Virus record (IMG/VR): IMGVR_UViG_3300030118_006208
Coordinates: 1 to 35,315 of that record
Source of the DNA: a virus
Reading direction: 5' to 3' (one strand)
Length of the DNA stretch: 35,315 nt
Both the position numbers and the translations under genes were made by a program. The number at the start of each line of letters is the position of its first letter. Within the stretch, counting starts at the first letter, position 1. This document shows, one piece after another, positions 1-35,315 of this stretch. Under the pieces are notes generated by a model. It searched no databases. It saw only the letters and a program-made list of their open reading frames with translations, and had not been told where the DNA came from.

Positions 1-518
1 TGAGCTGAACATTGGTAATATAAACACATTGGTGTGTCGCCAGTTGGTACAATTTGTGTATATGCACCTGATGAACCGGGAGTTCCGTTTGTGGTTACGC
101 CTGTAGTATAAGCAGTAGTTTTATCTGCTTCGTAATAAAATCTAAGTGGATGACCTGAGTTAGAAGAATCTGATTGATCGAATCTATATGTATTTCCGGG
201 AACTAAATTAAAGTGTGGGGATTCTATACCATTTATATTATAACCTAAACTCGATCCACTACCATAATAGGCATGATCTGTAGTTTTAGTTACAACCTTA
301 ACTGTTAGTGTTTGAGTAACACTTTTACGTATTTTAAAATATGAATCTGTTGCGGAGCCAACTTGAATAACACTATCTAAACTACCCTCGGTAGTTTTCA
401 TGTAGAGTTTACCGTCGTTTGTGTTTAACGCTAACTCACCTAAATCTAGATTACTAGTAGTTGGAATGGCACCGGCTGTTGCCGAACGCCTTAGTTTAAT
501 ATTCGTCTGTCGTGCCAA
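1..518 (-). CDS. Fibre/virion structural protein, cupredoxin-like, C-terminus cut off by window edge
   Basis: The frame is open from a TTG start at 518 to the left edge, giving 172 visible residues. TTG is chosen because AGGAG lies about seven bases upstream and no in-frame ATG fits; the protein begins LARQTNIKLRRSA. Residues around 25-40 carry a 'LGELALNTNDGKLYMKT' segment, a motif common at the N-terminus of marine phage fibre proteins and also seen in the gene at 605-2116. Further on, GHPLRF (His123) and YYQCSA (Cys170) resemble the copper-ligand pattern of cupredoxins; the residue after Ala172, where a second His would sit, lies outside the window. It is the last visible gene of the leftward virion block and has its own late promoter. 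Structural role is inferred; copper binding is unproven. Confidence 0.75.
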   Translation of the reverse strand, partial: MARQTNIKLRRSATAGAIPTTSNLDLGELALNTNDGKLYMKTTEGSLDSVIQVGSATDSYFKIRKSVTQTLTVKVVTKTTDHAYYGSGSSLGYNINGIESPHFNLVPGNTYRFDQSDSSNSGHPLRFYYEADKTTAYTTGVTTNGTPGSSGAYTQIVPTGDTPMCLYYQCSA

Positions 519-537
519 TTTTGGCTCCTATGTTCAA

Positions 538-590
538 TCTCTATATAGAGAAGTTTTATAAAACTGTTTACAAACACATATATATGTGTT
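538..590. repeat. Chain of perfect palindromes in the leader of the left-edge gene
   Basis: Three perfect palindromes lie almost end to end: TCTCTATATAGAGA (538-551), AGTTTTATAAAACT (552-565) and AACACATATATATGTGTT (573-590), with a TGTTT/AAACA inverted repeat bridging 565-576. All fall between the late promoter box at 597-604 and the TTG start at 518, so they would be transcribed as short hairpins in the 5' leader. Function unknown; regulation or RNA stability is inference. Confidence 0.8.
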
Positions 591-596
591 ATAATA

Positions 597-604
597 TATT
601 TATA
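597..604 (-). promoter_or_regulatory. T4-type late promoter box
   Basis: Leftward TATAAATA, identical to the T4 late -10 consensus, starting just after the stop codon of the 605-2116 gene. It would drive the left-edge gene with a leader of roughly 75 bases. Confidence 0.7.
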
Positions 605-2116
605 TTAGTATGTACCACCATCAATAACATTGGTAACAATAGGAACGCCAGATGCATTAAACTGTAAGGTATCTCCGGCAGTTCCTAAAGAACTTGTCAA
701 GAATGAAATAGCTGTACCGCCGGCGTTTGATACAAAGAAACCATCTCCTGTAAAGCTTCGAATACCAGTACCACCTTGGTTAACTCTAAGTCCAGTTCCA
801 TCTGATAATGTTACTTGACCTGTAAGAGTTGATGTACCAGCAACACTTAAATTATCATCAACTGTAACTGTTCCGCCAGCTGAATCAATTGTTAAGTTAC
901 CAGATGTTGTATCAATTTCATTATCGCCAGTAATTCCTACTTGGACATTACCTAAATAAGCTCCACCAAATTGAGCATCATGCCATGGCGAGGAAGCATT
1001 TTCTCCGCCTGAAAAATCTTCATCTTTAGTAAATACAAATCTTTCTGTTTGTATATCTAAACCAAAGAATCCATCTTTAACTGCTGAACCATTATGATAC
1101 TTAAATCTAACACCACGATCTATTCCATCAGCAGAAGAAGTATCTTTTGCTAATTCTATAACTGGATCAGTTAAAGTAGTTGTAGTTGAGTTAACTGATG
1201 TTGTTGTTCCTTGTACTGTTAGGTTTCCACCAACTGTTAGGTTACCACCGGTGGTAACTGTGTCTGATGTGGTATCGCCTAATGTAACACTACCTTTTAC
1301 TACTAATGTTCCTTCAATATTAGTGTTACCATTTGCAACAGAGGTTGTAAAGTTACCAGCACCAATGTTAAAGCTTGATCCATCGAAAACTAAGTTTGCA
1401 TCATCTTCTAATTCACCGTCTGTACCAGCTATAACAATTCTATTATTAGTTAAATCTTCAACATTAAGAGAAGCTAATTCTGATTGGCCAGTAACATCTA
1501 GTGCACCGCCAACACTTAAGTTATTAGTTACAGTTACGTTATTTGGTAATCCTATAGTAACAGTATTACCCGATGCTGCGGTTTCTATTTCATTTGAAGT
1601 ACCAGCAATTGTTAATGTTTCTTCAGCTGTAGCAGCTCCAGTAAATACATCAATATCAATTGTTCCAGAATCACCAGCAACCGATAGGTCGATGGTGTCC
1701 ATAAATTCTTTAACACCTTGAGCTGTAATAAGCTGCGCATCAGTTGGAGATGCAGGCATTGATGTTTCAATGCTTGTTACTACTTGTCCTGTACCACCTG
1801 ATGATTCAAGTGCTAGTGCTCCAATATTAATTTCATTTAGGTGTTTATTACTATCTAATATTACTGCACTACTTGAAGTTGCAATACCATGAACATGATC
1901 GAGCAAATCAGTAAAGTATTTACCACCAATAATACCTATACCAGTTGCGTGACCATTGGAATCTTCAGCACCTGTACCAATGTATAATCTATCACCATTA
2001 TTGGCCTGAGTACCAGTCACATATGAATATGCTAACTCACCAGTTTTGATATTAGCTGGGGCAGTGGTGGTAGCTCCCGTAGTTAATATCTTTATTCTTG
2101 TTTTCTTGACAGTCAT
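605..2116 (-). CDS. Tail-fibre-like virion protein, 503 aa
   Basis: Low-complexity Gly/Thr/Ser/Asn-rich protein typical of fibre shafts. The N-terminus (about residues 20-50) has a 'KTGELAYSYVTG...GDRLYIG' segment like the one in the left-edge gene, possibly an attachment or trimerisation module. The middle has beta-repeat phrases such as GNLTVGGNLTVQG followed by an 'ELAKDTSSADGIDRGVRFKY' region; a related 'GDLIVQGDETKLNVSTLEVED' phrase occurs in the 1534-aa fibre, so the two look partly paralogous. It ends in IDGGTY, the same GGTY ending as the 73-aa protein just upstream. GGAGGA in the upstream gene's last codons may serve as its ribosome binding site. The receptor is not predictable. Confidence 0.8.
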   Translation of the reverse strand: MTVKKTRIKILTTGATTTAPANIKTGELAYSYVTGTQANNGDRLYIGTGAEDSNGHATGIGIIGGKYFTDLLDHVHGIATSSSAVILDSNKHLNEINIGALALESSGGTGQVVTSIETSMPASPTDAQLITAQGVKEFMDTIDLSVAGDSGTIDIDVFTGAATAEETLTIAGTSNEIETAASGNTVTIGLPNNVTVTNNLSVGGALDVTGQSELASLNVEDLTNNRIVIAGTDGELEDDANLVFDGSSFNIGAGNFTTSVANGNTNIEGTLVVKGSVTLGDTTSDTVTTGGNLTVGGNLTVQGTTTSVNSTTTTLTDPVIELAKDTSSADGIDRGVRFKYHNGSAVKDGFFGLDIQTERFVFTKDEDFSGGENASSPWHDAQFGGAYLGNVQVGITGDNEIDTTSGNLTIDSAGGTVTVDDNLSVAGTSTLTGQVTLSDGTGLRVNQGGTGIRSFTGDGFFVSNAGGTAISFLTSSLGTAGDTLQFNASGVPIVTNVIDGGTY

Positions 2117-2118
2117 TT

Positions 2119-2340
2119 TTAATATGTTCCTCCACTAAGGCTTAAATTTTCGTTTTCTATTAATGTGGTCATTTTATATTTACCAGTTGAACCATCAAAT
2201 ATCATCATGGCTCCATCAGTTTCTCCTGTTGTATCTACATTACTGATATCAGACATGGCAATACTAAATTGGCCAATAGCTAATTTTTTTGCAACAATTT
2301 GACTTTGGTTCGTTTGAACCTTAGCTTTTATAGTTGTCAT
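2119..2340 (-). CDS. Small virion protein with GGTY ending, 73 aa
   Basis: Short protein starting MTTIKAKVQTNQSQIVAKKL. Its ATG overlaps the stop of the 110-aa gene (ATGA), so it is probably translated by coupling. It contains an 'ISNVDTTGETDGAMMIFDG' phrase of the kind seen in marine phage fibre proteins and ends LSGGTY, matching the C-terminus of the following 503-aa protein. The final codons (GGA GGA ACA) also hold a Shine-Dalgarno-like stretch for the next gene. Family not identified; position between fibre genes suggests a fibre accessory or adaptor. Confidence 0.7.
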   Translation of the reverse strand: MTTIKAKVQTNQSQIVAKKLAIGQFSIAMSDISNVDTTGETDGAMMIFDGSTGKYKMTTLIENENLSLSGGTY

Positions 2341-2669
2341 CTAGTTACTCCTGGCGTAATTTCTACTTGACCCTCGACTACTCGTGTTACTATTCCACCT
2401 GCGTCGGTAATTTCTACATCATACACGTATCTACCGGCTGCTAGGGCATTAGTTTGCGTAGCAGACAAGGATATTGTTAATCTTCCTGTAGTAGCATTTG
2501 CAATTGCAGCTGTAAAATCTGTTTTAGTTGACGAATCATACGTTTTACGTAATTGAGCTGCTACGGTATATCCTGTTAAATTCAGAATATTACCATCAAG
2601 AGCTGTACAATCAATATTAGCTGTAAATGTACTGCCTTGGTCAACTGTCAAATTCGATACTATAGCCAC
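2337..2669 (-). CDS. Small beta-sandwich-like virion protein, 110 aa
   Basis: Begins at GTG with AAGGAT a few bases upstream; no ATG is available there. The sequence pattern (VDQGSTFTANIDCTALDG, LTGYTVAAQLRKTYDSS, then GRYVYDVEITDAGG and a VVEGQVEITPGVT ending) looks like a single all-beta domain comparable with BppU-type N-terminal domains of baseplate accessory proteins in other phages; that link is from memory of the pattern, not a search. A late promoter box lies 18 bases upstream, inside the end of the fibre gene, so this gene and the next three smaller ones can be made independently of the long upstream message. It overlaps the following gene by four bases. Confidence 0.75.
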   Translation of the reverse strand: MAIVSNLTVDQGSTFTANIDCTALDGNILNLTGYTVAAQLRKTYDSSTKTDFTAAIANATTGRLTISLSATQTNALAAGRYVYDVEITDAGGIVTRVVEGQVEITPGVTR

Positions 2670-2681
2670 TACATATCCTTA

Positions 2682-5600
2682 TTAACTATTTATACTTTTA
2701 AGACTTTCTATTTCAGATCTTAAAAGTTTATTTTCTTCTTTCAATTCTTTAATTGCTTCAATAAATAAAGCAGATAATTGGTTATATTCAACACCTAAAT
2801 GAGATTCAGTTGGTGCCATATCATCGCCTTCTTCCATTCCTTCAACTTCATGGACTGCGCTTGGTAATACCTTTTCAACATTTTGTGCAATAACACCGGC
2901 ACCATCTTTACCTGAATCTTTCCATTTAAAGGTAACACCATTTAATTCACATACTTTATCAAGAGCATTTTCTACAACTTGTATATTATCTTTTAGTTTT
3001 TCATCTGATGAAGCTGTAGATGTACTTGCAATTACATCACCTAATACATATAATGTTGTACCTGAAAGCCTCATTCTATTAGCAGAATTAGTTACCCAAT
3101 ATATATTTGATGAATCACTAGTATTCATGTACGATGATGCAGTACCTACAAGACTTACATGTCCTCTTAAATCAGAATCTAATGATACAGTAAATGTAGT
3201 ATTAGTAGATTGGTTTGCAGTAAAGGTATCACTACCACTTAATCCATTAGATGTAGACATAGTAAGTGTAGCATTATTTACTGTTGGTATTGTTGGTGTT
3301 CCACTTATGTTGCTATAAGGTATAGCATTACCTGACCATGTACCATAGTAATTAGTAGCAACCATAATACTAATTCCATCTAATCGATTAGTTGATGGAT
3401 TATATGTAAAATGTCCGCCAGAATCTTTTTGAAGATTTCTATAACCGGCTGAATTACTGGTTGAAGTTAAATATGGTATAGGATATGCTGCATTAGCTTG
3501 GTTAGCTGCAACATATACTGCAGATGCTGTAGCTGCATTACCTGTACATGAGCCTGATGAACCTGATACGTTACCAGTTACGTTACCTGTAAGAGAAGCG
3601 GTGATTGTACCAGCACTAAAATTACCTGATGCATCTCTTAATACTATTTGGTTACCACTATTAGAAGATGTTGCATTAATTGTAGCAGAGTTTGCCTGTG
3701 ATGAAATAGTTCCTGCATTACCTGATACATTACCCGTTACGTTACCAACATAATTACCACTATTATCGATATGTGAAACATCAGCATTATTTCTTCGGAA
3801 TTGTACAATTCTATTTGATGACGAATCAGCTACTATGTACCATCTGTTGGAGTGGTATTGTATTTTGCCTTGCGATCCCGGATCACCGGTCCAGGTAGAT
3901 GATGCTGCAGATCTAATATCTGTGTTTGTTATTAAAACACCATTTGCACCTGCTGTTGGTGTTATAGGTCCTAAGAATCTTGTTGCTGCTAATTGACCGC
4001 TGGCATTTCTTAATGCTATTTGGTTAGCAGTTCCAGATGTAGATGCAGTGATTGTAGCTGAGTTTGCTTGATTACTAATAGTCGCAGCATTACCGTCAAT
4101 TGAACCAGAAATAGTTGAATTAAATGTTTTAACTCCGGAAATTGTTTGGTTACCAGTTAAATTAACAGGATTAGTTGAATATCTATTATCAAGATTAACT
4201 GAACCAAGCGCAGTAATATGACCAAATGTATCAAGAGTAATATCTTGTATAACATTTCCGTTAGAATTATTAACTGAACTTTGGCTAGAAGTATCATCAT
4301 GATTAATTGTAATTGTATCACCTGATCTTACAGATGCTAATCCAGAACCACCTGATATAGTAATAGTATCTTCATTAGTAGCTGCTACTGCACTTCCACC
4401 AGAATCTGCAGTAAATGTTCTATAGAATTTTTGTGTTGAACCTTTATCATCATTTGTATAAGTAACTGTATGAGTTGTACCAGATTTACCAGTACTTAAT
4501 GTCATACCAGTTCCAGCTACAAAGTTTAGGTTATCTCCTTGTTCAAAAACAGCTCCCTCAATTAATGGGCTTCCTAATGTTGCTGCAGATAGTAATGGAG
4601 AACCATCCATTTCCCATCTACCTTTAGGATTACCACCACCCGGATCATATCCAAAGTTAAATACTATTGAATGAGAACCTGTTACATTTGAAGCAGCATT
4701 TGGATGTTTACCTGCAGCACTCCATTGTCTGCTATTAATTACTTGGTTAGCTCTTCCACTAAATAATTTTGTTTCAAGTCCAAATCCACCAGTTGTTGGC
4801 AATGTAGTTGTACTTGAACCTGTAAGTATTAATATATCTTCTACTTCTAATGTAGATACATTAAGTTTTGTTTCATCACCTTGAACTATTAAATCACCTG
4901 CAATTGTAACTGTATCACTAGTAGAATTACCTAAAGTTACATTACCATTTACATCTAAAGTACCACCAATTGTTGTATTACCGTGGATTGTACCATTACC
5001 AGATATATCAAAATTGCCATTAATATCTAAAGAACCAGCTTCCATTTCACCGGAAATTGCTACATTAGAAGGTAAGCTTAATGTGACTGCAGATGTTTCT
5101 GAACCAGAACCAGAAACAGTTATTTGATTTGCTGTTCCGCTTATACCTGCAACATAATTACCAGTTGTATCTGTTCCTAAAGCTACTGAGTTAGGCTGGA
5201 CAGTTAATGCAATACTAGTATTATTTAAGTTAGTCATAGTTGCTGAACCAGTCACATCTCCAGTAAATGTAAATGTAGGATCATTAACATTAAAATCAAA
5301 GTTTTGATTTGTTGAATCCCATGTGACGTTAATACCTGATTCGTTATTATTTTGTATTAAATCTTCAGCATTATAGAATGTAACTATATCGGCAGTGTTA
5401 TCTGATTTATCATCTGCCATACCTCTAAGTTGCCAAGCTCTTGCTGGCTTAGTGGCTACTAATCCTTCATTCCATATTAATCTTACATCATGAGTTGGTG
5501 CACCACCTGATATTGCTGTTCTATCAACCTGCAATCCTTGTAAATTAACATTTGAGCCTGAAGCTGATGTAGCATTTAAGTTAACAAAGGCTGATCCAAA

Positions 5601-7286
5601 GTTTGCTACGCCACCCGCGGCTGAGAACAATGCTGTAGTATTTGAAAAGTCTACTGAATCGCCTTTAAATGTAATACTACCATTTACATCTTGATTTACA
5701 TTTGCTGCTAAATTTCTATTTAAATGATTAGTATCAAGAGTATTAATTTGTGTTTCATGCTCATTAATGGCTCCTGATAAAGTTGTAGCAGAAGTTGTAA
5801 GAGATGCGGCCCCTTGTTTTAGATCTAATTCATTAATTGCTAAAGTAAGATTTGTGGCAGATGTTGTTAAGTTACCAACAGTACCTATATCAGTTTCATG
5901 TTCATTGATTGCAGAGATAACATCATTAGCAGCAGTATTTAATGTATAATTAGAACCGGTTCCTCTAAGAGCGGTTTCAATCTCGTTTATACCAGCAACT
6001 ATATTTGTAGCAGTAGTACCTAATGTATAATTAGAACCAGTACCACGTAAAGCTGTTTCAATTTCATTAATGGCTCCAACTACATCATTAGAATCTGTAC
6101 CTATTGTATAGTTACCTGTAGTTCCTCTTAATGCAGTTTCTAATTCATTAACAGCTCCTACCAATCCATGAGAAGTATTTGTAGTTCCTAGGGTATAGTT
6201 TGCAAGTGTTCCTCTTACTGCACCTTCTAGTTCATTAATACCATCTCTAAAATTGCCGGCGTCAGTAGTTATTTGATAATCGGTGTTTCCAGCTCTAGCT
6301 GCAGTTTCTAATTCACCAATAGCTGTTACAATATCAGCTTTAGTATCTGTTCCAAGAGTAGCAATATCTCCAATATCGTCTTGTACTTCTGTAATTGAAT
6401 CAACTATATTTTGAGTGTTTATAACTAGTGCATGGCCATTAGATGGTGGTGTATGAAGTTCAATCATACTACCTATTGCAGTATCTTGTAAAGTTGCTGT
6501 ATTTAAATTAGCAGCTAAAATTCTATCACCAGCAGATTCTGATTGTTTAACCATAACACTTGTAGAAAATGTTCCGGTATGTACTTTAAATCTTAAATGA
6601 GTTGTAGTAGCTTCTAAAAGAGTACCACTAAATGTTTCAGATCCAACACTACCTTGATATAATGTTGCTCCTTCTGTAAACGTAGAAGGAATACTTGGTG
6701 ATCCACTTAATGCAACTTCTAAAGAAAAGTTAACTATATGAAAACCATTTTGAGAACCAACGCCAACATCTTGTACTAATGGTACATTATTTGATTTTAT
6801 TCTTGCATAACCAGTATTAAAACTTTCTGATATAAGTCTAACAAGGTTAGCATTACCAATAGTATTTGATGCAAATTTTAAATCAGCAGAGGCATCGAAT
6901 GTTCCTGTTGTATTTCTTAATACAATTTTATTTTGATTAATATAATTTATTTGGCCGGTAAATGTTTCAGATCCAACTGATCCTTGAAATACAACTACAT
7001 CTGCTACAAATCCAGTTAAACTTGGCGATCCAGTAAGAATAATAGTACTTACAGCATCTATTTGATTTTCTGGTTGTAATTCAATTCTAAGTGTTTTACT
7101 ATCATTATCAGCACTGGCTCCAAATCTAAATTGTGTACCATTTCCAGTGAAGTTAAATATTTGATCAGTTAGTCTTGAATCAAGTAAATCAACGTCACCA
7201 AGGTTATGTGATACTTCATTAGTCTTTACTCGCCATTGTTCTAGAGTATTACTTTTTTGTACTTTTGTTTCGTTATTTGCTGCCAT
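2682..7286 (-). CDS. Long tail fibre with C-terminal S74 intramolecular chaperone, 1534 aa
   Basis: The start overlaps the stop of the 72-aa gene (TAATG). Residues about 300-520 hold tandem ~27-residue repeats (INEIETALRGTGSNYTLGT-like) suggesting a coiled or beta-stacked shaft; the middle is Gly/Asn/Thr-rich beta repeat. The last ~110 residues form a peptidase S74 (endosialidase chaperone) domain: SSDEKLKDNI, then GVIAQNVEKVLPSAV and LGVEYNQLSALFIEAIKEL, ending in a heptad-like coiled coil. In this family the domain trimerises the fibre and cleaves itself off before a Ser, with a Lys five residues on; here Ser and Lys of S-D-E-K-L-K match. Likely the main receptor-binding or side fibre; receptor unknown. 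Confidence 0.88.
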   Translation of the reverse strand: MAANNETKVQKSNTLEQWRVKTNEVSHNLGDVDLLDSRLTDQIFNFTGNGTQFRFGASADNDSKTLRIELQPENQIDAVSTIILTGSPSLTGFVADVVVFQGSVGSETFTGQINYINQNKIVLRNTTGTFDASADLKFASNTIGNANLVRLISESFNTGYARIKSNNVPLVQDVGVGSQNGFHIVNFSLEVALSGSPSIPSTFTEGATLYQGSVGSETFSGTLLEATTTHLRFKVHTGTFSTSVMVKQSESAGDRILAANLNTATLQDTAIGSMIELHTPPSNGHALVINTQNIVDSITEVQDDIGDIATLGTDTKADIVTAIGELETAARAGNTDYQITTDAGNFRDGINELEGAVRGTLANYTLGTTNTSHGLVGAVNELETALRGTTGNYTIGTDSNDVVGAINEIETALRGTGSNYTLGTTATNIVAGINEIETALRGTGSNYTLNTAANDVISAINEHETDIGTVGNLTTSATNLTLAINELDLKQGAASLTTSATTLSGAINEHETQINTLDTNHLNRNLAANVNQDVNGSITFKGDSVDFSNTTALFSAAGGVANFGSAFVNLNATSASGSNVNLQGLQVDRTAISGGAPTHDVRLIWNEGLVATKPARAWQLRGMADDKSDNTADIVTFYNAEDLIQNNNESGINVTWDSTNQNFDFNVNDPTFTFTGDVTGSATMTNLNNTSIALTVQPNSVALGTDTTGNYVAGISGTANQITVSGSGSETSAVTLSLPSNVAISGEMEAGSLDINGNFDISGNGTIHGNTTIGGTLDVNGNVTLGNSTSDTVTIAGDLIVQGDETKLNVSTLEVEDILILTGSSTTTLPTTGGFGLETKLFSGRANQVINSRQWSAAGKHPNAASNVTGSHSIVFNFGYDPGGGNPKGRWEMDGSPLLSAATLGSPLIEGAVFEQGDNLNFVAGTGMTLSTGKSGTTHTVTYTNDDKGSTQKFYRTFTADSGGSAVAATNEDTITISGGSGLASVRSGDTITINHDDTSSQSSVNNSNGNVIQDITLDTFGHITALGSVNLDNRYSTNPVNLTGNQTISGVKTFNSTISGSIDGNAATISNQANSATITASTSGTANQIALRNASGQLAATRFLGPITPTAGANGVLITNTDIRSAASSTWTGDPGSQGKIQYHSNRWYIVADSSSNRIVQFRRNNADVSHIDNSGNYVGNVTGNVSGNAGTISSQANSATINATSSNSGNQIVLRDASGNFSAGTITASLTGNVTGNVSGSSGSCTGNAATASAVYVAANQANAAYPIPYLTSTSNSAGYRNLQKDSGGHFTYNPSTNRLDGISIMVATNYYGTWSGNAIPYSNISGTPTIPTVNNATLTMSTSNGLSGSDTFTANQSTNTTFTVSLDSDLRGHVSLVGTASSYMNTSDSSNIYWVTNSANRMRLSGTTLYVLGDVIASTSTASSDEKLKDNIQVVENALDKVCELNGVTFKWKDSGKDGAGVIAQNVEKVLPSAVHEVEGMEEGDDMAPTESHLGVEYNQLSALFIEAIKELKEENKLLRSEIESLKSINS
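2687..2694 (-). promoter_or_regulatory. T4-type late promoter box
   Basis: Leftward TATAAATA followed by GTTAATAAGGAT. It overlaps the last codons of the 1534-aa fibre gene; the expected start point is next to the AAGGAT ribosome binding site of the 110-aa gene, so the leader is very short. Confidence 0.7.
5730..6360 (-). repeat. Coding tandem repeats of the long fibre shaft
   Basis: About seven to eight imperfect repeats of roughly 27 codons, each with a variant of 'INE-E-ALRGT--NYTLGT'. Two neighbouring copies share GTGSNYTL exactly. Boundaries are approximate. Such arrays can change copy number by recombination and so alter shaft length. Confidence 0.7.
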
Positions 7287-7504
7287 TATTTATCTACCAA
7301 CTTTTTAACTAGTTTAGTGAGATCAGCTATTTGCTTTTTCATATCTTCGATATCAGCAGATTGCTGTTCATCTAATTTTCTTTTATTTATTTGAGCTAGT
7401 CTTGCTTCATAAGCACTACTATTAGTATTTATAACTGCTCCACTATCGAAATCTTTAATTAAATCTGGATTATCTTCTATTTTTGCTGTTTTCTTTTTTG
7501 CCAT
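7286..7504 (-). CDS. Small lysine-rich coiled-coil protein, 72 aa
   Basis: Starts MAKKKTAKIEDNPDL and ends DMKKQIADLTKLVKKLVDK; the C-terminal ~30 residues have hydrophobic residues at heptad spacing, so a short coiled coil is likely. It sits between the DUF4815 gene (stop two bases upstream) and the long fibre gene (four-base overlap), with no clear ribosome binding site, so translation is probably coupled. No family recognised. The position suggests a fibre-attachment or assembly helper. Confidence 0.7.
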   Translation of the reverse strand: MAKKKTAKIEDNPDLIKDFDSGAVINTNSSAYEARLAQINKRKLDEQQSADIEDMKKQIADLTKLVKKLVDK

Positions 7505-7505
7505 A

Positions 7506-10500
7506 TTATGTTGCCGCCACTGCTCTAAAGTCTTTTACTGTTGGAACATTTGATGTATTAGTAGATCTTAAAACAATCTTAAATGCAAATGATCCAAATT
7601 TACCTATTGTTGGATCTATAGTATAGTGTACTTCATTATATCCACCTGAATCATTTGTTACTATAGGTGAATCTGGTGAAGCAGCAATCCAAGTTAAATT
7701 ATCAAAGTCGCTATCATCACCAGCAGCAAGTACTTTAAAGAATAAATCTATGCTAGCACCAGATGGTTTATTAGCATTTATAAAGACATCCAATACATCA
7801 GCCTCATTATTTAAATCCACTCTTTTTGTAATATATCTATTAAGGTTTGATATACCTTGAGCTGCTGTATCTGCTACATATGTTTGACCATTTGCTGCAT
7901 CATTATAAGCTGCCTGATTAGTAGTAGCATCATTTAGTCTATTACCTACAACAGTCAATGAACATCTATTCATGTCAATGACAGGAGATAATGTTGATGT
8001 ACCATTTAAAGTAACTGTTACTACTGCAGATTTATTACCTGCACTTGAATCTGTGGTTTGATTAGTTTCATTAATTGTAGAAGCAATGGTTAAAGGTGCA
8101 GTAAATTCATTATTTGAATTAGCTAATATTCCACCTATCGGTACTTTAACATATGCACTTTCTCCACCATCTACCGATTTACCAGATTGTGCTTCTAAAC
8201 TTAATCCAATAGATGTTCCTGGTACTTCTAAAGTTTGCATCTGAGGTACCAATATATTATATTGTCTATTTTCTGTAGCGGTGATTCCTGAACCACCACC
8301 ATCAATACCTATTGCTGATGCTGTACCAGTTACTGATATAGCATAAGAGTCCATTTCAATTGAAGTTCCAATAATATCATGAGTTTTATTCATATTGGCT
8401 GCTGTAATACCATTAACAGAACCACTTTGACCATCTATTATTACTTTATTATTTGCTCCATACATACCATGATTTGGATGAGTCACTCTTATAACACTTG
8501 ATCCACCAGCTGTTGATACATATCTAAATGGATTTCCTTTTAATGCTCTTGGTGGAACAGCATCATTTGTTAATGTAAGTGTTGCTGATGTAGATGTAAA
8601 GTTTGCTCTAAATAAAGTAAACTTAAGATCTTTAGTTTGTTCCGGTGTCCAAGTTGAAGCATTTTGAGATGTAAAGAATACTCCATTGTATGGTTGTTTA
8701 GTAACTCTATTAGATGTATTTAATAAATCAAATCCACCAGTTTCAGCAATAAATACTTTATAATCATCAGATTGAGAAATAAGAACGATGGCATATTCTT
8801 GGTCTTGACCCAGATAAACTGGATGATCGAATGTTATTGTTGTTGCTTGCGAACCATCGGTGGATGTTGTAATTGAATTTGGATATACATTAACATCTGT
8901 TCCAGGAACAATTTGTTGTGTAGGTATACCATTTTCTACTGAACGTATAGAAACGTTTAATGGAATATTGGCATCCTTAGCTTGTACAAAAAGATCTAGT
9001 TTAGTTACAAATATTCCACCAGCTTCATCAACAATAAATGTTTGTGCTAATGGATCTACCCAAGTTACTGGTGAAGTAAATCGAGTAACTACAGTTTCTT
9101 GTACAACTCTTTCGTCTGTTAATTCACTAGTTACAAACCTTGGTACTTTAGTAGACTGTATTACATTTTCTTTTACTTCTAATAAACCTTGTGCATGATA
9201 TAATGTTTCTGCAAATGTTACTTCTGCATCTTTATCGTTTGTACTAGAATCTGTTAATCTAAATTCTCTTGTACCAGTTTTAAATTTAAGTAAGTTATTT
9301 CTAGGTATTATAAATGATCCTTCAATTCTTCCTGAAGCATCTGTTTCTAAAACACCTCTTGCTGAATCTGGGTGTTCACTAACATTTGCATAACTAACAA
9401 CTCCAGTTTCATCTGAAAATTCTTTAAATCCACCTGTTTCAGAACAGAAATTAGTTACATCAGAACCATTAAAAAACGCAAACACTTTAGTATTTGGTTT
9501 CATAAGTTCTGCTTTAAAGAATATTTCTCTTGATCTTATAAATGGTATAAAGTTAGTTTCTACTACTCTTGAACCTAGTTCTTTTAATTGAGTATCTGGA
9601 ACAACTGTAGTTCTTAAACCAGTTCTTGATTGATTTGATGTAGATGTAGTTGCTGTAGTTGTAGTCTCACCACCAGTTCTTCGGCCTCTTCTAAACCATG
9701 CTCCATCTTCTCCTTCAAAGTTTATTCCAGCTTCTACTGATGTTGTAATCTCTGTACCAGTCCAGTTAGTTTCCCATTCATTCCAAACGGTACCCAATAT
9801 ACCAGACTCTTCTGCCATTGCAACTAATTGATCATATACACCTTCATCATCAATTACAACATCTGGCCTAACTTCTGTATCTTTCCATTCGTCTGATTCT
9901 GGTGAAAGTCTAACTTGACCTCCCCATGAAAATACATTATATGGATTAACAAATTCAGATGTAGTTGCATAAGGTTGCTTTGCAAATTCTGTATGTCCAA
10001 ATGGTAGTGTTACAATAGAACTATTCTTAACCGCTGTTCCAGGAGAAGCAGCATGTCTAATTAAATTAACATTGTCTTCGTAATACTTAGGTCTTAATAT
10101 ACCATTACTTTTATCAATGGCTACCGAATAGTCTGGATGTGTTACATTACCTACGTTATGTCCATAGAATCCATCAACTAAAAATCCATTCTTAAGTCTT
10201 TCATCTGATCCAGAAAATATTTGTGTATCAGCAGCTTCTTTTTCTAATAATGATAGTGAAGTGTAATACTCTAGGTTTTTAATTCTTTTATCTAGTGCAC
10301 CAATATCTCTCATAGTATATCGTTTATTTTCTACCTTTTCAGGTATTAAATCAGATGGTTTAAATACATAAGGTAAAAACTTAAGATTGTAAATAACCAT
10401 TGCATCATTAGGATCGTCAGGTGATTTTGGATTTCTATCAGGAACACCAGTTACTACTTTAAATTCTCCCTCTCTTGTAATAAATAGTTTGTCTATTCTT

Positions 10501-12839
10501 GGAAGAAAGTGAGATACATCAGCTCCTAATATTGAACCAGGTTTTGGTGTATCAGCATTTTGTGATCCTATACCTGCAGTAAATACTGTATCTGCATTAA
10601 ATGAACCAGCTGAGGCTTTAGTTGGTCTAAAGTCTATACAATCTCTTAATTCAACTTTACCTTTAATACCATCAAAGGTAGGTATAGTTTCATATTCAGA
10701 CGCTGTATATGAATCAACTGTAAAGTAATCTCCATTACCATGTTGATAATGCTCAAAGGTTACACTTGCTGTACCATTAGCTATGCTTTCAGTTGCAACT
10801 AATTTACCTTCATCATAAAAATTATCTCTTTGTCCGTTATCTAATGTAAATGCATCTAACTTATCAACGCCGCCAATTGAAATGGCTGTAACTCTTTTAA
10901 TATCAGCTTTGTCTAAATTAATTACTCCGTTGCTTATGTTAAGGTTTACTGGACCAACTGTGGTAAGTGTTTTAGTTTTAAGTGCTGAACCGTTGGTTGT
11001 ATTTTTTCTTACTGAAAAAGCAATTTGTACATGTGGTGTTCCACTTCCCATACCAGTTATTGCATTACCATCATTTGAAATTGTAAATGATGTTTGGCCT
11101 ACACTATTACTGACGTTACCTGCCGATAATATTTGAGGAGGATTATTTCCTACTGTAATCATAATATCTGATCTAGAATCTAATGTACCACCAAAGTTAT
11201 TAAATGAAATAGCAGCGCTAGTTCCTGTACCAGAAACTGTGCCTTGGCCTCTTTGCCTAGTTACATAAGAAGGTGCATCTGCAGGACTAGAATCTAATAA
11301 AGATTTGACTGCAGTAAATGGTAACTTAAATACTAATCCATTATTACCAGTATCAAATCTTGTACCTATATTTGCACCCGAAAGTGTTGCAGTAAAATCT
11401 TGACCGGCTGGATTAGCTTGTTCTATAGTAGTAACGGCACTAAATGAATTAGAACCAGTCATTACAATATCAAATAAGAATATATGTGTAATACCACCAG
11501 TGAAATCTTCAATGCCTCTAATTCTACATGTCCCTATTGATTGAGCACTAGCATTTTTTAAGGTAGCAGTTTTATATGCACCACTTGTACCACCAATATC
11601 AGGTATACCTCTTATTGTACTTGTATCAGCCTTAACAAAGTTACCAATTTGCATAGCAACTGATTGAGCATTTTCGTTTACATGATCTCTTGGTTTATCA
11701 ACAGCAACATATTTAGTAGCAAGATTTTCTATTCTAAATCCTTGTACATAAGCAACTGAAGGTTCTACACCCACTGCTAATTTAGTACCAACACCACCAT
11801 TTGCAGCTGTTAAAAATCCACCGTTACCAGCTTCATTATCCAAATGTTCTCTTATATCAAGTGTAAATGGTCTTACAGCATAATTACCAGATTCTTCATG
11901 AGTTCTTCTAGCTAGTCTAGCACTTAACTCAGTTCCTCCGGTTTTATCTGTTGAGTCTACTTGAACAATACCATTTTTAATTTTTATTAATGTTATATAA
12001 CTAGAATGTGTTGAATTAGGATTAGTTAAACTTTCCTTTATTAGTTCTGTTCTAAGTTGATATCTATGAGCGCCAGGAGCAGCAAAGTTTGGTGTGCCTT
12101 GAGCATTATCATTTAATGTAACATCTGTTGAATTGTCAACATCAAATGTTTCAATTACTTTTAAACCAATAATATTACTTGGTGTGTTAGTATACTTATC
12201 TAATATTAAAGATCCTGGAGGTACATATACAAATGTACCTGAAATAAAGTAAGCTCCTTCTTCTATATTAACAACTGATCCTTGACCAGTTGGTGTAACG
12301 CCTGCAGCTCCAACTTTACCTACAATTGGAGTACCAGCACTATTTGTAAATACTTCATTAGCAGCAAATTTTTCTACTGTTCTACTTCCGGTAGCACCAC
12401 CAGAGTTTTCATATTTAATATAAAGAGTGTTTGGATCAGAACCACTTGCTGCAACTGCTTGTAATACTAATGCAGTTATTTGATTACCACTATTACCAGT
12501 TCCAGTAATTGTAGTTCCTACTAATGCATTTAAATTAGCTGCCTGATATGTAGTATCATAAGTTACAGAACTATGTGTAAAGGCTGCATTTGTAAGTTTA
12601 ATAAAATCAAATTCAGTATTAAGAGTAACTTTACCGCCAACAACTCTTGAACCATCTTTAAAATTATATTGACCAAGTTTATCTAGTTGAGATTGTAACG
12701 CTGTTTGTAATTGCGTTAGCTCTCTTGCCTGAACCGCATGGCCTGGTCTAAATTGTATACGATGATAATTTTTAGTTTCGTCAAAATCGTCGTAGTACGG
12801 CGCAATGTTATAATTTCTAACTTTCGTAATTCCTGCCAT
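7506..12839 (-). CDS. DUF4815-type giant baseplate/fibre structural protein, 1777 aa
   Basis: The N-terminus (residues 10-45) reads YNIAPYYDDFDETKNYHRIQ, then PGHAVQARELTQLQTALQSQ, a hallmark of the DUF4815 family of marine T4-like phage virion proteins. A second conserved-looking stretch around residue 820-850 includes FLPYVFKPSDLIPEK and RDIGALDKRIKNLEYYTSLS. The C-terminal half is beta-rich with many Asn/Thr/Gly residues. It directly follows gp8, where T4 carries gp9-gp12 for fibre attachment, so a baseplate-periphery role is inferred. AAGAGAG about ten bases upstream supports the start. No enzyme motif seen. Confidence 0.8.
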   Translation of the reverse strand: MAGITKVRNYNIAPYYDDFDETKNYHRIQFRPGHAVQARELTQLQTALQSQLDKLGQYNFKDGSRVVGGKVTLNTEFDFIKLTNAAFTHSSVTYDTTYQAANLNALVGTTITGTGNSGNQITALVLQAVAASGSDPNTLYIKYENSGGATGSRTVEKFAANEVFTNSAGTPIVGKVGAAGVTPTGQGSVVNIEEGAYFISGTFVYVPPGSLILDKYTNTPSNIIGLKVIETFDVDNSTDVTLNDNAQGTPNFAAPGAHRYQLRTELIKESLTNPNSTHSSYITLIKIKNGIVQVDSTDKTGGTELSARLARRTHEESGNYAVRPFTLDIREHLDNEAGNGGFLTAANGGVGTKLAVGVEPSVAYVQGFRIENLATKYVAVDKPRDHVNENAQSVAMQIGNFVKADTSTIRGIPDIGGTSGAYKTATLKNASAQSIGTCRIRGIEDFTGGITHIFLFDIVMTGSNSFSAVTTIEQANPAGQDFTATLSGANIGTRFDTGNNGLVFKLPFTAVKSLLDSSPADAPSYVTRQRGQGTVSGTGTSAAISFNNFGGTLDSRSDIMITVGNNPPQILSAGNVSNSVGQTSFTISNDGNAITGMGSGTPHVQIAFSVRKNTTNGSALKTKTLTTVGPVNLNISNGVINLDKADIKRVTAISIGGVDKLDAFTLDNGQRDNFYDEGKLVATESIANGTASVTFEHYQHGNGDYFTVDSYTASEYETIPTFDGIKGKVELRDCIDFRPTKASAGSFNADTVFTAGIGSQNADTPKPGSILGADVSHFLPRIDKLFITREGEFKVVTGVPDRNPKSPDDPNDAMVIYNLKFLPYVFKPSDLIPEKVENKRYTMRDIGALDKRIKNLEYYTSLSLLEKEAADTQIFSGSDERLKNGFLVDGFYGHNVGNVTHPDYSVAIDKSNGILRPKYYEDNVNLIRHAASPGTAVKNSSIVTLPFGHTEFAKQPYATTSEFVNPYNVFSWGGQVRLSPESDEWKDTEVRPDVVIDDEGVYDQLVAMAEESGILGTVWNEWETNWTGTEITTSVEAGINFEGEDGAWFRRGRRTGGETTTTATTSTSNQSRTGLRTTVVPDTQLKELGSRVVETNFIPFIRSREIFFKAELMKPNTKVFAFFNGSDVTNFCSETGGFKEFSDETGVVSYANVSEHPDSARGVLETDASGRIEGSFIIPRNNLLKFKTGTREFRLTDSSTNDKDAEVTFAETLYHAQGLLEVKENVIQSTKVPRFVTSELTDERVVQETVVTRFTSPVTWVDPLAQTFIVDEAGGIFVTKLDLFVQAKDANIPLNVSIRSVENGIPTQQIVPGTDVNVYPNSITTSTDGSQATTITFDHPVYLGQDQEYAIVLISQSDDYKVFIAETGGFDLLNTSNRVTKQPYNGVFFTSQNASTWTPEQTKDLKFTLFRANFTSTSATLTLTNDAVPPRALKGNPFRYVSTAGGSSVIRVTHPNHGMYGANNKVIIDGQSGSVNGITAANMNKTHDIIGTSIEMDSYAISVTGTASAIGIDGGGSGITATENRQYNILVPQMQTLEVPGTSIGLSLEAQSGKSVDGGESAYVKVPIGGILANSNNEFTAPLTIASTINETNQTTDSSAGNKSAVVTVTLNGTSTLSPVIDMNRCSLTVVGNRLNDATTNQAAYNDAANGQTYVADTAAQGISNLNRYITKRVDLNNEADVLDVFINANKPSGASIDLFFKVLAAGDDSDFDNLTWIAASPDSPIVTNDSGGYNEVHYTIDPTIGKFGSFAFKIVLRSTNTSNVPTVKDFRAVAAT

Positions 12840-12863
12840 TATTTTTCTCTCTTAAATTCTATA

Positions 12864-14453
12864 TTAGAATTCAACAATTAATTTTATATCTTCAATTTGT
12901 GATGATGATCTATTAATTGGAGCTCTATTTTCTAAAAATATTAATTGTCCACTTGCATTTTTAACTTCTGGTCCATAACCATTTGCAACAGTACCAAACC
13001 ATGATGTTGAATTTGTTTGATCAAGCGTTGCCGAGCCACCATTAGGTAATGTACCAGTTATAGTATCATTTTGCGCAAATGGTACAAATCCAGTTTTTTC
13101 ATTTTGATAGTAATACAATATCTTATTTGTAGTATCAATTTCTACTAAATAAGCTTTAGCTCCTGTAGCTGATCCAACTATGACCTGATCAACTGCAAAG
13201 TTTGTTGTTGCTGCACTTGAAGCTAATACTAAAGCTCTTCTAGATCTTAGTGTAGAAGCAGTAGCTATATCAGTACTTCCAAATTGTTCTGGGTTTTTAA
13301 TAAGTGATACTTGTCTAAAATCGTTACCTACTGTTAAGTCACCACCTTCTGAACCAGATAACTGAACATTTAATCCAACAAAGAAGGCACCAAGTTCTGA
13401 TATAGGATCAGTACCGTGTCCATTTTGTGGAGAAATAACTGCTCTTGCAGTAGCGTTTGATCCACCACCACCAGTTAAAGTAATTTGCGCTACAGTATAA
13501 TCTGTTCCTTTATCGGTAATATTAATTGCCGTAACAGCTCCACCAGCTACAGTTGCAGTAGCTGTGGCTCCAGTGCCATCACCTGAAATAGAAACAGTAG
13601 GAGCCGAAGTATATCCAGTTCCTCCAGCCACAACTTCAGCTCTTTCAATACCAGCAGCTTTTGGAGCAGCTAGCGAATTAATTTGAGCCGTTTGGTTTGC
13701 AAAGTTAACATCTGTATTTGCAAATCTACCAAAGGTAAGTGTAACACCATCTGATATTGATTGAGCACTTGATAAAGTTAATGCAGTACCACTAATGTTT
13801 GCTACGGTTACAGTACCAGATACTCCAGCTCCAGTTACTAACATACCAACTTTAATTTTTTCATTTGCTGCATCTAATGTAACTGATGTTGAACTTGATA
13901 CTGCTCCATTTACAGTTGACGTAGTAGGATAAGTTAAAGTATTTACTGGCATATAAGATATTGTTAAAAACTTTTCTGCATCTGTAACAGTTACAGTATA
14001 CATGTACTTCCATGTGTATCCATCTGATTCTGCAGTTGGATCAGTATTAATATGTACTGGCTCAATAGTAGACGCCGTAGCTGGAGCCTTAATACATTTA
14101 TATACTTTAAATTCTGATGTTATGATATAAAATTCTTTATCATATATTAATGGATCATCTGAATCCCAAGCCACATAGGTTCTACCTGATGTCCATGTGT
14201 ATCTATTAACTACATGAGATACATCTGAGGCTGTAATTTTTTTCATACCAATCATGTTTTGGTACGCCGTATTAATATCGTCTACACGATCTTGAGGAGT
14301 AAACGGCGTAGTATCAGTTAAATCACTAGTGGCTGTACTCCAGACATCTGATTTACCAATCGCTACATATACACTATTATCAGAAGATGATACGTCTTCT
14401 TTAAAGTTTTCCGCATTTACTACTCTAAATGGGGTTGTTACAATTGCTGTCAT
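12864..14453 (-). CDS. 8: Baseplate wedge protein gp8
   Basis: Homology to T4 gp8 is visible at both ends. The N-terminus has a NSVYVAIGKSDVWS segment followed by NMIGMKKITASDVSHVVNRY and a Trp-rich stretch; the C-terminus is SGQLIFLENRAPI...IEDIKLIVEF, matching the 'MENRPPI...EEINILFTF' ending of T4 gp8. At 529 aa it is about 200 residues longer than T4 gp8 (334 aa). The extra length is largely an internal beta-repeat insert (about residues 180-350) containing GGTGYTSAPTVSISG units also found in the neighbouring gp7-position protein. gp8 is part of the wedge that builds the six-fold baseplate. A late promoter lies 40 bases upstream, and AGGAA precedes the start. Confidence 0.88.
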   Translation of the reverse strand: MTAIVTTPFRVVNAENFKEDVSSSDNSVYVAIGKSDVWSTATSDLTDTTPFTPQDRVDDINTAYQNMIGMKKITASDVSHVVNRYTWTSGRTYVAWDSDDPLIYDKEFYIITSEFKVYKCIKAPATASTIEPVHINTDPTAESDGYTWKYMYTVTVTDAEKFLTISYMPVNTLTYPTTSTVNGAVSSSTSVTLDAANEKIKVGMLVTGAGVSGTVTVANISGTALTLSSAQSISDGVTLTFGRFANTDVNFANQTAQINSLAAPKAAGIERAEVVAGGTGYTSAPTVSISGDGTGATATATVAGGAVTAINITDKGTDYTVAQITLTGGGGSNATARAVISPQNGHGTDPISELGAFFVGLNVQLSGSEGGDLTVGNDFRQVSLIKNPEQFGSTDIATASTLRSRRALVLASSAATTNFAVDQVIVGSATGAKAYLVEIDTTNKILYYYQNEKTGFVPFAQNDTITGTLPNGGSATLDQTNSTSWFGTVANGYGPEVKNASGQLIFLENRAPINRSSSQIEDIKLIVEF

Positions 14454-14457
14454 TTTT

Positions 14458-16980
14458 CTATTCCTGTGCTATAAAAGCTTTATTATTAAATCTATTTATA
14501 ATAGTTCCTGGTAAGTTTTCAATAGTTTTGTCACTAAAAAAGTCTGAGTTTATTGGATATCCACTATGAAACTTTCTAGCGCTACTTTTAAAATTATTAC
14601 CTTTTCTATTAAAGTAATTATTATTTATAAGGGTTCTAAAAGATGGATCATTTACTTCAGTAGCAGCATGATTAAGAGCAAGTATAAGAATTTTCTTAAC
14701 ATTTTCTACTCTTTCTTCATTACCCGTGGTTGATTTGATTCTGATTAATGGATCCACAACGTATCCAAATCCCGGATTAGTAATTTGAATTGATGCTATT
14801 TTTGATGGTACTAATATTGCTTCTATTATACATCCGGATCCACCACCGCCTGATACAGTTATTGTTGGAAGTTCTGTATATCCAGACCCACCATTATTTA
14901 ATCTTACTCCAGCAATTCTACCATCAGATCCTACATCTACTTCAACACCAGAAGCATTACCAGAAATACTTATTGTTGGATCTGAAGTATAACCAGAACC
15001 TCTATTTTTAATTCTTAGTTCTTTTATTGATGTTGGAGATAGTGTCGTTTTAGCTGTTGCCTGAACATTAGTTGGTAGTAAATTACCATCTTGATCTGCA
15101 GATGTTGGGGCATCTAGTTCTAATAATGGCGGAGTAAAATATTGTTTATTTGAAGTATCATTTGATAATATACTTCCTTGTACCTTTGTAGCATTTGGAT
15201 TTGCTGTAGCAGAAACTGCGGCTGATATATAACTATTTCCGCCTTGTGTTACTGTAACTGTATCTATTTGTCCAAAAACATCAATGGTACAAGTTGCTGC
15301 AGCTCCCGCTCCTCCAGTTCCCGCAATAGTTAAAGTTGGTGCACTAGCATATCCAAATCCTTTATCTACTATTGATATACTATCAATTACACCTCCTACT
15401 ATATTTGCTGAAAGAGATGCTGTCTTATGTATTTTAGCAACTATGTTAGGCATAAATGTAGCAGCAAACATATCTACCAATAACTTAAGATCCTCAATAC
15501 CTATAACACCTAGTTGTAATCCTGGCATTGAGGACAATGTTTTTCTATTTTCTCTTGTATATAAATCTTTATATGTATAAACAAATCCTGGTGAACCAGG
15601 AACTGCTACTTTACCAGGACTACCTTCTGCAAAACCTGTATCTATTTCGGTAGCACTTGATCTTATATTATCACCAAGGGCTGCTCTTGTTAATTGAGTT
15701 AAAAGTAATATTTCTCCAAAAAATATAAATCCGGCAGGATGCACTAATTTATCAAATGATGCTTCCCAGTCTTTTAGATTTTTACCTGTACGTACTACGT
15801 AAGAAAATTTTTGATAAAATTTAGAATCTTGTAACTTAATTGTATCAGATAAAAAACCTTTTTTATCTAGGTATTGTCCTAACGCTTGGTCAAACTTACC
15901 TGATGATGGAATAAGTGTTCTATCAAATGGAAAATCTACTTCTACATTTTCATTAAAAAGCAATCTAAAAAATATTTCAATTGAATCAGATGAACCTTTT
16001 AATTTATAAAAATCTGTGATATTTTTATATAGATTTTTTTTATCTACTGTAAGATTTCTAGGAATGGCTGATGCAATTTCTTTTTGCATTAATTCTAAAT
16101 AATTATCTGTATTTTCATCAATGTTTAATGCTTCTTCAATTGCATTTAATATGTAACTTGGTCCTGGTCCCACATAATGTGTTATAGGAGAAAGCAAGGT
16201 ACAATCTAATCCATTGGGAGTAAATACTATAGTATCTGCATTTGGATTTGCTGCAATGGTTACATTTGGCGGATTGGATGCACTATATCCTCCACCAGGA
16301 TTTGTTATAGTTATATCTAATGATCCTAAAGTATCTAAATATGGATTTGAATTTGTAGTAGTAACAAGTGCTGCGGTTGCTGTTGCTTGTGTTCCACCAT
16401 TAGGAGCAGCAATTGTAATTGTAGGAGCTGTAGGATATTGATAGCCAAAATTACCTATGAATCCAGTTATTTGGCCAGCATCATTTACAACTGCTGATAA
16501 AGAAGCCGATTGTTTTTTTACATCAGGTATTGATACACTAAATGTTTTACCTATAGGTGTTGCCAAATTTGCAAGACTTCCGGGCATTTCATTACCATTT
16601 GATATAGTAATATTTGTAGCAGTTAAATCAAAATCTACATTAGCTCCATTACTATCTACAATAGTAAGAATAGAGTTACCACCAGTACTATCAGAGAAAA
16701 ACTCATTATTTTCATTCCTAGGATCAATTATTCTAAATACGGCCCGATTGGATGCTATTAAATCTTCATATGATTCATCATCAGTGTATATGAACTCATT
16801 CATATTCATAAATTCATAATATTTTTCTAGCAATTGTTTTATGCCAGTTTCACCAGAATCATTTAATATTTCAGATGGAACTATCTGATCTATTCTTAAT
16901 TTTTCTTTTGTTTTTTTATTTAAAGATGCAACAGCCTCTACATAGTTAGGATTAGTTGCATCAGATCCATATCCACTCAT
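14458..16980 (-). CDS. Probable baseplate wedge protein in gp7 position, 840 aa
   Basis: I do not recognise a family in the primary sequence. It lies exactly between gp6 and gp8, where T4 has gp7 (1032 aa), and is similarly long. Residues 30-60 (LRIDQIVPSEILND, QLLEKYYEFMNM) and about 310-460 (KDWEASFDKLVHPAGFIFFG) are non-repetitive. The rest holds about seven copies of a beta motif of the type G-x-GY-xxxP-T-x-x-I (for example KGFGYASAPTLTIAG, RGSGYTSDPTISISG, GGSGYTELPTITVSG), the same unit seen in gp8. The C-terminus is basic and Asn-rich. No Shine-Dalgarno is evident; it starts two bases after the gp6 stop, implying coupling. gp7 function is inferred from synteny. Confidence 0.72.
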   Translation of the reverse strand: MSGYGSDATNPNYVEAVASLNKKTKEKLRIDQIVPSEILNDSGETGIKQLLEKYYEFMNMNEFIYTDDESYEDLIASNRAVFRIIDPRNENNEFFSDSTGGNSILTIVDSNGANVDFDLTATNITISNGNEMPGSLANLATPIGKTFSVSIPDVKKQSASLSAVVNDAGQITGFIGNFGYQYPTAPTITIAAPNGGTQATATAALVTTTNSNPYLDTLGSLDITITNPGGGYSASNPPNVTIAANPNADTIVFTPNGLDCTLLSPITHYVGPGPSYILNAIEEALNIDENTDNYLELMQKEIASAIPRNLTVDKKNLYKNITDFYKLKGSSDSIEIFFRLLFNENVEVDFPFDRTLIPSSGKFDQALGQYLDKKGFLSDTIKLQDSKFYQKFSYVVRTGKNLKDWEASFDKLVHPAGFIFFGEILLLTQLTRAALGDNIRSSATEIDTGFAEGSPGKVAVPGSPGFVYTYKDLYTRENRKTLSSMPGLQLGVIGIEDLKLLVDMFAATFMPNIVAKIHKTASLSANIVGGVIDSISIVDKGFGYASAPTLTIAGTGGAGAAATCTIDVFGQIDTVTVTQGGNSYISAAVSATANPNATKVQGSILSNDTSNKQYFTPPLLELDAPTSADQDGNLLPTNVQATAKTTLSPTSIKELRIKNRGSGYTSDPTISISGNASGVEVDVGSDGRIAGVRLNNGGSGYTELPTITVSGGGGSGCIIEAILVPSKIASIQITNPGFGYVVDPLIRIKSTTGNEERVENVKKILILALNHAATEVNDPSFRTLINNNYFNRKGNNFKSSARKFHSGYPINSDFFSDKTIENLPGTIINRFNNKAFIAQE
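14493..14500 (-). promoter_or_regulatory. T4-type late promoter box
   Basis: Leftward TATAAATAG inside the last codons of the gp7-position gene; it would give gp8 and the downstream fibre genes an independent late start. Confidence 0.65.
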
Positions 16981-16982
16981 TT

Positions 16983-18833
16983 TTAATTAGACCTAAATCT
17001 GGAGGTTGTTGAATAAGTTGTACTACCTGATGAACCTGATACTGCTATTGAATCCTCTTCTGCAGTCATGGTTGTTCTTGTAGCATCGATAGAAAGTATT
17101 TCATCTCTCTTTGGAGCTATATCATTCGATAAAGGTATCACTGTTATTCTAAATGTATCAGTGTTATCAGCAATAAAATTGTTTAGTACTATAGTACCTT
17201 CTGTTGGATTAACTGTACCACAATTATCGATTGTTGTAACCTTTGTTGTATCTTGTAATCTAAATGCAAATATTTGTCTATTAGCAGATCCAGCAATTGC
17301 TTTATCCGCAAAGAAAGTTGTTACACCACCTATAGTAACTGCAGTAGAACTAATAACAGATTCATCAACTCCATTAGGAACATAGAAAGAACCAGGATAT
17401 GTAAGACTGAAATTATTAGAAGCTGTGTTTATAGGAGTTAATGTTTTAAATAAAAATGGTCTTACTGTTGAGTTAAGTATTGAAGGATCTGAAGCATCAA
17501 TAGCTCGTAATAAAGCTGAATGTCTAAACACACCATCAAATTTATTTAACTCATTAAGCGAATAGTCATCTATAGTATCTGATACTACAGACTTTAAATC
17601 AACAGCCGTTCTATCAGTTAAGTTTGGATTATACTTAAATGCAACATCTAATTCAAGAAAAGAATAATTAGGATCTACAACTTCAGGCGTAATAGATACA
17701 ACGTTCTTACCTTTTAGTATTGAACCAGTAATTTTTGCTTTTTCAGATTCCGTTAATAGATCAGCTGTTTTTGGTTTGATAGCAATAAATATTTTACCAT
17801 AGTCTGGATTTGCTTGATCTTCACCACCCCAAGTTGATATAGCTGATATATTAGAAAATTCTCTTTGTATTATAGCTCTATAGTCATCTGATGTAACAGC
17901 TCTGTTTTGAGATGTAAATGTAAGAGGTGCATTAAACCTTATTGATTCTAATGTTTCTTGATCAGCACCACCAGAAGCATTACTTACTGTTGTTATTGTT
18001 ACATTTGAAAATCCACCAAGTGAATCATTTAGTGTAAATGTTTTAGCACCATTAGCTTCTACTCCACTAGAAAATACATAGTCTAATGTAACTATATTAT
18101 TATTAGTTGGCTTAGCACCAGTAACACCATCACCAAAATAAATCTCATAAAATCCATTTGAATTTTCTTGTAAATGATATGTTTTAGTAGATGAATCTAC
18201 ATTAAGCAATGTAGTAAATAGTGTGTATATATCAAAAGATGTCGACTCCTCATTAGCTTGTACACGAGTACGTAAAGTAGAAGTATCTACATTTTTATGA
18301 GGTATTTGAAATTTTTGATTAGATATATCATTATCAATTCTATATTTAATAGAATTAAAGGTACCTTCAGCTATTTCAACATTGGTATATGTATATGTGT
18401 TATTAGTAATTGTGGCAGTTTGAGTAGATAAAGTTACAAATTGAAAAGTTTCACCATCTACTGTAGTAGTTAATTTTGTTCCTCGTGGTAAAGCAAGGTT
18501 AGTTGGTTTAGTTCCAGTTTCATTTGTTACATCTACTACAATATTAATTGTTGCCTTTGGTGCTAATTGAGAAGCAGGTACATATCCTAGCATACGAGCT
18601 CTTGAAACTGCATTACCTCTTATTTGAGCTGAGTCCAAGAAAGCTTCGTTTAAAGCTAGATGAGCTGCCATAGCATTGTAATGTGTATTATAAGCTAATA
18701 CATCAAGCAATACATTAAGACCAGCTCCATCAAAATCATAGTCATTAAATACGGTTTGTTTCTTAAGAAAATTTTTCAGATTACTTTTTATATCTTCAAA
18801 ATCTAATTCTGTTACATTTAAATTTGTTGCCAT
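16983..18833 (-). CDS. 6: Baseplate wedge protein gp6
   Basis: 616 aa, close to T4 gp6 (660 aa). The N-terminus has the typical YDFDGAGLNVLLDVLAYNTH and AAHLALNEAFLDSAQIR segments followed by ARMLGYVPA, as in gp6/baseplate J-like proteins. A central region with TSDDYRAIIQREFSNI and WGGEDQANPDYGKIFIAIKP matches the baseplate J core. gp6 forms the continuous ring around the hub and joins the wedges. The gene follows gp25 by four bases with TAAGGT as a weak ribosome binding site. The C-terminal ~150 residues are less conserved-looking. Confidence 0.92.
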   Translation of the reverse strand: MATNLNVTELDFEDIKSNLKNFLKKQTVFNDYDFDGAGLNVLLDVLAYNTHYNAMAAHLALNEAFLDSAQIRGNAVSRARMLGYVPASQLAPKATINIVVDVTNETGTKPTNLALPRGTKLTTTVDGETFQFVTLSTQTATITNNTYTYTNVEIAEGTFNSIKYRIDNDISNQKFQIPHKNVDTSTLRTRVQANEESTSFDIYTLFTTLLNVDSSTKTYHLQENSNGFYEIYFGDGVTGAKPTNNNIVTLDYVFSSGVEANGAKTFTLNDSLGGFSNVTITTVSNASGGADQETLESIRFNAPLTFTSQNRAVTSDDYRAIIQREFSNISAISTWGGEDQANPDYGKIFIAIKPKTADLLTESEKAKITGSILKGKNVVSITPEVVDPNYSFLELDVAFKYNPNLTDRTAVDLKSVVSDTIDDYSLNELNKFDGVFRHSALLRAIDASDPSILNSTVRPFLFKTLTPINTASNNFSLTYPGSFYVPNGVDESVISSTAVTIGGVTTFFADKAIAGSANRQIFAFRLQDTTKVTTIDNCGTVNPTEGTIVLNNFIADNTDTFRITVIPLSNDIAPKRDEILSIDATRTTMTAEEDSIAVSGSSGSTTYSTTSRFRSN

Positions 18834-18837
18834 AAGG

Positions 18838-19299
18838 TTACCTTAATCTTTCTAGTACGATTTCTACTTCTTGATTACTATCAAATTCTATGATTTGAAA
18901 TATTACATTTATTCTATATGAGTTTCTTTCTGACTCATCTTTAACATTAATAGCTAATACTTTAATTCTAGGTTCAAATATCTCTAAACATCTTCTAATA
19001 CCAGAAGATAATTCATATTTAGTTATAGCATCTGCTGGTTCAAAAAGCAGACCTCTTAAATTAGCTCCTTTTGCTGGTTGAAACGGCCTTTCAAAAAAGT
19101 TTGTTAATAATAAATTTTTAACTGCATTTTTAATAGCTGCATCATCTTTTAATGGTATGATATCTTTACGTATAGGATGTAATGTAAGCTTTAAGTTTAA
19201 ATCACTATGAGCTTTTTTCCTTGATACAATACCAACCTGAGATTTATTATTCCCAGATGTTGCAGTTGTATTTGATATGTCTCCTGAATAATATGCCAT
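18838..19299 (-). CDS. 25: Baseplate wedge protein gp25
   Basis: 153 aa, slightly longer than T4 gp25 (132 aa). Contains the GPW/gp25 signature: LHPIRKDIIPLKDDAAIKNA, then LLTNFFERPFQPAKGANLRG and LLFEP, with a C-terminal NVIFQIIEF/EVEIVLERLR strand pair. gp25 nucleates sheath polymerisation at the baseplate. The start ATG lies only five bases after a perfect late promoter box and has no Shine-Dalgarno, so a message from that promoter would be leaderless or almost so; read-through from upstream genes is the alternative. Confidence 0.93.
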   Translation of the reverse strand: MAYYSGDISNTTATSGNNKSQVGIVSRKKAHSDLNLKLTLHPIRKDIIPLKDDAAIKNAVKNLLLTNFFERPFQPAKGANLRGLLFEPADAITKYELSSGIRRCLEIFEPRIKVLAINVKDESERNSYRINVIFQIIEFDSNQEVEIVLERLR

Positions 19300-19304
19300 A
19301 TAAC

Positions 19305-19312
19305 TATTTATA
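19305..19312 (-). promoter_or_regulatory. T4-type late promoter box abutting the gp25 start
   Basis: Leftward TATAAATA followed by GTTAT and then the gp25 ATG. The expected transcription start falls on or next to the start codon. Confidence 0.65.
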
Positions 19313-19317
19313 CCTTT

Positions 19318-20466
19318 TTATTCGCCTGTTTCTTCTTGTTCTTGCTCTATAATTGATTGTAATGTTTTTGGTGTTCCATCTTCATTAGTACCTAAAGGAT
19401 TAATTGGTGTTACTTGAGATATATTTGTAAATGAACTTAAATCTATATCAGCTCCTTTAGGTATACCAACTAAACCACAAAATGTACAAAAGTCTAATGT
19501 AGCAAATTGAGTTAATGTACTTAGTCCAATGGCACTAAAAAAAGATGTAACCTTTCCCATCCATTGCCTTAATAGAAATAGTTGATATCCTTCTTTAAAC
19601 TCTTTTAGCTTAGCACTTATACGAGCTATTTCAAATTCTAATGATTCAAAATTATTAGGAAAATCTCCACCTAATAAAGCTTCAACTTTAAAAGGACCTA
19701 TTTTAATATTTTTCAAAGCAGCCAGTTTAGCAGCATCGTCCTTTGCATTTTCAATGGCATTATCTATTAAAGCTTTAACATCAATATCCAATGGAGTTGG
19801 TAAGTTAGGTAATCCTAATGGTTCCCATATAGCTTTAAATACATCAGTAATAAATCCAGTAAATGTATCAAATAAACCACCATTCATAAACTTAGCTACT
19901 TCATTATTAATAAAATCTACTATTTGTTTTTTCTTTAATTCAAGTACGTCTAGACCATAATCTCCTTGAAAGTACTTATATTCAGAAGGTATCAATGCAT
20001 ATAGTTCGTCTATTTTATCACCATCAATTCCTTCTAATAATGTGGTTAAATAATTTCTATCTGTTACTATTTTAATAACATCAATTTCTAAACCAATTAA
20101 TGTAAATGTTAAAGGAATAGGAAAAGCATTTTTACATAGGGCTAATATTTGTGCTTGTATATAAGTAGGATATTCTTCAATTAATCTCTGTATCATTATT
20201 TCCCATTCTTTCTCTGGGATACTTATTTTTTTAAACTTGGGATCGTATGCTAAAAAGGCTGTTCTTATTCCGTCTAATGTATTTTGTAAATCTTCTGCTT
20301 GTTTTATATACTGCTCAGCTTCTTCCTTTGCTGTTGTTTTTGCTAGTGTTGTTAATTTACCAGGAAATGCTGCAAGGTTACCAAACATATTATTTAAATT
20401 AGCAGGCGTGGGTAACAATACTGCTGGACAATCTAATGGCGGTATTTCTAAAGCAGGTAAAGACAT
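19318..20466 (-). CDS. Unknown virion/hub-associated protein, 382 aa
   Basis: Not recognised. It starts MSLPALEIPPLDCPAVLLPT and is predicted largely helical, with an acidic Gln/Glu-rich tail (IIEQEQEETGE). A helical, Lys/Glu-rich stretch lies at about residues 40-75 and a Pro-rich segment (EPLGLPNLPTPLDIDVKAL) near 215-235. Two Cys lie close together late in the protein (LDFCTFCGLVG). Its ATG overlaps the gp5 stop (TAATG) and it sits between gp5 and gp25, so a hub or central baseplate role is the natural guess. No transmembrane segment or enzyme motif is clear. Confidence 0.75.
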   Translation of the reverse strand: MSLPALEIPPLDCPAVLLPTPANLNNMFGNLAAFPGKLTTLAKTTAKEEAEQYIKQAEDLQNTLDGIRTAFLAYDPKFKKISIPEKEWEIMIQRLIEEYPTYIQAQILALCKNAFPIPLTFTLIGLEIDVIKIVTDRNYLTTLLEGIDGDKIDELYALIPSEYKYFQGDYGLDVLELKKKQIVDFINNEVAKFMNGGLFDTFTGFITDVFKAIWEPLGLPNLPTPLDIDVKALIDNAIENAKDDAAKLAALKNIKIGPFKVEALLGGDFPNNFESLEFEIARISAKLKEFKEGYQLFLLRQWMGKVTSFFSAIGLSTLTQFATLDFCTFCGLVGIPKGADIDLSSFTNISQVTPINPLGTNEDGTPKTLQSIIEQEQEETGE

Positions 20467-21017
20467 TAGACTATAGTGGTTTTAACAGCCGATGCTATTG
20501 TAATAGGACCAGCCGAGTTTATATTTGTTGTACCAGAATTAGTTATAGATAAATTGTTATCCTTATCAATAGTAATTACAGCACCTTTTGCATGTGTAAC
20601 ACGTAATGTTTCTGCACCTTCAGTATTATCAATTTCAATTAAATGTCCTGCCTGTGATTTATATACTTTGTTTGTAGGATTTTCTTTTTGTGCTTCAGTA
20701 GGTATATCAAGTACACCATCTTCCTGTGTAGCAATTGATCCCATAACTATAGGATCTTGTGCAGATAAGCCATCTCTAAAGAATCCTATAACCCAGGAAC
20801 CAACTTCTAAATGGTGATTGCCACCCACTCCTTTATATGATGCTGTAGTAGTTGGCATCATAACAGTAGCCCATGGAAGCTTAGAAGTTTCAATATCTTT
20901 TTTATGATATCCATAAGCTCTTACTTTAACTCTATTAAGCTTTAATGGATCCTTTATATCCTTTACCGTTCCAGTAAACCAATGAAACTTTTGTGCTATA
21001 AAATCATCTTCTCTCAT
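20466..21017 (-). CDS. 5: Baseplate hub/spike protein gp5, OB domain only
   Basis: 183 aa against 575 aa for T4 gp5. The N-terminal ~110 residues match the gp5 OB-fold: FHWFTGTVKDIKDPLKLNRV, WATVMMPTTTAS, LEVGSWVIGFFRDG and PIVMGSI. The T4 lysozyme domain that normally follows is absent; instead there is a short Thr/Ile-rich beta stretch (ITIDKDNNLSITNSG...INSAGPITIA) resembling the start of the gp5 beta-helix spike. It is therefore a minimal spike without a peptidoglycan-cutting domain. It overlaps its neighbours on both sides by stop/start TAATG junctions, consistent with coupled synthesis of hub proteins. Confidence 0.88.
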   Translation of the reverse strand: MREDDFIAQKFHWFTGTVKDIKDPLKLNRVKVRAYGYHKKDIETSKLPWATVMMPTTTASYKGVGGNHHLEVGSWVIGFFRDGLSAQDPIVMGSIATQEDGVLDIPTEAQKENPTNKVYKSQAGHLIEIDNTEGAETLRVTHAKGAVITIDKDNNLSITNSGTTNINSAGPITIASAVKTTIV

Positions 21018-22396
21018 TATATTTTATCCGTTACGCCTATATTAAAATCAATGGCTCCCTCAAGATTCATTAAGGTTGAATCCTTTTTCATTACTACATT
21101 CATTATATATTCATCTAAATTAAATTCATGTATTATATTTGTTACCATGTAACTACCACTTAATACTTCATCAACTTCTTTTGATGATTTAGTTAATCCC
21201 TTTGATGTTGACTTAGGTATAATTACACTTGCCATTTTACCACAATGTAATCTAAAGTCACCATTTAATAGTAACTCCATTGACATGTAATCAAATCCAT
21301 TTTTTATAGCTTCTGATTTTTGTATAAACGTTGGCACATGATCGTGATAATTTTTCTTATCAAATGCTAATGAATTAAGTGATATATTATATCTTCTGGC
21401 CTGAGGAAAATTATTTAATTCTTTATCTAAAAATTTTGTTTCAGTAGAAAAAGGCTTATTAGCTTTTCTTGTAACATTTTCTATTTTATGATCTTTAATT
21501 GCAAAGTCATCATTGTATCTATATTCAGAATCTTCAACAACTTCTTTAGTTGCTATATCTATAGATGTTAATGATGAGCTATAGCTGCCTTTTCCAGCCT
21601 GATTAAATTTAGACATACCAAGATTAGAGGATAACTTTCTAATTCTTTTTCTTGAATCTTTAAATTCTTCTTCTTCATTTTTAAAAATTTTAAAGAATGG
21701 TTTGTGTATGTATTCAATATCACTTTCTTCAGCAATCATTTCTTTTAATGAATTAAATGTTATACCTTTATGTAATGTATCATAAAAATAAAAAGGAGTG
21801 TTTTCATCAAATGAATTACGATTCAACCAATTGATAGCATCTAAAGGTTTAAGTCTAGGATATATACCTTGCATTATGCTACCGCTAGATGTATTTACTA
21901 CATTTATATCATTGTCATCAACTTGTAAATCTCTTGATAAAATGTTTTTAATTAATTTACCAGGTGATCCTTGAAAGTCTCTATCTAATCTTATTAAGTT
22001 ATTTAGATATGCATATTCAGATATACATATTAATTGATATGTTTGATATCCAGGTCTTGGTTTTACGTGATTTATAATATCAGATACAAAAAAGGTTCTT
22101 CTTAATGTATGTTTTTCTAATGGAGAATCTTGACTTATTTGTATTTCTACTCTTTCACCTCCCGATAATTTAAATGTTTCAAGCATATTTAAACCATCTA
22201 ATACATCTATTTCACATATAACTGATCCTTGCCTTATATTTTCTTTAAATATAATTCTATTAATTAGATTTTTTATATCAGTAAATTCACCATTACTACT
22301 ATTAGGAAACAATTTAATAAAGTCTCTAACATACGATTGAGTAGTGGCAACTTTTGTGCCTGAAGTTTTACCGTGAGTTTGTCCTGCGTTAGCCAT
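21017..22396 (-). CDS. Probable baseplate hub protein (gp27-like), 459 aa
   Basis: Placed between gp53 and gp5 and overlapping both. Sequence features fit a phage hub protein: VICEIDVLDGLNMLETFKLS and RVEIQISQDSPLEKHTLRRT resemble the first beta domain, and near the end FRLHCGKMASVIIP plus LSGSYMVTNIIHEF match the usual 'is-above-a-threshold' strand pattern of gp27-type hubs (a G-x-V-x-I-P strand, then Y-V-x-x-V-x-H). T4 gp27 is 391 aa. In T4 the gp27 trimer holds gp5, so adjacency to gp5 supports the call. Overall similarity is weak by eye. Confidence 0.65.
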   Translation of the reverse strand: MANAGQTHGKTSGTKVATTQSYVRDFIKLFPNSSNGEFTDIKNLINRIIFKENIRQGSVICEIDVLDGLNMLETFKLSGGERVEIQISQDSPLEKHTLRRTFFVSDIINHVKPRPGYQTYQLICISEYAYLNNLIRLDRDFQGSPGKLIKNILSRDLQVDDNDINVVNTSSGSIMQGIYPRLKPLDAINWLNRNSFDENTPFYFYDTLHKGITFNSLKEMIAEESDIEYIHKPFFKIFKNEEEEFKDSRKRIRKLSSNLGMSKFNQAGKGSYSSSLTSIDIATKEVVEDSEYRYNDDFAIKDHKIENVTRKANKPFSTETKFLDKELNNFPQARRYNISLNSLAFDKKNYHDHVPTFIQKSEAIKNGFDYMSMELLLNGDFRLHCGKMASVIIPKSTSKGLTKSSKEVDEVLSGSYMVTNIIHEFNLDEYIMNVVMKKDSTLMNLEGAIDFNIGVTDKI

Positions 22397-23546
22397 TTAA
22401 TACTGTCTCAAATTCACGTGCAAATCTATGTATATAAGAAGGATCTACAATTCTAATTTTAGATCTTTCTTCATTTAAGTCAAAGAGATAATTTCTATTA
22501 CTTGTAAAGGATGGTGATGCTACCGAACCTACTTGTATAATTTCATTTGTAGCAGCATCATCTGTTACTGAAAAAAAGTTTGCATTAGATACTTGTATTT
22601 CTTGTTTATCACCATCAACAAACCAATGATGTGGTGCTTCACTATATTGATATACCTTCCAAGATGTTACTGAGTCAGTTGATGTTACACCAGTTATAGC
22701 TTCTCTATTATTACCAATACCATCTCCAATAAATGGACCACCTGTTATACCATTATTAATTTGATAAAATCTAAGTTCTTGGCCATTTGGTATTGGATGA
22801 TTACCCATTATTTTTAATGTTTTACCAGTAAGATCATTTACTATTTGCGAATCTGAATATGTTACACCACCTGTTGAAAATGTATTTGTGATAATTGATT
22901 TATCTGCACTATCAACTGCACGAACTAATACTTGATTTGCAACTATATCCGGATCACTTGATCGTAAAGGTATGAATGTAGCAGCACCGTCAAAAGTAGA
23001 TTCAGCGGCAGTTTTTATTATTGCAACTTCTTGTGGATTTTGGCCTTGAACACCATTTACAATATCTTGTATTACTAATTGATTTAAATAAATGTCTTTT
23101 TTAACTAATGTACCTGAAGCACCCGATGTTCCACCAAATACTTTTTCGCCAACATTAAATCTACCAGCCAATGAGTCACGAAAATCTGTAATACCACCAT
23201 CAGTATTCCTTTGTATATTAGGTCTAGTTTCTATTGCAATACCACGATACTCATCTTTTATATAATCAAATAAATTTTCTGGTGACATTGGCCATGCAGT
23301 CATGCCATCATGTAAAAATTCGTTTACTACAAAAAAGGTCCAATAAAAATCTGTTGTACCATATAAATTTAACGATGTTACATCTGGTCTTTGGCCATTA
23401 GGTATATCATACAATTTATATGCTGATACATTATCAACAAAATTTTGTAATGGTCTTACCTGTCTAAAAATATCAATGGATTTTTGGATAACACCATCAC
23501 GATTATAATCATAATTAACTTTTGGAAATTGATTAAAGTACGCCAT
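22389..23546 (-). CDS. 53: Baseplate wedge protein gp53, extended
   Basis: The N-terminal ~100 residues match gp53: FPKVNYDYNRDGVIQKSIDI, YKLYDIPNGQRPDV, YGTTDFYWTFFVVNEFLHDG and MTAWPMSPENLFDYI. The T4 protein is 196 aa; this one is 385 aa. Between residues ~110 and 350 there is an inserted beta-rich region (GEKVFGGTSGASGTLVKKDI and following) before a C-terminal RSKIRIVDPSYIHRFAREF, which resembles the end of gp53. gp53 links wedges around the hub. The start ATG overlaps the stop of the gp48-like gene (TAATG) and the end overlaps the hub gene by eight bases. Confidence 0.9.
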   Translation of the reverse strand: MAYFNQFPKVNYDYNRDGVIQKSIDIFRQVRPLQNFVDNVSAYKLYDIPNGQRPDVTSLNLYGTTDFYWTFFVVNEFLHDGMTAWPMSPENLFDYIKDEYRGIAIETRPNIQRNTDGGITDFRDSLAGRFNVGEKVFGGTSGASGTLVKKDIYLNQLVIQDIVNGVQGQNPQEVAIIKTAAESTFDGAATFIPLRSSDPDIVANQVLVRAVDSADKSIITNTFSTGGVTYSDSQIVNDLTGKTLKIMGNHPIPNGQELRFYQINNGITGGPFIGDGIGNNREAITGVTSTDSVTSWKVYQYSEAPHHWFVDGDKQEIQVSNANFFSVTDDAATNEIIQVGSVASPSFTSNRNYLFDLNEERSKIRIVDPSYIHRFAREFETVLNG

Positions 23547-24430
23547 TATTCACCGTCCTGTACCGGTGGTATATTTACCGGTGAATCATATTGACCATGA
23601 TAGTCTGCAGTATTAAAGTTATCCGGATCAGAGTATAGATCTTTTCTTATCATAGCTTTTGATTCCTGGAATGTAAGTGATAAAGTTACTTCTGTAGGTT
23701 GGCCACTAGTATGAAATATATTAGTGGCTTCATTAAATGTAGTAGTCATATTTAGTAAGTAACAATAGTTAATAAATGGCATGAATTTATTTCTTAGCAT
23801 TTCATCGCCAACTTTTGTTACAAATTCTATTTTAAATAGAGGTGGATATTTTAAAAGAAATTCTGTATCACCAACATCAGGATATAAAAATTTTCTAAAT
23901 GTATTTTCAATTAACCTTACTTGTTCCGCTTCATCTTCTGATTCAGCAACTAATTTAAATGGAAAGTTAAATGATCTTAAAACTGTACCTTGAAAAGCTA
24001 CGTTAGTATATGGGTTAGCTGCTTGGCCACCTTGAATTAAAGCTGCTTGTCCTATAGTACCACCTTTTGAAATAGCTTTTTGAATTACAGCTCCAGCTAA
24101 ATCTTTAGCGTTTTGTGCACTTCCAATTTCTCTTTCTCCAGAAGCAGTTTCGGCCGCAGCTTCGGTCGCTCCACCTACTATACCTAAATCAGCCTGGTTA
24201 TATGTTGCACCATCAGGTACAGAAAATCCGGGAGGAGTATATAAGTATATTGATTTTTGATCTAATTGTGTTGCTCTATCTACTATTTCAAATCGAATAT
24301 AATTTAAAGCGTGTTGATCTAGATCAAGAGGGTAACGTAAAATTGTGCTTCCCGCTCCTTTAGGTTTAGCAGTTTTTGCTACATCTAAATTATTTAAAAC
24401 TTCAGCGGCTTTTGATCCTATTGTACTCAT
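23546..24430 (-). CDS. 48: Tail tube cap/baseplate protein gp48-like
   Basis: 294 aa. An ILRYPLDLDQHALNYIRFEI stretch near residue 28 and the C-terminal half (FNFPFKLVAESEDEAEQVRL, KYPPLFKIEF, PFINYCYLLNMTTTFN, PTEVTLSLTFQESKAMIRKD) fit the gp48/gp54 tube-initiation family. These proteins sit on the hub and start tube assembly. T4 gp48 is 364 aa. I favour gp48 because a gp19-like protein that could fill the gp54 role is encoded at 25536-26186; gp54 remains possible. It is the first gene of the leftward virion block, with AGGAAC as ribosome binding site and two tandem late promoters upstream. Confidence 0.75.
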   Translation of the reverse strand: MSTIGSKAAEVLNNLDVAKTAKPKGAGSTILRYPLDLDQHALNYIRFEIVDRATQLDQKSIYLYTPPGFSVPDGATYNQADLGIVGGATEAAAETASGEREIGSAQNAKDLAGAVIQKAISKGGTIGQAALIQGGQAANPYTNVAFQGTVLRSFNFPFKLVAESEDEAEQVRLIENTFRKFLYPDVGDTEFLLKYPPLFKIEFVTKVGDEMLRNKFMPFINYCYLLNMTTTFNEATNIFHTSGQPTEVTLSLTFQESKAMIRKDLYSDPDNFNTADYHGQYDSPVNIPPVQDGE

Positions 24431-24441
24431 CTTTGTTCCTA

Positions 24442-24449
24442 TATAAATA
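24442..24449 (+). promoter_or_regulatory. T4-type late promoter box, rightward
   Basis: TATAAATAACTATAC reads toward gp4. The expected start is near 24455, leaving a short leader with AAGAG before the gp4 ATG. It faces the leftward box at 24457-24464 with only seven bases between. Confidence 0.65.
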
Positions 24450-24456
24450 ACTATAC

Positions 24457-24464
24457 TATTTATA
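24457..24464 (-). promoter_or_regulatory. T4-type late promoter box, leftward, proximal
   Basis: TATAAATAGTATAG reads toward the gp48-like gene, whose ribosome binding site AGGAAC and ATG follow about 20-25 bases downstream. Overlaps in footprint with the rightward box. Confidence 0.65.
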
Positions 24465-24475
24465 AACTATAAGAG

Positions 24476-24483
24476 TATTTATA
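24476..24483 (-). promoter_or_regulatory. T4-type late promoter box, leftward, distal
   Basis: TATAAATACTCTT on the minus strand, very near the full T4 late consensus TATAAATACTATT. It lies 19 bases behind the proximal leftward box and includes the A of the gp4 start codon on the other strand. Confidence 0.55.
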
Positions 24484-24929
24484 TGAGTTACAAAGGGAAA
24501 TACAAAATTAAAAAGCCAGAAAAGTACTTAGGTGACTATACTAAGGTAATATACCGTTCTTTATGGGAAAGACAGGCATTTAAATGGTGCGAATCTAATT
24601 CTAGAGTAAAAGCTTGGAATTCTGAAGAAGTAGTTATACCATACAAATGTAAAACTGATAATAAAATTCACCGTTACTTTATTGATCTATTTGTAGAAAT
24701 GGATAATGGTGAATGTATATTGGTTGAAATAAAACCTAAGAAAGAAACAACTCCACCTAAAAAGCCTCAAAGAAAAACCAAAAGATATATTAATGAGGTA
24801 GTTACTTATGTTAAAAATCAAAGTAAATGGGAAGCAGCTAATCAGTTTGCATCTCATAAAGGATGGAAGTTTCAAATATGGACAGAAGATACTTTATCTA
24901 ATCTTGGCATCAAACTACTAAAGTCTTGA
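24483..24929 (+). CDS. 4: Head completion protein gp4 (nuclease fold)
   Basis: 148 aa, matching T4 gp4 (150 aa) in length. Begins MSYKGKYKIKKPEKYLGD, then YRSLWERQAFKWCE. Visible residues fit a TnsA-like PD-(D/E)XK fold: Glu29 in WER, Asp68 in FIDLF and Glu82-x-Lys84 in VEIKPK. T4 gp4 acts on packaged heads before tail joining; a nuclease activity is consistent with these residues but not shown here. First gene of the rightward late block, with AAGAG as a modest ribosome binding site; the following gene starts 13 bases after its stop. Confidence 0.88.
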   Translation: MSYKGKYKIKKPEKYLGDYTKVIYRSLWERQAFKWCESNSRVKAWNSEEVVIPYKCKTDNKIHRYFIDLFVEMDNGECILVEIKPKKETTPPKKPQRKTKRYINEVVTYVKNQSKWEAANQFASHKGWKFQIWTEDTLSNLGIKLLKS

Positions 24930-24937
24930 TATAAATA
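24930..24937 (+). promoter_or_regulatory. T4-type late promoter box abutting a start codon
   Basis: TATAAATAGTATT followed immediately by ATG at 24943. The box begins right after the gp4 stop codon. Same five-base spacing as at gp25. Confidence 0.65.
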
Positions 24938-24942
24938 GTATT

Positions 24943-25533
24943 ATGGCTAGTTTATTCGATACATTACAAGCAGGTGCTTTTAGAGCTGGTGTTTCACCAA
25001 GAACTAAAGAGTCACAAAATTGGTTTCGTAGAAATGTTAATGCTTTAAAAACAATTAATAGAAATACTCTGTTAAAAGATGATGCTTTATCACCCACAGC
25101 TAATCCAAAAATTGGCGATATGATTATGTATTTCTATGATCCAAAGCTTAAAAATGAATTACCATATTATGATAAATTTCCATTAACAATATTAGTCAAA
25201 CCAGTTAAAGGTGGGTTTCAAGGACTAAACTTACACTACTTAGCACCTGGTGTTAGAGCTAGATTTTTAGATGAACTTATGGCTTTAGCTCCTAAAAGAG
25301 TTACTGATACAACCAGGTTACAAAGACTAAGATATCAAACTTTAAAAGGTGTAAATAAATATAGAGAATTTAAACCTTGCTTTAAAATGTATCTAATGGA
25401 TCATGTTAAATCAAGAATAGTTAGAGTACCAATGACAGACTGGGAAATTGCTGTATTCTTACCAACACAACAATTTAAGAAAGTCAAAGAACAATCTGTT
25501 TGGAGATATAGTAGAGAAGCTTACAAGGCATAA
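24943..25533 (+). CDS. Probable DNA end protector gp2-like protein
   Basis: 196 aa. Begins MASLFDTLQAGAFRAGVSPR; the core has IGDMIMYFYDPKLKNELPYY, DKFPLTILVKPVKGGFQGLN and LHYLAPGVRARFLDEL. This pattern occurs in T4-type phages in the gene next to gp4, where T4 has gp2 (64), the protein that sits on packaged DNA ends and blocks RecBCD. T4 gp2 is longer (274 aa). Assignment rests on synteny and a remembered sequence pattern, so it is moderate. There is no Shine-Dalgarno; the start lies five bases after a late promoter box, so the message may be leaderless, or translation may be coupled to gp4. Confidence 0.6.
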   Translation: MASLFDTLQAGAFRAGVSPRTKESQNWFRRNVNALKTINRNTLLKDDALSPTANPKIGDMIMYFYDPKLKNELPYYDKFPLTILVKPVKGGFQGLNLHYLAPGVRARFLDELMALAPKRVTDTTRLQRLRYQTLKGVNKYREFKPCFKMYLMDHVKSRIVRVPMTDWEIAVFLPTQQFKKVKEQSVWRYSREAYKA

Positions 25534-25535
25534 CA

Positions 25536-26186
25536 ATGTTAAAAAGAATAGATGATTTCAAAGCTGCAATTAAAAACCATGGTGGTTTGGTTATGCAAAA
25601 TAGATTTAATGTTATATTTAATCCACCAACTCAAGCATTATTAAATACCAATCCTAGGTCATTAGTTAATTCTTTCTTAGCTGGTGGTGGATTAAAAAGT
25701 TTTATAAATGATCCAAGAGATTTATCACTACTTGCTATATCAACATCCATACCAGGAAGACAAATACAAACTGCAGAACACCAAACATTTAAAGAACAAA
25801 AGAAATATGTTACAGGGTTTATTGATGAAGATGTAACAATGGAATTTTTAATTACACAGGATTTTTATATGAAATCCATATTTGATAGTTGGCAAAATTT
25901 AGTTTTTGATGTAGACAAATATGCCGTTAATTTTAAAAAAGAATTTGTTTCAGATGTTATTATACAACAGGTAGATAAAGATAAAAATTTACCGTTATAC
26001 GGAGTAAAATTAATTAATGCTTTTCCAACAACAATTGGTGGTTTAGCATTAAGTAACGAAAGTGCTGATACACCACAAAGATTAAGTGTAACATTTTCTT
26101 ACGATAAATTTGAAGTCCAAGATGCATTAGGAACTCTTGGATCAGCTGCAAAAAGTGTTGCAGATAGGATTATAAATATAATATAA
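25536..26186 (+). CDS. gp19-family tail tube protein, possible tube initiator
   Basis: 216 aa; T4 gp19 has 163. Gp19-type features: NRFNVIFNPP near residue 22, DLSLLAISTSIPGRQIQTAE around 62-80, VTMEFLITQDFYMKSIFDSW near 100, and a C-terminal VKLINAFPTTIGGLALS...QRLSVTFSYDKFEV. Because the gene is beside hub genes rather than a sheath gene, and is longer than gp19, it may be the tube initiator that T4 supplies as gp54; it could also be the main tube subunit. AAGGC ten bases before the ATG is the ribosome binding site. It ends in an AT-rich stretch that doubles as a late promoter for gp26. Confidence 0.75.
   Translation: MLKRIDDFKAAIKNHGGLVMQNRFNVIFNPPTQALLNTNPRSLVNSFLAGGGLKSFINDPRDLSLLAISTSIPGRQIQTAEHQTFKEQKKYVTGFIDEDVTMEFLITQDFYMKSIFDSWQNLVFDVDKYAVNFKKEFVSDVIIQQVDKDKNLPLYGVKLINAFPTTIGGLALSNESADTPQRLSVTFSYDKFEVQDALGTLGSAAKSVADRIINII
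26171..26178 (+). promoter_or_regulatory. T4-type late promoter box
   Basis: TATAAATATAAT inside the last codons of the gp19-like gene; start expected near 26184, followed by TAGGAGA and the gp26 ATG. Confidence 0.6.
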
Positions 26187-26209
26187 TTGAATTGCTATAG
26201 GAGAATATA

Positions 26210-26923
26210 ATGGCTTTACCACAATTGAACTCGGCGAGGTACCAAGTATATGTACCAGGTCTACAAAAGGAAGTATCCTTTCGACCTTATTTAGTTAAGG
26301 AAGAAAAAATACTTATGATGGCTATGGAATCTAACGATCAAAAGCAGATTCTTGCAGCCGTTTCTGATATTATTGAAGCATGTGTTTTTGATGATATTGA
26401 TGTTAAAAAACTAGCAGTATTTGATGTTGAATATCTGTTTATAAATCTACGACAAAAGTCTGTAGGAGAAGGAATTAACATTTCTATGAAGTGCAGTGAT
26501 GAAGATTGCGGCATTGAAAATAATGTTGAAGTTGATTTAGATAAAATTGACCTTCCTAAAATTAATAAAGAAGATAATATAATTATGTTAAGTGATGATG
26601 TAGGAATAACAATGCGTTATCCTTCGTTTAAAGACATAAGTCAATTTAAGCCAGAAGAATTGGATAAAATAGATGGAATTATGTCTTTATTGAAATTATG
26701 TGTTGTAAATATTTTTGACAGTGATAATGTACATGAAACATCTGATATTAGTAAAAAAGAATTAGATGATTTTATTGATGGTATGAATAGTGAACAATTT
26801 AGTAAACTTGGTGGATTTTTTCAAGATATGCCATCACTTAAAACAAATTTAGAATTTAATTGTATTAAGTGTGGAAAAGAAAATATTACTGAAGTCAGAG
26901 GGCTTCAAAGTTTTTTTACTTAG
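26210..26923 (+). CDS. 26: Baseplate hub subunit gp26 (tail assembly), zero-frame product
   Basis: 237 aa of the T4_baseplate/gp26 family: LNSARYQVYVPGLQKEVSFR, PYLVKEEKILMMAMES, and a central VDLDKIDLPKI. Two Cys pairs (Cys95/Cys100 in MKCSDEDCG and Cys218/Cys221 in NCIKCGKEN) could form a zinc ribbon. A good AGGAGA ribosome binding site lies seven bases upstream. The last codons run through seven T residues (26911-26917) directly before the ACT TAG end, and the -1 frame stays open for 65 further codons; see the next entries. In T4, gp26 is needed for hub assembly. The arrangement before a tape measure gene mirrors the tail chaperones of other phages. Confidence 0.85.
   Translation: MALPQLNSARYQVYVPGLQKEVSFRPYLVKEEKILMMAMESNDQKQILAAVSDIIEACVFDDIDVKKLAVFDVEYLFINLRQKSVGEGINISMKCSDEDCGIENNVEVDLDKIDLPKINKEDNIIMLSDDVGITMRYPSFKDISQFKPEELDKIDGIMSLLKLCVVNIFDSDNVHETSDISKKELDDFIDGMNSEQFSKLGGFFQDMPSLKTNLEFNCIKCGKENITEVRGLQSFFT
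26911..26917 (+). other. Probable -1 frameshift slippery site T-TTT-TTT
   Basis: The zero frame reads AGT TTT TTT ACT TAG, so the run gives a perfect X-XXY-YYZ heptamer (all U in RNA). Slipping back one base enters an open frame to 27114. A 7-bp perfect hairpin (CTTGTAA/TTACAAG, 26941-26958) and a 6-bp hairpin (26971-26985) lie downstream, the first 23 bases away, farther than classical stimulators. Confidence 0.7.
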
Positions 26924-27114
26924 GCCTCTCTCACGATAGTCTTGTAAATCATTACAAGATAAATTTCGCGATGATGCAGCATCATAATTATAGTTTACAT
27001 GAATTGGAAAATATGATGCCGTGGGAAAGAGAAATATATGTTACTTTATTAAGTGAACACATAAAAGAAGAAAATAAGCGGCATGCTGAACAAGAAAGGA
27101 AAATGAAAAGATGA
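26917..27114 (+). CDS. Frameshift extension of gp26 (gp51-like tail chaperone segment)
   Basis: Reading in the -1 frame from the slippery site gives YLGLSHDSLVNHYKINFAMM, then QHHNYSLHELENMMPWEREI and YVTLLSEHIKEEN, 65 residues ending at TGA 27112-27114. The fusion would be 301 aa (236 + 65). The pattern of a helical, Trp-Glu-Arg-containing segment added by a -1 shift just before the tape measure gene is like lambda gpG/gpGT; the short downstream ORF in marine T4-like phages is often called gp51. A stand-alone ORF could start at ATG 26971 (47 aa), but it has no ribosome binding site and would lose the 18 residues that look conserved upstream. Overlaps the next gene by ATGA. Confidence 0.72.
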   Translation, partial: YLGLSHDSLVNHYKINFAMMQHHNYSLHELENMMPWEREIYVTLLSEHIKEENKRHAEQERKMKR

Positions 27115-27440
27115 GCGAAGAAGAAAAAGTAGTTACACAACCACATCCGGCAGATACAAACGGAGATGGTAAAGTATCTAAAGAAGAACATGCCATGTAT
27201 CTTGAATTTAAACGTAAAGAACTTGAAGATCAAGATGCAATGCGAGATTCACAACGTAAAATGGCTTGGTTTTCATTAGGAGGTATGTTACTATATCCAT
27301 TTGCTGTAGTCCTTGCCAGTTTAGCTGGTTTAGAACAAGCACAAAAAACATTAGGTGATATGGCTCCCACATATTTTGTTGCTGTTGCTGGTATAGTAGC
27401 TGCATTCTTTGGAGCACAAGCATTTACAAAAGGAAAATAA
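27111..27440 (+). CDS. Two-helix membrane protein with an EF-hand loop, 109 aa
   Basis: An N-terminal soluble part carries a perfect EF-hand/dockerin-type calcium loop DTNGDGKVSKEE (Asp15, Asn17, Asp19, Ser23, Glu26). A charged helix follows (residues 28-50), then two transmembrane helices at about 51-73 (MAWFSLGGMLLYPFAVVLAS) and 85-105 (APTYFVAVAGIVAAFFGAQA) and a basic tail. ATG overlaps the preceding TGA; the next gene starts directly after its stop. Topology with two helices could suit a holin, a tail-tip membrane-contact protein or a tape-measure partner; I cannot choose. Calcium binding is predicted from the motif only. Confidence 0.8.
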   Translation: MSEEEKVVTQPHPADTNGDGKVSKEEHAMYLEFKRKELEDQDAMRDSQRKMAWFSLGGMLLYPFAVVLASLAGLEQAQKTLGDMAPTYFVAVAGIVAAFFGAQAFTKGK

Positions 27441-29288
27441 ATGGCTGACGAAGATATAAAACAACAGGCCGATATGCAGCGTGAAAAGTCTGCACCTCAA
27501 CCTAGAGAAAAAGAATCACCCGAAACTAGTGTATTAGAAGAAATTAATGCAAAGCTTGGTATACAAGTTAATATTGCTCGTAATGATGTATCAATACAAG
27601 CTCAAATATTACGTACAAATACCGCAGGTTTTATGGCCTTAAGTGAAAGCTTTAGTAAGTTAAGTGCTGGCATGGTTGAAAAAAGTTCTCTTAAAGATTT
27701 AGAAAATCAAAAAGAAGCTTCTGCTAGAGCTGAAGAAACTAATAAATTATTAAAAGGAATTTTTGGTAGGCTTCAAGATAGCAAAGTAGGAAAAATTTCA
27801 TCTGGATTTTTTAGTATACTTATTGGTTCTGTTGCAGCTATTGTTGGTACAATTGCTGGAGTATCTGCAGGCTTTATAACTGGATTTTTTGAAAGAATAT
27901 TTTTTAGTATAGATAAAAATGGAAAACGAGTATTAAGAAGTCCATTTCGAGGTTTTCTTAATATTATTGAAGACATAGGTAAAGCTTTTAAAAATAGAAT
28001 ATTAAAAAGTAGATTTATTATGAATGCAGGATTTTTGTTTGATGATATATTAGCTAGTATTAAAGAATTAAGAGTTAATGCTAGATCAAAAATTGGTTTA
28101 ATAGGCCAAAGAATAATATTATTTTTTGATAATATAGTAGATTCAGTTAGAGGTGCTTTAAAATCATTACGTAGTACTTCATTTATTTCAAAATCTGGCG
28201 GAATTGCTAAAGCTATAGGAGCAGCATTTACTTTCTTAGGAGCAGGAGTTTTTAATTTTCTTATGGAAATACCTAGAGGAATATTTAAATTAGTTGCTGA
28301 TTTAACAGAGCCTCTTCAAAAAATAGTAGAAGCTTTTATTGGAAAGAAACCAAAAAATACACAAATGTCATTATTAAAAGGTATGCCAGCAAAAGCGGCC
28401 GGTGCTGTTAAGGGAGTGGCCAAAACTTTTGCAACTATTCTTAATCCATTTTTTACAATTTTAAAAACAACTAGTAAAGCCTTTTTTGCGTTTGGTAAAA
28501 CTTTAGGTAGATTCTTTTTACCATTAACAATTATTTTTGGTATTGTTGATACTATTAGAGGTGTTATTGGTGGAATAAGAGATACTGCTGAAGGAGAAAG
28601 CAAATTAGTATCTGCATTATTTGGTGGTGTAAAAGGATTATTAGTTGGATTTATTGGTATACCACTTGATTTATTAAAAAGCGGTATATCTTTTCTTACT
28701 GAAAAAATATTAGGCGAAGGTAATATTATATCTACTTTCCTTGATAATAATGACTTTTCAGATTTAATTAGAAATGTTATTGATGGAATAGAGTTTGTAT
28801 TCCAAAACGTAGGTAAAGTATTTACTGCTATTGTTGATGCAATATTAAATCCTATCGATACATTTAATAGTTTTATTGATAGTATAGCAACCTTTGGTAG
28901 TAATATATTTGATAGTATAGGAAATGCACTTACTAGCGTAAAAAATAAAGTTAAAGAATTTATACAAACAATACTTAGAAAATTTTTACCAGATCCAACA
29001 GCAAGCTTATTAACACCTCAAGGTGTTGCTGCTAGTTTAATACCAGATAGAGTATATGAATTTGCTGGATTAGATCCTTCAACTGGTGAATTAACTGGTC
29101 CTATAAATCCAAATCAACAAATTATTGATGATAGAGAATTACAACTAGCGGCTAAAAATATGGGTGGTGGTAATACACAAAATCAAATAATAACAGATGC
29201 ATCTAATAAAGCTGTACAAAATATCTCTATTGTAAATGATACAACACCAAAAGAAACTGGTGCAGCTTTAACTGATAATTTTGGATAA
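27441..29288 (+). CDS. 29: Tape measure / baseplate hub protein gp29-like, 615 aa
   Basis: Length is close to T4 gp29 (590 aa). The charged helical N-terminus (QQADMQREKSAPQPREKE, then LEEINAKLGIQVNIARND) is followed by long helices and hydrophobic segments near residues 120-150 (FFSILIGSVAAIVGTIAGVS) and 360-385 (FLPLTIIFGIVDTIRGVIGG), as usual in tape measures that insert in the host membrane. The C-terminus has DPTASLLTPQGVAASLIPDR, then a Gln/Asn-rich tail. It sits just downstream of the gp26 frameshift gene, the standard chaperone/tape-measure order. In T4, gp29 sets tail length with the hub. No peptidase motif seen. Confidence 0.78.
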   Translation: MADEDIKQQADMQREKSAPQPREKESPETSVLEEINAKLGIQVNIARNDVSIQAQILRTNTAGFMALSESFSKLSAGMVEKSSLKDLENQKEASARAEETNKLLKGIFGRLQDSKVGKISSGFFSILIGSVAAIVGTIAGVSAGFITGFFERIFFSIDKNGKRVLRSPFRGFLNIIEDIGKAFKNRILKSRFIMNAGFLFDDILASIKELRVNARSKIGLIGQRIILFFDNIVDSVRGALKSLRSTSFISKSGGIAKAIGAAFTFLGAGVFNFLMEIPRGIFKLVADLTEPLQKIVEAFIGKKPKNTQMSLLKGMPAKAAGAVKGVAKTFATILNPFFTILKTTSKAFFAFGKTLGRFFLPLTIIFGIVDTIRGVIGGIRDTAEGESKLVSALFGGVKGLLVGFIGIPLDLLKSGISFLTEKILGEGNIISTFLDNNDFSDLIRNVIDGIEFVFQNVGKVFTAIVDAILNPIDTFNSFIDSIATFGSNIFDSIGNALTSVKNKVKEFIQTILRKFLPDPTASLLTPQGVAASLIPDRVYEFAGLDPSTGELTGPINPNQQIIDDRELQLAAKNMGGGNTQNQIITDASNKAVQNISIVNDTTPKETGAALTDNFG

Positions 29289-29427
29289 TCAAATACAAGA
29301 ACAGCTAGAACTATTTGTTGAAGAAGAGGAACCTCTTCCAACATGGTCTGAAATATTAGAAGACCCTGAAAGTAAAATACTAGTATGTGGTATTATTCTT
29401 TTCTTTATACTTACTTTCGCGTGGTAG
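29281..29427 (+). CDS. Small tail-anchored membrane peptide, 48 aa
   Basis: A short ORF beginning at TTG inside the last codons of the gp29-like gene (TTGGATAA overlap). It reads LDNQIQEQLELFVEEEEPLP, then TWSEILEDPESK and a C-terminal hydrophobic run ILVCGIILFFILTFAW. Very acidic first half, one transmembrane helix, no ribosome binding site; translation would rely on coupling. The amphipathic composition and clean end just before the terminator argue it is real, but the start codon is uncertain. Could be a lysis or injection helper; not recognised. Confidence 0.5.
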   Translation: MDNQIQEQLELFVEEEEPLPTWSEILEDPESKILVCGIILFFILTFAW

Positions 29428-29430
29428 AAT

Positions 29431-29458
29431 AACAAAAGCCCCAACTGCAGTTGAGGCT
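29431..29458 (-). terminator. Rho-independent terminator of the gp32 transcript
   Basis: Leftward stem AGCC-C-TCAACTG type: 29437-29458 forms an 11-base arm on each side with one mismatch around the 12-base palindrome CAACTGCAGTTG, followed on the minus strand by TTTTGTTATT. On the plus strand no T-run follows the stem, so it acts on leftward transcription. Confidence 0.75.
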
Positions 29459-29573
29459 CCGGGCAATTTACTCTGTAACTTATATGTAAAGATTTTCGTT
29501 ACTTGATCCGAGCGGAAGGACGCCAATCGACTCTATTTATTTCCCTACGACTTTACTGGGTTTTCTCCTATGG
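29459..29573 (-). other. 3' untranslated stretch of gp32, no gene seen
   Basis: 115 bases between the gp32 stop and its terminator. Both strands have stops in all frames and no ORF with a start of useful length. It is richer in G and C than its surroundings (GGCGTCCTTCCGCTCGGATC on the minus strand), so a structured 3' leader or small RNA is possible. I could not fold it into a tRNA cloverleaf. Confidence 0.5.
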
Positions 29574-30464
29574 TTAATTATCCTGGGCCAACTTAGCGAA
29601 GTAAGACAAGGTTTCATCCTCATCATTGCTAGCTTCCTGAATTGGTGCAGGTTCTGCTACCTTCTCTGAAGGAGCAGGCGCGTAACGCATATCCTCGGGC
29701 TGCATGACTTCCCCAGCATCTACGCCTAGCACTCTGTTTAACTTAGCTTTTAGTTCAGCATAAGTTTTGTAGTTTTCAGGATTGGTGAATTCTGAAAGTG
29801 AATATAGTTTCCCATATATACTTTCTAACGCTTCATCATCGCCACCGGCTACAGCGGCTGGAGCTGCGAATTCTGACTTATCATAGTTTGTCCAACCTTC
29901 GACCTTTCTGATTTTGATCTTAAAGTCAGCACCTTCCCAAAAATCGAAAGGATTCACTGGTTCCTCATCAGCAAACTGAGGCTGCATTTGGTCCATAATC
30001 TTATCAAAGATTTTTTTACCAAATTTGTAAAGGAATACTTTTCCTTCAGCGTCAGGATTAGCTGAATCAGATACTACCATAATATTAGACACATAATGTA
30101 GTCGTCTTTTCCTATCCCTAGCGGTTTGCTTATCTTCCTCACGGCCTGAGTTCCAAAGTAATCCATTTGATTCACTAACAGGATCTGCCTGTCCAATGGA
30201 AGTTAAGCTATTTTCGATATACCATAAACCAGTAGGTCCTTTGAACCCATGATCCCAATATCGCACCCAAGGTAAGTCCTCACCTTCTTTCGCAGGTAAG
30301 AAACGGATAACGGCATAACCATTACCAGCTTTATCTTGTGTGGGTTTCCAGAAGCGATCATCCGCGTATGATTTCGTTTCTGTTTTAGTTGAAACTGCTT
30401 CCGCAGCTTTTACGAGTTGGTCGATAGACGAGCCTCGTGAACTCTTTAAATTTGCAAATGACAT
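29574..30464 (-). CDS. 32: Single-stranded DNA-binding protein gp32
   Basis: 296 aa; T4 gp32 has 301. Core matches: DKAGNGYAVIRFLPAKEGED, WVRYWDHGFKGPTGLWYIEN, VSNIMVVSDSANPDAEGKVF, LYKFGKKIFDKIMDQM, PFDFWEGADFKIKIRKVEGW and TNYDKSEF, all as in gp32. The zinc site is incomplete: His72 (DHGFK) is kept, but the T4 Cys77/87/90 region here reads ENSLTSIGQADPVSESNG, with no Cys. A short basic N-terminus (LKSSRGSS) and an acidic tail (SNDEDETLSYFAKLAQDN) fit the cooperative and protein-interaction ends. gp32 coats replication intermediates and coordinates helicase loading. GGAG lies nine bases before the ATG; it has its own strong promoter and terminator. Confidence 0.95.
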   Translation of the reverse strand: MSFANLKSSRGSSIDQLVKAAEAVSTKTETKSYADDRFWKPTQDKAGNGYAVIRFLPAKEGEDLPWVRYWDHGFKGPTGLWYIENSLTSIGQADPVSESNGLLWNSGREEDKQTARDRKRRLHYVSNIMVVSDSANPDAEGKVFLYKFGKKIFDKIMDQMQPQFADEEPVNPFDFWEGADFKIKIRKVEGWTNYDKSEFAAPAAVAGGDDEALESIYGKLYSLSEFTNPENYKTYAELKAKLNRVLGVDAGEVMQPEDMRYAPAPSEKVAEPAPIQEASNDEDETLSYFAKLAQDN

Positions 30465-30528
30465 TGTATTTCTCCGTATTGCGTTGTATTTACTGAATTA
30501 TCCACTTTACTCATAATATATACTATAT

Positions 30529-30557
30529 ATTATATCACAAAATTAAGCAATTGTAAA
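30529..30557 (-). promoter_or_regulatory. Sigma70-like promoter of gene 32 with overlapping palindrome
   Basis: TTTACA (30552-30557), exactly 17 bases, then TATAAT (30529-30534), leftward, near-consensus. The -35 lies in the last codons of gp59. A perfect inverted repeat ATAATATATA-C-TATATATTAT (30513-30533) covers the -10 and the expected start site. Confidence 0.75.
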
Positions 30558-31115
30558 GGCTTTTTTTATGATATTCATATATTTATCCCGATCGAACTTT
30601 ACGAACGGTGTATACTTCGTAATTTTTCTAGAAACATCTGGCCAAAATATAGTTTCGGTTATTTTCTTTCCTTCTAAATTTACGAAGTTTGTTAATGCAT
30701 TTACAATAACTAATGTTTCCAAAGTTATTTCTTCATGCATCCATTTTTCAATAATCTTTGGCGCTTGATTATTATTCCCAGCACTCAAAAGAATATCAAA
30801 CTTTTCATCCGATATATTATCTATATCAGTTTGAAATGTTCTTGTTAAAGCATCATGTATTTTTTTATGTTTGGTGTAATGTTTATCATCCATGTCAGCA
30901 ACATACTTTACATCTTCAATAAAATTAAATACATAATAGTTTAATAAATCTTTATTATTTCTTGCTATCTTTGCAAAGAAATATTTATCTCTTCTTTTAA
31001 AAAAAGAATTGGGAGATACATTACTTTTAAAATTATATTTGATTGCATCATAGTCAGTTTCAAAATGAAGCTTTAATGCATTGTATAATTTGTATGATTC
31101 AAATGGATCTACCAT
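30543..31115 (-). CDS. 59: Loader of gp41 DNA helicase, gp59
   Basis: 190 aa (T4 gp59 has 217). Clear gp59 features: VDPFESYKLYNALKLHFETD, YDAIKYNFKSNVSPNSFFKR and RRDKYFFAKIARNNKDLLNY near the N-terminus, corresponding to 'YDVIKYNW...KRRDKYFFQKL' in T4. The C-terminal part has the helical LETLVIVNALTNFVNLEGKK block and basic end. gp59 binds fork DNA and gp32 and loads the gp41 helicase; the neighbouring gene 32 fits this. Translation start overlaps the end of the 85-aa gene by seven bases. Confidence 0.93.
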   Translation of the reverse strand: MVDPFESYKLYNALKLHFETDYDAIKYNFKSNVSPNSFFKRRDKYFFAKIARNNKDLLNYYVFNFIEDVKYVADMDDKHYTKHKKIHDALTRTFQTDIDNISDEKFDILLSAGNNNQAPKIIEKWMHEEITLETLVIVNALTNFVNLEGKKITETIFWPDVSRKITKYTPFVKFDRDKYMNIIKKAFTIA

Positions 31116-31366
31116 TTTTCTAAATTAACTCCTCTTGTATTAAATGTTCCTTTAGGTTTTGTCTTTTTATAATCGTATGGTACTGATACTGCGTATGGAT
31201 CTGACATTCCAGTTCCTACCCATTTAAAAGTATTATATACGGTTGAGGGATTAACATGGTCATAATATTTTTCTACACATGTAATCTTTGTTTCCGCATA
31301 GGCTTCTACTTCTTCATAAGTACCATATACATCTTCTCCATTCTGCAATCTAGCAAGTTCTATCAC
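31109..31366 (-). CDS. Unknown small protein between gp33 and gp59, 85 aa
   Basis: Begins at GTG overlapping the gp33 stop (GTGA), so probably coupled. It reads MIELARLQNGEDVYGTYEEV, then FKWVGTGMSDPYAVSVPYDY and a basic end (TKPKGTFNTRGVNLEKW). Rich in Tyr, no Cys pairs, no membrane segment. Not recognised. Its place between a late-transcription coactivator and the helicase loader suggests a replication or transcription accessory role, but this is only context. Confidence 0.75.
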   Translation of the reverse strand: MIELARLQNGEDVYGTYEEVEAYAETKITCVEKYYDHVNPSTVYNTFKWVGTGMSDPYAVSVPYDYKKTKPKGTFNTRGVNLEKW

Positions 31367-31602
31367 AATGGTAATGTATTTTTCTTTGAACCTCGAATAA
31401 GATTTAAGTTTTCGGCTTCGACTTCTAATTTAGCTTTAAGAGCTGGAGACATAAGCTTTTTAATTTGCCTATAGTCCATTCCTCTTTGTTCTATAATGTA
31501 TGTCATAGCATCAATGTAACTCATATTATTTTTTACAACACAGGCTTCTACCGCTTTGGTAAACCTTTTCTTGGTCATTATTTTATGGTCTAATTCTTCC
31601 AT
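31363..31602 (-). CDS. 33: Late transcription coactivator gp33
   Basis: 79 aa from the ATG at 31602, six bases after the upstream stop. An in-frame TTG at 31632 would add ten residues but lies inside the upstream gene and has no better ribosome binding site. The protein shows the gp33 pattern: KKRFTKAVEACVVKNNMSY, IDAMTYIIEQRGMDYRQIKK, MSPALKAKLEVEAENLNLI. gp33 bridges the gp45 sliding clamp to RNA polymerase and works with sigma gp55 at TATAAATA promoters, of which this window has at least eight. The partner proteins gp45 and gp55 are not in the window. Confidence 0.82.
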   Translation of the reverse strand: MEELDHKIMTKKRFTKAVEACVVKNNMSYIDAMTYIIEQRGMDYRQIKKLMSPALKAKLEVEAENLNLIRGSKKNTLPL

Positions 31603-31607
31603 GCATA

Positions 31608-32762
31608 TTAAAGTACTCTTAATAGAATACAATCTTTGTTTATTCTACCCGTTGGTTTTTTCACCTTAGTAGTAAGACTAGATAAAACCTTTTCAATTTG
31701 TTTTTCTGTCTTAGTTAATATCTGAGGAAGCACTTCATCTGGCTTTCTCAATGTAGTAGTTATTGAAACTTTATCGTCCCAATTATATACTGTTGAACCT
31801 CTTACTTCAAATCCAGCTGCTGAATCATTAGCATACACTGATAAAGATCTTTGTTTAGTGTTATACACAAACAATTTATTTTTACCAGGAATCATTATTG
31901 GATTGATTGATACCAATTTAGCTTCATCATCTTGTACTTTATAATTAAGCTTTACAATTTGAGCATCAGAAGCTTTTGGCTTTTTTGCCCTTGGTATACG
32001 AGTTACCTTTGTATTAGCTTTCAACCTATCAATATCGTCTAGAATATTGGTTAGCAAATCAAGCATTTTTCTTAAGTCACCCTTTTTGATATGGGAATAT
32101 GCTTCTACAGCCTGCTCACACTTTTTGTGATAAGCATCGGAAACTAAATCATATTCAAATTGGATTTTTTCCTTGAACATGTTAATTCCAGCACCCTTGA
32201 TTTTATGAAGTTGTAATAGACCATAGGTAGGAAATACAACTTTCTTTTTGTCGAATTCACCTTCCATCCATTTGTCAACTACCATAGTATCAAAGTCATG
32301 CCAAATAGTTTCCATAACCTTTTTACGCATTCTAACTGCTGGTGGTATAACAACCGGCTTTGGTTTATTATCTTCTTCTTTGACAGTTGCTTTACCTAAA
32401 GCTTCTGCCTGGAAAATTTTATTATGTACTCTTTCGATTAGTTCTTCATTTAAAGGATAGCCTTCCCAACCATTATTGATCATTTCAATATGTTGATAAG
32501 TACCCATACGATATTTGTAATCAGGTACTTTTTTCAAATTAGCAATTTGCTTTTTATTAAACTTAAGTACTCTTTTACAATATGTAAGAACAGTTTCAGT
32601 TGCTTTCTTTTTATTTTCAAAATAGTAGAACCAATGAGTTGCTCTACGATATTCTTTTTGCCTATCCTCATCACTTTCTGGAATAGGATTATGTGGACCA
32701 TAACTAGGTTTTGGTCCCATGAATGCTTCATCAGCATTTTTTAATCTTCTTTGTTTAGCCAC
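31608..32762 (-). CDS. Conserved marine T4-like protein of unknown function, 384 aa
   Basis: Start GTG preceded by AAGGAG and AAAGC. N-terminus KQRRLKNADEAFMGPKPSYG; a helical Lys-rich middle (RMRKKVMETIWHDFDTMVVD, KIKGAGINMFKEKIQFEYDL); then a KVTRIPRAKKPKASD linker and a C-terminal domain with LVSINPIMIPGKNKLFVYNT, KQRSLSVYANDSAAGFEV and GRINKDCILLRVL. I have seen this layout in other marine T4-like phages as a hypothetical protein; no domain name is known to me. No catalytic motif. It is placed directly before gp33 and is preceded by a strong structured leader, which suggests dosage control. Basic linkers suggest nucleic-acid contact, unproven. Confidence 0.85.
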   Translation of the reverse strand: MAKQRRLKNADEAFMGPKPSYGPHNPIPESDEDRQKEYRRATHWFYYFENKKKATETVLTYCKRVLKFNKKQIANLKKVPDYKYRMGTYQHIEMINNGWEGYPLNEELIERVHNKIFQAEALGKATVKEEDNKPKPVVIPPAVRMRKKVMETIWHDFDTMVVDKWMEGEFDKKKVVFPTYGLLQLHKIKGAGINMFKEKIQFEYDLVSDAYHKKCEQAVEAYSHIKKGDLRKMLDLLTNILDDIDRLKANTKVTRIPRAKKPKASDAQIVKLNYKVQDDEAKLVSINPIMIPGKNKLFVYNTKQRSLSVYANDSAAGFEVRGSTVYNWDDKVSITTTLRKPDEVLPQILTKTEKQIEKVLSSLTTKVKKPTGRINKDCILLRVL

Positions 32763-32831
32763 GCTTTCTCCTTATAAAGCGCTCCCCACCGAGGTATTGT
32801 GATAAGGAGTTAATAGTCCTCAGTGGGGAGC
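32763..32831 (-). promoter_or_regulatory. Predicted kissing-loop translational control leader
   Basis: On the leftward RNA, a 14-bp stem (32818-32831 with 32781-32794, one G-U pair, no gaps) closes a 23-base loop that contains CUCCUUAU (32802-32809). Immediately 3' is a second hairpin, GCUUU/AAAGC (32776-32780 with 32763-32767), whose eight-base loop is AUAAGGAG, the ribosome binding site. The two loops are perfectly complementary over eight bases, and the second stem abuts the GUG start. The G-U pair would be a C-A mismatch on the other strand, showing the structure fits the leftward RNA. The genome here is AT-rich, so the GC-rich stem stands out. Regulator, if any, unknown. Confidence 0.75.
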
Positions 32832-32836
32832 TAAAA

Positions 32837-33064
32837 TTACGAACGTATATAAAGATGTTTAACTCCTATGACATAGTTTTCAGCTGCATCTTCTGCATAT
32901 TGTTCACTATGTCCTTCATATAGTTCATCTACAAGCCACATATTATCTTTATAAAATCTGGCTCCATAATTACCATTTAAATCGACAAATGTTTCAGCCT
33001 TTAAATTATCTTGCGTAAATGTAGATAATATTTTATCGGCTGTTATTATTTTTTTATCGATCAT
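32837..33064 (-). CDS. Small unknown early protein, 75 aa
   Basis: Begins MIDKKIITADKILSTFTQDN and contains GARFYKDNMWLVDELYEGHS followed by EQYAEDAAENYVIGVK. This segment resembles a small hypothetical protein common in marine T4-like phages. No known domain. Overlaps the preceding gene by four bases (ATGA). Its stop lies six bases before the GC-rich stem that controls the next gene. Confidence 0.75.
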   Translation of the reverse strand: MIDKKIITADKILSTFTQDNLKAETFVDLNGNYGARFYKDNMWLVDELYEGHSEQYAEDAAENYVIGVKHLYIRS

Positions 33065-33330
33065 GCTTTTGATTTACAATACTTATCAATTAAAGCATCG
33101 CCTTCTAATCTTTCACCAAAGGTGTGAATTTTAATTCCATTTTTAGATCTTACGATCAATCCACTATTATACTCAACGTCAGTTACGTGACTATCTTCAG
33201 TATCTTGTGGTCTATCATCATACCACATAGAAGATATCCTATGTGTATGAAGTGCTTTTGGTACATCAGCCCATGCTTCAGCTTCTAGTAAAAGTCTTTG
33301 TCTTTCAACTGTTAAATCATATTCTGTCAT
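33061..33330 (-). CDS. Small unknown early protein, 89 aa
   Basis: Begins MTEYDLTVERQRLLLEAEAW, then YDDRPQDTEDSHVTDVEYNS and a basic-acidic mixed end (IDKYCKSKA). No recognised domain. Its start lies inside the end of the 58-aa gene upstream (14-base overlap) and its end overlaps the next gene by four bases. Part of a run of six tightly overlapping small genes. Confidence 0.72.
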   Translation of the reverse strand: MTEYDLTVERQRLLLEAEAWADVPKALHTHRISSMWYDDRPQDTEDSHVTDVEYNSGLIVRSKNGIKIHTFGERLEGDALIDKYCKSKA

Positions 33331-33493
33331 TTAATTCTGCCTCAACTAATTTTTTAACTTTGGTGTAACTATACCAAAGTCCGGAATACATTGTTTCTCT
33401 TCCGTCATTCCAAACGACGTGGTATCTTCGATAGCCAAAAGGTCTATCTTGAAAGATACGCACATCTCCATAATTTTCTTTTAATAGTCTCAT
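33317..33493 (-). CDS. Very small unknown early protein, 58 aa
   Basis: ATG at 33493 overlaps the stop of the 99-aa gene (ATGA). It reads MRLLKENYGDVRIFQDRPFG, YRRYHVVWNDGRETMYSGLW, YSYTKVKKLVEAELNDRI. Dense in Tyr, Trp and Arg, which gives it a real-protein composition, and it fills the only gap between two overlapping genes. No recognised domain. Confidence 0.7.
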   Translation of the reverse strand: MRLLKENYGDVRIFQDRPFGYRRYHVVWNDGRETMYSGLWYSYTKVKKLVEAELNDRI

Positions 33494-33789
33494 GCGTATT
33501 GATAAACATAAACATCAACACGCTCAGCATGTCGAATAGGTAGTGACTGATCATAAGCTCTGGGATTTTTACCATCAGCAATGGCATGAATAGTCCTAGG
33601 GCCACGGCCTTGAAGCTTAACTCTATACCTAGGATATTTAACAATTTGATTGTTACTCCCATAGAGCATACGCTCTTCCAACCTCTTATTTTCTTTATTG
33701 ATCAACTTAACAGTCTTACGAATGTTTTCTACTTCAAGCATATCACTAGCAGATTCTGTGAATGCAGTCATTATTCTATTTTCGCTCAT
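33490..33789 (-). CDS. Small unknown early protein, 99 aa
   Basis: The N-terminus is helical and charged (MSENRIMTAFTESASDMLEV, ENIRKTVKLINKENKRLEER), then a compact basic domain with YPRYRVKLQGRGPRTIHAIA and a C-terminal HAERVDVYVYQYA strand. The basic half could touch nucleic acid. No family recognised. ATG overlaps the stop of the 101-aa gene. Confidence 0.75.
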   Translation of the reverse strand: MSENRIMTAFTESASDMLEVENIRKTVKLINKENKRLEERMLYGSNNQIVKYPRYRVKLQGRGPRTIHAIADGKNPRAYDQSLPIRHAERVDVYVYQYA

Positions 33790-34094
33790 TAGTAATCTCC
33801 ATCAGCCGAACGGTTAGCGTTATAGGCATCCATATAGGAAGTACCCTCCAAGTAACGTGCAGTATCCTTATCAGAATAATACATGTTTTCAGGTCTGTTA
33901 AAGTCCAGAGAACCTGGCATTGCTTTACCAGCCTTTTTAACAGAAGCAGTAAGCTTCTTGTGCAGTTTCATTTCTGCAGCTTTTTCAGCTTTACGCTGAT
34001 CTAGTTTTTTGATAGCCATTTGAAAGTCGGCTTCTTCTTGACGTTTAGCCCTAGCTTTTTCAGCTGCGGCTTTAATCATTTTCAATCTATCCAT
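33789..34094 (-). CDS. Small charged helical early protein, 101 aa
   Basis: The first ~55 residues are Lys/Ala/Glu-rich helix (MDRLKMIKAAAEKARAKRQE, IKKLDQRKAEKAAEMKLHKK), then a Tyr/Asp/Asn-rich tail (PENMYYSDKDTARYLEG, YMDAYNANRSADGDY). AAGGAG is seven bases upstream of the ATG, and a strong promoter lies 35-65 bases upstream, so this is the first gene of the small-gene run leading to gp33 and gp59. Function unknown. Confidence 0.78.
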   Translation of the reverse strand: MDRLKMIKAAAEKARAKRQEEADFQMAIKKLDQRKAEKAAEMKLHKKLTASVKKAGKAMPGSLDFNRPENMYYSDKDTARYLEGTSYMDAYNANRSADGDY

Positions 34095-34129
34095 AATTAA
34101 CTCCTTAATTTATTATTGAATATATGTAT

Positions 34130-34158
34130 ATTATAACACAGTCTTTTCGAAAAGTAAA
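34130..34158 (-). promoter_or_regulatory. Early sigma70-like promoter, copy A
   Basis: Leftward TTTACT (34153-34158), 17 bases, TATAAT (34130-34135), preceded by CC and with TGTG just before the -10 (extended). The spacer holds the 12-base palindrome CTTTTCGAAAAG. Nearly identical to the promoter at 35007-35035. Confidence 0.78.
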
Positions 34159-34167
34159 GGTTTTTTT

Positions 34168-34296
34168 TCACTTTTTTTCACTAAAATTAAAAATCATTTC
34201 AGCCTGTTCTTTAATAACTTTAGCTTGATCATTAATTTTTTTCTTTTGAAACTTTAAACGATCTTTCTGATTTTGAGTTTTTTGTGATTGTGACAT
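34168..34296 (-). CDS. Very small Lys/Gln-rich early protein, 42 aa
   Basis: ATG overlaps the upstream stop (TAATG), with AGGAG about eight bases before. It reads MSQSQKTQNQKDRLKFQKKK, INDQAKVIKEQAEMIFNF, SEKK. Strongly basic and helical. It ends in an A-rich stretch just before promoter A. Function unknown. Confidence 0.68.
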   Translation of the reverse strand: MSQSQKTQNQKDRLKFQKKKINDQAKVIKEQAEMIFNFSEKK

Positions 34297-34655
34297 TAGT
34301 TTCTCCTCATATTGGCTATGTCTACTGCTTCCTGTTGATTGATTACCGGGACAGCATTTGATTTATGCATAGTGGCAATACCTTTTACCAAGGTGCCAGT
34401 ATACTTCATTGGTTCTTTTTTAGTACAACCACCTTTACCCATTTTAGCAAAGGTACCATCTTTCATAGCCTCTTCCATAAGAGACTTATATTGTTTAGCC
34501 TGATCACGCCTTAACTGTTCTAATTGACTTTCCTGCAAAGGCTTAGACTTAAATTGCATTGGCTTCTTTTTAACACGATTAGCTGCGTGATTCTTACGTT
34601 TACGACCACAAGGTGAATACCTTAGTGAACCCATATAAAAACTAGTCATTCCCAT
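34296..34655 (-). CDS. Small basic early protein, 119 aa
   Basis: I take ATG 34655, which overlaps the upstream stop (TAATG) and lies ten bases after AGGAGG; an in-frame TTG at 34661 would be four bases from AGGAGG and add two residues. The protein has MGMTSFYMGSLRYSPCGRKR and a basic RVKKKPMQFKSKPLQE stretch, then a helical middle (LEQLRRDQAKQYKSLMEEAM). Two Cys only. A PCGRKRK phrase also appears in small proteins of marine relatives as I recall. No domain recognised; strongly basic character suggests nucleic-acid or ribosome contact. Confidence 0.75.
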   Translation of the reverse strand: MGMTSFYMGSLRYSPCGRKRKNHAANRVKKKPMQFKSKPLQESQLEQLRRDQAKQYKSLMEEAMKDGTFAKMGKGGCTKKEPMKYTGTLVKGIATMHKSNAVPVINQQEAVDIANMRRN

Positions 34656-34984
34656 TAGCAATGTACCTCCTCATATATGTCACATTCAAGATCATCATGT
34701 TCCATTTCAACATCTCTAAGTTTATCTTCAAAAGGAGTTACTAACTCGTATACAGCAGATTCAAGTGTATTTACTGCCTGGCGAACTTGATCAACTTCAT
34801 AAGATACATCAACGCCATTAGCCTCGGCTTTACTTTCAATATCAATGTAAATATTGCTTGGCGTATCAAGGTATTTGATTTCGCGGGTTTTATCATTAAC
34901 AGAACTTACTAATAGTTCCAATTCAAATTTAAGCTCTTCCAGCTTATTTAGTTTTTGTTTCATTTCATTTATTTTATTTGACAT
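34655..34984 (-). CDS. Small coiled-coil early protein, 109 aa
   Basis: Mostly heptad-like helix: MSNKINEMKQKLNKLEELKF, ELELLVSSVNDKTREIKYLD, a YIDIESKAEANGVDVSYEVD turn, then VRQAVNTLESAVYELVTPFE. Acidic C-terminus with EMEHDDLECDIYEEVHC. GGAG lies five to eight bases before the ATG, and a strong promoter is 25-50 bases upstream. Function unknown; a dimeric coiled coil is likely. Confidence 0.78.
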   Translation of the reverse strand: MSNKINEMKQKLNKLEELKFELELLVSSVNDKTREIKYLDTPSNIYIDIESKAEANGVDVSYEVDQVRQAVNTLESAVYELVTPFEDKLRDVEMEHDDLECDIYEEVHC

Positions 34985-35006
34985 GCTAACTCCATATAAT
35001 AAGTAT

Positions 35007-35035
35007 ATTATAACACAGTTTTTTAGAAAAGTAAA
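35007..35035 (-). promoter_or_regulatory. Early sigma70-like promoter, copy B
   Basis: Leftward TTTACT (35030-35035), 17 bases, TATAAT (35007-35012), with TGTG before the -10. Matches copy A at nearly every base from CCTTTACT to TATAATATAC. Drives the 109-aa gene and those after it. Confidence 0.78.
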
Positions 35036-35043
35036 GGATTATT

Positions 35044-35315
35044 TTACACTGCCTCCGGCAATACAACCGGTGGCTCAGGGTCATTAATGTTTAACCATTC
35101 ACGAAGCTGATCCTCACCTTCGCAGAAATCGCCATTTTCCATAAGGAATTCAACCTTATAGTTTTCACGGTCATTAGACCATGTTTCAGTCTTTTCAAGG
35201 ATAGACTTTTTCATCCAACCGTACTCACCACGGTTATTAGTGACTTTCATAAAGCCAACATTACCTTCAACAAGGTGAAAGGTAGTAACTGTGTCCCAGT
35301 CATCACAAACTTTTT
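35044..35315 (-). CDS. Partial unknown early protein, N-terminus beyond the right edge
   Basis: The frame stays open from the TAA at 35044 to the window edge, giving 90 residues: KVCDDWDTVTTFHLVEGNVG, FMKVTNNRGEYGWMKKSILE, KTETWSNDRENYKVEFLMEN, GDFCEGEDQLREWLN, then a Pro-rich end. An internal ATG at 35250 could give 68 aa, but the upstream residues read as continuous protein, so the true start is probably outside the window. Compact mixed beta composition; no recognised domain. Promoter B begins just downstream of its stop. Confidence 0.75.
   Translation of the reverse strand, partial: KVCDDWDTVTTFHLVEGNVGFMKVTNNRGEYGWMKKSILEKTETWSNDRENYKVEFLMENGDFCEGEDQLREWLNINDPEPPVVLPEAV

Follow-up and report, generated by a model that had tools for sequence, protein, structure and literature searches.

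A conserved RNA hairpin lies at positions 32781–32831, leftward strand, of the window, by which we mean the whole 35,315-nt stretch of DNA analysed (IMG/VR record IMGVR_UViG_3300030118_006208). The hairpin is apparently undescribed. Its large loop presents a near-invariant anti-Shine–Dalgarno (anti-SD) core and is complementary to the ribosome binding sites (RBSs) of promoter-proximal genes. Judging from the sequence comparisons, the best reading is that of a 3′-UTR anti-SD hairpin that represses translation of these genes, and we give it slightly better than an even chance. The window covers part of the genome of an uncultured T4-like phage. By gp6, Methylophilales phage Melnitz and Pelagibacter phages Mosig and HTVC008M are its closest isolates, at about 40% identity.

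The hairpin sits between two leftward reading frames. One is a 75-aa ORF of the ORF list (32837–33064), with its stop codon 5 nt from the stem; the other is a 384-aa gene (31608–32762, GTG start at 32762). The latter matches phrog_11903, a family of unknown function; its protein was modelled (pTM 0.36), and the model had no match in the PDB. Downstream of this gene are gp33-, gp59- and gp32-like genes. The leader of the gp32-like gene (29574–30464) holds GTGGATAATTCAGTAA at 30490–30505 (leftward), about 25 nt upstream, and some 60 of the loci contain this sequence at a single place and free of mismatches. Possible roles are an operator for gp32 or some other conserved element of the leader.

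On the leftward strand, the arms at 32818–32831 (GCTCCCCACTGAGG) and 32781–32794 (CCTCGGTGGGGAGC) form a stem of 14 bp. They enclose a 23-nt loop (32795–32817) that holds CUCCUUAU at 32802–32809. The single non-Watson–Crick pair of the stem is a U-G pair, which is a wobble on the leftward strand only. RNA folding gave a z score of −3.9, with none of 200 shuffles as stable, and the hairpin is the top-scoring one of the 35-kb window. A small hairpin predicted by folding, GCUUU-AUAAGGAG-AAAGC (32763–32780, leftward), follows the stem directly. It has 5 bp, carries the RBS of the 384-aa gene in its loop and is followed by the GUG start. The stem with its wobble pair, the loop, the small hairpin and the GUG start had been described in the first-pass annotation and were confirmed, as was the exact 8-nt complement between the large loop and the adjacent RBS. 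A match to the complement of the SD core is common in itself. The duplex with the adjacent RBS has a predicted energy of −10.2 kcal mol−1 over 8 nt, compared to −14.7 kcal mol−1 over 12 nt with another RBS of the window.

About 105 related loci were collected through the 384-aa protein, and about 85 out of 100 have the hairpin. Anchored scanning recovered it from 70 relatives; the distinct stems, that of the window included, number 47, and roughly 14 further hairpin loci were added by eye. It is absent from about a dozen loci (L029, L071–L075, L101, L110, L119, L130, L131, and L134). Stem sequences are unrelated between clades, yet the pairing is kept. In one clade with stems of equal length, nine of the 11 outer pairs and one inner pair have changed on both sides, and all cells of the same-length alignment pair, with none unpaired. 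When wobble pairs were scored in a strand-neutral way, they favored the leftward RNA over the other strand by 46 to 2. Owing to the covariation of the stem and this bias, the element is assigned to the RNA of the leftward transcript.

The conserved loop core, ACUCCUUAUC (32801–32810, leftward), was defined from the loop profile of the 47 distinct hairpins. ACUCCUU is near-invariant in it and AUC almost so, whereas loop length, inner helices, stems, and flanks vary. The anchored scan is biased toward ACUCCUU(AUC), but an unanchored hairpin scan run on a second set of loci agrees with it: strong upstream hairpins were found in 48 loci, 42 of which have CUCCUU in the loop. The relatives support the anti-SD of the large loop as the conserved part of a leftward-strand RNA element. 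One genome (G020) has a changed loop, UAUCCUUAUC, which matches over just 9 nt. There is one such hairpin per genome, which rejects a multi-copy repeat, and CUCCUU is missing from the loops of all other strong hairpins in these genomes. The sole other hairpin found by pattern (L242) looks like a chance occurrence. No Rfam family matches the hairpin. The isolates phiM12, RHph_I1_18, Cr30, DLP_6, BUCT-ZZ01, OC, and PA5oct have phrog_11903 homologues and showed no hairpin. Melnitz, Mosig, and HTVC008M gave no phrog_11903 match, and in the 42-kb stretches read no match to the hairpin was found.

In the relatives too, the stem begins a few nucleotides past a stop codon, which closes the final gene of the upstream unit. 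This final gene differs between clades. Most relatives have a sigma70-like promoter (TTTACA-N17-TATAAT) 3′ of the hairpin, which would drive the phrog_11903 gene, and their hairpin lies 60–500 nt away from that gene. The promoter is absent, and the hairpin abuts the gene, in the window, L002, L005, L010, L065, and some others. As these loci are nested in promoter-bearing clades, the abutting layout, including that of the window, looks derived. A promoter directly before the hairpin is not general; the TATAATG seen in L003 and L007 is the end of the upstream ORF. Some loci differ between hairpin and gene. An apparent tRNA-like sequence lies between the hairpin and the phrog_11903 promoter in L013. 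In L019 and L025, the TATAAT box ends 6–8 nt before the phrog_11903 start codon, and the mRNA from that promoter may be leaderless. A tiny membrane-like ORF overlaps the phrog_11903 start (ATGGCTAA) in place of an SD in L026, L027, and L030, where it is likely to be translationally coupled to the phrog_11903 gene.

The loop fits promoter-proximal RBSs better than other ones. Across 16 contigs, a stretch of 9 nt or more complementary to the loop occurs at 34 of 135 promoter-proximal RBSs compared to 7 of 533 other genes (p 4e-19), and the predicted 16S pairing of the two classes of RBS is equal. Perfect loop–RBS complements reach 15 nt. The matching leaders have the form TATAAT-atacatatattaaattGATAAGGAGTnnATG and belong to genes such as a CobT-like and CobS-like pair, an LVIxTQYxENY family, and an MxRLxMIKAAAEKA family. 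Two promoter-proximal genes had been taken for nrdA and nrdB; this was rejected by family searches, which gave a CobT-like ‘peptidase’ (phrog_459) and a CobS-like AAA ATPase (phrog_249, AAA_5). The best candidate partner in the window is a 12-nt perfect loop complement, TAAGGAGTTAAT (34096–34107, leftward), in the RBS of the ORF at 33789–34094 (leftward). This candidate target gene encodes 101 aa, has homologues with complementary RBSs in relatives, and is the first after a sigma70-like promoter identified by consensus match (TTTACT-N17-TATAAT, 34130–34158, leftward). Its product has no PHROG or Pfam match. Leftward genes are tightly spaced from this ORF to the hairpin, with only weak matches to promoter or terminator consensus sequences. 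The hairpin may therefore lie at the end of the ORF's own transcript, a continuity suggested by the gene layout only. A few genomes with the hairpin, for example L026 and L090, show no strong partner in the stretch examined. In G030, G031, G032, and G020 (loci L264–L302), the promoters of promoter-proximal genes share a near-identical cassette spanning the −10 box and the leader (TATAATatacatatattaaattGATAAGGA), which may have been copied within genomes. The targets are not independent, because their leaders are similar promoter–RBS cassettes.

The loops also fit the RBSs of their own genomes. When loops were swapped among 31 groups, the own duplex (−10.35 kcal mol−1) was more stable than the swapped ones (−9.43, sd 0.16 kcal mol−1; p<1e-5), and for one homologous gene the own loop again fitted better than swapped loops (n=11, p 1e-4), with both permutation p-values ignoring kinship. 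At this gene, the loops AUUCACUCC, CUUACUCC, AUUAACUCC, and UAAACUCC face the RBSs GGAGUGAAU, GGAGUAAG, GGAGUUAAU, and GGAGUUUA, respectively. The base after GGAGT complements the own loop in 68% of cases, compared to 36% (sd 8%) after permutation. On a tree, the loop base concerned changed about six times; independent contrasts lean toward pairing without significance, which so few changes cannot provide. Leaders with TAAGGAGT account for 34 of 154 where the hairpin is present and 0 of 34 in relatives without it (p 9e-4), and the GGAGT half of the match goes with the hairpin. Leaders with GATAAGGA also occur in close relatives without the hairpin (9 of 34), which makes this half of the match a property of the clade. 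For the same reason, the excess of GATAAGGA over hairpin-less isolates was rejected as decisive evidence.

The first-pass annotation had proposed that the two stems and a loop–loop helix clamp the RBS and the GUG start. As a general function, the proposal amounts to a cis-acting element whose large loop would form a kissing loop or pseudoknot with the RBS next to it, and which would regulate the phrog_11903 gene alone. The window itself, with the exact complement adjoining the loop, speaks for such an element. So do the 16 or so abutting relatives, where most adjacent genes carry an SD complementary to the loop over 6–10 nt. The phrog_11903 gene is always downstream, but the loci were found through that gene. 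However, the small RBS hairpin is not a shared element; it is stable in the window and L002 only, and in the other abutting relatives the equivalent stretch folds weakly or not at all. Nor are both partners conserved jointly with their hairpins. The annotation had named relatives that keep the RBS and lose the loop as a refutation, and the reverse was found: the loop is intact where the gene that follows lacks an SD or has only a poor one (L018, L019, L025, L026, L030, L079, L117, and L120–L123). A promoter separates the hairpin from the gene in most relatives, and RBSs of promoter-proximal genes elsewhere offer the loop better pairing. Moreover, a linker of 3–5 nt across a 14-bp stem would force the loop strands to fold back, which should be costly. 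We reject the kissing loop as the general function and regard control confined to the phrog_11903 gene as quite improbable. What stands of the proposal is the RNA element with its conserved anti-SD loop. The kissing-loop mechanism is at most a special case, and local masking of the RBS may occur in the window as one instance of a broader anti-SD role.

The loop could instead be a recognition site for a protein (a phage repressor, the downstream product, or a host factor), with the SD match reflecting shared specificity or chance. Protein operators, too, typically combine a large single-stranded loop, invariant in its core, with a stem of variable sequence. This explanation appears unlikely, since the core exactly complements the SD, the flanks tend to fit the RBSs of the same genome, which protein binding does not predict, and the model of the downstream protein has no match in the PDB. 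That the hairpin serves only as an intrinsic terminator or 3′-end stabilizer, with an incidental loop sequence, fits its place directly after stop codons and the TTTT found within 10 nt behind 22 of the 47 distinct hairpins. However, the U-run is absent from more than half of them. In the window, the combination of a GC-rich stem and a U-run was not found, and the tail reads GCUUUAUAAG. The loop is the most conserved part of the element, and the lack of CUCCUU loops in the other strong hairpins of these genomes further makes this reading very unlikely. Least credible of all is an action as DNA or as a rightward RNA, whose hairpin would show UAAGGAG in its loop. The rightward strand folds too in the window and replication genes are nearby, but the wobble count favors the leftward RNA and the hairpin tracks leftward stop codons.

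In the anti-SD reading, the hairpin would close a group of small genes transcribed from a promoter that is sigma70-like and probably early, and the stem would serve to present the unpaired ACUCCUUAUC. The loop would pair with the SDs of promoter-proximal mRNAs, among them the SD of the gene that opens its own unit. Where the hairpin abuts the next gene, as in the window, the loop would pair with the SD of that gene too. This pairing would block ribosome loading and could create a substrate for RNase III. The mode of action would resemble that of the icaR 3′ UTR, OppZ or c4 RNA. The hairpin may act in cis, or in trans as a released 3′-end RNA. The outcome would be negative feedback or a timed shut-down of translation. 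A more far-reaching version, which we regard as possible but doubtful, is that in this lytic marine T4-like family a dedicated antisense hairpin reads a common SD leader and switches off a whole set of mRNAs; the targets would include the CobS-like ATPase and CobT-like genes in some genomes. If true, such a switch would be the RNA analogue of RegA-type translational shut-off. In either version, a conserved RNA family of uncultured ocean phages, absent from Rfam, would link the 3′ end of a phage transcript to the translation of its own and other promoter-proximal genes. Sequence defines the targets, so a reporter host could be used to test antisense translational control in lytic T4-like phages.

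Several known RNAs resemble the hairpin in part. The Cuckoo RNAs of alphaproteobacteria, reported by Reinkensmeier and Giegerich in 2015, are said to be small hairpins with an unpaired anti-SD-like motif, CCUCCUCCC. As so described they are bacterial and carry that motif, whereas the phage hairpin carries ACUCCUUAUC in a single copy. The 2015 study is cited in PMC10253847. The manA, wcaG, and PhotoRC-II motifs are structured RNAs of marine phages, located in the 5′ UTRs of metabolic and photosynthesis genes (PMC2864571). Like the hairpin, they were found in marine T4-like phages by sequence comparison; unlike it, they are not in a 3′ UTR, and none of them matches the hairpin in the Rfam search. 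The c4 antisense RNA of phages P1 and P7 (Rfam RF01695) has loops complementary to the ribosome-binding region of a phage mRNA (PMC12197685). Both are structured phage RNAs with a loop complementary to phage ribosome-binding regions. However, c4 belongs to temperate phages and has one target (ant), and its covariance model showed no match in sequence or structure to the hairpin.

The 3′-UTR-derived small RNAs OppZ and CarZ of Vibrio cholerae are cut out by RNase E; an RNA of ~50 nt from just past the last stop codon of the operon feeds back on its translation (PMC7398697). The phage hairpin, known here from sequence, is also placed directly after the last stop codon of its unit. In the icaR mRNA of Staphylococcus aureus, the 3′-UTR anti-SD motif UCCCCUG pairs with the SD of the same mRNA, which blocks ribosome loading and forms an RNase III substrate (PMC3868564). 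The phage hairpin likewise has its anti-SD in an unpaired part of the 3′ UTR, and the 12-nt complement of the window is at the first gene of the unit, whose transcript it may share, going by the gene layout. While icaR is one bacterial gene, the phage hairpin occurs in many genomes, with another motif and several candidate targets.
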